Source: Verrucomicrobiia bacterium
Lineage (GTDB): Bacteria > Verrucomicrobiota > Verrucomicrobiia > Verrucomicrobiales > Akkermansiaceae
Assembly (NCBI GenBank): GCA_030431475.1
Contig: JAUIJD010000006.1
Span: 1 to 64,000, forward strand
Reading direction: 5' to 3'
Length of the DNA stretch: 64,000 nucleotides
How positions within the stretch are numbered: position 1 is the first letter of the stretch; the number at the start of each line of letters is the position of its first letter. The position numbers were made by a program, and so were the translations under genes. This document shows positions 1-64,000 of this stretch, piece by piece. The notes under the pieces were generated by a model. That model worked only from the letters and a program-made list of their open reading frames with translations, searched no databases and was not told the origin of the DNA.

Positions 1-261
1 TCATCATGGGCCTGCCCGGCAGCAAAGCATCGATCGCCAAAAGCCTAACGCCAGCTGCCAGCCATCGGTCCGGACCGCTGCCAGAAAGACAACCTCAGGC
101 TCGGGTCAAGTCCGACAAGCTGCTAGCCGAAGGCTCCGAGACGAGAAATCCCAAATAGCGACAGCGCTTCGTGATGTTTTTACGCAAATCCCCCCATTGA
201 TAAGGAAATTTTAAAATTCCATCTTCCGGGCACGATTGGTAAAGAAGACCTAAATAATCCG
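1..261. other. non-coding leader upstream of the metalloprotease gene
   Basis: I see no convincing gene here. The last 100 bases are clearly richer in A and T than the neighbouring genes, as expected for a promoter region, but I cannot assign a confident -35/-10 pair. The left end may be the edge of a gene that lies outside the window. Confidence 0.4.
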
Positions 262-1479
262 ATGAGCGCCCACCACCTCCCGCGTCTTCTGCTCGGCTGC
301 CTTCTGACCGGCCTCGCGTCCGCCGACTTCGTCGTCAATCCGGCCGAGCCCATCACCCATTTTGTCCGCGTTCAGCCCGTCATCGTCGAGAAGTCCAACG
401 GGACGGAAGCCGAGTTCATGGGGAACGCGAGCACCGAGGCCTACATCAAGAACCGCATCGGCCAGGCCTGGGCACAGGTCGGGGTCGAGATCGAGTGGCT
501 TCCGCCGACCAGCTACACGAGCAATTTCGCCTACGACGGCTCGCCCGGGAACTACAGCAGCTCCTCCCGTCCGCAGAGTCACCTGCGCGACATCGTCGAT
601 GCCGCCGGCACTCCGCCGAAGAGCTCCGATGCGATCGAACTCAACATGTTCTTCGTCGAGGTCGTGCCCGGCTTCTCCGCGCTCCCCGACAACTACGCGA
701 ACGGCCTGGCCTTCATCGACGACAACGGCTCGGCCATCCACGTCGGCAGCACCCTGCTGACCTGGGACGCGGGTCGCGACCTGGTGGCGTCCGTGATCGC
801 CCACGAGATCGGCCACAACCTCGGCCTCTACCACTACGACACCACCAACGACAACCTCATGAACAGCGGGTCGGGCACCGCGGAAAAGCTGACGTCCGAC
901 CAGAAGAGCACGATCTTCGACGACAAGTTCTGGCGCATCGACAGCTACGAGTACCTCCAGTCGGTCGGATCGGAGAGCAACTACGGCGAATGGGCCGGCC
1001 TCTTCGGGGTCAGCGCCGATCCCGAGGACGACGACGACGGCGACCGCCTGAGCAACGGCTTCGAGTTCCTCTATGGTTCCGCGCCGGACAGCCCGACTCC
1101 CTTCCCCGCGCCGAACCGGACCGCCGCCGGACCGGTGTGGACCCTGCCCAAGTCCGCCGAAGCGGTGGAAGACGGCTTCGACTACGAAGTCCACACCTCC
1201 CCGACCCTCGACGGCTGGCTGCCGGCGGGCGACACCGGCAGTGGCAGCACGCTGCTGACCGACAACAGCTCCGAAGTCTCCGTGCGCCTCGACCACGGCG
1301 CTCCCTCGGCATTTCTCCGGGTCGAAGTGAACCCACCGCCCGCCGCCGGCGTCTCCTCCCTCACACCGCCGGCCTCCGCGGCGCTGGTCGCTCCGGTCGA
1401 GGACGAGCGGATCTACTCAAGCTGCCACCTGACCGGCTGCGGCTGCCGCCACTCGCTCGAGCCGCCTACTGACGATTGA
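262..1479 (+). CDS. secreted metzincin-type zinc metalloprotease
   Basis: A 405-residue protein with an N-terminal signal peptide (residues 1-21, ending ASA). The zinc site HEIGHNLGLYH at residues 181-191 matches the HExxHxxGxxH metzincin consensus, and NLMNS around Met200 fits the Met-turn, so an active extracellular endopeptidase is likely. After the catalytic domain comes an Asp-rich DPEDDDDGDRLSNGFEF segment, then a short beta-rich tail ending near AFLRVEV, an arrangement common in verrucomicrobial secreted proteins. The last ~50 residues look low in information and overlap the 3' end of smpB by 14 bp, convergently. The substrate is unknown. Confidence 0.85.
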   Translation: MSAHHLPRLLLGCLLTGLASADFVVNPAEPITHFVRVQPVIVEKSNGTEAEFMGNASTEAYIKNRIGQAWAQVGVEIEWLPPTSYTSNFAYDGSPGNYSSSSRPQSHLRDIVDAAGTPPKSSDAIELNMFFVEVVPGFSALPDNYANGLAFIDDNGSAIHVGSTLLTWDAGRDLVASVIAHEIGHNLGLYHYDTTNDNLMNSGSGTAEKLTSDQKSTIFDDKFWRIDSYEYLQSVGSESNYGEWAGLFGVSADPEDDDDGDRLSNGFEFLYGSAPDSPTPFPAPNRTAAGPVWTLPKSAEAVEDGFDYEVHTSPTLDGWLPAGDTGSGSTLLTDNSSEVSVRLDHGAPSAFLRVEVNPPPAAGVSSLTPPASAALVAPVEDERIYSSCHLTGCGCRHSLEPPTDD

Positions 1480-1924
1480 AGCGGGCGACCTCGCGCTGGG
1501 CTTCGCGCAACTCGACCTTCTTCTTGAGATCGTGGCGCTGGTCCCGGTGGGACTTGCCCCGGCCGATCCCAATCTCGACCTTCACCCGGCCGTTCTTCCA
1601 GTACATCCGCAGGCACGGCAGGGTCGAACCCTTGGCTTCGAGGGCGTGCTCGAGCTTGCGGATCTCGCTCTTGTGGAGCAGCAGCCGGCGGGGGCGCCGG
1701 GATTCGTGCTGGAAATACTGCCCGGCCGTCTCCCACGGCTGGATGTGGCAGCCATAGAGGAAAATCTGCTCGCGATCGATGCGGGCGAAGGCATCGGCGA
1801 TGTTCACCTTCCCGGCGCGCACCGACTTCACCTCGGTGCCCTTCAGCTCGACGCCCGCCTCGTAGCGCTCGTCGATGTGGAAATCGCGAAGCGCCTTGCG
1901 GTTGTTGGCGATCTCGTTGCTCAT
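1466..1924 (-). CDS. smpB: SsrA-binding protein SmpB
   Basis: A 152-residue protein of the normal family length. SmpB binds tmRNA and brings it to stalled ribosomes for trans-translation. The protein begins MSNEIANNRKALRDFHI, and the blocks GVELKGTEVKSVR and FLYGCHIQPW are the classic SmpB core. The basic C-terminal tail (HDLKKKVELREAQREVARF) is the part that enters the ribosomal decoding region. I chose the ATG at 1924; the frame runs further upstream but only into non-family sequence. The gene follows rpoZ on the same strand. No ssrA gene is visible in the window. Confidence 0.97.
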   Translation of the reverse strand: MSNEIANNRKALRDFHIDERYEAGVELKGTEVKSVRAGKVNIADAFARIDREQIFLYGCHIQPWETAGQYFQHESRRPRRLLLHKSEIRKLEHALEAKGSTLPCLRMYWKNGRVKVEIGIGRGKSHRDQRHDLKKKVELREAQREVARFNRQ

Positions 1925-1967
1925 CGCCGTCAAAGCCCGTCGGGGCGTTGGTTCGGACCCGGCGGGG

Positions 1968-2174
1968 TCACATGTTGGCCGCCTCGCCGACCAACTTGAT
2001 CTTGCCCTCGATAATCTCCTGAAGGGCGATGTCGGCGGCACCCATGCTGGGAACCGTCGGAATCAACGGGGAGCGCCCGCTGTTCAGCTGGCGGACCCGC
2101 TTGGACACCATGTTGATGAGCACCAGGGGATCGGTGACAATTTCGGACGCCTTCTCGACAAGATCGCTTTTCAT
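1968..2174 (-). CDS. rpoZ: DNA-directed RNA polymerase omega subunit
   Basis: A 68-residue protein, MKSDLVEKASEIVTDPL onward. It has the omega signature NMVSKRVRQLNSG followed by AADIALQEIIEGKI, corresponding to the family pattern A.KRARQL...A..EI..GKI. Omega helps fold and assemble beta' in RNA polymerase. An in-frame ATG at 2249 would add 25 residues (MSRENVDNV...) and has a GGAGG about 15 nt upstream. I prefer 2174 because the homology begins there, but the longer form is possible. It lies directly upstream of smpB, with a 43 bp gap. Confidence 0.9.
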   Translation of the reverse strand: MKSDLVEKASEIVTDPLVLINMVSKRVRQLNSGRSPLIPTVPSMGAADIALQEIIEGKIKLVGEAANM

Positions 2175-2344
2175 AGGTGTGCCTGCAAACCGGGTAGGGG
2201 GCTCCGACTGCTCGAAGGGAATCACGTTGTCGACGTTTTCGCGAGACATGCCGGGCCAGCCGGTCCTCCACGACCGGGAGGCGGGAGAGAACACGAAATG
2301 ACCGCTTTGACAAGCCGAATCTGACTCCAGCGGTCGGAATTTCG

Positions 2345-2740
2345 CTATTTCGGCATCAGATCGATTCCGAACTGCCGCAGCACCACCACCGTGAGCCAGA
2401 AGAACCCGACGGTGATCAGGCAGTTCACCCCGAGCGCCGGCCAGAATCCCCAGCCGGCGCGGAGCATCCACGGAAGGATCAGAAACATCGGCAGGGTCGG
2501 AAGCACGAACCAGAAAGTGCCCTCGGCATGATTGGCGATGCGCTCCGGCGTCTGCTTCCCCGCCTGCATCCAGATCATCGCGATCAGCGAGGTCAGCGGC
2601 AGGGCGATCAGCAGCGCGGAGAGGCGGTCGCTGACGAGCTGGATCTTGGTGACGAAAAGGATCACCAGGGCGGTGACGACCAGCTTCACCGCATCCATCG
2701 CGGAGAACGAGAATACCTTGTCCCAATCGATCTTGCTCAT
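2345..2740 (-). CDS. DUF3147-like small integral membrane protein
   Basis: A 131-residue protein, nearly all hydrophobic, with about four predicted membrane segments (roughly residues 14-35, 40-58, 75-95 and 100-122). The order and length resemble the DUF3147 family. No catalytic residues stand out and the function is unknown. It is the first gene of a minus-strand run with rpoZ and smpB, but the 170 bp gap to rpoZ makes co-transcription uncertain. The ATG at 2740 is the only sensible start. Confidence 0.65.
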   Translation of the reverse strand: MSKIDWDKVFSFSAMDAVKLVVTALVILFVTKIQLVSDRLSALLIALPLTSLIAMIWMQAGKQTPERIANHAEGTFWFVLPTLPMFLILPWMLRAGWGFWPALGVNCLITVGFFWLTVVVLRQFGIDLMPK

Positions 2741-2783
2741 GGTCCGACTTGCGGGACCTTCAGCCTGCCGTTAAGTCGGGGGG

Positions 2784-3611
2784 ATGCAAGCCCTCCGTCT
2801 TCCCGCCCTCCTGGCCGCCGGCGTCCTGGCCGCGACATCCTGCGGTCCCTCCGCTCCCGCCGCCGATGCGTCCACCGCCGGCGTCGGCGGACGCCTCACC
2901 GCCGCCCAGAAGGAGAAGGTCGGCCGCATGATCTGGAAGAACGAGTGCGGCGGCACCGTCCGCGGCCTCACGACCTGGAATGCCGGTGAGGAATTTCCAT
3001 CGCTCGGGATCGGACACTTCATCTGGTATCCCGCCGGTTTCAACGGCCGCTGGGAGGAAAGCTGGCCCCGTTTCGTGGCCTACGCCGGCTCCCGCGGCGA
3101 GACCGTCCCGGCGATCGGGCGCGGCGCCGACGCCCCGTGGTCGAGCAAGGCCGCCTTCCAGGCGCAGTTCGACAGCGCCGCGATGAACGAGCTCCGGCAG
3201 TGGCTCGCCGGCCGGGTCACGCTGCAGACCGACTTCATCATCGCCCGCTCGCAGGCCGCACTGCCGAAGATCCTCGGCGCCGCCCCGGCCGCCGATCGCG
3301 CCCGGATCCGCGCCAACTACCAGAAGGTCGCCAGCACCGCCAACGGCACCTACGCGCTCATCGACTACGTCAACTTCAAGGGCGACGGGACCAAGGCCAG
3401 CGAGCGCTACCAGGGCCAGGGCTGGGGCCTGCTGCAGGTGCTGCAGGGCATGAAGGACGTGCCGTCCGGCCAACCCGCCGCCCGCGAGTTCGCCAACTCC
3501 GCCAAGCGCGCCCTCGACCGCCGCATCGCCAATTCCCCGCCCGCCCGCGGCGAGTCCCGCTGGCGCGCCGGCTGGCACAACCGCTGCGAAACCTACGCCC
3601 GCCCCTTGTGA
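2784..3611 (+). CDS. predicted lipoprotein of unknown function, possibly lysozyme-like
   Basis: A 275-residue protein with a lipoprotein signal ending LAATSC, so lipidation is expected at Cys20. The mature part contains KNECGGTVRGLTTWNAGEEF followed by LGIGHFIWYP, a pattern recurring in an uncharacterised conserved family. The early acidic residue and the GIGH motif recall lysozyme/transglycosylase folds, but this is a resemblance, not proof. A periplasmic or outer-membrane location is likely. It is divergent from the DUF3147 gene, with starts 44 bp apart, and ends just before the pqi operon. Confidence 0.6.
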   Translation: MQALRLPALLAAGVLAATSCGPSAPAADASTAGVGGRLTAAQKEKVGRMIWKNECGGTVRGLTTWNAGEEFPSLGIGHFIWYPAGFNGRWEESWPRFVAYAGSRGETVPAIGRGADAPWSSKAAFQAQFDSAAMNELRQWLAGRVTLQTDFIIARSQAALPKILGAAPAADRARIRANYQKVASTANGTYALIDYVNFKGDGTKASERYQGQGWGLLQVLQGMKDVPSGQPAAREFANSAKRALDRRIANSPPARGESRWRAGWHNRCETYARPL

Positions 3612-3642
3612 AGCCATCGCCCCACGGTCTTCCGTCTCCCCT

Positions 3643-4293
3643 TTGAAACGCCATCACCATGGACTCCCCTGGCCCCGTCTTCATCGCAGTGAAGACGTCG
3701 CCTGCGAGTTCTGTGATGCCGTCCAGAAAGCCCCCCGCCTCCGCGAGGGCGAGGCCGCCTACTGCGTCCATTGCGGCGAACTCCTCTACCAGAACCGCCC
3801 CCGCTCGCTCTCCCGGGCCACGGGCTTCTCCATCGCGGCGCTGATCTTCATGGCCCTGGCCCACGCCTTTCCCTTCCTCACCATGAGCGCCGCGGGCAGC
3901 CGCAACGAACTCGGCCTGATCGCCTGCGCCCGGGCGGTGGCCGCCGACGGCGATCCGCTGCTCGCCTTCCTCTGCGTCGTCTTCACCGTCGTCGCCCCGC
4001 TGATCCTGATCGGTGGCATCCTCTACCTCTGCGCGCCGCTGATGCTCGGCCGCGCCCTTCCCGGCTCGCTGTGGATCGCCCGGGCCCTCCAGCGTTCCGA
4101 GCCATGGTCCATGCTCGAGGTCTTCCTGCTCGGTTTCGTCGTTTCCCTGCTCAAGCTCGGTCACCTCGCCGAGATCCGGTTCCACATCGGCCTGTGGGCG
4201 CTGGTCGCGGTGGTCGTCTCCATCGCGGGCGCCACCGCCGGCATCGACCGCCGCGAACTTTGGGACCGCCTCGAACTCGCCAACGCCCGATGA
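3643..4293 (+). CDS. pqiA: paraquat-inducible protein A, first half
   Basis: A 216-residue inner-membrane protein. Two CxxC pairs (Cys21/24 and Cys41/44) form a zinc-ribbon-like head, followed by about four membrane helices starting near residue 57. The segment SEPWSMLEVFLLG matches the PqiA motif (typically W.M.DVF). In E. coli PqiA is one ~417-residue chain with two such modules; here each module is its own gene. It works with PqiB and PqiC in lipid transport between membranes. No ATG is available in frame, so a TTG at 3643 is the likely start. It overlaps the next gene by 4 bp (ATGA). Confidence 0.85.
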   Translation: MKRHHHGLPWPRLHRSEDVACEFCDAVQKAPRLREGEAAYCVHCGELLYQNRPRSLSRATGFSIAALIFMALAHAFPFLTMSAAGSRNELGLIACARAVAADGDPLLAFLCVVFTVVAPLILIGGILYLCAPLMLGRALPGSLWIARALQRSEPWSMLEVFLLGFVVSLLKLGHLAEIRFHIGLWALVAVVVSIAGATAGIDRRELWDRLELANAR

Positions 4294-4904
4294 GCCCGCC
4301 GACCTTCGCCGCCGACTCCGGCCTCGCCTCCTGCCACACCTGCGGACGCCTCGGACCCGTGGCCGACGGACGCTGCCGTCGCTGCGGCGCGAAACTCCAC
4401 CTGCGCAAGCCCGACAGCCTGGCCCGCACCCTCGCCTTCCTCGGCGGCGCGATCGCCCTCTACGTCCCCGCCATGTCCCTTCCGGTCATGCGCGTGTCCG
4501 GGTTCGGCGGCGGCGAGGACAGCACCATCCTCTCGGGCGTCGTCACCTTCTGGGAAATGGGATCCTATCCGGTGGCCATCATCATCTTCACCGCCAGCAT
4601 CCTGATCCCCATCCTCAAGATCCTCGCCCTCCTCTGGCTCTGCCTCGCCGCCGTCGGGAAAGTCGGCGGCAGCGGCCGCAAGCTCGCCCTCACCTACCAC
4701 GTCACCGAGATCGTCGGCCGCTGGTCGATGGTCGATGTTTTCGTGGTCGCGATCCTTGCATGCCTGGTCAAGCTCGGCACCTTGATGACCATCACCCCCG
4801 GCCCCGCCGCTTTGTCCTTCGCCGCGGTGGTCATCCTGACCATGTTCTCCGCGATGTCATTCGATCCCCGCCTGCTGTGGGACCGTCGACGCCACACCTC
4901 ATGA
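4290..4904 (+). CDS. pqiA: paraquat-inducible protein A, second half
   Basis: A 204-residue protein with the same plan as its upstream neighbour: CHTC (Cys15/18) and CRRC (Cys29/32), then four membrane helices. It carries VGRWSMVDVFVVA, the strongest PqiA signature. It starts at the ATG at 4290, overlapping the stop of the first half, and its own stop overlaps the pqiB start (ATGA at 4901), so the genes are translationally coupled. The two proteins probably associate to make one PqiA unit. Confidence 0.9.
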   Translation: MSPPTFAADSGLASCHTCGRLGPVADGRCRRCGAKLHLRKPDSLARTLAFLGGAIALYVPAMSLPVMRVSGFGGGEDSTILSGVVTFWEMGSYPVAIIIFTASILIPILKILALLWLCLAAVGKVGGSGRKLALTYHVTEIVGRWSMVDVFVVAILACLVKLGTLMTITPGPAALSFAAVVILTMFSAMSFDPRLLWDRRRHTS

Positions 4905-6541
4905 GCGACGAAACCCCGGAACCCACGATCCGCCGCCGGCGCCGCATCAGCAGCGTCTGGCTCGTGCCGTTGGTCGCGCTGGCCCTCGCCGGCTGGTTGA
5001 TCTGGAAGAACCGCGCCGACCTCGGCCCGCTCGCCACCGTCGCCTTCGAGACCGCCGAGGGCATCTCCGCCGGCAAGACCGAAGTCCGCTGCCGCTCGGT
5101 CAAGGTCGGCACCGTCGAGAACGTCCGCCTCGCCAAGGACCTCGGCGGCGTGCTCGTCGAGCTGCGCATCGACCCGCAGTACGACGGCCTGCTGCGCGAA
5201 AGCTCGCGGTTCTGGGTCGTCCGGCCCCGGGTCTCGACCAGCGCCGTTTCCGGGCTCGGGACCCTGATCACCGGCGCCTACATCGAACTCGATCCCGCCG
5301 AGTCCGGCGAGATGGCCGACTTCTTCATGGGGCTGGAGGAACCTCCCGTGACCCCCACCAACGTGCCCGGCCTGCGGCTTTCGCTGGTGGCCGAGGAGGC
5401 CGGCTCGCTCAGCGTTGGTTCGCCCATCTACTACCGCGGCTTCGAGGTCGGCCAGGTCGAGCGGGCGACCCTCGAAACGAACGCACGCCGGGTCCGCTTC
5501 GACATCTTCATCCAGGAGGAATACGCCTCGCTGGTCCGCACCGGCACCCGCTTCTGGAACAACAGCGGCATCGAGGTCAGCGCCGGCACCGAAGGCTTCA
5601 AGTTCCGCACGCCCACCGTGCAGGCGCTGGTCACCGGCGGTGCCTCCTTCGCCACCCCGGCGAAGATGCGCGACACGCCGCCCGCCCGGAGTGAGACCAC
5701 CTTCACCCTGCACCCCGACGAAAAGGCCGCCATCAACTCGACCTTCGAGCCCGATCGGCGGCTGCTGCTCCTCTTCGACCAGTCGGTGCGCGGCCTCAAG
5801 GCCGAGGCGCCGGTCGAGTTCCGCGGCATCCCGCTGGGGCGCGTGCTCGACATCTCGCTCGAACAGGCGGTCCCCGGCGACCGCCGCATCCCCGTCATCA
5901 TCGAGCTCGACTCCGGCGCCTTCCGCCGCGCCTCGGCGCTCGGCTCCGACGGCGAGATCGATCTCGCCGGCGCCGTGGAGTCCGGCCTCCGGGCCCGCCT
6001 CGCGACCGCCTCGCTCATCACCGGCGCCCTCTACATCGACCTCGACATCTTCCCCGACGCGCCCCCGGCCGCGCTGACCCAGCGCGGCGAGTACGCCGTC
6101 ATCCCCACCCTCTCCTCCGGCCTCGCCCAGCTCGAGGTGCGGGTGAATGCCATCCTCGCCAAGATCGAGAAGCTCCCGCTCGAGGCATCGCTCACCAGCT
6201 TCGAGAAGGCGGCGGAGGAAACGGCCACCACCCTCGCCGAATCGCGCAATACGATGAAGGAACTCGAGGCGACGCTCGCCGAGGTCCGGACCTTCATGGC
6301 CGACGATTCCACCCGCCAGATCCCCGAGACGCTCAACAACACCCTCGCCGAACTCCAGACCTCGATCGAATCGCTGGGCCCCGGGGGGGCGGTTCAGGGC
6401 GACCTCCGCCGCACCCTCGACGAACTCCGCGCCGCCCTGCGCGCCTTCGAGAGCCTCTCCTCGACCATCGACGAGAAACCCAACTCCCTCCTTTTCGGCC
6501 GCGAGTCCTCCGGCGACCCCATCCCCAGGGCTCGTCGCTGA
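4901..6541 (+). CDS. pqiB: PqiB-like MCE-domain lipid transport protein
   Basis: A 546-residue protein anchored by one N-terminal helix (about residues 17-35) after a basic stretch. Three MCE repeats follow at roughly 44-132, 158-248 and 285-385, each with the GLxVGSPVxYRG-type core, for example SVGSPIYYRGFEVGQV. The rest (405-525) is a long helical coiled-coil region. In E. coli, PqiB stacks MCE rings into a tube across the periplasm for lipid movement. The ATG at 4901 is set by coupling to pqiA. pqiC follows. Confidence 0.93.
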   Translation: MSDETPEPTIRRRRRISSVWLVPLVALALAGWLIWKNRADLGPLATVAFETAEGISAGKTEVRCRSVKVGTVENVRLAKDLGGVLVELRIDPQYDGLLRESSRFWVVRPRVSTSAVSGLGTLITGAYIELDPAESGEMADFFMGLEEPPVTPTNVPGLRLSLVAEEAGSLSVGSPIYYRGFEVGQVERATLETNARRVRFDIFIQEEYASLVRTGTRFWNNSGIEVSAGTEGFKFRTPTVQALVTGGASFATPAKMRDTPPARSETTFTLHPDEKAAINSTFEPDRRLLLLFDQSVRGLKAEAPVEFRGIPLGRVLDISLEQAVPGDRRIPVIIELDSGAFRRASALGSDGEIDLAGAVESGLRARLATASLITGALYIDLDIFPDAPPAALTQRGEYAVIPTLSSGLAQLEVRVNAILAKIEKLPLEASLTSFEKAAEETATTLAESRNTMKELEATLAEVRTFMADDSTRQIPETLNNTLAELQTSIESLGPGGAVQGDLRRTLDELRAALRAFESLSSTIDEKPNSLLFGRESSGDPIPRARR

Positions 6542-6588
6542 CGCTCCTCACCGATGGCGAATGTTAAATGCAAAATGTTAATCTCCGA

Positions 6589-7179
6589 ATGAGCAGGAAT
6601 TCCGCTGCCTCTTCCGCCGAAAGGTCCGTTTGTCACTGGCTCCTCTTGCTTGTTGCCGCCGGTCTCGTCGGCGCCTGCGCTCCCGCCAAGAGCTACTACC
6701 TCCTCACCCCTGAAGGCCCCGCCCCGTCGGGCGGCGGACGCGGGGTCGGCGTCGGTCCGGTCGCCCTCGCCGCCTACCTCGACCGCCCCAACCTCGTCTT
6801 CCAGGAAGGCGGCAACCGCCTCGCCGTGGCCGAGTCCCACCGCTGGGCCGGCGACCTTGAGGACAACATCGCCTCGGTCGTCGCCGCCAACCTCGGACGC
6901 CGCCTCGGAACCGGCAACGTCCGCACCTACCCGTGGGCTGATGACGGCGACCTGCGCTACCAGGTCAGCATCGACATCCGGCAGATGCACGGCACCTCCG
7001 AGGGCGACGCCTTTCTCGAGGCCGCCTGGCGCGTCTACTCGCTCCCCGACCGGCGCATGACCACCAACCGGAGCTGGTCCGGCCGCGAGCCCCTCGCGGC
7101 CGACGGCTACGACGCCCTCGCCGCCGCCCACTCCCGCCTGCTGGCCCGACTGGCCGACGAAATCCGCGCCTCGATGTAG
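6589..7179 (+). CDS. pqiC: PqiC/YmbA-type lipoprotein (ABC transport auxiliary family)
   Basis: A 196-residue lipoprotein with lipobox LVGAC. The mature N-terminus APAKSYYLLTPEG fits the YmbA/DUF330 family, whose members start with a Y-L-L motif after the lipid Cys. The family sits on the outer membrane and docks with PqiB. An in-frame ATG at 6568 would add seven residues but falls inside a short repeat (6560-6582), so I prefer 6589. It is 47 bp after pqiB and closes the operon. Confidence 0.85.
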   Translation: MSRNSAASSAERSVCHWLLLLVAAGLVGACAPAKSYYLLTPEGPAPSGGGRGVGVGPVALAAYLDRPNLVFQEGGNRLAVAESHRWAGDLEDNIASVVAANLGRRLGTGNVRTYPWADDGDLRYQVSIDIRQMHGTSEGDAFLEAAWRVYSLPDRRMTTNRSWSGREPLAADGYDALAAAHSRLLARLADEIRASM

Positions 7180-7285
7180 GGTCCCGCCTCGGCCCCACCC
7201 GGCGGCAGGCGGCGATCGCCTCTCCCGATCGCACGCCCCGTCAAAAGTCTTGCTTACGGGCCCGCCCCCGCCTACCTCCCCGCTC

Positions 7286-7717
7286 ATGGCCACCGAGACG
7301 ACCCTCATCCTCTTCAAGCCCGACGCCGTTTCCAAGAACCTCGTGGGCACCGTGCTGTCCCGCTTCGAGAAGGAAGGCTTCAAGATCCGCGGACTCAAGA
7401 TGATGTCCCTCAGCGACGAGATCCTCGCCGAGCACTACGCCCACATCGCCGACAAGCCCTTCTTCCCCGAAGTCCGCGGCTTCATGCAGGAGACCCCGGT
7501 CATCGCCATGGCGCTCGAGGGCGACGACGTGATCGCCAAGGTCCGCGACCTCCTCGGCCCGACCGACTCCAAGGAAGCCGCCCCCGGCACGATCCGCGGC
7601 GACTTCGGCGACAAGGGCGGCGAGGCCAAGATGCGCAACGTCTGCCATGCCTCGGACGGCCCCGAAACCGCCGCCGCCGAGATCCGCCGCTTCTTCCACG
7701 AAGGCGAGATCCACTGA
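7286..7717 (+). CDS. ndk: nucleoside-diphosphate kinase
   Basis: A 143-residue cytoplasmic enzyme that transfers the terminal phosphate between nucleotides, balancing NTP pools. Lys11 (LILFKPDAV) and the active-site histidine His121 in NVCHASDGPE, followed by the family's SD pair, are present. The length is standard. The ATG at 7286 matches the family start; an in-frame upstream start at 7250 would add a proline-rich, non-family extension. A dispersed-repeat-like hairpin element lies directly downstream. Confidence 0.97.
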   Translation: MATETTLILFKPDAVSKNLVGTVLSRFEKEGFKIRGLKMMSLSDEILAEHYAHIADKPFFPEVRGFMQETPVIAMALEGDDVIAKVRDLLGPTDSKEAAPGTIRGDFGDKGGEAKMRNVCHASDGPETAAAEIRRFFHEGEIH

Positions 7718-7718
7718 A

Positions 7719-7825
7719 GGTGGCTGTGGCATCCTGCCGCAAGCCGTTCCCGTGGCTTCCAGCCGCGGCCTCGCAGACTGCGGCTGGAAGCCGCGGAAAC
7801 AGCCTGCCGCTGGAAGCGGCAGCTA
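7719..7825. repeat. palindromic repeat element between ndk and the BASS transporter
   Basis: Two strong hairpins lie between two convergent genes. The first has arms at 7754-7766 and 7780-7792 (13 bp perfect, extendable to 16 with one G-T pair) and a 13-nt loop. The second has arms at 7804-7811 and 7815-7822 with a GGA loop. Both share the word GCTGGAAGC or close variants, which suggests a dispersed REP-like element. It may also act as a two-way terminator. The right edge supplies the TAG stop of the BASS gene. Confidence 0.7.
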
Positions 7826-8758
7826 CTTCCGTCTCCACCACGCCGCCAGCACGCTGCCGATGATGCAGTGATACACGGCGGAGATGGCCGCCGGCACCGG
7901 GGCGAGGGCGAACTCCGCGAAGTGCTTCGTCGCCAGCGCCGCTCCCAGGCCGCTGTTCTGCATGCCCACCTCGATCGACGCCGTGCGGCGCATCGCCACC
8001 GGCTTGCGGAAGAGCCACATCACGCCATACCCCACCCCGAAGCCGAGTGCGTGCAAGACGAGGACCGAGATGAAGAGCGGAGCCGCAGCCGCGGCGATCA
8101 GGTCTTTCTTCAGCGCCACGATGCAGCCCACGATCAGCACGATCACCACCACGCTGACCACCGGACCGACGGCATCGACCCAGGCACGGACCCGCTCCGG
8201 ACGCTTCATCCTGCCGACCCCCGTGTTCACCGCGATGCCGACCACCAGCGGCAGCAACACGATCACCAGCATCGATTGGAAAAGCCCCCACGCATCGACC
8301 GGCAGCACCTTGCCCGCCAGCAGCTTCGTCAGCAGCGGTGTCAATCCCACCGCCGCAAAGGTCGAGCACATCGTCATCAACACGCTGAGCGCCACGCTCG
8401 CCCGCGCCAGGTAGCAGATCACGTTGCTGGCGGTGCCACCCGGGCAGCACGCCACCAGGATCAACCCGAGCGCGAGTTCCGGTGACAACGCGAAGAGCTT
8501 CGCCACCCCCCAGCCACTCGTGGGCATGATCAGGAACTGCGCCGCCACACCGGCGAGCACGGCGCCGGGTTGACGGCCGACCTCGACGAAATCCGCCACC
8601 CGCAGGGTGAGCCCCATGCCCAGCATGATCAGTCCCAGCCCCGGGCGAATCCACGGCGCGAACCAGGCCCACGCCTCCGGCTGGAACCACGCCCAGAGAC
8701 ACCCAAGCACGATCCACAGGGGAAACGCCGCCGCAACCCAGGCACACCATTTCGTCAT
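7823..8758 (-). CDS. bile acid:sodium symporter (BASS/SBF) family transporter
   Basis: A 311-residue membrane protein with about nine or ten hydrophobic helices. The segment LVACCPGGTASNVICYLA is the family's most conserved block (C-P-G-G-xx-S-N), and EVGMQNSGLGAALA is the second signature, the paired sodium-binding crossover helices. Members carry bile acids, pantoate, pyruvate or other organic anions with sodium; the substrate here is unknown. The ATG at 8758 gives a normal family N-terminus. Its stop codon lies in the repeat element downstream. Confidence 0.92.
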   Translation of the reverse strand: MTKWCAWVAAAFPLWIVLGCLWAWFQPEAWAWFAPWIRPGLGLIMLGMGLTLRVADFVEVGRQPGAVLAGVAAQFLIMPTSGWGVAKLFALSPELALGLILVACCPGGTASNVICYLARASVALSVLMTMCSTFAAVGLTPLLTKLLAGKVLPVDAWGLFQSMLVIVLLPLVVGIAVNTGVGRMKRPERVRAWVDAVGPVVSVVVIVLIVGCIVALKKDLIAAAAAPLFISVLVLHALGFGVGYGVMWLFRKPVAMRRTASIEVGMQNSGLGAALATKHFAEFALAPVPAAISAVYHCIIGSVLAAWWRRK

Positions 8759-8972
8759 CGGCCGTTTCTAACGATCCCGGCCTCCAAGGGAAGCATGGAG
8801 CATGGAAGGAGCGCCGGTTATGAAACCGGCACGCCTGCTCGCACACCCCCGATCCTCCCCAGGATTGACTTCACGTCTCAACCTCCCTCCCCGAAAGCCC
8901 TCACCCACCTGCCGGTTTCATCATCGGCGCTCCACGCGGACCGCCTCGCTCCCACCGCCCCCGCGCCTCCCA

Positions 8973-9512
8973 TCATCCGCGCCCGACCACCAAAAACGGC
9001 GCTCCCTCCCGGGCCTGAGGAAACACCTCGCCGCCACGCGCCTCGATCCACTCGCGCACGGCCGACGCCTCTTCATCGCCACCGGCATGCCCCGGATAGC
9101 ACACCGCCGTCAGCACCCCGCCCGGCCGCAGCAAGCCCGCCGCGGCCTCGAGCGCCCGCAACGTTTCCCCCGTCCTCGTGATCACCCGGTGATCCGCACC
9201 GGGCAGATAGCCCAGGTTGAACATCACCGCCGCCACCCCCGGCGCGACCCGATCCGCCATCTCCGAGTGCGACCCGCACCACAGCACCACCCGCTGCGCC
9301 ACGCCGGCGTCCTCCAGCCTCCGGCGCGTCGACTCGATCGCCGCCGGCTGGACGTCGAAGGCGATCACCTTCCCCCGCTCGCCGACCCGGCGGGCCAGGT
9401 GGAGCGTGTCGTGACCGTTGCCCGCCGTCGCGTCGATCGCCGTCTCGCCCGGACGGACCACCTCGGCCACCACCTCGTGCGCGTGCTGCGTCGGTCGCTT
9501 CATCGGCCCCAT
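8973..9512 (-). CDS. class I SAM methyltransferase, MnmM/YtqB-like
   Basis: About 180 residues from the ATG at 9512 (or 177 from 9503). The SAM-binding motif DATAGNGHDTLHLA is typical of the YtqB group, and MFNLGYLPGADH is the group's NLGYLPGG-like motif, followed by KTVTR-like VITRTGET. B. subtilis YtqB (MnmM) methylates the wobble uridine modification of tRNA; I infer the same role. The frame stays open upstream to 9632 but covers a tandem repeat and non-family sequence. It is divergent from ilvC. Confidence 0.85.
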   Translation of the reverse strand: MGPMKRPTQHAHEVVAEVVRPGETAIDATAGNGHDTLHLARRVGERGKVIAFDVQPAAIESTRRRLEDAGVAQRVVLWCGSHSEMADRVAPGVAAVMFNLGYLPGADHRVITRTGETLRALEAAAGLLRPGGVLTAVCYPGHAGGDEEASAVREWIEARGGEVFPQAREGAPFLVVGRG

Positions 9513-9534
9513 CCTCGCCCGCCCGCCAAAGGAT

Positions 9535-9555
9535 GAAACTTGAAACTTGAAACTT
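9535..9555. repeat. three tandem copies of a 7-bp unit (gaaactt)
   Basis: Units at 9535-9541, 9542-9548 and 9549-9555 are identical. They lie in the short divergent region between the methyltransferase gene and ilvC, and are A/T-rich against a GC-rich background. Confidence 0.9.
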
Positions 9556-9630
9556 GACCCGTTCCCGCCAGCCTGCCGCCCCGCCCGCGCAACGACCGGG
9601 CACATCAACCACCGACATACCTCGCTTCCC

Positions 9631-10677
9631 ATGGCCGCGAAAATCTACACCAACAAGGACGCCACCCTCGTCACGATCAAGAAGAAGACCCTCGCCGTGA
9701 TCGGCTTCGGCTCCCAGGGCCACGCCCATGCCCTCAACCTCAAGGACAGCGGCCTCAACGTCGTCATCGGCCTCTACAAGAAGTCCAAGTCCCGCGAAGT
9801 CGCCAAGAAGCTCGGCTTCGAGGTCATGGACACCGCCGACGCCGTCCAGGCCGCCGACGTGATCTTCGTCGCGGTGCCCGACACCAAGATCGCCTCGGTC
9901 TATGAGAAGGACATCGCCCCCCACCTGAGCAAGGGCAAGACCCTCCTCTTCTCCCACGGCTTCGCCGTTCACTTCAAGACCATCGACCCGCCCAAGGACG
10001 TCAACGTCGTCATGGTCGCCCCGAAGGGCCCGGGTCACACCGTCCGCTCGCAGTTCGTCGACGGCAAGGGCGTGCCCGGCCTGATCGCGATCCACAACGA
10101 TGCCGACGGCAAGGCCAAGAAGATCGCCCTCGCCTGGGCCCGCGGCGTCGGATGCACCCGCGCCGGCGTGTTCGAAACCAACTTCGAGGAAGAAACCGTC
10201 ACCGACCTGTTCGGTGAGCAGGTGGTCCTCTGCGGCGGCGCCTCCGCCCTCGTGAAGGCCGGCTTCGAAGTGCTCGTGGAAGCCGGCTACCAGCCGGAGA
10301 TGGCCTACTTCGAGTGCCTCCACGAACTGAAGCTCATCGTCGACCTCATGAACGAGTCCGGCATCGCCGGCATGCGCTTCTCCGTTTCCGAGACCGCTGA
10401 ATGGGGCGACGTCACCGTCGGCCCGAAGATCATCAACGAGTCGGTCAAGAACCGCATGCGCAAGCAGCTCAAGGACATCAAGTCCGGCAAGTTCGCCCGC
10501 GAGTGGATCAAGGAGGCCGAAGGCGGCTGCAAGGAATTCGACAAGATCCGCAAGGCCGAGGCCGCCCACCCGATCGAAAAGGTCGGCGAGCGCCTGCGCT
10601 CGACCATGAGCTGGATCAAGCAGAAGAAGCTCAAGAAGGGCGCCGCCCAGGCCAGCTACGTCTCGGCCTCCAAGTAA
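9631..10677 (+). CDS. ilvC: ketol-acid reductoisomerase
   Basis: A 348-residue class I enzyme of branched-chain amino acid synthesis. It isomerises and reduces acetolactate or acetohydroxybutyrate using NAD(P)H and magnesium. The Rossmann motif [17 protein letters not shown] is near residue 24, followed by [11 protein letters not shown]. The metal-binding region is [17 protein letters not shown], and the C-terminal knotted domain contains [12 protein letters not shown]. The ATG at 9631 fits the family; an upstream in-frame start at 9547 would add an unrelated tail. No other ilv genes are nearby. Two hairpins follow the stop codon. Confidence 0.97.
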
Positions 10678-10683
10678 TTCGGA

Positions 10684-10748
10684 GAGCGACTTTTCAAGTC
10701 GCTCCTCTTTCCCCAAGCCCGGTCCTCCCCGCGAGGCCCGGGCTTTTT
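10684..10748 (+). terminator. double terminator after ilvC
   Basis: The first hairpin has 9-bp arms at 10684-10692 and 10696-10704 with a 3-nt loop. The second has arms at about 10715-10722 and 10738-10745 (plus inner pairs) and runs directly into five T residues at 10744-10748, a typical intrinsic terminator. Confidence 0.85.
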
Positions 10749-10902
10749 CGTGCCCGTCGTTTTCCCGGAAATCCCGTCACCCACGACAGAATCCCCGGCC
10801 TCCCCCCGTTCCCGCCCCGATCGGAGGGGGGCGAGCGGACTTGCCACCCCCCGCGCCGATCGTTAGACCCTTCGGCCAACCCAGATCCAAATCCCTGAAC
10901 CC

Positions 10903-12510
10903 ATGACCGCTACCGTCGTCGACGACCAACCCATCGCTTCCAATGCCAAGCGCCTTCTATGGGCCGGCTTCCTCGCCATCCTCGCCGCCGGCATCGGCTT
11001 CGGTGTCCGCGGCGGCATCCTCGCCAACTGGGAGGGTGAGTTCGGCTTCACCGGCTCGCAGTTGGGAGCCATCGGCGGCGCCGGCTTCACGGGTTTCTGC
11101 TTCGGCATCATCATCGGCGGCGTGGTGGTCGACAAGATCGGCTACGGCAAGCTGGTGTTCGCCGCCTTCCTGTTCCACGTCCTCTCCGCGCTGATCACCT
11201 TCGCGGCGTCCGGCGGACAGGAGCAGGCCACCGCCTACAACTTCCTCTACTGGGGCACCTTCGTCTTCGCCCTCGCCAACGGCACCCTGGAAGCCGTGGC
11301 CAACCCGCTGGTGGCGACCCTGTTTCCGAACAACCGCACGCACTACCTCAACATCCTCCACGCCTCGTGGCCGGCCGGCCTCGTCATCGGCGGCATGATC
11401 GGCTGGACCCTCGGCGAAGCGGGCGTCCACTGGAAGGTGCAGCTCGGTCTCTTCCTCATTCCCACCGTGCTCTACGGCATCTGGTTCATGGGTCAGAAGT
11501 TCCCGAAGTCGGAAGCGGCCGAGAGCGGACTCAGCATCGGGCAGATGTTCAAGGAGGTCGGCATTCTCGGGGCGGCCGTCGCCGCCTATCTCCTCGTCCT
11601 TTTCGGCCAGAAGGCGCTGGGACTCCCCGATGCGGTCGCGTGGGCGATCGGTGGTGCGATCCTCGTCGTGGTCGGCTTGATCACCCGGTTCTCGGTCGGC
11701 TCGGTGCTGCTCTTCATCCTGTTCATCACCCACGCGCTCATCGGTGCGGTCGAACTCGGCACCGACGGCTGGATCCAGAACATCACCGGCAACATCCTCA
11801 CCCCCGCCGAGGGCAAGATCCTCTTCGTCTGGACCTCGCTCGTCATGTTCGCCCTCCGCTTCTGCGCCCACTTCATTGAAAACAAGCTCAAGATCTCTCC
11901 GATCGGCCTGCTTCTCATTTGCTCGGTGCTGGCGGTCGTCGGACTCAACCTCGCGAGCGGAATGACCGGCTTCATCGCGGCGATGGGCGCGCTCACGATC
12001 TACGCCCTCGGCAAGACCTTCTTCTGGCCCACGATGCTCGCCGTCGTCGGCGACCGCTTCCCCAAGACCGGCGCGATCGCGATGTCCATCATGGGTGGCA
12101 TCGGCATGATGTCGGCGGGTCTCCTGGGCAACGAAGGCCTCGGCTACGCGAAGGACCGCTTCACCGTGGAGCATCTCAAGGAGAACAACCCGGCCCTCTA
12201 CGAGGAGAACAAGGCGGAGGAGGCAGGATCCTTCCTGTTCTTCGACGAAGTGACGGGCGTCGACGGCAAGAAACTCGGCGCCGCCAAGGAGGTCGCCGAA
12301 GAAGAACGCTCTCCCGAGCAGCAGCAACTGGTCGAGTCGAGCATCGCCGGGGACCGCAAGACCCTGAAGGTCGACTCCCTCATCCCCGCGACGATGGCGG
12401 TGATCTACCTGCTGCTGATGATCTACTTCAAGGCGATCGGGGGCTACAAGGCCCTCAAGATCACGCCGGAACAGGCCAGCGGCGGTGTGGCCGTCCCCGG
12501 CGAGGGTTGA
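10903..12510 (+). CDS. MFS transporter
   Basis: A 535-residue membrane protein with about 12 helices. [17 protein letters not shown] after the first helix and [15 protein letters not shown] (the loop 2-3 motif, G-x3-D-x-x-G-x-x) place it in the major facilitator superfamily. A hydrophilic stretch of about 70 residues, ending near KTLKVDSL, sits before the last helix, an unusual insertion. Acidic-residue and substrate motifs do not allow a substrate call. It stands alone between two terminators, so it is probably monocistronic. Confidence 0.85.
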
Positions 12511-12530
12511 TCTCCCTCCCACTCCTCCCA

Positions 12531-12563
12531 GGCGCGTCCCCCGACCGGGGGGCGCGCCTTTTT
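12531..12563 (+). terminator. intrinsic terminator after the MFS gene
   Basis: A GC-rich hairpin with arms 12531-12541 and about 12548-12558, containing GGCGCG and CGCGCC, is followed by TTTTT up to 12563. Confidence 0.85.
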
Positions 12564-12656
12564 CGCGCTCCCCCGGACCGAAGATCCCGGCCGCCCGTGC
12601 TCCCCTTCGTCATTATGCCTTTGTCATTTCGCATCCGAGCCGCAGCCTCCTCCCGA

Positions 12657-13373
12657 ATGAAGTTCCTCCCGCTCCTGCTTCTTGCGTTCGTCCTCACCTC
12701 CTGCTTCGACCTCCGCGAGGAGGTGCGCATCGAAGCCGACGGCTCCGGGCACCTGACGTTCGACTACCATCTTCCGAGCCAGGCCATGCTGCTCGCCGGG
12801 GGGGAGGCGGGTGTTCGCGAGCAGGTCGGCGAGCTGCTGAAGGACTCGCCCGAGGTCCGGTTGGAGACGCTGACGGTCACCCAGGCGGATGGAGAGTCCC
12901 ACCTGCACCTCGAGATCGCGACCGACTCGATGCTGGCCCTCATGGACCTCAAGGAAACCGAGGCCTTCGAGGCGCTTCCCGCCAGCAGCAGGAAACTCGC
13001 CGGGACCTTCGAGGTCCGCATCGACGGCCTCAAGGTGAACGTCGACCGCCGCCTCGACTTCGCCGACGCTCTCGGCCTCGCAAGCCTCGGCATCGGTCGC
13101 GAGGACCGGGAAAAGCGGCGGATCGAGTACATCATCCACCTCCCCAAGGCCGCCGTGGCGCACAACGCCGACCGGGTCGAACAGGACGGCCGCACCCTGA
13201 TCTGGGAGCGCAGCCTCGGCCAGGCCCTCGAGGAGCCGTTCAGCACGCGCTACACCGCTCCCATCCCCTTGCCGGCATGGCTCATTCCCGCCGTCGTGGT
13301 GGTGGCGATGCTCGCCGTTCTCGGAGTCATCTCCCTGGTCCGAAAGCTCCGGGCCCGCCTCCGCGGGCGATGA
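12657..13373 (+). CDS. lipoprotein with C-terminal membrane helix
   Basis: A 238-residue protein starting MKFLPLLLLAFVLTSCF, so a lipid-modified Cys near residue 16 is expected. The body begins EEVRIEADGSGHLTFDY, which resembles the N-terminal region of LppM-type lipoproteins. A hydrophobic helix (PAWLIPAVVVVAMLAVLGVISLV, written here as a motif spanning about residues 206-228) and a basic tail end the protein. It could therefore be anchored at both ends. Function unknown. An in-frame ATG at 12615 would place 14 charged residues before the signal and overlaps a short repeat; 12657 is preferred. Confidence 0.7.
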   Translation: MKFLPLLLLAFVLTSCFDLREEVRIEADGSGHLTFDYHLPSQAMLLAGGEAGVREQVGELLKDSPEVRLETLTVTQADGESHLHLEIATDSMLALMDLKETEAFEALPASSRKLAGTFEVRIDGLKVNVDRRLDFADALGLASLGIGREDREKRRIEYIIHLPKAAVAHNADRVEQDGRTLIWERSLGQALEEPFSTRYTAPIPLPAWLIPAVVVVAMLAVLGVISLVRKLRARLRGR

Positions 13374-13467
13374 CGACACGGCAAGTGCCTTGACAATCCG
13401 CAACGGCACGCGCGACATGATCGGGGTGCTCGTCCCTTTCGAGCCCACTCCCCTTCCCCGAAAAGCC

Positions 13468-16041
13468 ATGATCTCCCTGCCTCCCTCCCTCGGCGCGATC
13501 CCCTTGATGATCGCCCCCCTCGCGGCTCAGTTCTCCAACGCCTGGCAGATCGATGTCCCCGGCAGCACGACGGTCGAGGTCGCCCTCGGCGACATCGATG
13601 CCGATGGCGATCTCGACGCCGTGCTGATGCAGGACCTCCAGGATTCGGTCGTGCTCATCAATCAGGGCAGCGGCTACTTCCTCCCGCTCCCCCAGGCGCC
13701 CTCGATGCCGCGCGGCGTCTGCGGGCGCCTCGGCCACCTCGATGGCGACGCCCACCTCGACCTCTTCGTCACCCGCCATCTCGCCCCCTGCGAGGTCTGG
13801 ATCGGTGACGGCAGCGGGGGCTTCACCAACAGCGGACAATCGCTCGGCGGCACGGCGTCCCGCGCCACGATGGCGCTCGCCGACGTCAACGGCGACACCC
13901 ACCTCGACGCCATCCTGCCGATCGACGGAAGCAGCGCCCAGAACGAGATCTGGCTCAACAACGGCTCGGGCATCTTCTCCGACAGCGGCCAGTCGCTCGG
14001 CCTCGATGCCACGAAATCGGTGGTCGTCGGCGATGCCAACGGCGACACCCACCCGGACATCGTCTTCGGCAACAACGGCGTCAACCGCCTGTGGCTGAAC
14101 AACGGCTCCGGAGTGTTCTCCGACAGCGGCCAGTCGCTCGGGGCCTCGACCACCAACGAGATCCTTCTCCGGGACGTCAGCGGCGACACGTTCCCGGACC
14201 TGGTGATGGTCAACGGCTCGATCAGCGGTCAGGACAACGAGGTCTGGCTCAACAACGGCTCGGGCACCTTCAGCGACAGCGGCCAGTCGCTGGGCAACGC
14301 GTTTTCCCTCTCGGGGACGCTCAGCGACCTCGACGGCGATGACGACCTCGACCTCGTCGAGGGCACCGCCGGCAACGAGGACAACCGGGTGTGGCTGAAC
14401 AACGGCAGCGGAATCTTCAGCGACAGCGGCGACTCGCTCGGTGCCGGCCGCGCCGATGCCATCGCCACCGGCGAGCTCGACTGCACGCCGGGGGACGACT
14501 TCGTTCTCGTCGGCTTCGAAGGGCCGACGGAGGTGTGGTTCTCCACCGGCAGCGGCACCCTGCTGGACAGCGGTCAGCGGCTCGGCAGCTTCCAGGCCTC
14601 CTGCGGGGCGTCCGGCGACCTCGACGGCGACGGCGATCTGGACGTCGCGCTCGGCAGCCTCGGCGGCGTCATCCGCGTGCTGCTCAACGACGGCGGCGGC
14701 CGCTTCACCGACGCCGGCCTCGCGCTCTACAACGGCGACGGCAACAACAACGGCGCTCTGGCCATCGCCGACTTCAACGGCGACACCCTCCCCGACATCG
14801 TCGCCGCCAACAACTTCCGCTCGATCGGCGGCGACGAGCGCGACCGGATCTGGCTCAACGACGGCGCGGGCGGCTTCACCCTCGATCCGGACTTCCTCGA
14901 CGACCAGAACGGCAGTGCGATCGCGGTCGCCGACGTCAATGGCGACACCCACATCGACATCCTGATCGGCAACGGCAACTCCGACTTCGGCGACCCGGGC
15001 GAGAACAGTCTCTGGATCAACGACGGCATCGGCAACTTCACCGAGGTCAACACCCTCGGCACCGGCAATACCAAGAGTCTCGCCATCGCGGACTTCGATG
15101 GCGACACCGAGCTCGATGTCTTCGTCGGCAAAACCGGCAACGAACCGAACCGCGTCTGGCTTGGCGACGGCGCGGGCAACTTCACCGCGACGGCCCAGGG
15201 CATCGGCTCGAGCCGCACCAACGTCTGCATCCCCTTCGACTTCGACGGCGTGAACGGCATCGACGTCTTCTGCGGCAACTTCAACCAGAACAGCGTGCTG
15301 TGGCTGAACGACGGCTCCGCCAGCTTCTCGGACAGCGGCAACAGCTTCGGCTCGAACCCCACCAAGTCCGCCGCCGCGATCGACGCCGACGGCGACGGCA
15401 TCCGTGACTTGTTCATCGGCAACGGCGTCAACAACCCGGATCCCGACCAGGTCCGCACCAACAACGGCTCCGCCGTCTTCACCTTCCTCGAGAATCTCGG
15501 CGACGCCCGCACGGCGGCGGTGCTCGCCGGTGACTTCACCGGTGACGGCATCGACGACGTCTTCACCGCCGACACCAACGGACAGCACATCCTCTGGGAC
15601 CGGGCCGCCAGCTGCCCGGACGTCGTCGCCTACGCCGCCGGGTTCGGCCTCGCCGGCGGGCAGACCGACCCCGGTGCGGACCCCGATGGCGACGACCTGC
15701 CGAACTGGGCCGAGCTCGCCTTCAACCTCAATCCCAACGCGATCGACGCCGAGCCCATCGACGACTTCGCCACCGCGACCGCCGGCCTGCCGAAGCTCAC
15801 GGTGCTCGACACCCCCCCGACGCCGACGATCCGGGCCGAGTTCATCCGCCGCCGCAACGCGAGCTGCCTCGACTACGACCTTACCCTGTCGCCCTGCCTC
15901 AAGGGCTTCGTGCCGCTCGGCCCGCTGAGCGTGTATTCGGAAACGATCAACGCCGACTACGAACGCGTGCGCTACGAGTTCACGCCGCCCGAGGGCAACC
16001 CGCGCTTCTTCGGCCGCTTCGACTACCGCTACGACCCCTGA
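13468..16041 (+). CDS. large secreted FG-GAP/VCBS repeat protein
   Basis: An 857-residue secreted protein with a signal peptide ending near APLAAQ. About 14 tandem repeats follow, each ~47-51 residues, built around D-x-N/D-G-D-x-x-x-D calcium-type loops and WLNNGSGIFSDSGQSLG. Such repeats form beta-propellers that usually bind ligands or other proteins at the surface. Repeats in the first half are much more alike than those in the second. The C-terminus has DPDGDDLPNWAELAFNLNP and a beta-rich tail. The ATG at 13468 gives a proper signal peptide; an in-frame start at 13390 does not. Confidence 0.85.
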   Translation: MISLPPSLGAIPLMIAPLAAQFSNAWQIDVPGSTTVEVALGDIDADGDLDAVLMQDLQDSVVLINQGSGYFLPLPQAPSMPRGVCGRLGHLDGDAHLDLFVTRHLAPCEVWIGDGSGGFTNSGQSLGGTASRATMALADVNGDTHLDAILPIDGSSAQNEIWLNNGSGIFSDSGQSLGLDATKSVVVGDANGDTHPDIVFGNNGVNRLWLNNGSGVFSDSGQSLGASTTNEILLRDVSGDTFPDLVMVNGSISGQDNEVWLNNGSGTFSDSGQSLGNAFSLSGTLSDLDGDDDLDLVEGTAGNEDNRVWLNNGSGIFSDSGDSLGAGRADAIATGELDCTPGDDFVLVGFEGPTEVWFSTGSGTLLDSGQRLGSFQASCGASGDLDGDGDLDVALGSLGGVIRVLLNDGGGRFTDAGLALYNGDGNNNGALAIADFNGDTLPDIVAANNFRSIGGDERDRIWLNDGAGGFTLDPDFLDDQNGSAIAVADVNGDTHIDILIGNGNSDFGDPGENSLWINDGIGNFTEVNTLGTGNTKSLAIADFDGDTELDVFVGKTGNEPNRVWLGDGAGNFTATAQGIGSSRTNVCIPFDFDGVNGIDVFCGNFNQNSVLWLNDGSASFSDSGNSFGSNPTKSAAAIDADGDGIRDLFIGNGVNNPDPDQVRTNNGSAVFTFLENLGDARTAAVLAGDFTGDGIDDVFTADTNGQHILWDRAASCPDVVAYAAGFGLAGGQTDPGADPDGDDLPNWAELAFNLNPNAIDAEPIDDFATATAGLPKLTVLDTPPTPTIRAEFIRRRNASCLDYDLTLSPCLKGFVPLGPLSVYSETINADYERVRYEFTPPEGNPRFFGRFDYRYDP

Positions 16042-16160
16042 GCGAGGGCATCGCGGCACCTTCGATCGCGACCGCCCGAGACCGAGGCACGTCGCACCGG
16101 CAGGGCGGACGATGACACCCGGCAAGAATATCTGACAATCCTCCCGATGGTGTCCGGTTG

Positions 16161-16201
16161 GGGGCGTCGAACGGACCGGAAGGGTCCGCACGACGCTCCC
16201 C
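16161..16201 (+). promoter_or_regulatory. hairpin abutting the start codon of the second FG-GAP gene
   Basis: Nested arms pair 16161-16164 with 16198-16201, 16165-16169 with 16191-16195, and 16172-16177 with 16183-16188 around a 5-nt loop. The stem ends one base before the ATG at 16202, so it would cover the ribosome-binding region. Confidence 0.5.
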
Positions 16202-17830
16202 ATGAAGTTCCGCATCCTGTTCCTCCTTGCCTGCACCCTCGCCCCGCTCGGAGCCCAGATCGACCTCGACCTCGCCAACGATGACGAGAGCTTCGAGTTC
16301 CGGGGGGGAGCCAAGGACGATCACCTCGGCGGCGATTCCGCCCAGTGCGTGCGCACGATCGTCACCGGCGACTTCAACGGCGACGACATCGACGACTACG
16401 CCATCGCCAGCTACGACGCCGGCAGCTACGGCACCGTGGTCCTCAAGTTCGGCACCACCACCTGGAGCCAGACGATCTACAACATCGCCAACGTCCTCGA
16501 CGTCGAAATCTCCGGCGAGGTGTCGAACAATATCAGCGAGTGCCTCGGCGTCGGCGACCTCAACGACGACGGCATCGACGACCTCATCATCGGCGCCGAC
16601 CGCGCCGACCACGGCGGCGACCTCAATGTCGGCGCCGCCCACATCTTCTTCGGCTCCGGCTCCTGGACATCGAGCCTCGCGCTCGCCGACTCCGACTGCG
16701 TCATCTGGGGATGGTCATCCGCCAGCAACCTTCCCTCCGCCATCGCCTGCGGCGACTTCGACGGCGACGGCATCGACGACCTCGCCCTCGGCGCCCGCAG
16801 CTACAGCTCGAATACCGGCCGCGTCGTGCTCTTCGAGGGAAGCTCCTCCTGGCCCGCCTCGATCGATCTCGCCACCGACACCCCGGATCTCGACCTGATC
16901 GGCGGGGAAACCGGCTCGGGCTTCGGCGGCGATGTCTGGTTCGCGGATGTCGATGCCGACGGGGACGAGGATCTTTTCACCGGCGCCCAGGACCAGGACC
17001 TCCCGGACCAGGATTTCTCCGGTCACGCCGGCTACGTCTTCGGGTTCCACGGCGGGACCGCGGCCGACACCACCGCCGACTTCGAGGCCTCCGGCGTCAG
17101 CGACAGCTACGGCTTCGGCCAGCGCGGCGCCGGCGGCGATTTCAACGGCGACGGCTACGACGACATCGTCGTGCTCGCCACCGACTCCCCCAGCCCCAAG
17201 GCGGTCGTCTTCCTCGGCTCGGCCACGGGACTCACCAGCAGCAGCGTGAATGCGGCCGATGCGATCATCGCCTTCGCCAGCCAGAACAGCAACGGCACGC
17301 CCAGCGCCGTGGCCGCAGGCGACTTCGACAACGACGGCTATGACGACTTCTGCGTCGGCATCTCCACCGCCTCGCCCGAGGGACGACTCTTCGCCGGAGC
17401 CGTCGATTTCTTCTTCGGCCGCGCCGGCTGGGATGCCACCGGCACCGAGCGCGATTTCACCATCGCCGGCGCCGCGGCGGGCGAGTACGCGGGTCAGAAC
17501 GTCTGCTTCGGCGACGTCAACGACGACGGCTACGACGACCTCATCCTCAACGCTCCCTACGCCGAGGAATCCGGACGCCGAAACTCCGGCCAGGTCGAAA
17601 CCATCCTCGGCCGCGGCTACGAGCCGGTGTCGCTCGAGCTCCGAGTCGATGGCGACGACATCGACATCACCGTCTGCTCACGCTCCGGCCGGACCGTCAC
17701 CCTCGAGTCCGCCACCGACCTCGCCGGTCCGTGGACCGAAGTCGATTGCTTCAACACCGGCCGCGACGACGACCCGGTCAGCGACAGCGTCGGCGACGAC
17801 GACCGCCGCTTCTACCGCGCGTCGGATTGA
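16202..17830 (+). CDS. secreted FG-GAP repeat protein
   Basis: A 542-residue protein with signal peptide MKFRILFLLACTLAPLGAQ. It carries about seven FG-GAP units with the integrin-alpha-like calcium motif D-F-N-G-D-D-I-D-D-Y, for example GDFNGDGYDDIVV and GDVNDDGYDDLIL. These units are closer to the integrin beta-propeller type than the repeats of the neighbouring gene. The C-terminus LESATDLAGPW...RRFYRAS is a short beta domain seen at the end of many verrucomicrobial exported proteins. A role in adhesion or surface binding is likely but unproven. Confidence 0.85.
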   Translation: MKFRILFLLACTLAPLGAQIDLDLANDDESFEFRGGAKDDHLGGDSAQCVRTIVTGDFNGDDIDDYAIASYDAGSYGTVVLKFGTTTWSQTIYNIANVLDVEISGEVSNNISECLGVGDLNDDGIDDLIIGADRADHGGDLNVGAAHIFFGSGSWTSSLALADSDCVIWGWSSASNLPSAIACGDFDGDGIDDLALGARSYSSNTGRVVLFEGSSSWPASIDLATDTPDLDLIGGETGSGFGGDVWFADVDADGDEDLFTGAQDQDLPDQDFSGHAGYVFGFHGGTAADTTADFEASGVSDSYGFGQRGAGGDFNGDGYDDIVVLATDSPSPKAVVFLGSATGLTSSSVNAADAIIAFASQNSNGTPSAVAAGDFDNDGYDDFCVGISTASPEGRLFAGAVDFFFGRAGWDATGTERDFTIAGAAAGEYAGQNVCFGDVNDDGYDDLILNAPYAEESGRRNSGQVETILGRGYEPVSLELRVDGDDIDITVCSRSGRTVTLESATDLAGPWTEVDCFNTGRDDDPVSDSVGDDDRRFYRASD

Positions 17831-17834
17831 AATC

Positions 17835-19097
<1,263 letters not shown>

Positions 19098-19235
19098 GTC
19101 TTGGAGTCGCCCGTCAACCGGTCGTCGGGACGGGCGGGATCGATGAAGGGGTGGTTGGATGAACCGCTACCCTTTCCTCTCATCGATGAAGACCGGACAC
19201 GGAGTGGATCCCAACAGTCGGGACCACGGATCCGG

Positions 19236-19278
19236 AAACGCTCCGGACGGCGGGCTCCTAAGCCCGCCGGGAGCGTTT
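19236..19278. terminator. strong hairpin between the island and rhlE
   Basis: Two 9-bp stem parts (19236-19244 with 19270-19278, and 19248-19256 with 19261-19269) are separated by a 3-nt bulge and closed by a 4-nt loop. It probably stops minus-strand transcription coming from the island before it reaches rhlE. Apart from this and the next hairpin I see nothing in 19098-19374. Confidence 0.65.
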
Positions 19279-19340
19279 GGCAAGAACCAACCGACAAATC
19301 GCCGCGGCCGGAGCGACCTTCCCTCCCTTCAGAAACACCC

Positions 19341-19374
19341 AACCCGGAGGTCCAAAGTCTTCGACCTCCGGGTT
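19341..19374 (-). terminator. hairpin beside the displaced tRNA-Pro 3' end
   Basis: Perfect 12-bp arms at 19341-19352 and 19363-19374 enclose a 10-nt loop. On the minus strand it follows directly after an 11-base match to the tRNA-Pro 3' end, so it looks like the original terminator of that tRNA gene, left behind when the island inserted. Confidence 0.6.
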
Positions 19375-19385
19375 TGGTCGGGGTG
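19375..19385 (-). other. candidate left attachment site (tRNA-Pro 3' end copy)
   Basis: The 11 bases match 33412-33422 exactly. On the minus strand they read as the last seven acceptor-stem bases, the discriminator base and CCA of the tRNA-Pro gene at 33412-33488. The match is short but lies at the exact boundary between chromosome and island and next to a terminator-like hairpin. I see no gene in the ~105 bases from here to the res stop codon. Confidence 0.5.
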
Positions 19386-19491
19386 TAGGACCCACCCGCC
19401 GTGGATCAAGCGCGGATTCCATGTAGAGCTTTGTAGGTCTGCGGAAGAGTGCAGGTAGCTGATGGCCCATCGTCGAGCCGCATCAATGGAA

Positions 19492-22400
19492 TCAACGAAC
19501 TAGCCCCATCAGCTTCTCGTAGCTGTCCACCTTGTCGTATTTCACCTGGTCAGTGGAGATCTTGGCGAAGAATTTTCGGGCACAGTCGATCTTCGACTCC
19601 TCGATCGGGCGGATCTCCAGCTTCGACATCGACCCCTTGGTCTCGGCGATGAAATAAACGTGCCGGACCTTCCCGGAGTCGAAGACGACGGCCCAGTCGG
19701 GATTGTAGTCGCCGACCGGGGTCGGGATGGCGAAGCCGCGGGGAAGCTTGGCGTAGACCACCACCTCGGCACTGGTGTCCAGTTCCTCGACGAACTCCCG
19801 TTCGCCCTTGGAGTCGGTGAAAACGTAGTCGTAGATGTGATTCTCCGCCTTGTAGGCCTTGGAGAAATCCTCCTTGGCCTTCTCGACGGCGAAAATGGCG
19901 GAGTCGTAGCGCTCGTCGATCGGGTCGTAGGCGAGGTGCTCGATGATCATCGTGGCCTTCTGCTCCCTGATGAGCGTGGCGGCCTTGCTGATGAAGGCCT
20001 CGGGGTTGGCTTTGAAGCGGCCGAAGACCGCCACACTGATGCCCTTGAGGATGGCCGCCACCGTCCGTCGGGTCAGCTGGGCCTGCTCGGCGATCTCGCC
20101 GATAAGATCGTAGCTCACGGTGGCCCGGATCGAGCCGGTCATGTATTCGGCCTCCTGCTCGGTGACCTTGAAGCTCGTCCTGGCAGCGAGGTCCTCGGGG
20201 TCGATGGACTCATTCTGCTCGCCCCGCTTCACCTGAAACCGCAGTTCCTCCACCCGCAGGTCCTTGTCGAGGGCCTTGATGGATTTCTCGATCAACTCCT
20301 CGCTGTCGAAGTCGACGGTGTAGGCGGCCTTGCGGTTGATCTTCTCCCACAGCGCTTGGAACTCCTTCTTCTTGAAGTTGTCGTTCAGGACGTTCTCCTT
20401 CGCCTTTCGTCCGTCCTCGATGTCGGGCAGGGCGGCGTCGGAATAGACCGAGTCCACCAGTTGGAAGACCTGCTCGGCGTAGGGTTTCAGTTCCTCGGGC
20501 AGCTCGGCCAGCGTGCCCTCCTTCTTGGACTGGTGGTAGGCCTCGGTGATCTCCTCATCGACATTTCGATAGCCGTTCTGGATCAGGTAGAAGTCGATCT
20601 GCTTGGCCATCGCCTGGGTGACCTTGATGTCGCCCTCCTCGGTCTTGAGGATCTTGTCGGTGAAATACTTCTCGTTCGCCTTCCTCGGCCGGTCGGAAAG
20701 GCCCTCGCGGATGTCGTTCTGCAGGCCCTTCACGAAGTCCTCGTACGACTCGTTGGCGATGACCGTCAGGACGTTGACTTGGTGGGCAGTGACCGGGTTG
20801 TCCATCCGCTCACCATATTGGTTCACGCACAGCCGCATCCCCCGGCCGACCTCCTGCCGGCGGGAAATGGTGCTGTCGCTGTGCTTGAGGGTGCAGATGT
20901 TGAAGACGTTCGGGTTGTCCCAACCTTCCCGGAGGGCTGAGTGGGAGAAGATGAACCGGACCTGCTTCTTCCGCCGCTCGAGGTCGCCGTCGTGCGGGCC
21001 CGGGAAGGACAGCAGGGTCTCCTTGTCGCGGAGGATCAGGTCGTAGGCATCCACGTCGTCCGCCATGCCGGCGTCCTCGCCGCGTGACTTCACCTTCGGA
21101 TCCACCAGCCGCTTGCTCTTCTTGTCGATGGAGAAGTAGCCGTTGTGGGTATCCGCTGCGGTGATCTCCTTCAGGAAACGCTGGTAAGGGCTGTCTTCGA
21201 GCTCCATTTCCTCGTTCAAGGCCTGCTCGTATTCCTCCTCGAAGGCAGCGGCGTACTCACCGCCGAGTTCGCTACCGTCCTCGTCGTATTTCTTGTACTT
21301 CGCCACCTCGTCGATGAAGAACAAGCTCAGGACCTTGATGCCCTGGTCGAACAGCTTCTTCTCCGCCTCGAAGTGGGACCGGATCGTCTCACGGATCTGG
21401 ATCCGACGTAGGGCTGACTCGCTCACGTCACCGCTCACCATGCCGACCTCCAGCTTCTTCCCGTTGCTGAACGTGACGGTGTCGTGCACCGCGTCGATCT
21501 CGGCCACGGTGAAGCCGTCGTATTGAGGCAGGCCATTCGACTGGTCCTTGAGGTTGTAGCCGCTATGAACCCGGCGGACGACCCGCTTGATCGCCCCCGA
21601 CTGGAGCCGCACCTCATGCTCGAGCCGAGCGTAGGGTTTCGGCCGGGCCGGGACGATACCCTCGAGAAAAAGATAGCTGTCCGTCCCGCTCAGGCCCTTC
21701 TGGGCGATGCCGTGGACGCGGATCTTCTTCACCAGCTTCTGGTTGTAGGCGTCGAGGGCATCGAGGCGGTGGATCTTGTTGTGCTCGGTCTTGTGGGTCG
21801 CCGAGTAGCGGAGGATGAAGAGCGGATTGAACTCCTGGAGCGACTCAACCGCCACCTTTCCCTCCATCTTCTGGGGCTCGTCGAGGATCAGGACCGGGTG
21901 GTTGGCCTTGATCACGTCGATGGGCCGGCGGGACTGGAAATCGTCCAGCTCCTCGTAGATCCGCCGGGCATCTTTACCCTTCGGGAGGTCCTTGCCCCGG
22001 CGAGCGGCAAAGGCCTGGACGTTGATGACCATCACGTTGATCCCGCCGTCCGAGGAAAAGCTCTCCAGCTTGTGCGGGTGCTTCGAGTCGTAGGTGAAGA
22101 AGCGGGCCTTCTTGCCGTAGTCCTGGAGGAAGTGCTCGGCGGTGATTTCAAGAGACTTCTGCACCCCTTCCCGGATGGCGATGCTCGGAACCACCACGAT
22201 GAACTTGGTCCAACCGTAGCGGCGGTTCAGCTCGAACATCGACCGCAAGTAGCAGTAGGTCTTCCCGGTGCCCGTCTCCATCTCGACATCGAGGTGGAGA
22301 GGTGAAGCGGCGAGCATCGCCTTGCGGTAGGCCGCCTTGACGGCGGTTCGCTTGCCCTTCTTGCCGTCGATGACGGTGAATTCAGTCAGCGACGTGGCCT

Positions 22401-22647
22401 GGGGCAGATTCTGGCTCCGCTGTACCTTCTGGATGTTCTCGAGGAGTTGCCCGTCATCGAGCATGATGGGAGCGTTGCGGAAGGCCTCGGTTCCGTAGTC
22501 CATCTCGGACTGGGCCTGCTTAGCCGCCTGCTTCCCGGGGTCCAGCCGGTAGCCAACCCCTTCGACCTTCGGCTGGCCGGCGAAGCAATCGACCACAGCG
22601 TCCACCGCCGCGGCCTGGTAGTCCTTGTGCTTGAATTGAATCTTCAT
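19492..22647 (-). CDS. res: type III restriction enzyme, Res subunit
   Basis: A 1051-residue helicase-nuclease. The Walker A motif METGTGKT is at residues 123-130, and the motif II box is LILDEPQ, typical of type III Res. Motif VI-like [18 protein letters not shown] follows. The C-terminal nuclease has NPDWAVV ... FIAETKGS, the PD-(D/E)xK arrangement. With Mod it would translocate along and cut DNA that lacks methylation at the Mod target site. The start codon overlaps the stop of the AlbA_2 gene by 4 bp. It is the last gene of the operon, followed by the island end. Confidence 0.93.
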
Positions 22648-24488
22648 GATTGCGGTTTCGCCTGCACCGTCCGGTAGGCTTGCTTTGGGTGGCGCTCCAT
22701 ATCGGGGTAGAGGTATTCAAGCTGCCCTGCCTTCCGCATTGGATTCAGGTGGTCGCGTTTCAGGCGGTCAGGGTCCTTACGCCCGAGAAACTCGCATAGT
22801 GTGGTCGCCATGAGCGGCTGCCAGTCGCAAAGCTGTAGGATGATTTCTCGAAGTTCTGTTTCGGGAGGACGTTTCCGAAGCGACATGAGCCGCTTCTGAA
22901 GGTCGGCAGGGAGGCGGTGGGCCAATGCCGGGTGCTCAGAGGCCAAAGCCGTATGCTTGCCGGCTAAAGCCGTATGCTCGGCGGCCAAAGACGTATGCTC
23001 CGAAGTCGGGAAGGCCGTCCCGGGGACGTAGTAGGTCGCCGATCCCCGCCCTTTGGACTCCAGCAGCCCGAAATCCCGGAGCTTCCGCAGCTCCTGGCTC
23101 ACGGGGAGGACCTCGGCCCCGGTGAGCTGCCGCAGCGTCTGGTTGTCCACAGCCCCCTGTTCGCGGACGAAAATCAGGGCGATCTTCTGCCCGTCGCTCA
23201 GCTCGTGGGGAATGGCCTTCAGCCAGGCCAGATCCGCCTCCGAGAGGAAATGGTGCAGCAGCAGCCGGCTCACAAAAAAGTTCTCAGCCCGGCTCGACTC
23301 GAAGGTCGGGAGACTGAAGCCGTTCTCCCGCATCAACCGCCGCATCGTCCGGATGCCGCTGCCCTTGGTCTCGGCAATATTGGTTTCGTGGAAGATCGCG
23401 GCGAGCGTCGGGTTGCGGAGGGCCGAACCGGCCTCGCCGAGGGAGTCCTCGTTCTTGAGGGAAAAACCAGCATTCTTGATCTCGATCCGGTTGCTGTAGC
23501 GGATGACCTGCGTCGGCTGGTGCTCCCGGTAGGACCGGTGCATCAGGGCGTTCACGATCGCCTCCCGCAGAACCCGGGATGGAAGGGTCGGAGTATCCGC
23601 CTGCACCTGCCCTTCCTTCAGCTCGAAGCCCTTCGGGAGATCGTCCATCACAGCGGCGAGCACCCGGTCCACCAGCCCGAGAAGGGGCCCCCGCATATCG
23701 ACGGTGGCCTCGAAACGGCGATCCGGGTCGCTGATCCACTCCTTTCCCGCCACACGGATGTAATCCACCCGCACCATGGGAAGTTCACGGCGGTGGGCCG
23801 ACCGCTTTCCGAAGACCAGTAGCCCGGTCAGCGTCGGCTTCCACCGCTCCCCGTCCCGGCGGACGGCATTCAGGGATTGGAGTAGCTCGAGGTCACTGTA
23901 TCCCAGCTCCTCTGCCTCGGGATTCACCTTCCGCCGCAGCGTTCGGTAGAACTCGATCGCATCCGGATCCAAGTCCTCAAGGTCGGCATGGGTCAGGAGC
24001 GAAAGGTCGTAGCTCTCTCCCTGCCGGTCACCGTAGAAGATGACCATGTCGTCATCGGTGCAGCTCTGGTCGGTCGATCCGATGCGTCGCCACGCCCCCC
24101 TGGGCAGGCCGTGTTTCCTGAAATAGACTGGCTTGTCGCTTGGTGCTCGCTCGTCCACCTCGACGATCAGGACAGTTTTCCCATCGTGCTCTTCGACGGT
24201 GACCCGCGGCCGGACGTGAAGGTTGAACTTCTCCGAACAGCCGGAGGCGATGTCCTGCTGAACTTTGTCCGCATCGCCCACGCCGCAAATCTCATAGCCT
24301 CCGAATAGATCATCCTCGCTCCTTGCCACCCCAAGCACGATTCTGCCACCACCCAATCCCGGCTCGTTGACGAAGGCACACACCGTCTCAAAGAATGAGT
24401 TCCCGACATCATCCCCACGGCAGGCCTTGGCCTCCAAGGTCGGGTGCTCGTCCAGCTCGTTGAGTTCCTTGAGAAGATCGACAATCAC
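22644..24488 (-). CDS. AlbA_2 domain protein with ATPase-like and winged-helix regions
   Basis: A 614-residue protein. Residues about 14-135 form an AlbA_2 (divergent AAA_4) domain with [25 protein letters not shown] and GGRIVLGV. Residues about 300-400 carry [16 protein letters not shown] and [11 protein letters not shown], typical of the HATPase_c_4-like part. Winged-helix regions follow, separated by four 7-residue repeats (EHTALA-like). Related proteins are common inside or beside restriction-modification loci and are thought to be nucleic-acid-binding regulators or effectors. The GTG start at 24488 overlaps the mod stop, and its stop overlaps the res start, so all three genes are coupled. 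Confidence 0.85.
22921..23004 (-). repeat. four tandem 21-bp repeats inside the AlbA_2 gene
   Basis: Units at 22921-22941, 22942-22962, 22963-22983 and 22984-23004 differ at a few positions only. They encode [21 protein letters not shown] and SEHPALA. As 21 is a multiple of three, gain or loss of units would keep the reading frame. Confidence 0.9.
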
Positions 24489-26581
24489 AGCGTCTTGAGC
24501 TCGGTGTGGGGGCTGAGGGCCTTGAAGATCTGCTCGATGTTGATCTTGGTGGAGTCGCTGGCGTAGCCGGCATCGCGGAAGACGGCTCGCAGGGGCTCCC
24601 GCTTGGCAAGAGTCTTGCAGAAGTCCTCGGTGAGGCCGGTGTCGAAACAGGCGGCGAGGGCGTTGTCGGCCACGAAGAAGACCCGCTTGCCCTCGATCTC
24701 TTCCTCGGTGATCGGGAGGCCGAGATCGACGCCCCAGTCGAGGAGGACTTGGAAGAGGAGGTCCTCGGGTTCGCGGCCCTCCTTCACGTTGTCGACTTGC
24801 AGATCGAGGGCGTCTTGGGTGATCTGGTCAGGCTGGTAGTAGACCTCGGCCATGTTCGAGCTGTCGATCTGAAGCACCCGAAACCCCAAGTCTAACCTCT
24901 CAAGCCGGCCTTGTGCGTCTGCGATACTGGCCTCGAGCTCATGGATTTCTGTGGTGGCTTGCTTCTCACGTTCCTCACGTATCTCCTGAGAACCAGGCTT
25001 TCGCATCGCCTCTTCTGCAGAATTTTTCAACCTCTGAAGCTTCGATTGCTGTTGAGAGATATCTTCTGCTAAAGACTCCCTAACCCGCTTGCCAGCCCTC
25101 CTTATTCGTTCCTTGCCGATATCAGCAATCGATTTGTAGCCCGCCTTGTAAGCCTGGCTCTCTTCGTCACATGGTTCTGGAAGCTGAACCATGATGTAGC
25201 GCCGGTCGCCACCATCCTTTGCGTTCAGCTGCATAACAGCATCGGCCGTGCTTGCCGAGCCAGAGAAAAAGTCGAGAACAATAGCTCCAACGTCATCCCA
25301 TGTCACCGTTCGCACAAGGTAAGCGAGCAGACTCGAAGGTTTCGGGTAGCTCATGATGCCCTCCTCACCAAATAGCTCAATCGCTTCTTGGTAAGCATCC
25401 TCGTTCGTTCCTACGCCACTCGCTTTATCGATCAAAGTAGAGGGGCGTTTCACCTTGTTGGCCTGATCATGGCGAAGCGAATTCAGCCCAAACTTCTTAG
25501 AAAGCGCGACTCGACTTCCCAATGCGATCTCGCTCGTGAGCTTCTTTTGAGTCCACACGAATGGCCCTTCAATCGAACAGCTTCCAACTACCTTGCCGCC
25601 TTTGACTTCGAGGTCGTCCAGGAAGCTTATTCCCGAACTCCCAACTCCGTAATCTCCCGCCTCATAAATTCCGTCATCGAGTGTCGTTTCTAAAAACGCA
25701 GCTGGAAACTTTAGTATCTTCCGTGAGTTAGTGCGCTTTGCCAGCGGTTGCCATTTGTCTGAGTAGGCCTTCTCCCCTACAAGCTCAACATTCTCCAGTG
25801 ACCGTGCGACGCAAATCACGTATTCGGTCATGCTGCGAGCTCGGGGTGAAAGGTGGCTTCCCTTCTTCTTTTTGACCCATGTGAAGATTGCAATCACGTT
25901 CTGCGGACCAAATACCTCGTCTACTACTCGCCTAAGATTTGCTAATTCACCATCATCTATGGAAATGTAGAGGACTCCATCATCCGTTAGGAGATTGCGG
26001 GCAAGGCGGAGCCGTGGATACATCATCGAGAGCCACTCCGAGTGGAATCGTCCGTTAGCCGCCGAGTTCTGCTTCCACTTCTCCTCATCGAACATGGCAT
26101 TCCCTTCCTCGTCCCGCTCACCAGCCTCCTCCTCGTAGTCCTCCCGGCTCATCGAGAAATTGTCATCGTAGATGAAGTCGTTCCCCGTGTTGTAGGGCGG
26201 GTCGATGTAGATCATCTTGACCTGGTTCAGGTAGGTCTCCTGGAGCAGCTTGAGGGCGTCGAGGTTGTCGCCCTCGATGTAGAGGTTACGGGTCGTCTCG
26301 AAGTCCACCGACTCCTCCTTGCACGGCCGCAGGGTCTTGGTGATCGGGGCATTGGCGAGGGCCAGAGACTCCCGCTTGCCCGGCCAATCCAGCCGGTAGC
26401 GTTCCTGGGCTCCCTCCACCAGATCCCCGGACAGCTCCTGCCGCAGCAGATCGAAGTCGATGGCCGGCTTGATCAATCCATCCTCCGCCCGGCTTTCCGT
26501 CACGCAATTCGGGAACAGCTCCGCCAGCTTCGCCGCATTCGCCTCCGCAAAGTCCGGGGTGTGTAGTTTGAGTTTGTCCAT
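24485..26581 (-). CDS. mod: type III restriction-modification methyltransferase, Mod subunit
   Basis: A 698-residue adenine-N6 methyltransferase. The catalytic motif DPPYNTGNDF is near residue 131 and the SAM-binding motif FFSGSAST near 430, the order of the beta class used by type III Mod proteins. The part between and just after them holds the target-recognition region, and this stretch (about 24890-26040) is visibly richer in A and T than either end. Mod sets the site specificity for both methylation and Res cleavage. It is coupled by overlaps to the AlbA_2 and res genes downstream. Confidence 0.95.
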   Translation of the reverse strand: MDKLKLHTPDFAEANAAKLAELFPNCVTESRAEDGLIKPAIDFDLLRQELSGDLVEGAQERYRLDWPGKRESLALANAPITKTLRPCKEESVDFETTRNLYIEGDNLDALKLLQETYLNQVKMIYIDPPYNTGNDFIYDDNFSMSREDYEEEAGERDEEGNAMFDEEKWKQNSAANGRFHSEWLSMMYPRLRLARNLLTDDGVLYISIDDGELANLRRVVDEVFGPQNVIAIFTWVKKKKGSHLSPRARSMTEYVICVARSLENVELVGEKAYSDKWQPLAKRTNSRKILKFPAAFLETTLDDGIYEAGDYGVGSSGISFLDDLEVKGGKVVGSCSIEGPFVWTQKKLTSEIALGSRVALSKKFGLNSLRHDQANKVKRPSTLIDKASGVGTNEDAYQEAIELFGEEGIMSYPKPSSLLAYLVRTVTWDDVGAIVLDFFSGSASTADAVMQLNAKDGGDRRYIMVQLPEPCDEESQAYKAGYKSIADIGKERIRRAGKRVRESLAEDISQQQSKLQRLKNSAEEAMRKPGSQEIREEREKQATTEIHELEASIADAQGRLERLDLGFRVLQIDSSNMAEVYYQPDQITQDALDLQVDNVKEGREPEDLLFQVLLDWGVDLGLPITEEEIEGKRVFFVADNALAACFDTGLTEDFCKTLAKREPLRAVFRDAGYASDSTKINIEQIFKALSPHTELKTL

Positions 26582-26587
26582 TTTCTA

Positions 26588-26615
26588 AGGGTTGAGGGAT
26601 GAAGGTTGAAGGAAG
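26588..26615. repeat. short degenerate direct repeat upstream of mod
   Basis: The words aagggttgaggg and gaaggttgaagg lie next to each other just before the mod start. They are of the same kind as the short word repeats at 6560, 8793, 9535, 12609 and 60150. Confidence 0.6.
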
Positions 26616-26620
26616 AGGTG

Positions 26621-27526
26621 TTAGGTGGTCCAGAGCGGATGCTCCTGCCAGTCGGTGGGTAGGCCCATTTCCTTCACGGGGATCTCGGGATACTCGGCAA
26701 AAAGTTGATCAACCCGGCCAGCCCACTGACTGGTTGGGGAGATCTGCGACAGGAAGGCCCGGCAAATCATGAGCAAGATGCCGACCCGATTGTTGGTCAG
26801 GACGTTCTTTCCGTCCCCGTCCTTGAGGTGCCAGTCGGGGTGCTTGTTCTTCTGGGGGAGGCCCGGGGCGTAGCCAAGGGCCCGGTTCCAGAGACGGGAG
26901 TGGTGAGCACAGATGTTTCGGGCGGCGTAGAGGCTAAGTAGCCACGTCTTGAGCTGCTCGTCCGGCATGCTGAAGTGGGCAGCCACGCGATCGGCGATGT
27001 CGCCTTCCACACCTCGGTAGAAGGTCAGCATGCTTCCCATGCTCATCAGCTCCGCCACCATCCAGATCGGCAGGTTCCGCTCGTCGTATTTCTTGAAGAA
27101 GTGCGTCTTGTAGGCCTCCTTGCTGCGTTCCGTCTCCACCCGGAGGCCTTCCCGCCATTCGATGTAGCGACCGACGCTCAACTCGGGCAGGTTATCCTCC
27201 TGGCAGTGCCCGAAAGCCCCATGGGCATGGGCGAAGTGGTAAACGAGTTGGGTGCGGACCGCGACTTCCACCCGCTCAATCGCATCCAGGAGGAGAACGC
27301 GAAGGCGGCGGTCGAAGCAGTAGCGGTTCCAGATCGTGGTGAGCGAGGTGCCCGGCTGGTAGGCATCAGAATCGGGAACCCGGAACGGGTAGAGGTAGCC
27401 GGAAAGACGGTAGTAGCTCACTGCCTGGAGGCGCTGGATCAGCTCGTCCCGGTCGGCCTCCAGTCCTCGGTCGAGGAGGCGATCCGCCTGCTGCTCAAAG
27501 CTGAGAGCGGTCTTCAGGTATTCCAC
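26621..27526 (-). CDS. Abi_2 (AbiD/AbiF) family abortive infection protein
   Basis: About 301 residues from a GTG start at 27526, preceded by AGGAGG at ideal spacing; this is why I reject the longer form from 27631. The protein begins VEYLKTALSFEQQADRLLDRG and has SYYRLSGYLYPFR, both typical of Abi_2. The motif ARNICAHHSRLWNR contains R-x4-H, the HEPN RNase signature. Such proteins are thought to act as RNA-targeting growth-arrest effectors during phage attack. It lies between DUF6088 and mod, 39 bp before mod. Confidence 0.9.
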   Translation of the reverse strand: MEYLKTALSFEQQADRLLDRGLEADRDELIQRLQAVSYYRLSGYLYPFRVPDSDAYQPGTSLTTIWNRYCFDRRLRVLLLDAIERVEVAVRTQLVYHFAHAHGAFGHCQEDNLPELSVGRYIEWREGLRVETERSKEAYKTHFFKKYDERNLPIWMVAELMSMGSMLTFYRGVEGDIADRVAAHFSMPDEQLKTWLLSLYAARNICAHHSRLWNRALGYAPGLPQKNKHPDWHLKDGDGKNVLTNNRVGILLMICRAFLSQISPTSQWAGRVDQLFAEYPEIPVKEMGLPTDWQEHPLWTT

Positions 27527-27771
27527 GGCCCCTCCTTTCCGCGGTGACAACGAGGGATCTGGGCAGAAAAAACCTCCCGAATTACGCTTCCAAGGAGAGG
27601 CGCGGGAGGTGTGCTGACCCCAAGAGTCCACAGTTCCCCAATATTCGCAAGTATTTTAGTTTTCTTTACTATTTGGACCAGCTTCTCCAGGTGATTTAGC
27701 TCACTTACATAGAGTGAGTTATGGATACTGGTGGCCGGCGAGCTCAGAGGGTTGAAGATACTCACGGTTTC
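27527..27771. other. AT-rich spacer with promoter character
   Basis: The spacer between the DUF6088 and Abi_2 genes is far richer in A and T than its surroundings between about 27630 and 27730. It contains short inverted words (CTCACT ... AGTGAG near 27700-27720). It probably holds the promoter of the Abi_2-mod-AlbA_2-res run. I see no convincing gene. Confidence 0.5.
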
Positions 27772-28401
27772 CTAAGCTTTTCTCGGTTCTGCGGAAGGCT
27801 GAACGGGCCTGAGGTGGTCAAAATGAGGGTGCATCCATGCCGGGGCGTGGACACGGTCCTTCCACAGCCGGTCCCGGTCGGCGTCCGGCATGGTCCGCTG
27901 CAGGGTGGCGATGTGGTCGTCGGTGACACCGTCTTTCTTGAGGTGACGGAACGCCTGGATGACAAGACCGGAGGGGCGACCGGCGGTGGCCATGTTCTTC
28001 GGCGTGGTGCGACGGAGCTGAATCCGTTGGTTGCCGACCTCCACCGACTTGTCTGAGCCATCGGTGAGATAGACGATCTTGGCGGGAACCTGCTGGGAGA
28101 GCCCCAGGAGGTTCACGGCGTAGGCCCCGGAGGGCTGGAGCCGGCTTTCGTCCTTCTCGCTGATGGCCCGGGCGATGGCATCGGGATTTGGGCTCAGGAG
28201 GCCGAGCTCGGGGTGCTTCTTCGGGTAGTCATACAGGCCGAAGGCGAGTCGGCGGATGGTGTCCCCGGCGGCAAGACGGCTCAGGGCTTGGTCCACAGCG
28301 GCACGCGATCCGAGGTCGAGAAAGCGGTTCGGAGTGAACACCCAACCTCTTCCCTTCCCACGAATCCTCGAAACTACCTTACTTTGGACGTTTGTAGCCA
28401 A
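27772..28401 (-). CDS. DUF6088 / AbiEi-antitoxin-like protein
   Basis: A 209-residue protein. The start region SRIRGKGRGWVFTPNRFLDLGSR, read as separate motifs RIRGKGRGWVFTP and DLGSRAAVDQALSRL, is the winged-helix of the DUF6088 group. GAYAVNLLGLSQQVPAK and YLTDGSDKSVEV match the AbiEi-like central domain. AbiEi proteins are the antitoxin and repressor of type IV AbiE toxin-antitoxin pairs, but no AbiEii nucleotidyltransferase gene is next to it. The start is a TTG at 28401, since no ATG or GTG fits. A 9-bp palindrome lies just upstream. Confidence 0.8.
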   Translation of the reverse strand: MATNVQSKVVSRIRGKGRGWVFTPNRFLDLGSRAAVDQALSRLAAGDTIRRLAFGLYDYPKKHPELGLLSPNPDAIARAISEKDESRLQPSGAYAVNLLGLSQQVPAKIVYLTDGSDKSVEVGNQRIQLRRTTPKNMATAGRPSGLVIQAFRHLKKDGVTDDHIATLQRTMPDADRDRLWKDRVHAPAWMHPHFDHLRPVQPSAEPRKA

Positions 28402-28418
28402 CTTGACGCAGATACTGT

Positions 28419-28446
28419 GTCAGAAATCCTACCCATTATTTCTGAC
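28419..28446 (-). promoter_or_regulatory. palindromic operator candidate upstream of the DUF6088 gene
   Basis: Perfect 9-bp arms gtcagaaat (28419-28427) and atttctgac (28438-28446) are separated by 10 bp. The site lies 18 bp upstream of the DUF6088 start, a position suited to self-repression by a winged-helix protein. Confidence 0.55.
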
Positions 28447-28480
28447 GAGAAAAGGATGAATTCCTGCCGGCCTGTCCGGC

Positions 28481-29137
28481 TCACGGCTGGGTCAGGCCGT
28501 CCAGCTCCGCCTGCAGCGGCTTGAGCTCCTGATTCATGGCGACCTTTCGGTTGAACTGCTTTTCCCGGCGAATCCGGGCCGCCAGCTGGTCCACCTTCCG
28601 GCGGAGTACGAGGTAGCGCTCGCAGCGGGTGACCTGATTCCCGAGGCCCTCGCCCTTCCGGGCCGGGAGCGGCAGCAAACCTGCCATGAGGGCGGCGTAG
28701 AGGTGGCCGAGGTCGAGGACAGCCGGCAAGCCGGGCGGCTCGTCCGGTGCTGGGCCGAACTCGGAGGTGAACCGGGCTCCGACGACCCACTGCCCGGAGT
28801 CGGCCTCGCTGGGCCGCTTGAAGGCGGCGCTGTGGGCGATGCCGGCCTCGGACCGGAGCCGATGGATCACCGGGTAGGGAATCGCCCGGTCAATGGTATC
28901 GAGGACGGCGTCGTCGAGGGCGGGCGTCTTGAGCCGGATCTCGAAGATCTGGATTTCCGGCACTCCGGGCTTCGCCGGCAGGTGGAGCGTCTCCGGGGAC
29001 AGCTTGTGGGCCCACCGGATCTCGGCGACCTGGGAGGTGAAGAGGTCGCGGACCCTCCGGCTCGGCTGGACGTGGGCGTAGATCCGGGACTTGGGAATGG
29101 TCTTCCCGAAGACAGTCTTGGGCGGGAAGGCGAACAT
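28481..29137 (-). CDS. DUF4391 family protein
   Basis: A 218-residue protein from the ATG at 29137. It begins MFAFPPKTVFGKTIPKSRIY, matching the DUF4391 N-terminal pattern, and continues with LFTSQVAEIRWAHKLSPET. The last ~50 residues form a charged helix (RRKVDQLAARIRREKQFNRK), possibly a coiled coil. DUF4391 genes are repeatedly found with a helicase and a type III methyltransferase, so a role in that defence set is likely; biochemistry is unknown. It starts 4 bp after the stop of the Cys-rich gene. An in-frame TTG at 29182 would overlap that gene. Confidence 0.85.
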   Translation of the reverse strand: MFAFPPKTVFGKTIPKSRIYAHVQPSRRVRDLFTSQVAEIRWAHKLSPETLHLPAKPGVPEIQIFEIRLKTPALDDAVLDTIDRAIPYPVIHRLRSEAGIAHSAAFKRPSEADSGQWVVGARFTSEFGPAPDEPPGLPAVLDLGHLYAALMAGLLPLPARKGEGLGNQVTRCERYLVLRRKVDQLAARIRREKQFNRKVAMNQELKPLQAELDGLTQP

Positions 29138-29141
29138 GAGC

Positions 29142-29591
29142 TTAGGCGATGCTCCCCCAGTCAATTCGCTTGCCGTGCTCAAGGATCAATCCGCCGGTGC
29201 CCATGCCCGGGGAACAGTCGATGGAATGCTCGCCCTCGATGGGGAGTTCGATGACTTCAACTCGGGAAGCCTCGTCCTCCTCCGTGGGAAAGAATGCCCC
29301 ACCGGGCTCGCAGTAGAGGTAGAAGTCGCCAAAGTGAGCCCCGCAGGGGCAGGTGTTCATGAAATACTCCGTATCGGCCATCTTGGAGTGGCGACGCTCG
29401 TAGTTCGGCTGAGCAGCAGTGATGGCGAGCAGGAACTCGTCGGGCATCGATCGAATGTCGCTGAGCACGAAGGGTTCCTCCTTGCCGGACGCCAGGGCGA
29501 CGACGCGGCAGGTCTTGCCACATTTCCAACAATCCTCACTGGAGCGGAACAGGTAGAATGGAGGAGAGAAGGTCTCGATGTCGTGAAGCAT
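29142..29591 (-). CDS. Cys-rich, probably zinc-binding protein in the defence operon
   Basis: A 149-residue protein, not recognised as a named family. Cysteines are grouped as CWKCGKTC (residues 21-28) and TCPCGAHFGDFYLYC, which suits one or two zinc sites. LASGKEEPFVLSDI lies between them. I chose the ATG at 29591, 10 bp after the helicase stop; a TTG at 29621 would overlap the helicase gene. The tight spacing to helicase and DUF4391 indicates co-expression. It could be an adaptor or nucleic-acid-binding subunit, which is inference only. Confidence 0.7.
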   Translation of the reverse strand: MLHDIETFSPPFYLFRSSEDCWKCGKTCRVVALASGKEEPFVLSDIRSMPDEFLLAITAAQPNYERRHSKMADTEYFMNTCPCGAHFGDFYLYCEPGGAFFPTEEDEASRVEVIELPIEGEHSIDCSPGMGTGGLILEHGKRIDWGSIA

Positions 29592-29601
29592 GGCGTCGGG
29601 A

Positions 29602-32600
29602 TCAGTCGGTGGGCTGGACAACGAGGAACGAGATCAGCTCGAAGTCGTCGAGCCCGGTGATGGAGTCGACGAGGGCCGTTGTCTTGCCCGGTTGGAAGAG
29701 GCTGTCGATGTCGCCTTCCTCCTTCACGTCGATCATCGAGCGGATGGCGTCGTCGAGCAGGGCGGAGTAGCGGCTCATGTCGCGGCCGTCCTTGGTGGCC
29801 TCATTGAAGTGCCGGCAGAGATCGGGGTAGGGTTCCTCTCGTCCCTTGCAGGCGGTTCTGGCGAGATCGAGGAGGCGCTTCACCTCGGTATGCCGGGTGA
29901 TGACCTCGCCGTCGTTGCCGATGAAGACGAGGTAGTAGGGGTGGAGCCGGTTCTGGTGGTCGATGTTCACCCCGTCCTCACGGTTTCGGAGGGTGAACAG
30001 CACTCCGGGAACCAGTCCGCGGTCGGGATTGGCCGGGACGACGGCATGGAGGCCGTTTGGCGTCCGACTCGGGTCACCGTGCTCCTTCACGTAGCTGACC
30101 AGATCCATCCGGAAGTCATTCAGCCCGAGATCGGTGATGGAGATGCCGGTCTTGAGGTCCTCCATTTCGATCACCTCCTCCTGAAGCCGGCGGAGCTGCT
30201 CCTTGCGGTAGGAAATCTCATTGGCCTTGGGGTCGAGGACGTTGTCACTGCCGGTGCCGGTGACATCAACGATGACCATGCGGTTCTCCACCCGCTCCTT
30301 GAGGTTGATGTATTCGTCGAGCGAGATGTCCGGCCAGTAGTTCACCAGCTGGATGCAGGAGTTCGGCGAGCCAATCCGGTCGATGCGACCGAACCGCTGG
30401 ATGATGCGGACCGGGTTCCAGTGGATGTCGTAGTTGATGAGGTAGTCGCAGTCCTGGAGGTTCTGGCCCTCGGAGATGCAGTCGGTGCCGATGACGAGGT
30501 CGATCACGCCCTTTTCCTCGGGCATCACGAGTTCCTTCTCCTTCGAGATCGGGGAGAAGAGCGTCATGACGTCCTGGAAGTCGTATCCCTGGCCGAGCGT
30601 CGTCTTCGGACTGGTGGTGCCGGTGATCTTGCCGGTGTGCAGGCCGAACCGCTTGAGGTGCCGGTCGGCGAGATTCTCGTAAAGGTAATCGGCGGTGTCG
30701 GCGAAGGCGGTGAAGAGAAGCACCTTCTTGTTGCCTGGATTGATGGGAGACTGGACCTTTGAGCTGATCTGCTGAAGAAGATGCTGGAGCTTGGCATCGT
30801 GCTCGGGCGTGACCTTCTCCATCTCGGTGATCAGGGCGACGATGACGGCGCGATCCGCCTCCATGGCCCGCTTCCAGGAGGGAAGGTCGAGATCCTCGAG
30901 GGCGATCTCGCTCTTGCCGCCCAAGGTCATTTCGTCCGGATCGGGGAGTTCATCGTCGTCCGGGTCGAAGTCGTCGGCATCCATGCTGGAGACCGAAAGG
31001 GACGACCGGTTGCCGGCTTCGTAGTCGTCGATCCGCTGGAGCATCCGCTGGTGATTGGCCTCGAGCTTTCCGAGGGTGATGCGGAAGGCGTGGACCGAGC
31101 TTTCAAGGCGCTTCAGCAGGTTGACTGTCATCAGGGCCCGGATGCCCTTCTGCTGGCCTGAGAGGCTGACGTTCCGGGAAATGCCCTCGAGGTCGTCGCT
31201 GTAGGCCTGCTCATACTTCGACCGTCGACTCGGAAGAATGAATTCCGCGGGTGTGTAGACGGCGAGGTCGAGCTGGGTCAGTTGGTCGTAGATCTGATCA
31301 AACCCGTCCACGTCGTCCCGCGTGGTGAGCGGCGGATGGAAAGCAATCGGGGGCCGACGCTCGGGGAAGGTGCCGATGTCGGCCGTATCGTAGTAGGCCT
31401 CGATGTGCTTCCGTGAGCGGGCAATCGTCACACTGTCCAGCAGCTCGAAAAACTCGAAATCGAGGGACTTGAGGATGGCCTCAGGCGTCCGCTCCTCCGC
31501 CGGCATCTTGCTCCAGCGAGTGAACGCCGCCTGGGCCTGACGAAAGATCTCCTCGATGCTGCTCTTGGTCTTGAGCTTGGCACTGAGTTTGTCCGATTCG
31601 CCCTCGTAGGCCAGGGCGAGCTGGTTCCGCAGGTCCGAGAAGCGGTTGTTCACCGGGGTGGCGGACAGCATCAGAACCTTGGTCTGCACGCCGGCCCGGA
31701 TGACCTGCTCCATGAGGAGCTCGTAACGGGACTTTCGCTCTTCCTCGCCCGGATTGTTGTTCCGGAAGTTGTGGGACTCGTCGATGACGATGAGGTCGTA
31801 ATTGCCCCAGTTCACCTGCTTGAGCGGCGTGCCGTGGGAGTAGCCGCTGGTCCGCTGGAGGTCGGTGTGATTCAGGACGTCGTAGTTCAGCCGGTCCGCT
31901 GCGAGCAGGTTCGTCTTGAGGTTCCGGTTGTACGTCAGCCAGTTGTCGGCCAGCTTCTTCGGACACAGGACCAGGACGGACTTGTTCCGCAGCTCGTAGT
32001 ATTTGATCACGGCGAGCGCCGTGAAGGTCTTTCCGAGACCGACGCTGTCCGCCAGGATACAGCCGTTGAAGGTCTCCAGCTTGTTGATGATCCCGATGGC
32101 CGCATCACGCTGGAAGTTGAAGAGCTTCTGCCAGACGACCGATTCCTGATAGCCGGTGCGGTCGTTGGGCATCACATCCTCGGTGATGTCCTCGAGGAAC
32201 TCCGTGAAAATATTGTAGAGCATCACGAAGTAGATCCGCTCTGGGGAATTCTCGGAATAGACGCCGGCGATGTGATCGCAGACCTGATCGGTCACGTCCT
32301 CCAGCTTCTCCTTGTCGTTCCAGATCTGCTCGAAGAGCTGCAGGTAGCCGTCGGTCATTGGTGACCCGGTGAACTTGTTGACGAGGTTCGAGAGGGCATT
32401 GCCCTGCTGATAGCCGAGATCAACCGCGGTGAATCCCTGCAGCGGGAAGTAGACGGCCGGCTCGGCGTCGGGGGATTCAACGCAGGCCATCTGCTGCATC
32501 GAGGATTTCGTTGCGTTCGACCGGAAGGTCGCCTTGTCGCGGATCCACTCCGCACATTCCCGGGCGATAGCCCGTTGGGTAAGCTTGTTCCGTAGCTGGA

Positions 32601-32877
32601 TCTCAAACTCAGTCCCGTAGAGGCTACGCTCCCGCTCCAGCTTCGGAATGAAGAACTCCCGCCGCTCCTTGGGCAGCTTGTCTGTCGCCTCCCCCTGAAC
32701 GAAAGTGGGTGAGGTGAAAATGAACTCGACCTCCTCGACCTGTTCCAGCTCCTCCTTCAGGGCCTCGTAGGCGTAGATGGAGAAGCACGAGGCTGCGATT
32801 CGCAGCTTCGCCCCGGAAGCGACCGTCCGCTTGAGGTCGTCCCCGAGGAGGTCGTTGACGTTGTCGATCGTTTCCAT
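29602..32877 (-). CDS. SNF2-type DNA helicase with PLD-like N-terminal domain
   Basis: A 1091-residue protein from the ATG at 32877. The first ~150 residues (KLRIAASCFSIYAYEAL and VEFIFTSPTF) resemble the PLD-like domain found in front of some defence helicases, though I see no HKD catalytic motif. The helicase core has Walker A ADSVGLGKTFTALAV, motif II VIDESHNF, the SAT-like LSATPVNN and a C-terminal lobe with QRFGRIDRIGS. Related helicases occur in DISARM-like and other multi-gene systems. It is probably a motor that scans or remodels phage DNA. A TTG at 32928 could add 17 residues. Confidence 0.9.
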   Translation of the reverse strand: METIDNVNDLLGDDLKRTVASGAKLRIAASCFSIYAYEALKEELEQVEEVEFIFTSPTFVQGEATDKLPKERREFFIPKLERERSLYGTEFEIQLRNKLTQRAIARECAEWIRDKATFRSNATKSSMQQMACVESPDAEPAVYFPLQGFTAVDLGYQQGNALSNLVNKFTGSPMTDGYLQLFEQIWNDKEKLEDVTDQVCDHIAGVYSENSPERIYFVMLYNIFTEFLEDITEDVMPNDRTGYQESVVWQKLFNFQRDAAIGIINKLETFNGCILADSVGLGKTFTALAVIKYYELRNKSVLVLCPKKLADNWLTYNRNLKTNLLAADRLNYDVLNHTDLQRTSGYSHGTPLKQVNWGNYDLIVIDESHNFRNNNPGEEERKSRYELLMEQVIRAGVQTKVLMLSATPVNNRFSDLRNQLALAYEGESDKLSAKLKTKSSIEEIFRQAQAAFTRWSKMPAEERTPEAILKSLDFEFFELLDSVTIARSRKHIEAYYDTADIGTFPERRPPIAFHPPLTTRDDVDGFDQIYDQLTQLDLAVYTPAEFILPSRRSKYEQAYSDDLEGISRNVSLSGQQKGIRALMTVNLLKRLESSVHAFRITLGKLEANHQRMLQRIDDYEAGNRSSLSVSSMDADDFDPDDDELPDPDEMTLGGKSEIALEDLDLPSWKRAMEADRAVIVALITEMEKVTPEHDAKLQHLLQQISSKVQSPINPGNKKVLLFTAFADTADYLYENLADRHLKRFGLHTGKITGTTSPKTTLGQGYDFQDVMTLFSPISKEKELVMPEEKGVIDLVIGTDCISEGQNLQDCDYLINYDIHWNPVRIIQRFGRIDRIGSPNSCIQLVNYWPDISLDEYINLKERVENRMVIVDVTGTGSDNVLDPKANEISYRKEQLRRLQEEVIEMEDLKTGISITDLGLNDFRMDLVSYVKEHGDPSRTPNGLHAVVPANPDRGLVPGVLFTLRNREDGVNIDHQNRLHPYYLVFIGNDGEVITRHTEVKRLLDLARTACKGREEPYPDLCRHFNEATKDGRDMSRYSALLDDAIRSMIDVKEEGDIDSLFQPGKTTALVDSITGLDDFELISFLVVQPTD

Positions 32878-33026
32878 GCCAATCAACCGACGGCTCAGCA
32901 AAGGATCTGAGGCCAGCTTCGGATCCAAGTAATGACGGAGTTAGCTCGGTGCGACAAGTCAGCACATTTGCGAGCTCTAACCTTCGTCCGGCGAGCGGCC
33001 CAGCAGCTCGGCGGCTATCCGAGGTG

Positions 33027-33218
33027 TTAGGCGAGGTCGATGAATTCCAGACGGTGCCGGGCCCGCAGCGACTCCATCTCGGCGGTGAGCCAGCGGGAGG
33101 ACGGGAGCAGGACGGTGGATTCGGTGCGGGTCGAGAGTTCGCGGAACAGCCCGTGGTAGTCGCCAAGGTGGCCGGGTGGGAGGAAGAGGAGCACCGGGCT
33201 GACCCGGCCGAAGGGGTC
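33027..33218 (-). pseudogene. 3' fragment of an unrecognised island gene
   Basis: About 63 codons end in a TAA at 33027. The frame reads DPFGRVSPVLLFLPP ... AEMESLRARHRLEFIDLA, which looks like real protein with hydrophobic and charged alternation. Upstream (above 33218) the frame enters the tRNA-derived repeat at 33228 and no start is present. It is probably the end of the first gene of the operon, cut when the island boundary formed. The family is unknown. Confidence 0.4.
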
Positions 33219-33227
33219 CTGGTTCGA

Positions 33228-33243
33228 TCGGGGTGGCGGGATT
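33228..33243 (-). other. candidate right attachment site (tRNA-Pro 3' end copy)
   Basis: The 16 bases are identical to 33415-33430, the discriminator base, acceptor stem and part of the T-arm of tRNA-Pro. The copy is in the same orientation and 187 bp from the tRNA gene. It marks where the gene fragment at 33027-33218 breaks off. An exact 16-base match at this place is very unlikely to be chance. Confidence 0.7.
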
Positions 33244-33371
33244 GCCTCCACTCCGTTCCGGCCATTCCGGTTTCGCTCGCGCCACTCGCAGGAGGGATTC
33301 GGTCGCGATGCTCCCGCCGAATTCAAACCCCTCTCGCTTCGCTCGAGAGCGCTCACTTGCCAGGCCGGAAA

Positions 33372-33413
33372 CATCAAACCCCGCCCCCGGAAGACCGGGG
33401 GCGGGGTTTGATG
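33372..33413 (-). terminator. 19-bp perfect hairpin after tRNA-Pro
   Basis: The arms are 33372-33390 and 33395-33413, with a 4-nt loop. On the minus strand it starts at the encoded CCA of the tRNA and has TTTG in its far arm. It is the likely terminator of the tRNA transcript. Confidence 0.8.
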
Positions 33414-33488
33414 GTCGGGGTGGCGGGATTCGAACCCACGGCCTCTTCGTCCCGAACGAAGCGCGCTACCAGGCTGCGCCACACCCCG
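33412..33488 (-). tRNA. tRNA-Pro (anticodon CGG)
   Basis: A complete cloverleaf on the minus strand. The acceptor stem pairs CGGGGTG with CACCCCG, followed by discriminator A and an encoded CCA. The anticodon stem CTTCG/CGAAG holds the loop TTCGGGA, with anticodon CGG. The T-arm reads GTGGG-TTCGAAT-CCCGC. It reads CCG codons, which are abundant in this GC-rich genome. Its 3' end serves as the integration site of the neighbouring defence island. Confidence 0.96.
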
Positions 33489-33570
33489 ATGATTCGGTCG
33501 CTCGGCGCACGAGCGGGCGGCTTCTTTCTCCGAATTTCCCCGATGCTGCAAGCGAAATTCGGTCGCTGCC

Positions 33571-33602
33571 AAAAAAGAGGGGCCGCGCACCCGCGCGGCC
33601 CC
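33571..33602 (-). terminator. intrinsic terminator of the minus-strand hydrolase operon
   Basis: Perfect 10-bp GC arms (33579-33588 and 33593-33602) with a 4-nt loop are followed, on the minus strand, by a T-tract from 33576 to 33571. It lies about 130 bp after the stop of the DUF4965-type gene. Confidence 0.85.
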
Positions 33603-33731
33603 TGTAGTGTCATGAAATGTTTTCGCAGGGCGGTCGCCCCTCAGCGATGAGCGGAAGATGCGCGATTCTGACAAAACTGTCATGTCGCCATTTTATGGGA
33701 CAGGCGCCGATCCGGTGCGAAGCCCGCAGGT

Positions 33732-36224
33732 TCAAGGATCCGCCGGGCGAACGGTGACCAGTCCGGCGTCGATGTACTGCCCGCCCTCGGTCTGGCGGCA
33801 GTGGATCGCCATCTGGTTGCGCCCGCGTTTCAGGGTCGCCAGGGCTTCGGGGCGGATCTCGTATTCGTCGTAGCGGGTCGAGTAGCCGTCGAGCGACAGC
33901 GCCAGAACGCCATTCAGGTAGATCTCGGCATCCTCGTCGTGGTGGACGCTGAGCCGCAGTTCCCCGGGATCAAAGTCGCGCAGCGCGAAGGTCCGGCGCA
34001 GCCAGATCTCGCGGTTCTGCCAGCGCGTGCCGACTTCGGAGTTCGGGGTCTGGCGGGTGCCGAAGCCGCCCTTCCCTTCGCGCCACTCGGAGTCATCGAA
34101 GCCGGGCTCAACCCAGTCGTCCCCGGGCTCCCTACCGGTGAAGCGCCAGACGACCTCGGCATCGCGGGCGGTGGGCACGATGGGCGTGATGACGGGTGGC
34201 TTCGGCAGCTTCGCCCAGCCGGAGGCCTGGGTGACGTCGCGGGAGGCGTATTTCTTCCACACGGCGTCGTGGTAGAGCATCTCGAGAAAGACGCCGCCGA
34301 CGACGGGACGGGCGGTGAAGCCGCGGCGCTTGGCCGAGGAGGTGAAATACCAGTCGGTCATCGGAACGCGGTCGGGGGTCTCGTCGAGGAAACGGCGCAC
34401 CGGTTCGACCAGGGCCTCGAAGTCGTCGCGGTCGCGGGTGAGCGTCGCGGTCCACAGCACCCAGTCGAGCTTGGTGTAGTCGGAGCGGTTGTCGAGCGGC
34501 AGGCCGTACTTGTTCTGCACCTCGCGGTAGTGGGCCATCTCCTTGGCCAGCACGTCGTCGGGAAACAGCCCGAGGCCGAGGATGCGGTCCCAGACGAGAT
34601 TGTATTTCTGGCTCCAGGTCCCCTGGCGGTCGAAGGCGAGACGGAAATGACCGCCGTCGTCGGCCTCCTCGATCCAGCGTTGCGCGAAGCCCTTGGCGAG
34701 GTCGTAGTATTTCCGCGACGCCGCCTTGTCGCCGCGCAGCGAACAGAGCTTGGCGTACGACCCGAGCGCGCAGATCGCCTTGGCCGAGAGATTCACGTTG
34801 TGGGCCAGGTGCCCGGCGAAGTCGTCGGTGCAGAGCTGGTTCTCCGGATCGAATCCCTTGTCCTCGAGATACTCCGCCCACCGGGTGAGTTGAGGCCAGT
34901 AGCGCTCGGCGAAGGAGGCGTCCCCTTCCATCTGAGCCACCGCCCCGAAGAGCAGCAGCAGGTTGCCGCATTCCTCGACCGGCATCTGGTTCTCCTCGCT
35001 GGTTTCGCCACCGCCGTAGACCTGGCCGTTGGCGTGCGGATACTGGCCGAGGTCGTGCGGAGCGAAGGGAAACTTCCAGCGCTCGGACGCGGCATACTCC
35101 ATGAAGGGCACGATGAAGGACTTCGCCAGGGTCGGCCCGAAGAGCAGGAACTGGGGCGCCATCGGATAGAACACGTCGGAAGTCGCGATGCAGCCGTTGC
35201 TGTGGTTCTCCTTCGAAAACTGGAGCGGCTGGCCCTCGGCGTCGGCGACGAACTTGCCGGCGGCGAAGCACTGGCGGTAGGCCAGCGCACCAATGTAGGC
35301 GAAGTCCTCGCCCCCGGCCTTGGTGAGATCGGCGACGAGCTCCTTGTCGAAGGCCATGCAACGCTTCCGGAGCTCCGGGTATTCCTTCGCCGAAGCCTCG
35401 AGGAGGTCCTCCGCCTCCCAGCCGTCCCGCCGCCAGAACGGGCGCAGGTTGTTCCGCATGAATTGGATCGAATAGAGGTCGTCGTAGGCGAGCACGCACC
35501 AGCGCGACGCGGGTTCGGCACCGACTTCGCCGAGATCGAAGCGCATCGTCAGCGCGCGTTCGCCGGACGGCCCGGGCCCCTCGCCTTCCGTCGCGGCACT
35601 CGCCTGGCCTTCGGGCGCGGCGAGGTAGAGGTAGCCCCAGTCGATCCGGATGTCGTCGCCGCTGCGGGCGAGCACGCGCTGGCCGGTCGAGCCGGCCTTG
35701 AGGACGTCGAGCCCCTCGACCCCGTCCACCGCGGACACCTCCGCCGGCTCGTCGGGGAAGTTGGTGGTCAGCTCGCCGGACGCCCGGAAGTGGAACGACA
35801 CCTCGTGGTCCTTCCCGTCCGCCGACATCGCATCGAAGGTGACGTAGGTGACCGGGCGCGAGAGCAAGGCCATGTCATCGGGCAGCGCGGGCGTCATGAA
35901 GGTGAGGCCGAGCTTCACCCCGTCGCCCTCGAAGGTCGCCAGCGTCCTGGTGGGGAGCACTTCGAGACCCGTCTGCTCGAGGACCGCACCATCCCCGCCG
36001 CCGAGCAGGCGATAGGTCTTGCCATCGATGGAAGCCGTGCACGACAGCCGGTGCGGTTTGCCGGTCCAGTGGGTCGTGTCGCCGTCGTGGAGGCGGTCGT
36101 GCGGCGACCAGATGGAAAAGTAGGGATCGCAGGCGACCAGTGGCACGGAGGGAGGGCGGACCATTTCGGCGGCGGCGGGAATGAGCGCGCTGCCCAGGAG
36201 TGCGAGGGAGGCGAGGTGTTTCAT
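33732..36224 (-). CDS. secreted GtaA/DUF4965-type (glutaminase-family) protein with C-terminal beta module
   Basis: An 830-residue secreted protein with signal peptide ending PAAAE. The N-terminal RPPSVPLVACDPYFSIW is the mark of the DUF4964/DUF5127/DUF4965 group, named after a fungal glutaminase but often found among glycoside hydrolases. An alpha/alpha-barrel-like central part contains NVNLSAKAICALGSYAKL and WDRILGLGLFP. The last ~125 residues (from WRFTGREPGDDW) form a separate module also found at the C-terminus of the GH2 gene at 38072-40378. It is the second gene of an operon with GH43 (4-bp overlap). The true substrate is unclear. Confidence 0.8.
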   Translation of the reverse strand: MKHLASLALLGSALIPAAAEMVRPPSVPLVACDPYFSIWSPHDRLHDGDTTHWTGKPHRLSCTASIDGKTYRLLGGGDGAVLEQTGLEVLPTRTLATFEGDGVKLGLTFMTPALPDDMALLSRPVTYVTFDAMSADGKDHEVSFHFRASGELTTNFPDEPAEVSAVDGVEGLDVLKAGSTGQRVLARSGDDIRIDWGYLYLAAPEGQASAATEGEGPGPSGERALTMRFDLGEVGAEPASRWCVLAYDDLYSIQFMRNNLRPFWRRDGWEAEDLLEASAKEYPELRKRCMAFDKELVADLTKAGGEDFAYIGALAYRQCFAAGKFVADAEGQPLQFSKENHSNGCIATSDVFYPMAPQFLLFGPTLAKSFIVPFMEYAASERWKFPFAPHDLGQYPHANGQVYGGGETSEENQMPVEECGNLLLLFGAVAQMEGDASFAERYWPQLTRWAEYLEDKGFDPENQLCTDDFAGHLAHNVNLSAKAICALGSYAKLCSLRGDKAASRKYYDLAKGFAQRWIEEADDGGHFRLAFDRQGTWSQKYNLVWDRILGLGLFPDDVLAKEMAHYREVQNKYGLPLDNRSDYTKLDWVLWTATLTRDRDDFEALVEPVRRFLDETPDRVPMTDWYFTSSAKRRGFTARPVVGGVFLEMLYHDAVWKKYASRDVTQASGWAKLPKPPVITPIVPTARDAEVVWRFTGREPGDDWVEPGFDDSEWREGKGGFGTRQTPNSEVGTRWQNREIWLRRTFALRDFDPGELRLSVHHDEDAEIYLNGVLALSLDGYSTRYDEYEIRPEALATLKRGRNQMAIHCRQTEGGQYIDAGLVTVRPADP

Positions 36225-37828
36225 GGGTTGGTGCTGTCGGGTTCGGAGGCCTCGAGCCGGGTGACTTCGAGATCGGAGAATCGGGCGTGGGTATCGACGA
36301 CGCGGAGGCCGACGGAGCCGCGGGCATGGGTTTCGTCCTCGGCGAGGAGGTGACGCTCGCCGTCGAGCATCACCGCGATCTGCGACCCTCGGACGGCGAC
36401 CTCCAGCCGGTGGTCGCGACCGGGATCCATGGGGACATCCGCGCGGGCGATCTCGTGCCAGCGGCTTCCATCGGTGCGACCGAGCACGATCCGGTTCTGC
36501 TTCGGAACCAGCCCGGCGAAATACCCGGACTGCGCATCGTAACCGACCGCCGGATCGGAGACCCGGAAGAGCAGGCCCGCATCACGATCGCCGTTGATGA
36601 AGCGGACATTCACCGCCGCCCGGAAGTCGGTGAAGTCACCACCGTCGAGGACGAGCTTCTCTCCGCAGCGGTAGTCGTTGACCGGTTGATCCGGCACGCA
36701 GCCGAGGTGGGCGCCGTCGCGCCGCAGGGAAAGGAACTGCTGGTGGCCATAGTACGAGAAGCCTGGTACTTCGCGTCCGTCGCGAAGACCCCGCGCAAGC
36801 GGCAACCGGGGATCCGCCTTCACCGATCCCGACGGCAGCGGCAGCGTGCTACCGGGATCCACCGGACGGCCGAAATCCGGAAAGCCGGAATCGTCGAAGC
36901 GGAAGGGCTGGACGAAGATCGATCGCCGCCAACCCGGACGACGGTCCCGCTTGGCATGGTAGACGTGCCACCACTCGGCACCGTCGGGGCTCTGGACGAA
37001 GCCGCCGTGTCCGACGCCGAAGGTCTTCTCGCTGCTGCGGAAAACCGGCTCGGGGTGCTTCTTCCACGAACTGGGCAGCAGCGGATCGTCCCCCACCAAC
37101 TCGAGCAGGCCGAGCTTGTAGGTGGGCAGCCACGAGGCCCCGCAGGAGTAGATGAGGAAGGTCCGCCCCCCGTGCTGCAACACCTGAGGCCCTTCGTGCA
37201 GTCCGCGGGATTCCGCACGCTCCTCGGTGCGTTCCCACAGGTGGTCGTCGTTGTCGCAGATCAGCACCCGCGGACCGGAAAGTTTCACCGGCGACGCCAT
37301 CGGGGCGATGTAGAGAAACTGCCGGTCGGTTCCGGGCGCATCCCACCCCGACCAGATCCCGTAACGTTTTCCGCGGTGCTCGAGCACGGTCATGTCGATC
37401 GCCCACACGTTCGGTGAACGTCCGTCCGCCCCCTGCCCCGTCGCCATCGGCCCGTGGATCTCGTAGACACTCAGCGGATCGCTCGTCTCCGACCTCAGGA
37501 CGTAGGTGAGGTGGTTCTCGTTCCGGCCGTCCGACGCCGCGACGTAGATGTGCCAGCGTCCGTCGAGAAAATGGTGTTCCGGTGCCCAGATCTCGCGGGA
37601 GAACGGACCGCTCTTCGGCGGCGTCCAGACGATGTGGCGGCTTCCCAGCGAGGTCAGCCGGTCCGAGATCCACAAGGCCACCCCACGGTTCCCCTCGGAC
37701 TGGCACCAGATGTAGCGGCCTTCGTGGAGGACGACGAACGGATCGGCCCCTTCGGCGATCGGGTTGGTGAAATGGTCCTCCGCGGCGAGACCGGCCGGAA
37801 CCACCAGGCCCGCCGCCAGACATGCCAT
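36221..37828 (-). CDS. secreted GH43-family glycoside hydrolase with C-terminal lectin-like domain
   Basis: A 535-residue protein from the ATG at 37828, signal peptide ending GLAA. NPIAEGADPFVVLHEGRYIW contains the catalytic-base aspartate (Asp29) of the GH43 five-bladed propeller. VWAIDMTVLEHRGK gives the pKa-setting Asp and RGLHEGPQVLQHGGRTFLIY the acid Glu. The last ~190 residues form a concanavalin-like module of the kind often attached to GH43 enzymes. Likely activity is arabinosidase, xylosidase or galactosidase. A TTG at 37942 would add 38 residues before the signal peptide, which is unlikely. The stop overlaps the next gene by 4 bp. Confidence 0.85.
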   Translation of the reverse strand: MACLAAGLVVPAGLAAEDHFTNPIAEGADPFVVLHEGRYIWCQSEGNRGVALWISDRLTSLGSRHIVWTPPKSGPFSREIWAPEHHFLDGRWHIYVAASDGRNENHLTYVLRSETSDPLSVYEIHGPMATGQGADGRSPNVWAIDMTVLEHRGKRYGIWSGWDAPGTDRQFLYIAPMASPVKLSGPRVLICDNDDHLWERTEERAESRGLHEGPQVLQHGGRTFLIYSCGASWLPTYKLGLLELVGDDPLLPSSWKKHPEPVFRSSEKTFGVGHGGFVQSPDGAEWWHVYHAKRDRRPGWRRSIFVQPFRFDDSGFPDFGRPVDPGSTLPLPSGSVKADPRLPLARGLRDGREVPGFSYYGHQQFLSLRRDGAHLGCVPDQPVNDYRCGEKLVLDGGDFTDFRAAVNVRFINGDRDAGLLFRVSDPAVGYDAQSGYFAGLVPKQNRIVLGRTDGSRWHEIARADVPMDPGRDHRLEVAVRGSQIAVMLDGERHLLAEDETHARGSVGLRVVDTHARFSDLEVTRLEASEPDSTNP

Positions 37829-38071
37829 GCGGCGGAGGCGCCGGTTCAGAACGTGAAGTTTCTTGGGAGCGTGCACCTTGCCGGCATGCTGAAGGGATTC
37901 GCGGATGCTTTCCAGAAACTCCGAGCCCCCCGAAAGGGGCAATGCCGCCGTGCGAGGACGCTGGCAGCATGAGCGTAACCGAATCGCGCCTGGATCGGTT
38001 CACCGGCGATCTTGCGCGTTCGGAGGTCTTCCACGAAGCTGGAGAACCTCCCCGAATCCTCCATCCCCATC
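37829..38071. other. divergent promoter region between GH43 and GH2
   Basis: This 243-bp spacer lies between two operons that point away from each other, so it should hold both promoters and any shared operator. I see no clear conserved promoter boxes or inverted repeat. Confidence 0.5.
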
Positions 38072-40378
38072 ATGATCCCAAACCCGTCCCTCAAGCACCT
38101 CGTCCTATTCGCCGCCATCGCCGCGTCGCCCGTCGCCCAGGCCCAGTGGGCGCCGGTCGAGGGCAAGATGCTCACCCGCTGGGGCGAGAAACTCGATCCC
38201 GAAGCCGTGTGGCAGGAGTATCCCCGCCCCCAGCTGAAGCGCCAGCAGTGGACGAACCTCAACGGTGCATGGTCCTACGCCGTCACCTCCCGGGACGCGG
38301 AAACGCCCGATCAATGGGACGGCAGCATCCTCGTCCCGTTCGCCCCGGAGGCGGCGCTCTCGGGCGTCGGCCGCCTGCTCGAACCCGATCAGGCCCTCTG
38401 GTACGAGCGGACGATTCCCGCCCCCACCGCCGAAGGGAAGAGAACGCTCCTCCACTTCGAGGCCGTGGACTACGAAACGACGGTCTGGATCAACGACCAG
38501 GAGGTGGGCAGCCACACCGGAGGCCACACCCCGTTCTCCTTCGACATCACGCCGCACCTTCGGGGCGACGACAACCGCCTGCGGGTCCGCGTCTTCGATG
38601 CGACCGGGGACTACCAATTGCTCGGCAAACAGAAGCTCGACCCGGGCGGCATCTGGTACACCCGCGTGTCGGGCATCTGGCAGACCGTCTGGACCGAAGA
38701 GGTTTCGCCCCGCTTCATCCGGGACCTCGACTTTGAAAGCGACATCCGCCGCGGCCGCCTGCGGATCGAACCGAAGCTCTCGGGCCAGGCGATGGACGGG
38801 GAGAAGGTCCGGATCACCGCCTCGATCGACGGCAGCGAGGTCACCTCGGCGGTCGGTCGTCCGGTCGTCGTCCTCGAGATCCCGGAACCCCGGCTGTGGT
38901 CGCCGGACTCCCCCGACCTCTACGAGTTGAAAGTCGAGCTTCTCGATGCCGACGACCAGGTGATCGACGAGGTCGCCTCCTACGCGGCGATGAGGGAGTT
39001 CGGGAAGAAGCGCGACGAGAACGGCCAACTGCGATTCACCCTGAACGGAGAGTTCATCTTCCACTGGGGACCGCTCGACCAGGGCTGGTGGCCGGACGGG
39101 TTGCTGACCCCCCCGTCGGACGAGGCCATGCTCTACGACATCCAGTTCCTCAAGGACGCGGGCTTCAACATGATCCGCAAGCACATCAAGGTGGAACCCC
39201 GCCGCTACTACTACCACTGCGATCGTCTGGGGATGCTGATGTGGCAGGACCAGGTGAGCATGGGCTACGGACCCCACACGGAGCCGGCGGGATCGAACCC
39301 GCGCTGGTCGCGCATGGCGCCCAACCCGCAGGACGGCACGTGGCCGGACGCCGCCCACGAGCAGTACGTGGCCGAGTACAAGCGCATGGTCGATCACCTG
39401 CGGGACCATCCCTGCATCGCGGTGTGGGTTCCGTTCAATGAAGCCTGGGGACAACACCGGACCATGGAGGTCGGCAGGATGGCCGCCGAATACGACACGA
39501 CCCGACCGATCAACATCGCCAGTGGCGGGAACTTCTGGCCGGTCGGTGACATCGCCGACGAGCACGCCTATCCCGACCCCGCCTTCCCCGTGGAAGACGT
39601 GCGGTTCGAGGACTACGTGAAGGTCGTCGGCGAGTTCGGGGGCCACGGACTTCCCGTCGAAGGCCACCTGTGGAAGAAGGACAACCGCAACTGGGGCTAC
39701 GGTGGCCTGCCGAAGGACCTCGATGAATGGAAAGAGCGCTATGCCCGCTCCATCGTCATCCTCAGCAACCTGCGGAAGCGCGGCGTGGCCGGCGGGGTCT
39801 ACACGCAGACGACCGACGTCGAGGTCGAGATCAACGGACTCCTGACCTACGACCGGGTGCCGAAGCTCGAGACCGAGTGGCTGAAGAACCAGTCCCAGCT
39901 GCTGCTCGACACCCCGGACAACGTCCGCTGGGAAACGCTGGTGCCGACTTCCGAATCCGATGCGACCCGCTGGCGCTACACCTTCGACCCGCCCGGTGAC
40001 GACTGGGCGGCGCCCGATTTCGACGATGACGACTGGGACGTCGGCGACGGAGGCTTCGGCACGCGCGAGACGCCGAACACCCACGTCCGCACCGAATGGA
40101 ACACCAAGGACATCTGGATTCGTCGCGAGTTCACGCTGGACGCAGCCCCGGAAGGCCGCCCGGTGCTGAGGATCTATCATGACGAGGACGCCGAGGTTTT
40201 CGTCAACGGCAAGCTCGTGGCGGAACTGGCGGGCTACGTCAGCCGATACGCCCAGATCCCGATCGAGGCCGAAGGCATTCTCAAACCGGGCCGCAACGTC
40301 GTCGCCATCCACTGTCACCAGACCGAGGGCGGCCAGTTCATCGACGCCGGCATCATCGATGAAATCAGCATGGAATGA
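38072..40378 (+). CDS. secreted GH2-family glycoside hydrolase
   Basis: A 768-residue protein with signal peptide ending VAQAQ. The jelly-roll domain (about 55-215) has LNGAWSYAV and GGHTPFSFDITPHL. The TIM barrel has the acid/base glutamate Glu457 in VPFNEAWGQH and the nucleophile Glu521 in VVGEFGGHG. Activity may be beta-galactosidase, beta-glucuronidase or beta-mannosidase; the sequence does not decide. The last ~130 residues (634-766) are the same module as at the end of the DUF4965-type protein. The ATG at 38072 is preferred over an in-frame start at 38012. It overlaps the next gene by 4 bp. Confidence 0.92.
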   Translation: MIPNPSLKHLVLFAAIAASPVAQAQWAPVEGKMLTRWGEKLDPEAVWQEYPRPQLKRQQWTNLNGAWSYAVTSRDAETPDQWDGSILVPFAPEAALSGVGRLLEPDQALWYERTIPAPTAEGKRTLLHFEAVDYETTVWINDQEVGSHTGGHTPFSFDITPHLRGDDNRLRVRVFDATGDYQLLGKQKLDPGGIWYTRVSGIWQTVWTEEVSPRFIRDLDFESDIRRGRLRIEPKLSGQAMDGEKVRITASIDGSEVTSAVGRPVVVLEIPEPRLWSPDSPDLYELKVELLDADDQVIDEVASYAAMREFGKKRDENGQLRFTLNGEFIFHWGPLDQGWWPDGLLTPPSDEAMLYDIQFLKDAGFNMIRKHIKVEPRRYYYHCDRLGMLMWQDQVSMGYGPHTEPAGSNPRWSRMAPNPQDGTWPDAAHEQYVAEYKRMVDHLRDHPCIAVWVPFNEAWGQHRTMEVGRMAAEYDTTRPINIASGGNFWPVGDIADEHAYPDPAFPVEDVRFEDYVKVVGEFGGHGLPVEGHLWKKDNRNWGYGGLPKDLDEWKERYARSIVILSNLRKRGVAGGVYTQTTDVEVEINGLLTYDRVPKLETEWLKNQSQLLLDTPDNVRWETLVPTSESDATRWRYTFDPPGDDWAAPDFDDDDWDVGDGGFGTRETPNTHVRTEWNTKDIWIRREFTLDAAPEGRPVLRIYHDEDAEVFVNGKLVAELAGYVSRYAQIPIEAEGILKPGRNVVAIHCHQTEGGQFIDAGIIDEISME

Positions 40379-41697
40379 ACGCTTCGCAAGTCATCCTTCT
40401 CGTCCTCGCCCTCGGCATCGCCCCGGCCACCGCCGAGGTCAAAACAGCCCGATCCCCGGCGGCGTTCCGTTTCGACGGCATCCCCTCCCCCGCGATCGAT
40501 GATGCCGGAGCCGACGCGCGCTTCGCGCTGGTCGACGGTCGGCGCGATCCGAACGGAGCCGATCTCGACGCGCTGAACGACGGGCGCCTTCCGTCGTCCG
40601 AGGACGACCCCCGGTCCAACTTCTTCTTTGCGTCGAACAGCGACGGCGGACGCCTCCGCGTGGATCTGGCGGAGGCGACCGACCTCGAGGCGATTGCCAC
40701 CTACTCGTGGCACCGCGGCGGCCGCGCACCCCAGGTCTATGAGATCTGGGGAGCGATGGGTTCGAGCGACGGCCTCGAACTGAGTCCGAAGCGCGGCACC
40801 GATCCGGCCGAGGCGGGATGGACCTTGATTTCAAAGGTGGACACCCGGCGTGGGGCCTCCGGCAGTGGTCGGCAGCACGCCTCGTGGACCGACCTCGACG
40901 GAAGCCGCTTCCAGCACCTCCTCTTCGACTTCCGAGCGACCGATGAACGCGACCCGTTCGGCCAGACCTTCCTCAGCGAGATCGATGTCATGCGGCGGGG
41001 AGGCCCCGAGCCGAAGCGTTTCGAGTCGGTGGTGAAGACCTTCGGCCCGGAAGACGGGCTCCGTTTCACCATCGACGCCACCCGGGCGCCTGAACTCCTC
41101 GAGTGGTCCGAGAAGGAACTCATCCCTGTGATCAACGAGTGGTATCCGAAGATGGCCGGGATGATGAAAAGCGACGGCTACACCCCGGCGACCGAGGTGC
41201 TCCTCACCTACAAGACCGACATGGGAGGCGTCCCGGCCTACGCGGCCGGCAACCGGGTGTCCCTGAGCGTGCCGTTCTTCCGGTCGCAGCTCGACGGCGG
41301 GGAGGCCATCGGCTGCGTCATCCACGAACTCGTCCACGTCATCCAGGACTTCGGTCATGCCCGCCGGGTGAATCGTCGGCCGAATCCAACGCCCGGCTGG
41401 GTGACGGAAGGCCTCGCGGACTACGTCCGGTGGTTTCTTTTCGAGCCGGAGAAGCAGGGCGCGCGAATCACCCGCCGCAACCTGGAGTCGGCCCGCCACG
41501 ACGGGAGCTACCGGATCTCGGCCAACTTCATCGACTGGGTCGTCCGGGAACACGACCGCGACCTGTTGGAGAAGCTCAACGCCGCCTGTCGCGAAGGACG
41601 GTATGAGGCCGGCCTGTGGAAGGAGTGGACCGGCAAGTCGCTGGAGGAACTCTCACAGGATTGGCTCAACGGTCATCGCGAACGCCTGAAGGACTAG
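40375..41697 (+). CDS. secreted BSP-family metallopeptidase-like protein
   Basis: A 440-residue exported protein (signal peptide ending PATAE). The first ~190 residues after the signal form a discoidin-like domain (SGRQHASWTDLDGSRFQHLLF). The C-terminal domain belongs to the plant basic secretory protein (BSP) family: CVIHELVHVIQDFGH (HExxH at 317-321) and GWVTEGLADYVRW with Glu345 as third zinc ligand candidate. Peptidase activity is probable. It is coupled to the GH2 gene (ATGA) and converges with GH76, overlapping by 32 bp. Confidence 0.85.
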   Translation: MNASQVILLVLALGIAPATAEVKTARSPAAFRFDGIPSPAIDDAGADARFALVDGRRDPNGADLDALNDGRLPSSEDDPRSNFFFASNSDGGRLRVDLAEATDLEAIATYSWHRGGRAPQVYEIWGAMGSSDGLELSPKRGTDPAEAGWTLISKVDTRRGASGSGRQHASWTDLDGSRFQHLLFDFRATDERDPFGQTFLSEIDVMRRGGPEPKRFESVVKTFGPEDGLRFTIDATRAPELLEWSEKELIPVINEWYPKMAGMMKSDGYTPATEVLLTYKTDMGGVPAYAAGNRVSLSVPFFRSQLDGGEAIGCVIHELVHVIQDFGHARRVNRRPNPTPGWVTEGLADYVRWFLFEPEKQGARITRRNLESARHDGSYRISANFIDWVVREHDRDLLEKLNAACREGRYEAGLWKEWTGKSLEELSQDWLNGHRERLKD

Positions 41698-42826
41698 CCG
41701 GCTTCCCATCCAGTTTTTCCCAGAAGGCTCGACCGTGTTCCGTTTCGAGGTCGGCCATCAGCCACAGTTCACGCATCAGCGAGGCCTCGGTGATGAGCAC
41801 TCCAGACGGCTTCCGTTTCCAGCGACGGTAGTGCTCGTCCACCGTCGCCCGGGCCCGGTCCAGAAACTTCTCCTCCCCCGTCCGGCGATACAGCTCGAGT
41901 TCCGCCTCGACCATGAGATGGGACCACTTGGCATGATCGCGATAGGCCCCCGTGTCGCGGTTCCGGAGAACCTCCGACGCGTCCGCAATGCGCCGGGCCT
42001 CGTTGAGATAGAACGCCTTGCCCGTCCGGGTGTGCAGCGCGAGGAAGCACCGCAGCATCAGCGCCGAGTTGTAGGTGAGCTTGCCATGGTTGATGCGACC
42101 GCTCGGCACCTTGATGGCATCGCTGAACAAGCCATCCCGGTCCTGCAGCGTCTCGACGGTCCAGACCACGATGCGGTCGCCCCAGGCATCGAGTTCGGCC
42201 TGTTTCCTTCCCTTCTCGGTTCTGGCCAGCCGGAAGCATCCGAGTGCCGCCGGGGCGTTGGCACAGGTGTTCTTCGACTCGTCCTTGTGACCCTCGTGCC
42301 ACCAGATGCCACCCCCCATCTCGTCGTCCCATCCGCTCAAAACGAACTCCAGGGCCTCCGCCGCACGCCGGCGGTAGCCTGAGCGGCCGGTCAGGTGCCA
42401 GGCCTCGAGGAAAGTCAGCACCATCCAGGCATTGTCGTCGTAGTATTTGTCGTTGCCACCCTTGGTCCGGGTCGGCTCGTAGCCCGGGATCTTCACTTCA
42501 TCGTCCCAATAGGCATCCATCGCCTCGAAGAAATCGTGCATCCGGCGCCGGTAGCCGGCATCGTGGCGGGCGGCCCCGACCAGGGCGGAGAACATCACCC
42601 CGTTGCCCCACATCATGTCGGGCTCGGCACGTCCCTCCTCTTCGGCGTAGAGCTTCGAGTCGGGCAACTCAAACCGCTCGACGACCGACGCGCTGACCTC
42701 CTTCGCCTTCTCCAGGTAGCCGGCGGGCTCGGCCGCCGACAAGGTCCCGGCCGCGAGGAGCAGCGGGAACGCGAGGACGTGGGAAAACCCATTCAAGGAT
42801 CGCGGCATGACGAATCGGGGGAACAT
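41666..42826 (-). CDS. GH76-family alpha-1,6-mannanase
   Basis: A 386-residue secreted protein with signal peptide ending LSAAE. It has an (alpha/alpha)6 barrel pattern and the catalytic Asp-Asp pair at 130-131 in KYYDDNAWMVL, diagnostic of GH76. GGGIWWHEGHKDESKNTCANAPAAL, here as motifs GGGIWW and KNTCANAP, is a further conserved block. GH76 enzymes cut internal alpha-1,6-mannose links of fungal-type mannan. It fits well with GH92 and GH125 in the same region. It is divergent from the GH43 gene at 42920. Confidence 0.93.
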   Translation of the reverse strand: MFPRFVMPRSLNGFSHVLAFPLLLAAGTLSAAEPAGYLEKAKEVSASVVERFELPDSKLYAEEEGRAEPDMMWGNGVMFSALVGAARHDAGYRRRMHDFFEAMDAYWDDEVKIPGYEPTRTKGGNDKYYDDNAWMVLTFLEAWHLTGRSGYRRRAAEALEFVLSGWDDEMGGGIWWHEGHKDESKNTCANAPAALGCFRLARTEKGRKQAELDAWGDRIVVWTVETLQDRDGLFSDAIKVPSGRINHGKLTYNSALMLRCFLALHTRTGKAFYLNEARRIADASEVLRNRDTGAYRDHAKWSHLMVEAELELYRRTGEEKFLDRARATVDEHYRRWKRKPSGVLITEASLMRELWLMADLETEHGRAFWEKLDGKPASPSGVRDDR

Positions 42827-42919
42827 CGATCACTCTACCGTCGGCACACTCCCATCCTGTCCGCCCCGAACGGGGGGCTGACGCCCCCCTGGATTTCGGG
42901 AGATTCCTCCTTTGGCTCC

Positions 42920-43906
42920 ATGCATCCCGCCATCGCACTCCTTCTCGTCATGATGACCTCCGGCGCCCTTTCCGCGCTGCGCGCCGACTCCCGGCCGGAG
43001 GAATGGAGCGGCAATCCGCTCTTCGCCGGATGGTATGCCGATCCCGAAGCGGTCATCCTCGACAACGAATACTGGGTGTTCCCCACCTACTCGGCACCCT
43101 ACGGCGAACAACTTCATCTCGACGCCTTCTCCTCGAAGGACCTCGTCACGTGGACGAAACATGAGCGGGTGATCGAGCAGGCCGACATCTCCTGGCTGCG
43201 TCACGCGCTCTGGGCTCCTTCGGTGATCGAGAAGGACGGCCGATACTACCTGTTCTTCGGAGCCAACGACGTGTACGAAGGGGAGGTGGGGGGCATCGGT
43301 GTCGCCGTGGCCGATCACGCGGCGGGCCCCTATCGCGACCTGCTCGGCAAACCGCTTGTCGGCGGAATCCACAACGGGGCGCAACCGATCGACCAGTTCG
43401 TGTTCCGCGACGGGGGTCATCACTACATGGTCTACGGTGGTTGGTCCCACTGCAACCTCGTGCGACTCAACGACGACTTCACCGGCCTCGTGCCTTTCGA
43501 GGACGGTCGCATCTACCGCGAGATCACACCCGAAGGCTACGTCGAAGGACCGACGATGTTCCGGCGGAACGGCAAGTGCTACTTCATGTGGTCCGAGGGC
43601 GGCTGGACCGGGCCCGACTACTCCGTGGCCTACGCCATCGCCGACTCACCACTCGGACCGTTCGAGCGGATCGACAAGGTGCTGCAGCAGGATCCGAAGG
43701 TGGCGACCGGTGCGGGCCACCACTCCGTCATCCGTATTCCCGGCACCGACGAGTGGTATGCCGTCTACCACCGCCGCCCCCTCGGTGAGACCGAAGGCAA
43801 CCACCGGATCACCTGCATCGATCGGATGACCTTCGACGCCGCCGGGCGGATCCGACCGATCCGCATCACCCGGAAAGGCGTGAAGTCTCGCCCTCTCGGC
43901 CGATGA
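42920..43906 (+). CDS. secreted GH43-family glycoside hydrolase
   Basis: A 328-residue protein with signal peptide MHPAIALLLVMMTSGALSA. NPLFAGWYADPEAVILDNEYW holds the catalytic-base Asp41. The pKa Asp is in AQPIDQFVFRDGGHHYM and the acid Glu in GYVEGPTMFRRNGKCYFMW. GHHSVIRIPGTDEWYAVYHRR fits the fifth propeller blade of GH43. Likely arabinofuranosidase or xylosidase. It contains no extra module. The true start is 42920: frame upstream runs through the promoter region of the divergent GH76 gene. Confidence 0.92.
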   Translation: MHPAIALLLVMMTSGALSALRADSRPEEWSGNPLFAGWYADPEAVILDNEYWVFPTYSAPYGEQLHLDAFSSKDLVTWTKHERVIEQADISWLRHALWAPSVIEKDGRYYLFFGANDVYEGEVGGIGVAVADHAAGPYRDLLGKPLVGGIHNGAQPIDQFVFRDGGHHYMVYGGWSHCNLVRLNDDFTGLVPFEDGRIYREITPEGYVEGPTMFRRNGKCYFMWSEGGWTGPDYSVAYAIADSPLGPFERIDKVLQQDPKVATGAGHHSVIRIPGTDEWYAVYHRRPLGETEGNHRITCIDRMTFDAAGRIRPIRITRKGVKSRPLGR

Positions 43907-43916
43907 CGGTGTGCCG

Positions 43917-44588
43917 CTAGTGTCCCGGCCCGCGCTTCCGCACCGAGTCGAGATACTTCACCGCCGCCTCCGTGCGCGAGCGCACGTGGAGCTTTTCGTA
44001 GATATTCTTCAGGTGGCCCCTCACCGTCTCGATGCTCAGTGCGAGGCGGTCGGCGATCTCCTTGTTGGCCAGCCCCTCGGCGACGAGTTCCACGACCTCG
44101 GTCTCCCGTTTTGAAAGCTCCACCTTCTCCTCGTTCGGGTCGGCCACGGGCTGGTGAAACGCCTCGACCACCCGCCGCGCGATCTCGGCACTCATCGGCG
44201 CTCCGCCGGAACGGACGTCGGAAATCGCCTGCCGCACCTCCGAGGGGCGCGAGCGCTTGATCAGGTACCCGCAGGCGCCGGCCTTCAGGGCATCGAAGAT
44301 CTTCTTATGCTCCCGGTGCACGGTGACGATGATCACCAGCACTTCCGGAAGATGCTGCTTCAGGAGCGCGGTGGCTTCGATCCCCGACATCCCCGGGAGA
44401 TTGATGTCCATCAGCACGATCTTCGGCCGGAAGGCATCGATCTTCTTCAGCCCCTCCTCCGCGGTTCCCCAGACTCCCACGCAGCGGGCGTCGTCCATCG
44501 AATCAACGACTTTTCGCAGGCTTTCACCAAGGGCGAGATTGTCCTCGACGATGGCGACGTCGGTTATGGGCGAAGAGGATGCAGGCAC
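43917..44588 (-). CDS. NarL/LuxR-type response regulator
   Basis: A 223-residue regulator. The receiver domain has the phospho-acceptor Asp61 (VLMDINLPGMSGI), the acidic pair in AIVEDN and the conserved Lys in YLIKRS. The C-terminal LuxR helix-turn-helix has LSKRETEVVELVAEGLANKEIA and TVRGHLKNIYEKL, given here as motifs. It starts with GTG at 44588, 12 bp after the kinase stop, so kinase and regulator form one operon. It probably controls the hydrolase genes around it. Confidence 0.93.
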   Translation of the reverse strand: MPASSSPITDVAIVEDNLALGESLRKVVDSMDDARCVGVWGTAEEGLKKIDAFRPKIVLMDINLPGMSGIEATALLKQHLPEVLVIIVTVHREHKKIFDALKAGACGYLIKRSRPSEVRQAISDVRSGGAPMSAEIARRVVEAFHQPVADPNEEKVELSKRETEVVELVAEGLANKEIADRLALSIETVRGHLKNIYEKLHVRSRTEAAVKYLDSVRKRGPGH

Positions 44589-44600
44589 GTCGTCGGCAGA

Positions 44601-47414
44601 TTAGGAGGACTCGGAAGATCGGGCAAGCAACGGAACCCTGAAACGAACCACGGTGCCCCCCCCTTCGCGGGGCTCGATGACACACTCGCCCCCGCAGGAC
44701 TGCATGCGCTGGTGGAAATTCTCCAGTCCGTGTCCGCCCCCCTGGGGATCCTCGGGCAGGCCCCGGCCGTCATCCTCGATGCTGATCTCGACCATCCGTC
44801 CGTCGATCGCAACCCGCAACCAGGCCGTGGTCGCCTCCGAGTGCTTCACCAGGTTGTTGAAGGCTTCCCGGACGGAAAGGAACACCGAGTGCCGGAGCGT
44901 CGTGTCCATCGGCGCGTCGGGCAGTCCGGGCGGAATGCGCAACCGGAGCTGGATCCCCGCGCGGTCCATGAACTCGGTGGCAAACGAGGCAAGGTAGTCG
45001 ATCAACGATCCGAAATGGTCCTCCCGGGGATTCACGGCCCAGACAATTTCATCGAGTGCCAACGCCACCGCCCGCGAGCGATCCGAGAGGGCCTCGAGTT
45101 CGGCCTGGAAATCGCTTCCCGCCGCATGCTCCGCGCTGAGCCCGGCCAGCAGTGAGATCTCGGTGAGGGACGCACCCAGGTCGTCGTGCAGATCCCGGGC
45201 GATCCTCGCCCGCTCCGCGTCGCGGGCGCTTCGAACCTTCAGCTTCGCGAGTCGGCGCTTGAATCGAATGCGCGCGATGAGGCTCCCGACCGCCGCCGCG
45301 AGCCCCAGCGCCAGGATCCACATCTGCGCGACGAATCCGTCCGTCTGCCAGAAGTGCGGCGGCACGACGATGTCCAACGCGGCGGGAGACTGACTCAGCA
45401 CCCCGTCGCCGTTCATGGCCAGAACCTCGAATCGATACTCGCCGGGAGGCACGGGATCGAAGCGGGCCTCACGCCTCGCACCGATCTCCTGCCAGGTGTC
45501 GTCGAGACCCACCATACGGGTCCGGTAGGTCACCTTCTCCGGGGCACTGAAATGGAGCCCGTGGAACCCGAACTCGAAGCGTTTGTTGCCCGGCTCGAGA
45601 TGCAACCCGTCCTCCGGGATTTCCGCCACCGTCCCATCCACCCGCACCCGGGTGAGATAGACGGGTGGCGGCGTTCGGTTCACCTTGGTCTGCGTCGGAT
45701 CGAGACGCACCACCCCGAGGGTCGTGGGAAACCAGATGGACCCATCCCGGAACCGGTGGCCGGCCGGGTTGTGCCCCCCGACACACTCCCGGGTCGGAAG
45801 CCCGTCGGCGCGGTCCATCCGCAACCAATGGATCGGAGCTTCGCGATCGTCGGCCCGCGCCAGAAGGTCCGCCCGCGACGCCCGGATGATCCCCCCCGTC
45901 GAGCCGAACCAGAGGTGCCCGACCTCGTCGGCCACCACGTGGGTCAACTGCGCATCGGGCAGGCCCTGCTCACGATCGAACCGCCGCCACCCGCTCCCGT
46001 CGTAGAGGAACAACCCGGACCCGAGCGTCGTCACCCACACCCGATCCGGGGCCTCGACCAGAATCCCCGATACGCGGCGATGGGCAAGGTCGCTCGGTGT
46101 CCCCATCCGCTGGAGGCGCCCGTTGACGTCGCGCAGGACGAACCCATCGACCGTGCCCAGCCAGAGCTCGCCGTCCACGCCCCCCCCCATCACCGTCACC
46201 TCCCCCCCGGGAAAACCCGCCTCGGGACCGACCCGGGCCACCCGCTGGCCCGTCATCTTCACCAGCCCCCGCACGCCTCCAAACCACATCGTCCCCGCGG
46301 AGTCGTGATACATCGCGTTGACCCGGGAAGGATCGTCCCGGCCGATGAACTGCTCCACGAAGCGCCATCCGAGCCAGCGAAACAGGGGCCCCTGACGGGT
46401 GGCCGCCCACATGCGGCCGTTGCGGTCCTCATACAAGGCGGTGATCGTCACCGGGCCCTGCCCCGGCGGCAAGGTGTGGTGCTCGATCGAATCCCCGTCA
46501 ATCACGTCCACCACCCCGCTGCGGTTCGCAATCCACGCGCGGCCCGCGGCATCTTCGGTCACCGCCAGCACGGTCGCACGGCTGAGTCCGTCGGCCGCAT
46601 TGATGACGTCCACCCGGTCTTCACGGAACATCCCGATGCCATGCAGCGTGGTCGCCACCCAGATATTCCCCTCCCGGTCTTCCAGCATTTCGGTCACCTG
46701 GAAGTCCGAGCCGACCGCCGGCATGCCGACCCGCCGACTCACCCCCTCCGGAGAGATCACCTCCAACCCCCCCGGATCGCCCGCCACCCACCGCGAACCG
46801 CTGCGGTCCACCAGATTCCCCGGAGCCCCGTCCGGCCCGAGCCGCCCCGACTTCTCGCGTGCGAAGCGATTCTTCGCGATCGCGTCCGACAGCCGGAAAT
46901 CGATGCTCGTCAGGAGCTCTGCACGCGTGCCCTTGATCCGCCAGTATTCGTCGCCACGACACGCCACCACCCCTCCCCGCCACGGGATCACCTGACTCAC
47001 CGCGCCATGTTCGGCCGAGGAGGTCATTCCCTCCACCCGCGTCGCCTGGAGCTCATCGAGCTTCAGCAGGTCGCCTCTCGAGGTCGCGAACCACACGGCG
47101 CCGTCCGGGTGGGCGAAGAGTCGGTTGGGCCCGAGGCTCGGCAGCGCGTAGCCGTCGGGCATCGCCACCGGATCAAAGTCCAGCCCATCGAAACGCACCA
47201 CGCCCACCGAGGTCGCGATCCAGAGATAGCCGGCCGAGCCCTGCACCACCGAGTGCACCAGATTGACGGGCATCCCGTCCTCCGACTGCCACATCCGGAA
47301 GGTGAACTGACCCTGTCCCGACAAACACCCCGCGAGACAACACCACCACCCAAAACACCGGGCGAGCAGACCGAGGGTCCATGCGTTGAGCGCCCGTGAC
47401 ATCACCGGCAGCAT
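44601..47414 (-). CDS. two-component propeller sensor histidine kinase (LytS/NarX type)
   Basis: About 937 residues. A signal peptide is followed by roughly 12-14 two-component-regulator propeller repeats (WIATSVGVVRFDG, WLGTVDGFVL, LWFGSTGGIIR) forming two seven-blade sensors in the periplasm. A Y_Y_Y domain comes next (YLTRVRVDG ... EYRFEVLAMN), then one membrane helix and a HisKA_3 kinase with the phospho-accepting His in RIARDLHDDLGASLTE. The ATPase ends with DDGRGLPED and GHGLENFHQRM. In Bacteroidetes hybrid sensors of this plan detect glycan fragments; here the receiver is a separate gene. Starts at 47402 or 47456 are also possible. Confidence 0.92.
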   Translation of the reverse strand: MLPVMSRALNAWTLGLLARCFGWWCCLAGCLSGQGQFTFRMWQSEDGMPVNLVHSVVQGSAGYLWIATSVGVVRFDGLDFDPVAMPDGYALPSLGPNRLFAHPDGAVWFATSRGDLLKLDELQATRVEGMTSSAEHGAVSQVIPWRGGVVACRGDEYWRIKGTRAELLTSIDFRLSDAIAKNRFAREKSGRLGPDGAPGNLVDRSGSRWVAGDPGGLEVISPEGVSRRVGMPAVGSDFQVTEMLEDREGNIWVATTLHGIGMFREDRVDVINAADGLSRATVLAVTEDAAGRAWIANRSGVVDVIDGDSIEHHTLPPGQGPVTITALYEDRNGRMWAATRQGPLFRWLGWRFVEQFIGRDDPSRVNAMYHDSAGTMWFGGVRGLVKMTGQRVARVGPEAGFPGGEVTVMGGGVDGELWLGTVDGFVLRDVNGRLQRMGTPSDLAHRRVSGILVEAPDRVWVTTLGSGLFLYDGSGWRRFDREQGLPDAQLTHVVADEVGHLWFGSTGGIIRASRADLLARADDREAPIHWLRMDRADGLPTRECVGGHNPAGHRFRDGSIWFPTTLGVVRLDPTQTKVNRTPPPVYLTRVRVDGTVAEIPEDGLHLEPGNKRFEFGFHGLHFSAPEKVTYRTRMVGLDDTWQEIGARREARFDPVPPGEYRFEVLAMNGDGVLSQSPAALDIVVPPHFWQTDGFVAQMWILALGLAAAVGSLIARIRFKRRLAKLKVRSARDAERARIARDLHDDLGASLTEISLLAGLSAEHAAGSDFQAELEALSDRSRAVALALDEIVWAVNPREDHFGSLIDYLASFATEFMDRAGIQLRLRIPPGLPDAPMDTTLRHSVFLSVREAFNNLVKHSEATTAWLRVAIDGRMVEISIEDDGRGLPEDPQGGGHGLENFHQRMQSCGGECVIEPREGGGTVVRFRVPLLARSSESS

Positions 47415-47504
47415 CCGACCTCCGGGGGCTCGGCGCAAGTTCCGGACACGGTTCATCTCACGAACTCCTCCACGACCCACGGGCGGGGAAGACCGGCCTC
47501 GCCC

Positions 47505-49085
47505 TCACTCGGCCACCTCCCCCTCGGCATCCGAGGCGCCCCCGGAAGAAGCCACCCGCAGGCGATCGGGGCCGGCACGAAAGCTTCCCCAGACCTCCGC
47601 CTCGCTCAGGGCGTAGTCGTAGATCCGCAGTTCGTTGAAGCGTCCGTTGAGGTTCTGGTCATCGGAAAACTCGGAGCGTCCGAGCCAGGCATTGACGTCG
47701 GGAATCGACGACGGTCCCTTGGGATCGGGAAGGCACTCCATGAGCGCCCCGTCCCGATACCAGAACCAGTGGCGGACCTTGGAATCATACATGAGGACGT
47801 GGTGGAACTCACGCCCCAGCTCCGTCGCCGGGTAGTCCGAGGTTTCGCGCAGGATCTTGCCATCGGGTAACTTCCCGCTCGCCCGGATCAGGCGATACAC
47901 CGGCACCAGCCCGACATTGGTCGCCAGGGTGATCACCTGCCCCCCGTAGAACTCGCCCCCGGGGTCGCCGACCTCCCCGACGGTGGTCGAACCGACCGAC
48001 ATCAGCCGCGCCCACGACGTGGCCTCGTACTGGGTCGCCCAGAACTCGATCGACACCTCATCCGCCATCGCGGAGATGATTCCGTTCGGAAGATCGACGT
48101 AGGGGGCGCTGGAAGAGCTCCCTCCGGGAAGCCGCAGACCTTCGGCGTCGAAATGCGCCCCATCACCCCGGACCACGGCATCCCATCCCCCGACCTCGTC
48201 GGGGATCTCCGATCCGTCCGCAGCCTCCCCCGGGTCCCCGGCGAAACGGTAGCGGTGACGCGGTGCCGACGCGAGCGGAGCCACCCGACTTCCCGGAAAC
48301 GCGGCCCGTTCCTCCTCGTGGTTCCGTTTCACCTGCGCCGCCGTCAGGCTGCCGGCGTGGATCCTCAGCCGGCCCAACGCCCCGGAATAGCGGCAGAAAC
48401 TCCCCTCCAGGCTGAAGTCCTCACGCTGCTCGACCCCGAGCAGAATCGGCAGCGAGTCGTGCGCGTCGATCAGACCGAGTTGACGCTTCGCGTCGAGGAC
48501 CCCATCGACGTAGATCGACTGCGTCCGGCCGTCGTAGGTGTAGACCAGATGATGCCACCGCCCGGTCTCCGGAATCTTCGAGAATCCCATGTCCGCCGAA
48601 CCCCAGCGTCCGACCGCTCCAAACTCGGGGTGGGCACCGTAGCGAAAACCCGCGAAGTCTCCCGCCCCGCCCCAGCGTCGGCTCCACGAGACCACCGACT
48701 CCTGGTCGCGCACATCGCCCTGACAGACCCACAACTCGACGCTGTGGGCTGCCCCGGGTGCGTGCAGGGCCTCGGTCGTCGAGGGCCCGCGAAAATGATC
48801 CCGAACCCCGTCGAAGACCACCGCCCGAGCGCCCCCGACCTGCCGCACCACCGGCGCACCGTGAGCCACGAAGTCGCCCGGAATTCCGGTGACCGCCGAT
48901 GCCTGCCCCCAGGTTTCGTCTCCCGTCGAGAAGTCCCGCGCGTCCAGAGAGATCAGGAGTTCCCCGGCCACCTCCACCGCCGGTGCCGCACCGGCCCCAC
49001 AGACGAGCAGCCCCAGCCCCAGCCGGAGACTGCGGAGCGGCCGTTTCAGTGTTGGCTTCGGAACTCTCAAGCGGCGGAAGGGCAT
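47505..49085 (-). CDS. secreted protein with two LamG-like domains
   Basis: A 526-residue protein with signal peptide ending AAPAVE. The first concanavalin-like fold spans about residues 30-225 (HSVELWVCQGD, RWHHLVYTYDGRTQSIYVDG), and the second about 310-505 (VSIEFWATQYEATSW, FNELRIYDYALSEAEV). LamG domains bind carbohydrate or protein. There is no catalytic domain, so it may be a surface glycan-binding protein of this locus. The ATG at 49085 is followed by a basic stretch and a hydrophobic core. The frame extends upstream to 49652 without family sense. Confidence 0.85.
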   Translation of the reverse strand: MPFRRLRVPKPTLKRPLRSLRLGLGLLVCGAGAAPAVEVAGELLISLDARDFSTGDETWGQASAVTGIPGDFVAHGAPVVRQVGGARAVVFDGVRDHFRGPSTTEALHAPGAAHSVELWVCQGDVRDQESVVSWSRRWGGAGDFAGFRYGAHPEFGAVGRWGSADMGFSKIPETGRWHHLVYTYDGRTQSIYVDGVLDAKRQLGLIDAHDSLPILLGVEQREDFSLEGSFCRYSGALGRLRIHAGSLTAAQVKRNHEEERAAFPGSRVAPLASAPRHRYRFAGDPGEAADGSEIPDEVGGWDAVVRGDGAHFDAEGLRLPGGSSSSAPYVDLPNGIISAMADEVSIEFWATQYEATSWARLMSVGSTTVGEVGDPGGEFYGGQVITLATNVGLVPVYRLIRASGKLPDGKILRETSDYPATELGREFHHVLMYDSKVRHWFWYRDGALMECLPDPKGPSSIPDVNAWLGRSEFSDDQNLNGRFNELRIYDYALSEAEVWGSFRAGPDRLRVASSGGASDAEGEVAE

Positions 49086-49170
49086 CGTTTCTTGTCGGTT
49101 CCGGAGCCTACGTCCGGAGCCCCGTCCACGACCAGCCTTCGCGTGCCCCTCAAACGGGTGCCTTGAAGGC

Positions 49171-49198
49171 GGCCGGGAGCCCTTCCGCCCTCCCGGCC
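49171..49198. other. hairpin in the divergent region before GH92
   Basis: 8-bp arms 49171-49178 and 49191-49198 (GGCCGGGA/TCCCGGCC) lie between the LamG and GH92 genes, which are transcribed away from each other. It could affect the leader of the GH92 operon. Confidence 0.4.
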
Positions 49199-49289
49199 GA
49201 GCCGATCCGCCCACCCGATGGGGGGGCTGGGCCGATCCGTCGATCCGCGGCAGTCTGGACCGCCTTTGGAACGATTCCGTGGCGAACCC

Positions 49290-51557
49290 ATGATCCCGCG
49301 TCCTCTCCGCCTGCCCACCCTTGTGGTGCTCGCCGTCAGCAGCCTGCCCTCCCTCGCGCAGAACCCGGCCGACCTCGTGGTCACGCTCCAGGGCTCCGAC
49401 TCGACGATGGGCTTCTCCCACGGCAACACCTACCCGGCCGTCGCCCTGCCCTTTGCGATGAACGCGTGGTCGCCGTACACGCAACCGTGCAAGGATTCGT
49501 TTTTCTACCAGTACCGGCAGACCAAGCTGCGCGGCCTGCGCCAGACCCACCAGCCGAGCCCGTGGATCGCCGACTACGCGGCCTTCTCGGTGATGCCCGT
49601 GAGCGGCTCGCTGGTCTGCGACGAGGAGGCCCGCGCCTCGGAGTTCAGCCACGAGGAGGAGATCGCCCGCCCCTACTACTACAAGTGCCGTATGTCCACC
49701 TGGGACACCACGGTCGAGCTCGCCCCCACCGAGCGCTGCGCCTCGTTCCGCTTCACCTATCCGGAGGAAAAGGACGCCTTCGTCATCTTCGATGGCTTTC
49801 CCGGCGGCTCATCCGTCGAGGTCCAGCCGGAAAAAAGCCGCATCGTCGGCCACGTCCGCAACAACCACGGCGGCGTGCCGGAGAACTTTGCCAACCACTT
49901 CATCATCCAGTTCGACCAGCCCTTCCTCGACCAGGGCACCTGGCAGCCGGGCGGCGAGACCAATGGCGACCTGAAACGCGAGGCCGACCACGTCGGCGCC
50001 TGGGTGAAGGTGAAACCCGGTACCGTCACCTTCCGCGCCGTTTCCTCCTACATCGATCTCGCCCAGGCCGAGACCACCCTCGCCCGCGAGATCGGCGACA
50101 AGGACTTCGACGCGGTCCGCGACGCCGCCAAGGCGCGCTGGAACACCCTCCTCGGCCGCATCGAGATCGAGGGCGGCCTGCCCGACCAGCACCGCACCTT
50201 CTACACCGCGCTCTACCGCTCGACCCTCTTCCCGCACCGGCTCAATGAGATCGGCGCCGACGGCACCAGCCGCTATTTCAGCCCCTACGACGGCAAGGTG
50301 CACGAGGGCGTGATGTTCACCGACAGCGGCTTCTGGGACACCTTCCGCTGCGTCCACCCGCTCTTCAACATCCTCTTCCCCGAGCTCAACGCGCAGATCC
50401 TGCAAGGCGTGCTCGCCGCCTACGAACAGAGCGGCTGGCTCCCGGCCTGGGCCAGCCCGGGGCACCGCGGCTGCATGATCGGAAACCACGCCTTCTCGCT
50501 CTTCGCCGACGCCTGGGCCAAGGGCGTGCGCGACTTCGATGAGGAAAAGGCGGTCGCCGCGATGCTGCACGACTCGTCCCGCCAAGGCCCCATCGCCTCG
50601 ATCGGGCGCGATGGGGCGAAGTCCTATCTGGAAAAGGGCTACGCCTCGCATCCCGAGACCCACGAGTCGGTCGCCAAGACGCTCGAGTACGCCTACAACG
50701 ACTACTGCGCGATGCTCGTCGCCGAGGGTGTCGGCAACCAGGAAGCCGCCGAGACTTTCCGCGAGCGGACGAAGAACTACACCAAGGTCTGGGACCCCGA
50801 GGTCGGCTTCATGCGCGGCCGCCTCGCCAATGGCGACTGGGATCCCGGCTTCAGCCCCATCCGCTGGGGCAGCCCCTTCACCGAAGGTTGCTCGTGGCAC
50901 TACACCTGGAGCGTGTTCCACGACGTCGCGGGACTCATCGACCTGATGGGCGGCGACGAGGCCTTCGTCGACAAGCTCGACGGCGTCTTCCAGGCCGACC
51001 CCGAGGTCGATACCGGCGCCTACGGGGGCGTGATCCACGAGATGGCAGAGATGCTCGCCGCCAACATGGGCCAGTACGCCCACGGCAATCAGCCCATCCA
51101 GCACATGATCTATCTCTACCCCTACGCCGGCCAGCCGTGGAAGACGCAGGCACGGGTCCGCGAGGTGCTCAACCGCCTGTATTTCCCCACGCCCGACGGC
51201 CTCTGCGGCGATGAGGACAACGGCCAGACCTCCGCCTGGTATGTCTTCAGCGCGCTGGGCATGTATCCGGTGAACCCGGCCAGCGATGAATACATCATCG
51301 GCAGCCCGCTCTTCGACAAGGCCACCATCCACCTGCCCGACGGCAAGGACTTCGTCATTACCGCCAAGCAGAACGGTCCGATGCGGCCCTACATCCATCA
51401 CGCCACGCTCAACGGCAGGCAGTACGACTACGCCTACCTCACCCACGGGCGCATCACGGCAGGCGGCGAGCTCGTCTTCGACATGGACTCCTCGCGGGAA
51501 ACGGTGTGGGCTACGCATCGCGGCGCACGCCCGTCCTCGATGTCCACCGCCGAGTGA
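49290..51557 (+). CDS. GH92-family alpha-mannosidase
   Basis: A 755-residue secreted exo-alpha-mannosidase. Signal peptide MIPRPLRLPTLVVLAVSSLP ends SLAQ. GH92 marks are GNTYPAVALPFAMNAWSP, FSHEEE, TDSGFWDTFRCVHPLF and the late motif GNQPIQHMIYLYPYAGQPWK, given here in parts. GDEDNGQTSAWYVFSALGMYP carries the acidic pair typical of the catalytic site. GH92 enzymes are calcium-dependent and trim alpha-1,2 (also 1,3 and 1,4) mannose. It heads a run with a sugar MFS, a ROK kinase and GH125. Confidence 0.95.
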   Translation: MIPRPLRLPTLVVLAVSSLPSLAQNPADLVVTLQGSDSTMGFSHGNTYPAVALPFAMNAWSPYTQPCKDSFFYQYRQTKLRGLRQTHQPSPWIADYAAFSVMPVSGSLVCDEEARASEFSHEEEIARPYYYKCRMSTWDTTVELAPTERCASFRFTYPEEKDAFVIFDGFPGGSSVEVQPEKSRIVGHVRNNHGGVPENFANHFIIQFDQPFLDQGTWQPGGETNGDLKREADHVGAWVKVKPGTVTFRAVSSYIDLAQAETTLAREIGDKDFDAVRDAAKARWNTLLGRIEIEGGLPDQHRTFYTALYRSTLFPHRLNEIGADGTSRYFSPYDGKVHEGVMFTDSGFWDTFRCVHPLFNILFPELNAQILQGVLAAYEQSGWLPAWASPGHRGCMIGNHAFSLFADAWAKGVRDFDEEKAVAAMLHDSSRQGPIASIGRDGAKSYLEKGYASHPETHESVAKTLEYAYNDYCAMLVAEGVGNQEAAETFRERTKNYTKVWDPEVGFMRGRLANGDWDPGFSPIRWGSPFTEGCSWHYTWSVFHDVAGLIDLMGGDEAFVDKLDGVFQADPEVDTGAYGGVIHEMAEMLAANMGQYAHGNQPIQHMIYLYPYAGQPWKTQARVREVLNRLYFPTPDGLCGDEDNGQTSAWYVFSALGMYPVNPASDEYIIGSPLFDKATIHLPDGKDFVITAKQNGPMRPYIHHATLNGRQYDYAYLTHGRITAGGELVFDMDSSRETVWATHRGARPSSMSTAE

Positions 51558-51593
51558 CCGGTCGTCTCTGTTAGAAACCCACCGCACCAAACC

Positions 51594-53084
51594 ATGGCCT
51601 CCATCAGCTCCGGCGCCGAGTCGCCGACCCCCGCCACCGCGAACCAGACCTTCCGCGGCCCGTTTGCGATCATGACCTCCCTGTTCTTCCTCTGGGGGTT
51701 CATGACGGTCTTCAACGACATCCTCATCCCGCGTTTCAAGGAGGCCTTCGAGTTGAGTTATTTCCAGGCGATGCTGGTGCAGTTCGCCTTCTTCGGCGCC
51801 TACTTCATCGGCGCCTTTCTCTATTTCATCATCTCGATCTCGAGCGGCGACCCCATCGCCAAGATCGGGTACAAGAATGGCGTCGTCCTCGGGCTGGTGA
51901 TCTCCGCCGGCGGCAGCGCGCTGTTCTGGCCCGCGGCGAGCGCGGAAAGCTACCCGATGTTCCTCGGTGCGCTGTTCGTCGTCGGCCTCGGCTTCGCGAT
52001 GCTCCAGATCGCCGCCAACCCCTACGTCACCATCCTCGGCCCCGAGCGCACCGCCTCCAGCCGGCTCAATCTCGCCCAGGGCTTCAACTCGGTGGGCACC
52101 ACCATCGGCCCGCTCATCGGCGGATGGCTGATCTTCCAGTACTTCGCGAACTCCGACGCCCACGGCGCCGACTCGGTGAAGGTGCCCTACATGGGCTTCT
52201 GCATCGTCTTCCTCGTGCTGGCGGCGATCTTCTTCTTCGTCAAGCTGCCCCACATCGGCGAGGGCAGGATCGAGAAGGGAGCGGGCGCGCTGCGTTTCCC
52301 CCATGTCTCCCTCGGCGTCATCGCCATCTTCATGTACGTCGGCGGCGAGGTCACCGTCGGCAGCGCCATCATCAGCTTCCTCGGGCAGGAACACATCAGC
52401 GGCCTCGCCGAATCGGAAGCGAGCAAGTTCGTCGCGATCTACTGGGGCGGACTGCTCATCGGCCGCTTCATGGGTTCGGTCGATCTCAGTGATCTGCCGA
52501 AGGCGAAGAAGCAGGTGCTCCTGGCCATCATTCCCATCGTCGCCTTCCTCTTCCTGTGGGTCGCCAAAAGCGCCCCGCTCGAGGCGATCCAGGGCGACCG
52601 CGAGGGATCGATCGCCTCGCTGTGGTGGGACGGCATCGTCGCCAACCGCAGCGACTTCCTCCACTACTTTCCCTTCGTCGTGCTGTGCTGGATCATGTTC
52701 CAGCTCGGCAAAGGCCTCGCCGGGCGCTCGCTGCTGATCTTTTCCTCCACCGCCGTCGCGCTGCTGCTCATCGCCTCCTTCGCCCACGGCGCGGTCGCGA
52801 TGTGGTGCGTGATCGCCGTCGGCCTGTTCTCGTCGATCGGCTGGTCGAATACCTTCTCGCTCGCCATCGAGGGCCTCGGCCACCTCAAGAGCCAGGCCTC
52901 CTCGCTGCTGGTCATGGCCATCCTCGGCGGCGCCATCCTGCCGCCGATCCAGGGCTTCGTCGCCGACCACGCCGGCATCCAGCTTTCCTTCATCGTGCCG
53001 ATGCTCGCCTACGCCTACGTCGCCTTCTACGGCGCGGCCGGCCACCGCATCGGCCGCCAACGCCCCGATGCCGACCATGCCTGA
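51594..53084 (+). CDS. sugar MFS transporter (FHS family, GluP/FucP-like)
   Basis: A 496-residue, 12-helix transporter. FFLWGFMTVFNDILIPRFKEAF is the family hallmark (F-x-W-G-x-x-T-x-x-N-D), followed by LQIAANPYVTILGPE, given in parts, and NLAQGFNSVGTTIGPLIGG. FHS members carry L-fucose, glucose, galactose or mannose with protons. In this setting mannose import is most likely. Helices 6-7 are joined by a normal cytoplasmic loop. It starts 36 bp after GH92 and overlaps the ROK gene by up to 17 bp, so all are expected in one transcript. Confidence 0.93.
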   Translation: MASISSGAESPTPATANQTFRGPFAIMTSLFFLWGFMTVFNDILIPRFKEAFELSYFQAMLVQFAFFGAYFIGAFLYFIISISSGDPIAKIGYKNGVVLGLVISAGGSALFWPAASAESYPMFLGALFVVGLGFAMLQIAANPYVTILGPERTASSRLNLAQGFNSVGTTIGPLIGGWLIFQYFANSDAHGADSVKVPYMGFCIVFLVLAAIFFFVKLPHIGEGRIEKGAGALRFPHVSLGVIAIFMYVGGEVTVGSAIISFLGQEHISGLAESEASKFVAIYWGGLLIGRFMGSVDLSDLPKAKKQVLLAIIPIVAFLFLWVAKSAPLEAIQGDREGSIASLWWDGIVANRSDFLHYFPFVVLCWIMFQLGKGLAGRSLLIFSSTAVALLLIASFAHGAVAMWCVIAVGLFSSIGWSNTFSLAIEGLGHLKSQASSLLVMAILGGAILPPIQGFVADHAGIQLSFIVPMLAYAYVAFYGAAGHRIGRQRPDADHA

Positions 53085-54186
53085 TCCCACCCGCGACGAT
53101 CGCCTCGTCCTCACCCTGGACGCCGGCGGCACGAATTTCCGCTTCGCCGCGGTGCGCGGCGGAAAGCCCGTCGGCGAGGGCCTGCACCTGCCCTCCCGAG
53201 GCGACGACCTCGAGGCCTGCCTCGCCCGCATCGTCGAGGGCTTCGAGACCGTCCGCGCCGGCTGCCCGGAGCCGCCGGTGGCGATCAGCTTCGCCTTTCC
53301 CGGCCCCTGCGACTACCCCGCCGGCATCATCGGCGACCTCGGGAATCTCCCCGGCTTCCGCGGCGGCGTGCCGCTCGGGCCGATGCTCGAGGAAAAGTTC
53401 GGCATCCCCGTCTTCATCAACAACGACGGCGACCTCTTCGTCTACGGCGAGGCCATGGGTGGCCTGCTCCCGCACGTCAACCGCCTGCTCGAGGAGGCCG
53501 GCAGCCCGAAGCGCTACCGCAACCTCTTCGGGATCACGCTCGGCACCGGCCTCGGCGGCGGCATCACCCGCGACGGCGAGCTCTTCATCGGCGACAACTC
53601 GGTGGCCGCCGAGGTGTGGACGATCCGCCACAAGCTCGAGCCCGGCACCAACGCCGAGGAGGGCGCCTGCATCCGCGCCGTCCGCCGCGTCTACGCCGAG
53701 TGCGCCGGCCTCCCCTTCGACGAAGCGCCCGACCCCCACCAGATCTACGCCATCGCCTGCGGCAAGGCCCCGGGGAATGCCGAAGCCGCCCGCGAGGCCG
53801 CCCGTCGGCTCGGCGAGGTGGCCGGCGACGTGATGGCCACCGCGCTCACGCTCATCGACGGCCTCGGCGTGATCGGCGGCGGCGTCTCCGGCGCCTGGCC
53901 GCTCTTCCTGCCCGCGATGATCGCGGAGATGAACAGCGAGTTCACCGCGCCCGATGGACACCGCTTCCGCCGCATGCCGGCCATGGCCTTCAACCTCGAG
54001 GATCCCGAGCAGCTCGATGCCTTTCTCCAGGGCGAGTCGCGCGAGGTCCGCATCCCCGGCAGCGACCGCCCCCTGCTCTACGATCCGCTCCAGCGCACCG
54101 GCGTCGGCATCAGCCGCCTCGGCACCAGCGAGGCCGTCGCCCTCGGCGCCTACGCCTTCGCCCTCCAGCAACTCGACCAAGCCTGA
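53068..54186 (+). CDS. ROK-family sugar kinase
   Basis: A 372-residue kinase. The phosphate-binding motif LDAGGTNFRFAAV, the NNDGDLFVYGEAMGG segment (catalytic Asp expected there) and ITLGTGLGGGI fit the ROK fold. The usual ROK zinc motif CxCGxxGCxE is absent; the equivalent region reads SVAAEVWTIRHKLEPG. The substrate is probably mannose or fructose, from its place between a sugar transporter and GH125. A start at 53077 would shorten it by three residues and reduce the overlap with the MFS gene to 8 bp. Confidence 0.85.
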   Translation: MPTMPDPTRDDRLVLTLDAGGTNFRFAAVRGGKPVGEGLHLPSRGDDLEACLARIVEGFETVRAGCPEPPVAISFAFPGPCDYPAGIIGDLGNLPGFRGGVPLGPMLEEKFGIPVFINNDGDLFVYGEAMGGLLPHVNRLLEEAGSPKRYRNLFGITLGTGLGGGITRDGELFIGDNSVAAEVWTIRHKLEPGTNAEEGACIRAVRRVYAECAGLPFDEAPDPHQIYAIACGKAPGNAEAAREAARRLGEVAGDVMATALTLIDGLGVIGGGVSGAWPLFLPAMIAEMNSEFTAPDGHRFRRMPAMAFNLEDPEQLDAFLQGESREVRIPGSDRPLLYDPLQRTGVGISRLGTSEAVALGAYAFALQQLDQA

Positions 54187-54192
54187 TCCCTC

Positions 54193-55632
54193 ATGAAGAC
54201 CGCCCTCGCCCTCCTGCTCGCCCTCCCGCTCATGCTCCGTGCCCAGGACCCCCCGACCACCCGCCCACCGGCCGACGAACGCCGCTTCCACTCCGAGGCC
54301 GTCGAGGCCCTGATCGAGAAGGTGAAGGCCGACATCGCCGACCCGGAAACCGCGCGCACCTTCGGGAACTGCTTCCCCAACACCATCGACACCACCGTTT
54401 TCTACTCCGAGGAAAACGGCGTGCCGGACACCTACATCATCACCGGCGACATCGATGCCATGTGGCTGCGCGACTCGTCGGCCCAGGTGAACCACTACAT
54501 CCCGCTGGCCAAGGATGACGACAAGCTCGCCAGGATGATCGAGGGCCTCATCCGCCGCCAGACACGCTACATCCTCAAGGACCCCTACGCCAATGCCTTC
54601 TACCGCGAGGACGACAAGGTCGGCGAATGGCAGCGCGACCTCACCGACATGCAGCCCGGCGTGCACGAGCGCAAGTGGGAGCTCGACTCGCTCACCTACT
54701 GCATCCGCCTTGCGTGGAAATACTGGAAGGCCACCGGCGACACCGCCCCCTTCGACGAGACCTGGCTCGAGGCCATGCAGCTTGCCGTGGACACCATGAT
54801 CGTCCAGCAGCGCAAGGAGGGGAAAGGCCCCTACCACTTCATGCGCAAGACCGAGTGGCAGACCGACACCGTGCCCGGCGCCGGCTACGGCAATCCCTGG
54901 CGACCGACCGGGATGATCTGCTCGACCTTCCGCAACTCCGACGACGCCGCCCTCTACCTTTTCAACATCCCCGAGAACCTCATGGCCGTCGTCAACCTCC
55001 GCCGCCTCGCGGAAATGCTCGACGCCCTCCACCGGAAGCCCGCCCTCGCCAGGACCGCCCGCGAGCTCGCCGACGAGGTCGAAGCCGCGGTGAAGGAACA
55101 CGGCATCATGGAGCACCCGAGCGAGACCCACGGCGAGATCTACGCCTACGAGGTCGATGGCTTCGGCAACGCGCTTTTCATCGACGATGCCGGCCTGCCC
55201 AGCCTCGTCGCCGTCCCCTACCTCGGCTACGGTTCGATCGACGATCCCGTCTATCAGCGCACCCGCGCCTTCGCCCTGAGCGACGACAACCCTTACTTTT
55301 TCAAGGGCACGGCCGCCGAAGGCACCGGCAGCCCGCACCTTGCCCGTGCCGGCGACGGCCTGATCTGGCCGATGGGCATCTCCTCCCGCGCCCTGACCAC
55401 CGACGACGAGGCCGAGATCGCGAAGTGCATCAAGATGCTCGTCGAGAACACCGGCGGCACCGGCTTCATGCACGAGGGCTTCTACAAGGACGACGGCTCC
55501 AACTACACCCGGCCCTGGTTCGCCTGGTCCAACTCGCTCTTCGGCGAGATGATCCACGACACCTGGCAACACCACCGGACGGTGCTCACCGCCGGTTCGT
55601 CCGACGCTTCCCAGCCCGAGACCGGAAAATAA
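54193..55632 (+). CDS. GH125-family exo-alpha-1,6-mannosidase
   Basis: A 479-residue secreted protein with signal peptide MKTALALLLALPLMLRAQ. The (alpha/alpha)6 barrel shows GH125 landmarks: FGNCFPNTIDTTV, IITGDIDAMWLRDSSAQV, WELDSLTYCIRLAWKYW and MHEGFYKDDGSNYTRPWFAW, given in parts. The family acts on non-reducing alpha-1,6-mannose, for example products of GH76 and GH92. It begins 6 bp after the ROK stop. The operon ends in a strong hairpin at 55636-55668. Confidence 0.95.
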   Translation: MKTALALLLALPLMLRAQDPPTTRPPADERRFHSEAVEALIEKVKADIADPETARTFGNCFPNTIDTTVFYSEENGVPDTYIITGDIDAMWLRDSSAQVNHYIPLAKDDDKLARMIEGLIRRQTRYILKDPYANAFYREDDKVGEWQRDLTDMQPGVHERKWELDSLTYCIRLAWKYWKATGDTAPFDETWLEAMQLAVDTMIVQQRKEGKGPYHFMRKTEWQTDTVPGAGYGNPWRPTGMICSTFRNSDDAALYLFNIPENLMAVVNLRRLAEMLDALHRKPALARTARELADEVEAAVKEHGIMEHPSETHGEIYAYEVDGFGNALFIDDAGLPSLVAVPYLGYGSIDDPVYQRTRAFALSDDNPYFFKGTAAEGTGSPHLARAGDGLIWPMGISSRALTTDDEAEIAKCIKMLVENTGGTGFMHEGFYKDDGSNYTRPWFAWSNSLFGEMIHDTWQHHRTVLTAGSSDASQPETGK

Positions 55633-55635
55633 CGA

Positions 55636-55668
55636 AAAACCCTGCAACTCGTTGAGTTGCAGGGTTTT
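55636..55668. terminator. 15-bp perfect hairpin terminator after GH125
   Basis: The arms aaaaccctgcaactc (55636-55650) and gagttgcagggtttt (55654-55668) pair fully around a 3-nt loop. The A and T ends make it work in both directions. Confidence 0.92.
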
Positions 55669-55673
55669 GAAAG

Positions 55674-55733
55674 TGGCGCACCCGTAGGGAGTCGAACCCG
55701 AAACCTCCTGATCCGTAGTCAGGCGCTCTATCC
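55674..55733 (-). pseudogene. 3' fragment of tRNA-Arg (ACG), island attachment site
   Basis: On the minus strand this reads from GGATAGAGCG through the anticodon arm (CCTGA, loop CTACGGA, TCAGG; anticodon ACG), T-arm, acceptor strand and CCA. The 5' acceptor strand and most of the D-arm are missing: the sequence before GGATAGAG is island DNA. It is therefore the displaced 3' end of a tRNA-Arg gene, left by integration. The intact copy should be at the other island end, to the right of this window. Confidence 0.85.
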
Positions 55734-55819
55734 CGTAATTCCTATACACTTCAAAAACCGCGCAACGAACCGTGCAATAGAAGCTTGCAAATGCGAACAG
55801 TAGTCGCTGAAATGCACCC

Positions 55820-57124
55820 GTGGGCAAGCCGAAGAAGAGGACCCGGGTGACGGCCAAAAAGGAGGCCGCTTCTTCCATCACGATCCGGCAGATCATCCGG
55901 ACCAAGGGAGACACCACATGGACCACCTACTTGGTGCAGGGGTGGAAGGAGAACGGGAAGTGGAAGCGCAAGCAATTCAAGAACCGCGCCGACGCAGAAC
56001 GGGAGGCCGCGCTGAAGCGCGTCGAGTTGGAGAACAAGGGCCGCAAGCAGCACATGGTCCTCTCCCCCCTCACCGAGAAGCAGCACGAGCAGGCCCGGCA
56101 AGCGTTCGACAAGCTCGGCGGGACCTACTCGCTCGACCAAGCCGTCGAGTTCTTCCTACGCCACCACCGGGCCCCAGACTACACGATCACCGTCCGCGAC
56201 GCCGCTAAGCTGTTCCTCGATGAGAAGGAACGGGACGGCCTGAGGCCCCGCACGATTGAAGGGCTGAAATGGACGCTCAAACTCTTCCGCAAGGCGTCGG
56301 GCAATCCCAAGGTGCATGAGGTCACGCCTCAGGATGTGGAACGCTTCCTGAGCGGCCTCAGGGCCAAGGACGGCAAATCGAAAGCGTCACGCCGGACATG
56401 GGAGATCCACCGCACGGCCCTCAACGGCTTCTTCTCTTGGGCAGCGGAAAAGGACGTGGCAACCAACCGCCCCTTCACCTTCGAGAATCCGGTCAGCGAC
56501 GTGCGGAAGTTCACGTCCCGGCAGGTGCGGGAGGAACAATCGAAGAAGGGCATCAAGACCACCTCGATCGAGGACCTCGAGCGGATGTTCAAGACACTGC
56601 GGCGCTGGCGCGGCGGCAAGTTGCTCCGGGCGTATGCCTACCAGTATTTCGCCGGTATCCGCCCCGGCGGGGAATTGAAGGAACTCAGCAAGTTCGAGGA
56701 CGAGCTGGTGAACCTCGACACCCGGACGATCACGATCCCCGCCCACATCGCGAAGACGAAGCACGACCGCCACGTCGACATCTCCGACAACCTCGCCGCA
56801 TGGCTCGAAGTCGCCCAAAAGCCGGTCATCCCGAAGAACTACGAGAACCTCAACAAGAAGGCCCGCAAGCACTTCAAGCTCACCCACGACGAGACCCGCC
56901 ACAGCTTCATCAGCTACCACGTGGCGCTTCACCGGAGTATCGGCGACGCCGCGCTCCAGGCTGGCAATTCGGAGTCCATCGTCCGCCGGCACTACCTGAA
57001 CCTGCATCCCCGCGAGGAGGGTGAAGCATTCTTCGGCGTCTTCCCGGCGGGCCACGGAGCCATGACCACCAGGAAACCGGACGGTGAGGCCGCCCCGGAG
57101 CATCTGCGGGTGGTGGGTCGATGA
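55820..57124 (+). CDS. int: tyrosine recombinase / site-specific integrase
   Basis: A 434-residue integrase that most likely inserted this island. An Arm-type DNA-binding part and a SAM-like core-binding domain (about 120-235) come first. The catalytic domain has Arg281 (FAGIRPGGE), Lys314 (AKTKHDRHVDIS), Arg360-His361 (DETRHSF) and the nucleophile Tyr392 (IVRRHYLN). The usual His/Trp before the tyrosine is replaced by Asn in LQAGNSESIV, as in some related integrases. It starts with GTG at 55820, close to the tRNA-Arg fragment, as expected for an integrase next to its att site. Confidence 0.93.
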   Translation: MGKPKKRTRVTAKKEAASSITIRQIIRTKGDTTWTTYLVQGWKENGKWKRKQFKNRADAEREAALKRVELENKGRKQHMVLSPLTEKQHEQARQAFDKLGGTYSLDQAVEFFLRHHRAPDYTITVRDAAKLFLDEKERDGLRPRTIEGLKWTLKLFRKASGNPKVHEVTPQDVERFLSGLRAKDGKSKASRRTWEIHRTALNGFFSWAAEKDVATNRPFTFENPVSDVRKFTSRQVREEQSKKGIKTTSIEDLERMFKTLRRWRGGKLLRAYAYQYFAGIRPGGELKELSKFEDELVNLDTRTITIPAHIAKTKHDRHVDISDNLAAWLEVAQKPVIPKNYENLNKKARKHFKLTHDETRHSFISYHVALHRSIGDAALQAGNSESIVRRHYLNLHPREEGEAFFGVFPAGHGAMTTRKPDGEAAPEHLRVVGR

Positions 57125-57184
57125 GGCGAAACGCCGCCCCGACTTCCATAGCCCATCGAAGGCTGGCTTTAGTTTCGCCCTCCT

Positions 57185-57216
57185 CTTTTAAAGAAAAGTG
57201 GCTTTTTCTTTAAAAG
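57185..57216. promoter_or_regulatory. AT-rich palindrome upstream of the fic gene
   Basis: Perfect 13-bp arms (57185-57197 and 57204-57216) with a 6-nt loop; almost all A and T in a GC-rich setting. It may be an operator for the fic gene or a weak terminator for the integrase gene. Confidence 0.55.
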
Positions 57217-57276
57217 TAGCTCGCCCTCTTAAAGTCCGCTTTCCATCCTCTCCATCACTCCAAACCCCTCCACCCC

Positions 57277-58431
57277 ATGCAGCGCGGTCTCTCCGGTCAC
57301 TACGTCCCGATCTCCTCCACCGGGGAGAACGCCCGTGCCTTCGTGCCGGCTCCACTCCCGCCTGATCCGCCGCTGGAGATCGATGGCGAACTCGGCACGC
57401 TGCTCGACGCCGCCTCAACCGCCCTCGGACGCCTCGACGGGATCTCCTCGCTCCTGCCCGACCCCCGGCTCTTCCTCTACACCTACGTGCGGAAGGAAGC
57501 CGTGCTCTCCTCCCAGATCGAGGGCACCCAGTCTTCCCTCTCCGATCTCCTCCGCCACGAGGTCGATGGCACGCCCACCGGCCTCCTCGATGATGTCACC
57601 GAGGTCTCCTGCTACGTCGATGCCATGGAGCACGGCCTCCGTCTGATCGCGGAGGGCCAGCCGCTTTCCCTGCGCCTGATCCGCGAAATCCACGCCCGCC
57701 TTCTCTCCCACGGCCGCGGTTCGACCAAGCAACCCGGCGAGTTCAAGCGTTCGCAGAACTGGATCGGCGGGTCCCGGCCCGGCACCGCCCGCTTCGTGCC
57801 GACCCCGCCCGACCAGACCCTCGAAACGATGGGAGCGCTGGAGAAATTCCTCCACAACGACCCCGTCACCACCCGTCCGCTCCTCAAGGCCGCGCTCGCT
57901 CACGTCCAGTTCGAGACCATCCACCCCTTTCTCGACGGGAACGGTCGGCTTGGCCGACTGCTCATCACCTTCATCCTCTGCGCCGAGAAGGTCCTGAGCC
58001 AGCCGCTCCTCTACCTCTCCCTCCACTTCAAGCAGAACCGCGACACCTACTACGAGCTTCTCCAGGAGGTCCGCCTCACCGGCGACTGGGAAAAGTGGCT
58101 GGAGTTCTTCCTGACCGGCGTCATCGAGACTTCGAACGAAGCTGTCACCAACGCCCGCCGACTGCTGGACCTCTTCCAGCAGGACCGCGTCCGGCTCCAG
58201 AACGAGGCGGCCTCGGTCCTGAGGCTCCACGAGGCCTTCCAACTCCATCCGCTGCTTTCCTCACGCAGCGCCGTCGATCTCATCAAGGCCACCGCGCCGA
58301 CGGTCAACAGCGGCTTCAAGAAGCTCGAATCCCTCGGCATCGTCCACGAACTCACCGGCGGCAACTACGGCCGGCTCTACGCCTACACCGCCTACCTCGA
58401 CATTCTGAGCGAAGGCGGCGAGCCGCTGTAA
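57277..58431 (+). CDS. Fic-family protein (adenylyltransferase)
   Basis: A 384-residue protein. The catalytic motif HPFLDGNGRLGR (216-227) is complete, so it should transfer AMP (or another nucleotide part) to target proteins. The inhibitory helix motif S-x-x-x-E-G is present N-terminally as SSQIEG (78-83), so this is a class II Fic with self-inhibition. A C-terminal winged-helix (about 310-375) probably binds DNA. Such proteins are common on islands; the target is unknown. It is separated from the integrase by an AT-rich palindrome. Confidence 0.94.
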   Translation: MQRGLSGHYVPISSTGENARAFVPAPLPPDPPLEIDGELGTLLDAASTALGRLDGISSLLPDPRLFLYTYVRKEAVLSSQIEGTQSSLSDLLRHEVDGTPTGLLDDVTEVSCYVDAMEHGLRLIAEGQPLSLRLIREIHARLLSHGRGSTKQPGEFKRSQNWIGGSRPGTARFVPTPPDQTLETMGALEKFLHNDPVTTRPLLKAALAHVQFETIHPFLDGNGRLGRLLITFILCAEKVLSQPLLYLSLHFKQNRDTYYELLQEVRLTGDWEKWLEFFLTGVIETSNEAVTNARRLLDLFQQDRVRLQNEAASVLRLHEAFQLHPLLSSRSAVDLIKATAPTVNSGFKKLESLGIVHELTGGNYGRLYAYTAYLDILSEGGEPL

Positions 58432-58889
58432 AGGAATGCCCCTCTCCCGAGCCCCGCGACCGCGTCGCCGGGATCAAGCTCGACCACCACCTCAACCTTT
58501 TCCTCCATGAAGCCCACCCAAGAACTCCGCAAGGCACGGCAAAGCCATCCCTTGCATTGCCCCGAAGCTGCGGAAAAACAGATCCGGGCTTTCCGGGCAA
58601 TCCGCTGCGATCGGGCCGTCTGTGCCGACGGACACCGATCCGCCGACTCACCGAGGAACTCCCCTCAGTCGGACCCAAGAGAAGCCCCGAGTCGCGACGT
58701 GCGGGACTGAGGCCCGAGAAGGGTCCCTCCCGCCGGATCAAGCTGGCCGCTCATGCCTGTCGGCGCTCTTGTCCGAATCAACTGGAAACGGATAGTGTCC
58801 GGCCGCTCCCGGAAAGTTCGCGCCACCTCACCCACCCCGCAAAAGGCCGCTTCCCAGAACCCACAGCCCACAAGACGACCCACTCCCAA
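58432..58889. other. spacer between fic and hsdM without a clear gene
   Basis: This ~460-bp stretch holds only short frames with poor protein character (the best, 58507-58710, 67 residues, is rich in Arg and Ala with no family pattern). It most likely carries the promoter of the type I operon. Confidence 0.5.
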
Positions 58890-60392
58890 ATGATCACCGG
58901 CGAACTCAAATCCAAAATCGACCGCATCTGGGACACGATGTGGTCCGGCGGAATCTCCAATCCGCTGACCGTCATCGAGCAGCTCACCTACCTGCTCTTC
59001 ATCAAGCGCCTCGACGAAATCCAGACCCTCAAGGAACGCAAGGCCGCCCGCACCAAGAAGCCGGTCGAGGACCCCGTCTTCGGCCCCGGCCAGGACGGGC
59101 TGCGCTGGTCGCGCTTCAAGGAGGCCGCGCCGGACTCGATGTTCACCACCGTCAAGGACGAGGTCTTCCCCTTCATCAAGAGCCTCGGCGGCAAGGGCGA
59201 CGGCGAGGAGGGCTCGACCTACACCCACCACATGAAGGACGCCCTCTTCATGATGCCCACCCCGCGGGTGCTGGCCAACGTGGTTGACCAGCTCGACGCC
59301 ATCGACATGGCCGACCGCGACACCAAGGGCGACCTCTACGAATACATGCTCGGCAAGATCGCCTCCGCCGGGCAGAACGGCCAGTTCCGCACCCCGCGCC
59401 ACATCATCCGCCTGATGGTCGAAATGATGGCCCCCACGCCCAAGGACGTGGTCTGCGACCCGGCCTGCGGCACCGCCGGCTTCCTCATCGCCACCTCGGA
59501 ATACCTCGTCGACCACCACGGCGACGCGATCTACAAAACCGCTGCCTCGCGCCGGAAGTTCAACGAGGGCACCTTCCACGGCTACGACTTCGATGGCACC
59601 ATGCTCCGCATCGGCAGCATGAACATGCTGCTCCATGGCGTGGAAAACCCCGACATCCGCTACCGCGACTCGCTGGCCGAGGGCTCGAAGGAGGATGCCG
59701 AAAAATACTCGCTCATCCTCGCCAATCCCCCCTTCGCCGGCAGCCTCGACTACGAATCGACCGCCAAGGACCTGCAAAAGATCGTCAAGACCAAGAAGAC
59801 CGAGCTGCTCTTCCTCGCGCTCTTCCTGCGCTTGCTCCAGACCGGCGGCCGGGCGGCGGTGATCGTGCCCGACGGGGTACTGTTCGGCTCGTCGAAGGCG
59901 CACAAGGCGCTCCGGCAAATCCTCGTAGAGGAGCAGAAGCTCGACGCAATCGTCTCGATGCCCAGCGGCGTCTTCAAGCCCTACGCCGGCGTCTCCACCG
60001 CCATCCTGTTCTTCACCAAGACCAACTCCGGCGGCACCGACAAGGTGTGGTTCTACGACATGCGGGCCGACGGCTACTCGCTCGACGACAAGCGCACCCC
60101 GCAGCCCGACAAGAGCGACCTGCCGGACCTCCTTCGGAGGTGGAAAACGCTGAAATCTGAAAAGCTGAAAGCTGAAAGTCCCGAGGCGAAGCGGAAGCGC
60201 ACTGAGCAGAGCTTCTTGGTGCCGAAGGAGGAAATCGCCGGCAACGACTACGACCTCAGCATCAACCGCTACAAGGAGGTCGAATACGAGGCCGTCGAGC
60301 ACGACGCGCCGAAACTGATCCTGAAACGACTCGCGAAGCTGGAGCAGGAGATCGCCAATGGACGGGAGGAACTGGAGGGGATGTTGGGATGA
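58890..60392 (+). CDS. hsdM: type I restriction-modification methyltransferase HsdM
   Basis: A 500-residue adenine-N6 methyltransferase subunit. The HsdM N-domain ISNPLTVIEQLTYLLFIKRLD is followed by the SAM motif DPACGTAGFL (190-199) and the catalytic NPPF (279-282). The ATG at 58890 matches the family N-terminus (MITGELKSKIDRIWDTMW); an open frame upstream is not used. Around residues 420-430 a stretch KSEKLKAES is encoded by short repeated words (60150-60178). hsdS overlaps by 4 bp. No hsdR is visible, so it may lie beyond the window or be missing. Confidence 0.96.
   Translation: MITGELKSKIDRIWDTMWSGGISNPLTVIEQLTYLLFIKRLDEIQTLKERKAARTKKPVEDPVFGPGQDGLRWSRFKEAAPDSMFTTVKDEVFPFIKSLGGKGDGEEGSTYTHHMKDALFMMPTPRVLANVVDQLDAIDMADRDTKGDLYEYMLGKIASAGQNGQFRTPRHIIRLMVEMMAPTPKDVVCDPACGTAGFLIATSEYLVDHHGDAIYKTAASRRKFNEGTFHGYDFDGTMLRIGSMNMLLHGVENPDIRYRDSLAEGSKEDAEKYSLILANPPFAGSLDYESTAKDLQKIVKTKKTELLFLALFLRLLQTGGRAAVIVPDGVLFGSSKAHKALRQILVEEQKLDAIVSMPSGVFKPYAGVSTAILFFTKTNSGGTDKVWFYDMRADGYSLDDKRTPQPDKSDLPDLLRRWKTLKSEKLKAESPEAKRKRTEQSFLVPKEEIAGNDYDLSINRYKEVEYEAVEHDAPKLILKRLAKLEQEIANGREELEGMLG
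60150..60178. repeat. degenerate ctgaaa repeats inside hsdM
   Basis: The word ctgaaa occurs four times within 29 bases, with short spacers. It keeps the reading frame of hsdM. It is of the same kind as the intergenic word repeats elsewhere in the window. Confidence 0.7.
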
Positions 60393-61552
60393 ATCGACCC
60401 ATGGTCACACTCGACGAGGTTTGCTCTCGGATAACCGATGGAACCCACCAGAGTCCGACATGGGTGGAATCGGGGGTCCCTTTCATTTTCGTCAGCAACA
60501 TCAAGAGCCGTTCCATCAGCCTTGATACCTCCAAATTCATCTCATCAGAGGAATACGAGAAGCTCACCCAAAGGACTCCTATAGAGATCGGCGATGTGCT
60601 CTACACCGTTGTCGGAAGCTACGGTAAGCCGGCAATGGTGCGGAATAGTCAACCGTTTGCATTTCAGCGCCATGTCGCTCACTTGAAGCCGAACCGAGAC
60701 CTACTTGATCCGGAATACCTCGAATTGATTCTCGAAGCCCCAGAGGTCAAGCGACAGGCAGATGAGAGAGTAACAGGTGTGGCACAAAAAACCCTGATTC
60801 TCCGAGAACTCCGAAGTCTTCAAATCCCCCTCCCGCCCCTCGCCGAGCAGAAGCGGATTGCGGGGATCCTGGATGCGGCGGACGCCTTGCGGGCCAAGCG
60901 CCGCGAGTCCCTCGCCCAGCTCGACGCCCTCCTCCAATCCACCTTCCTCCACCTCTTCGGCGACCCCGTCACCAATCCGATGGGGTGGGAGCGTCGCCCG
61001 CTGGGTGAGATCACCTCAATCGACGCCCCGATGATTGATCCGCAGAAGACCGAATACGCCAACCTCCTGCACTACGGGCCTGACCGGATCGAGAAGGAGA
61101 CCGGCGAACTTCTTCCCGCGCTGACCGCGGAGCAAGATGGACTCATCAGCGGAAAGTTCCTCTGCTCCCCAGGAGAGATCCTGTATTCAAAGATCCGCCC
61201 CTACCTCAACAAGGTCGCTCTTGTCCGTGAGAGATGTCTGTGCAGTGCGGATGTTTACCCGGTCCGCCCCGACGGAGAAGTTCTTACCAAGGAATACCTT
61301 TGGCTGTTGCTGCGAAGCGGAGCCTTTCTTGACTACGTTGCCGGTTTCTCCCGTCGGGCGAATATTCCCAAGCTCAACCGGAAACAATTTTCCGGCTACC
61401 AAGCTCCACTCCCGCCCCTCGACCTCCAACACCGCTTCGCCCGGATCGTGGAATCGGTGGAGCGGCAGAAGGAGCGGTTGCGCGGGCACCTGGCCGAGCT
61501 GGACGCCCTCTTCGCCTCCCTCCAGCACCGCGCTTTCCGGGGGGAACTTTGA
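60389..61552 (+). CDS. hsdS: type I restriction-modification specificity subunit HsdS
   Basis: A 387-residue protein with two target-recognition domains. The first (about residues 1-140) is followed by the conserved helix IPLPPLAEQKRIAGILDAADA; the second (about 195-330) by PLPPLDLQHRFARIVESVE, the usual duplicated pattern. Each recognises one half of a two-part DNA site. The recognition domains are richer in A and T than the two conserved helices, a typical sign of domain exchange. Coupled to hsdM by a 4-bp overlap. Confidence 0.95.
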   Translation: MNRPMVTLDEVCSRITDGTHQSPTWVESGVPFIFVSNIKSRSISLDTSKFISSEEYEKLTQRTPIEIGDVLYTVVGSYGKPAMVRNSQPFAFQRHVAHLKPNRDLLDPEYLELILEAPEVKRQADERVTGVAQKTLILRELRSLQIPLPPLAEQKRIAGILDAADALRAKRRESLAQLDALLQSTFLHLFGDPVTNPMGWERRPLGEITSIDAPMIDPQKTEYANLLHYGPDRIEKETGELLPALTAEQDGLISGKFLCSPGEILYSKIRPYLNKVALVRERCLCSADVYPVRPDGEVLTKEYLWLLLRSGAFLDYVAGFSRRANIPKLNRKQFSGYQAPLPPLDLQHRFARIVESVERQKERLRGHLAELDALFASLQHRAFRGEL

Positions 61553-61562
61553 TGCTTCTCTA

Positions 61563-62270
61563 ATGAGTCTTCCACCCTCAAACTTCGACCGATTTGTGGC
61601 CGACACGGATCAGGAGATCCGGATGCTGGGTCGTTTCATCCATGCAACCCAGCTTGGTATCGCGGAGGTCCGCAGGCAAGAGTCTGATCGGATTGAAAAG
61701 CAACGATCAGAAACGAGCGCCGGCTTTTTGGAAGTGACCAATGCCTGCATCGATCACTCCCTCGCTCACTCGCTTGAGATTCCGAGGTTGGTTCTCTACG
61801 GACAGGTTTTTTCTCTCTACTCGATGCTCGAAACCAGGCTGCGGCTCCTCTGCGACGAAGTCGGCAAGCGCGACACATCGATCGGCTGGACGCCCAAGGA
61901 TTTTGCTGGAAACATGAATCTCAAGAGCTTCCGGATCTTCCTGACGAAGGCGGTGGATGCGGGCGTCAGTGTCTGGGACTCGATCGATACACTCCGCCTC
62001 GCCAGAAACTGTATCGCTCATGCGAATGGCTGGATCGCTGATATGGCCCAGGAGGGTGGCAAATTACGACGAAGGATCGAGAGCGATGCCTCTCTCGACA
62101 TGGTCGATGGACGACTCGTCGTCCAAGCGGACTACATTATCGACAGGTTTCGCGATTGCCACACACTGTTTCGCGAGGCTTTCACGGCTTTGAACTTCGG
62201 GCCGGGCCTCATGCCTTTTGAATATCCTCCTGAAACCGGAGTGCGGCCCGAAGCAAAGGCCACAGCGTGA
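61563..62270 (+). CDS. HEPN-like protein downstream of hsdS
   Basis: A 235-residue, mostly helical protein of no family I can name. RLARNCIAHANGW contains Arg148-x4-His153, the R-x4-6-H signature of HEPN ribonucleases; the position in the second half of the chain fits too. It starts 10 bp after the hsdS stop, so it belongs to the type I operon. It may be an RNase effector or a structural HEPN. The start at 61563 (ATG) is the first Met after hsdS; the frame is open further upstream inside hsdS. Confidence 0.7.
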   Translation: MSLPPSNFDRFVADTDQEIRMLGRFIHATQLGIAEVRRQESDRIEKQRSETSAGFLEVTNACIDHSLAHSLEIPRLVLYGQVFSLYSMLETRLRLLCDEVGKRDTSIGWTPKDFAGNMNLKSFRIFLTKAVDAGVSVWDSIDTLRLARNCIAHANGWIADMAQEGGKLRRRIESDASLDMVDGRLVVQADYIIDRFRDCHTLFREAFTALNFGPGLMPFEYPPETGVRPEAKATA

Positions 62271-62395
62271 TGCCTGTCTTCATTGGGCCATGGCTCGCCG
62301 GCTTCACCGGCCCCGTTTCGCTGGACGGGAAATGCTTTGCCATTCGAGACTGAGCCAACGCGGCGCTCTGCGCCGCGGGATCCGCCCCGCCTTCC

Positions 62396-63148
62396 ATGTC
62401 CCGAATCCAGATCACCGCCCTCGTCGGACGAGCCACGTCCGGAGTGTCGATCTGTCCGTTCATCTGCGAGGACCACGAGGGAGGGTCTTGGTTCGTCAAG
62501 CCCTCCGGCAGTTTACGGGAATCCCTGATCAGCGAATGGCTGGGGGCGCGTTTGGCGAACGAACTGGGCCTGCCCCTGCCCCGCCATGCAATCGCCGAGG
62601 TGCCCGAAGGGCTGTCAAATGCCGAGGGTGCGAGCGAACTCCGCCCCGGTCCGGCCTTCGCCTCCGAGTCGCTGGCACCCGGAGCCACCGACCTGATGCC
62701 GCACGATCTGGGTCGGGTTCGCCCCGAGATCCTGGCGGAAAGCCTTGTCTTCGACGCCTGGATTCGGAACGCGGACCGGCAGCTCGGCCCGACGGGTGGC
62801 AATCCGAACGCGATGCTGGTGAGTCCAGGGAGTCGCTTCTTCCTGATTGATCACGACAACGCCTTCGACCCCGCTTTCGACGCCAAGACCTTAATGGCCC
62901 ACCATCCAGGCCGGGAACAGGCGGCCGCATGGCTCGACCCCGGCCGACGGGCCGACTGGACTGGCCGAGCACGCAAAGCTTTCGACAAGATCGAGCAATT
63001 CTGGCAGGAATTGCCGCCGGAATGGGTGGAGGAGGAGGAAGGACCGGCTCCGGGGATCGAGGATTTCCTGGCCAGGGTTCTGGACATCCTGCGCCATCCG
63101 TTCGACCTTCCCGCCGACTTCTGGCGAACTCTTGACCCCACGAAGTGA
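62396..63148 (+). CDS. HipA-like kinase
   Basis: A 250-residue protein related to the HipA kinase C-terminal part. Lys35 (WFVKPSGS) fits the ATP-binding lysine. FDAWIRNADRQLGPTGGNPNAML contains the catalytic loop (N-x-D-R ... N), and FFLIDHDNAF is the DFG-like metal site. It is shorter than E. coli HipA, lacking its N-terminal domain, as in the standalone HipA-like kinases paired with DUF3037 genes. Its stop overlaps the next start (TGATG). It may phosphorylate a tRNA synthetase or other target and act in dormancy. Confidence 0.85.
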   Translation: MSRIQITALVGRATSGVSICPFICEDHEGGSWFVKPSGSLRESLISEWLGARLANELGLPLPRHAIAEVPEGLSNAEGASELRPGPAFASESLAPGATDLMPHDLGRVRPEILAESLVFDAWIRNADRQLGPTGGNPNAMLVSPGSRFFLIDHDNAFDPAFDAKTLMAHHPGREQAAAWLDPGRRADWTGRARKAFDKIEQFWQELPPEWVEEEEGPAPGIEDFLARVLDILRHPFDLPADFWRTLDPTK

Positions 63149-64000
63149 TGAAACCCACCGCTTTTCTCCACGGCACGATCGAACTGGTACCCTACGCGGA
63201 TCAGGGCGAGTTCGTGATCGTCGGCGTATTCGCGGTGGATCCGGGCGGGCGCACCCTGCATTGGCGCGTCCAGAAGCCGGTGAAGACTACGCGGCTGAGC
63301 GGATTTTTCCCCGAAATCGATCGCAAGCAATTCCGGGAGACCTTGAAACACCTCAACGAGGAATGGCGCGAACTCGGGGCGCAGATCAACAAGGGGATTG
63401 GCACCCGGGCCTTGGACTTTTCCGAAATGGACGGGACGCTGCTCTTCCGCACGCTCACCCAGCCCCGCGGCGGCAACCTCCGCTACCAAGCGCGGGGAAC
63501 TGTCATCGAGGCCGACATCGAGGGTTGGCTGGAGCGCCGATTCCGCAAGCTGGTGCTAAGGCAGGTCGAGGCAGTTGAAGCTCCTGAGGAGAAGCGTCTG
63601 ACCGACGATGTGCGCCGACAACTGCGCGAGTGGAAGGTCGCAAAGACCTGGAAGGAGGCAGTGATCGGCCCCGAAGCCTACCACGCCCGTTTCCCTTTTG
63701 CTTACCGGGATGAACCCGAGGCACCGGTTCAGCGAGCGATCAAGCCGCTCCATCTGGCGGGGCCTTCCCCGGTGCAGATTCTGGAGCATGGCGATACGTG
63801 GCTCCAAAAGATCCGGCGGCTGCGGCATTTCCGGGAAGCCCCCGAGGTCCTGATCTTTCCCCTCGCTTTTCCGGAACGTCCAGAGACGCCCCACTACGAA
63901 AACGCCCGGTTGGTGGCCGACGACCTCCAGAGTGAAGGCGTTGAAGTCCTCGACGCCGGGAAGCTAGTGGATCTGCGTCGGCACGTTCTCGAAGCGGGCA
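63148..64000 (+). CDS. DUF3037 family protein (cut by the window end)
   Basis: The frame from the ATG at 63148 is open to the last base, 284 residues with no stop. It begins MKPTAFLHGTIELVPYADQG and has EFVIVGVFAVDPGG, the DUF3037 N-terminal pattern. The pair HipA-like kinase plus DUF3037 is widespread and probably forms a toxin-antitoxin-like or regulatory unit. The single-base overlap of start and stop indicates translational coupling. The C-terminal half is longer than I recall for typical DUF3037 proteins, so it may contain an added domain. Confidence 0.75.
   Translation, partial: MKPTAFLHGTIELVPYADQGEFVIVGVFAVDPGGRTLHWRVQKPVKTTRLSGFFPEIDRKQFRETLKHLNEEWRELGAQINKGIGTRALDFSEMDGTLLFRTLTQPRGGNLRYQARGTVIEADIEGWLERRFRKLVLRQVEAVEAPEEKRLTDDVRRQLREWKVAKTWKEAVIGPEAYHARFPFAYRDEPEAPVQRAIKPLHLAGPSPVQILEHGDTWLQKIRRLRHFREAPEVLIFPLAFPERPETPHYENARLVADDLQSEGVEVLDAGKLVDLRRHVLEAG

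Follow-up and report, generated by a model that had tools for sequence, protein, structure and literature searches.

A cysteine-rich gene inside a type III-like restriction operon is probably a passenger from an unnamed bacterial family

The small cysteine-rich gene that lies inside a restriction operon of an Akkermansiaceae genome is probably a passenger, one that would be translated together with the operon and that its core would do without. The gene occupies positions 29142-29591 (minus strand) of the window, as we call the whole 64,000-nucleotide stretch of DNA analysed here. We infer that this single-gene passenger was probably acquired by transfer. Its product is small and acidic, and a single zinc site of four cysteines probably holds the fold together. 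It occupies the junction between the helicase and DUF4391 genes of a type III-like operon whose junctions carry differing cargo from genome to genome. Its tight spacing should permit co-translation with the operon, but the core occurs elsewhere without it.

The host operon is, by its profile matches, a type III-like restriction system, with four core genes on the minus strand. The first encodes a helicase with HKD/PLD and SNF2 parts (29602-32928), for which PADLOC C3a139 'HKD+Snf2' was the best of 49 matching models (E 8.2e-120) and in which Pfam finds Helicase_C and SNF2-rel_dom; its listed TTG start is uncertain, with an ATG in the same frame 17 codons downstream. The second encodes the DUF4391 protein (28481-29137; PF14335, E 5.3e-50), the third the type III DNA methyltransferase, Mod (24485-26581; PADLOC MTase_III, E 1.4e-205), and the fourth the restriction subunit, Res (19492-22647; PADLOC REase_III, 1025 bits; RE_endonuc PF19778, E 1.1e-33). 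With Mod and Res both present, the operon belongs with the type III restriction-modification systems. The cysteine-rich gene fills the helicase/DUF4391 junction (slot 1). The DUF4391/Mod junction (slot 2) holds a DUF6088/AbiEi-like gene (27772-28401, minus strand; PF19570, E 1.1e-44; PADLOC AbiEi, E 5.8e-68) and an Abi_2/AbiD-like gene (26621-27631, minus strand; PF07751, E 2.5e-49; PADLOC AbiD, E 3.4e-64), and the Mod/Res junction (slot 3) a SLFN_AlbA_2/RecG-C-like gene (22644-24488, minus strand; PF04326, E 1.3e-10; PF13749, E 1.3e-15). GC3 within the window is 0.86-0.91 for helicase, DUF4391 and Res, 0.76-0.79 for the cargo genes and lowest, at 0.69, for Mod; because Mod is itself a core gene, this measure fails to separate core from cargo. 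A tRNA-Pro gene (cgg; 33412-33488, minus strand) precedes the helicase start by some 480 bp and may mark the boundary at which the defence island integrated.

The cysteine-rich gene was found as the initial annotation had described it. Its ATG is at 29591 and its stop ends at 29142, giving 149 residues on the minus strand, 10 bp past the helicase stop (29602) and 4 bp ahead of the DUF4391 ATG (29137); it is intact, co-directional with the operon and tightly spaced. The length of the open frame is in itself weak evidence for a gene: a frame of 149 codons stays open by chance with P ~0.026 (window composition, independence assumed), and one antisense frame is also open over it. We nevertheless conclude that this is a real gene, because it is conserved, with relatives at 38-46% identity and invariant alignment columns.

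Judged by these relatives, among which are Planctomycetota, Acidobacteria and Nitrospirota genomes, the protein is a member of an unnamed and widespread bacterial family. The initial annotation could assign it to no family, and none with a name emerged here: searched singly, it had no significant match in Pfam, NCBIfam, PADLOC, PHROGs or the PDB sequences. Several candidate matches were rejected, namely the CSL zinc ribbon PF05207 (E 0.7; 10.1 bits against a cut-off of 29.2), phrog_9973 (E 0.17), and HscB_4_cys, the best Pfam match among ten stand-alone members, which spans a 10-residue stretch and falls below the cut-off (E 0.0036). The family profile, run against the PDB sequences, found just two retroviral Gag zinc-knuckle chains (E 0.55 and 4.1), which are short CWKCGK look-alikes, and the NCBIfam scan of 39 members reached a top E of 0.04 with something unrelated. 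A peptide-pattern scan (one genome per species) confirmed 45 genome loci among 106 candidate stretches, a count that rests on short conserved peptides and misses divergent members. Profile searches found the domain in 4/387 genomes of the window's own phylum and in 5/398 of a second phylum sample, some of these matches being partial; it is thinly scattered across the genomes sampled. No family match came from phage records (tblastn), and none of 102 pattern matches in viral contigs was confirmed. A distant relative of 248 aa (L123 1276-2022), with extra CxxC pairs and a weak DUF7837 match below the cut-off, could represent a further branch of the family.

The family alignment, A4, has 39 rows and draws on 38 of the 45 genome loci. 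The seven omitted are two copies of L028 (L029 and L030), L036, which is near L034 and has a frame interrupted upstream, and the interrupted or partial L058, L059, L063 and L064. Ten of its columns are invariant (C24, N79, C81, C83, G88, E95, P96, F100, F101 and P102), and the window protein carries the whole family signature, that is, a C-x2-C and a C-x1-2-C pair together with N79, G88, E95-P96 and F100-F101-P102. Both cysteine clusters noticed earlier are present, CWKCGKTC at residues 21-28 and TCPCG...YC at residues 80-94. Non-conservation of the cysteines, which the initial annotation had named as an outcome that would speak against it, is ruled out: in the first pair, C21-W-K-C24 (codons 29520-29531, minus strand), C24 is kept in 39/39 rows and C21 in 38/39, and in the second, C81-P-C83 (codons 29343-29351, minus strand), both are kept in 39/39, spaced as CxC in five rows, the window included, and as CxxC in 34. 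These four are family features, whereas the remaining cysteines of the two clusters, C28 and C94 (of the second 'TC' and of 'YC'), are not conserved in the 39 rows. The domains are acidic as a group, with a net charge that is negative in 36 of the 39 and zero in three; that of the window protein is -13 (pI 4.64).

The sensitive profile search and structure prediction that had been proposed brought family relatives and a confident model, but neither a named family nor a significant PDB fold match. AlphaFold2 run on A4 gave a model of mainly strands with short helices (pLDDT 92.5, pTM 0.87), in which the cysteine pairs directly follow strands 12-20 and 74-80. When a member of the DUF5710 class was modelled as well (pLDDT 84.3, pTM 0.70), the elements of the domain came in broadly the same order. 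Foldseek against the PDB gave nothing significant, the best E being 0.68 for the window model and 0.33 for the second. The top VIA rows, at Z 2.2 (rmsd 5.3, 65 aligned) and Z 2.5 (rmsd 4.3, 47 aligned) respectively, lie in a range, Z 2.0-2.5, that we rejected as indicating relatives; the rows of the second model mostly cover residues 1-45, its DUF5710 part. The best match among viral predicted structures (E 0.40) was taken as noise. The absence of a PDB fold match does not prove a new fold for the modelled domain. The four conserved cysteines, arranged as CWxC plus CxC/CxxC, probably hold the fold via one zinc site. Thus, of the earlier suggestion of a zinc-dependent adaptor, the zinc part is retained as a putative site, which the conserved paired cysteines suggest, and the adaptor role is not.

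It was the position of the gene that had led to its being read as a real part of the system, and the same evidence would favour an integral zinc-dependent adaptor that bridges the helicase and DUF4391 proteins and is required for defence: the 10 and 4 bp gaps separate it from exactly those two genes, its paired cysteines are conserved, and the acidic protein folds confidently in the model. A survey of the same junction elsewhere argues strongly against this. Of 52 DUF4391 loci, 13 had no upstream helicase match and three no measurable DUF4391 match, which left 36 measurable rows or 35 distinct junctions, L116 and L118 being one junction. In 31 of the 35 the gap is at most 71 bp and holds no inserted gene; four hold an extra gene, and the cysteine-rich gene is present only in the window's own junction (1/35; 0/34 others). 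Moreover, all four core genes are annotated, in the same order, on five plasmids, from Phaeobacter, Enterobacter, E. coli, Photobacterium and Acinetobacter, and none of these operons has the cysteine-rich gene. Nor are its homologues always beside helicase and DUF4391, as a check proposed at the outset would have it: tblastn (E 1e-3) found the window's helicase, DUF4391, Mod and Res in the flanks examined of 0/45 homologue loci, three of whose contigs are shorter than 5 kb. A core component should be present in most operons, and this gene is not. We therefore consider the adaptor highly improbable, and the gene no integral part of the system. Co-occurrence of the DUF4391 and cysteine domains across genomes is no evidence either way, because chance alone gives about 0.3 genomes per sample: the two occur together in one of 387 genomes, the window's own (26 and 4 carriers), and in 0/398 (22 and 5 carriers), DUF4391 being counted at E 1e-5 in the first sample and at E 1e-10 in the second. 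Among 14 genomes with a homologue of the cysteine-rich gene, one, that of L033, has DUF4391 elsewhere.

The closest comparison comes from a genome of the same genus (G319), whose operon L137 is 92% identical to the window's in the helicase, 78% in DUF4391, 58% in Mod and 88% in Res. It has no match to the cysteine-rich gene, and its helicase and DUF4391 genes nearly abut. Since the gene is present here and absent there, either the window's lineage acquired it or that of G319 lost it; the rarity of a filled slot 1 would favour gain. The two Mod genes (window 24485-26581; L137 10004-12025) have DNA ends that are 86-87% identical and a strongly diverged middle, a pattern as expected for a swap of the target-recognition region.

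Four junctions in the survey have slot 1 filled: that of the window, that of L079 with a 125-aa orphan, and those of L070 and L111 with a four-helix gene of the 23S_rRNA_IVP type, identified by Pfam in L070 and by likeness in L111. In these last two (L070 1082-1441; L111 ~1051-1419, operon orientation) the gene has short GGATGAAGGCGGAA-like repeats on either side, as if a mobile cassette were making use of this site too. At L138, in a genome of the window's own family, the helicase-DUF4391 slot is taken by an orphan of 125 aa (11690-12067) that Pfam does not match. The other two junctions are open far more often. Over 41 operon stretches, gaps above 250 bp occur in 4/40 helicase/DUF4391, 18/39 DUF4391/Mod and 19/38 Mod/Res junctions, and a recount above 500 bp gives 15/39 and 18/38 for the latter two; a gap above 250 bp need not hold a gene, as the 281-bp gaps of L091 and L166, without annotated gene, illustrate. 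This set includes one copy (L166, 100% identical to L091) and one pair of close kin (L164 of L093), and four of its members were chosen, L138, L140 and L141 for a filled slot 1 and L137 as the closest relative, all four coming from the junction-survey samples. Slot 1, unlike slots 2 and 3, is thus rarely filled, and the insertion of the cysteine-rich gene may be less neutral than the word passenger implies.

We could name the cargo of just a few operons, with neighbours at unannotated loci taken from our own ORF calling and no trained gene finder. By Pfam it comprises Peptidase_S8, GmrSD and UvrD in L137; AAA_21 with DUF4276, and a RES-domain protein next to an unmatched protein, in L138; and SIR2_2, Fic and RhuM in L141. 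By annotation it includes an ATP-dependent endonuclease and a DUF2130 protein in L092 and an RNA-binding-domain protein in L091. The effector-type domains among these (Fic, SIR2, GmrSD), along with the AbiEi/AbiD-like genes of the window, make it tempting to imagine a special case of the passenger, a guard or backup effector comparable to PrrC, which would stay silent until restriction is inhibited and then harm cell or phage. The gene is indeed embedded within a restriction operon, and there are precedents in PrrC, as presented in PMC12707154, and in the auxiliary effectors of BREX operons that PMC12839542 describes. However, profile searches gave no match to a nuclease, an NADase or any other catalytic family, and the relatives have varied neighbours among which none of the window's core genes appears, so that we regard a guard as distinctly unlikely.

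What surrounds the relatives varies from locus to locus. The initial annotation would have been contradicted by homologues lying mainly outside defence contexts, and this outcome came about in part: they lie outside the helicase-DUF4391 system, but not outside defence in general, as some are near CBASS, restriction or SAVED genes. In a Blastopirellula MAG, a DUF5710-type member directly follows CBASS genes for a SAVED-HNH effector, a cyclase and an E2 (L033 6795-10498). Restriction and SAVED genes are near the relative at L010 and a PIN-TPR-GreABC protein near that at L031; the large proteins beside these two are unrelated to each other. Further neighbours of a defence or toxin-antitoxin kind came from family scans of the stand-alone contexts (L021, L026 and L032 left out): a PIN gene at L022, a DUF6932 gene with an HTH gene next to it at L027 and a prokaryotic E2 gene at L028; neighbours at L024 have no family match, and those at L025 only weak PADLOC matches (IetA, TRIP13). 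Around the longer, mostly chromosomal members neighbours vary as well, with an smpB-like gene at L048 and a YchF-like GTPase at L052 by eye. Helicase-like genes were also seen by eye on the same strand as DUF5710-type members, one UvrD-like and 15 bp upstream (L034 7992-9821), the others large NERD/helicase-like genes 63-92 bp downstream at three Pseudomonas loci (L038 10584-13205, L043 from 10555, L054 10584-13196).

Among 853 ORFs around 51 loci we found no partner conserved across the family. Close relatives aside, the one neighbour family that spans genera and looks meaningful is NYN, and the link is weak: NYN-like proteins of three genera lie directly downstream in L011 (8663-9382) and L052 (10470-12194) and about 6 kb away in L047 (2899-3687). 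Other genus-spanning clusters look generic (LysR-like, SDR-like and one six-locus cluster). Such variable company, with no cross-genus partner beyond these three NYN loci, would also suit a neutral hitch-hiker, a household or mobile-element gene without a defence role at a site that tolerates it, and slot 1 does accept a 23S_rRNA_IVP gene as well. Against this, the cysteine-rich gene is kept intact, in the direction of the operon and in tight spacing, and the identified cargo of the other slots is often defence-like. A neutral gene, a reading that overlaps with that of a passenger, seems to us somewhat unlikely. The readings weighed here overlap in part, and their probabilities do not sum to one.

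The family is also carried by plasmids. With tblastn (E 0.01), 436 plasmid records have a match, 64 of which cover at least 80% of the query. The typing of 396/436 as conjugative and the position of some copies among transfer genes, together with the acidity of the family, would fit an anti-restriction or tolerance protein of mobile elements that tempers the restriction of entering DNA and is kept beside the system it modulates. Yet the plasmid set is dominated by near-identical enterobacterial plasmids (310/436 from Escherichia), many copies of the family lie on long chromosomal contigs, and neither the profile searches nor the PDB and Foldseek comparisons offer a sequence or fold link to a known anti-restriction family. 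An anti-restriction role is, on these grounds, very unlikely.

The domain occurs in two main forms and a third. In the stand-alone form it is free of DUF5710 (PF18974; Pfam), in the window protein as in all 10 of the other stand-alone members scanned. Among 10 longer members scanned with Pfam, an N-terminal DUF5710 scores over the cut-off in eight and below it in one and is absent from one; two longer Burkholderia-type members are also without it. In the tree, a modestly supported branch (74/80) has the 12 stand-alone rows together on a single side, and these rows, of low identity, come from seven phyla (Pseudomonadota, Planctomycetota, Nitrospirota, Verrucomicrobiota, Lentisphaerota, Acidobacteriota and Myxococcota). 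The third form is a CoiA-family protein: that of L129 carries CoiA_N (Pfam E 2.2e-11), which is its sole Pfam match, with no nuclease model, and proteins like it on plasmids bear the annotation 'competence protein CoiA family'. In a single comparison of profiles (A4-A5), the C-terminal domain of CoiA-family proteins matched the family with a probability of 97.9 (E 3.7e-13). A DUF5710 protein at L018 that lacks the cysteine domain carries Toprim. The company of DUF5710, CoiA and Toprim therefore points to DNA handling as a likely setting for the domain, and its acidity would argue for protein contacts or DNA mimicry over simple DNA binding.

We tentatively suggest, as one possibility short of an even chance, that the passenger acts as a stand-alone version of a protein-contact module, joined elsewhere to DUF5710 or CoiA-family parts and stabilised by zinc, with an accessory, backup or regulatory part to play beside restriction. 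It could also be a modulator, optional to the system, that works with it in the window's lineage alone. A bolder version would place it, as a stand-alone protein, in an undescribed family of zinc-site domains whose fold no solved structure has yet shown. The domain would then be a mobile module that the DUF5710 proteins of plasmids and CoiA-family proteins also contain, the operon a chassis that collects interchangeable defence cargo, and the domain in it a new accessory defence factor; taken as a whole, we hold this to be fairly unlikely. In the open-access literature we found no paper on the four-gene operon or on the cysteine domain, which does not show that none has been printed; DUF5710 and DUF4391 each turn up in a single paper there, in both cases under a title on another subject. 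An unnamed domain thus sits on plasmids, on chromosomes and in CoiA-family proteins, matched in the scanned members by neither Pfam nor NCBIfam and lacking a clear structural relative. With four recurring genes and a changing cargo in its junctions, the operon may let accessory defence genes be found by position instead of similarity. It also carries a caution for annotation, as a gene may be tightly packed into a defence operon and still not belong to its machinery.

Compared with known systems, the window's host operon corresponds to a type III Mod/Res system with an HKD-SNF2 helicase and a DUF4391 protein, a core that recurs in the fixed order helicase-DUF4391-Mod-Res, and the cysteine-rich gene stands outside these four recurring genes. 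The DUF5710 proteins, which on plasmids are also annotated 'DNA primase' or 'conjugal transfer protein TraC', resemble the window protein in the segment after DUF5710, which is homologous to it and shares its four cysteines and a GDFxLxxEPGG block. They differ in the N-terminal DUF5710, absent from the window protein, and the loci examined list no restriction operon alongside, unlike the window. CoiA-family proteins share the cysteine domain at their C-terminus, whereas the window protein has no Pfam match to CoiA_N. CoiA is a predicted PD-(D/E)XK nuclease according to PMC1189080, and because Pfam finds no nuclease model in the L129 protein, its nuclease part would follow from the family name and that published prediction; a protein with a CoiA domain is reported as a defence system in PMC9519451. 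Finally, BREX operons contain auxiliary effectors in the account of PMC12839542, and in that of PMC12707154 the EcoprrI type IC restriction locus has PrrC embedded in it as an accessory gene. The cysteine-rich gene likewise sits inside a restriction operon; it differs from PrrC in that profile searches of its protein return no anticodon-nuclease or other catalytic match.
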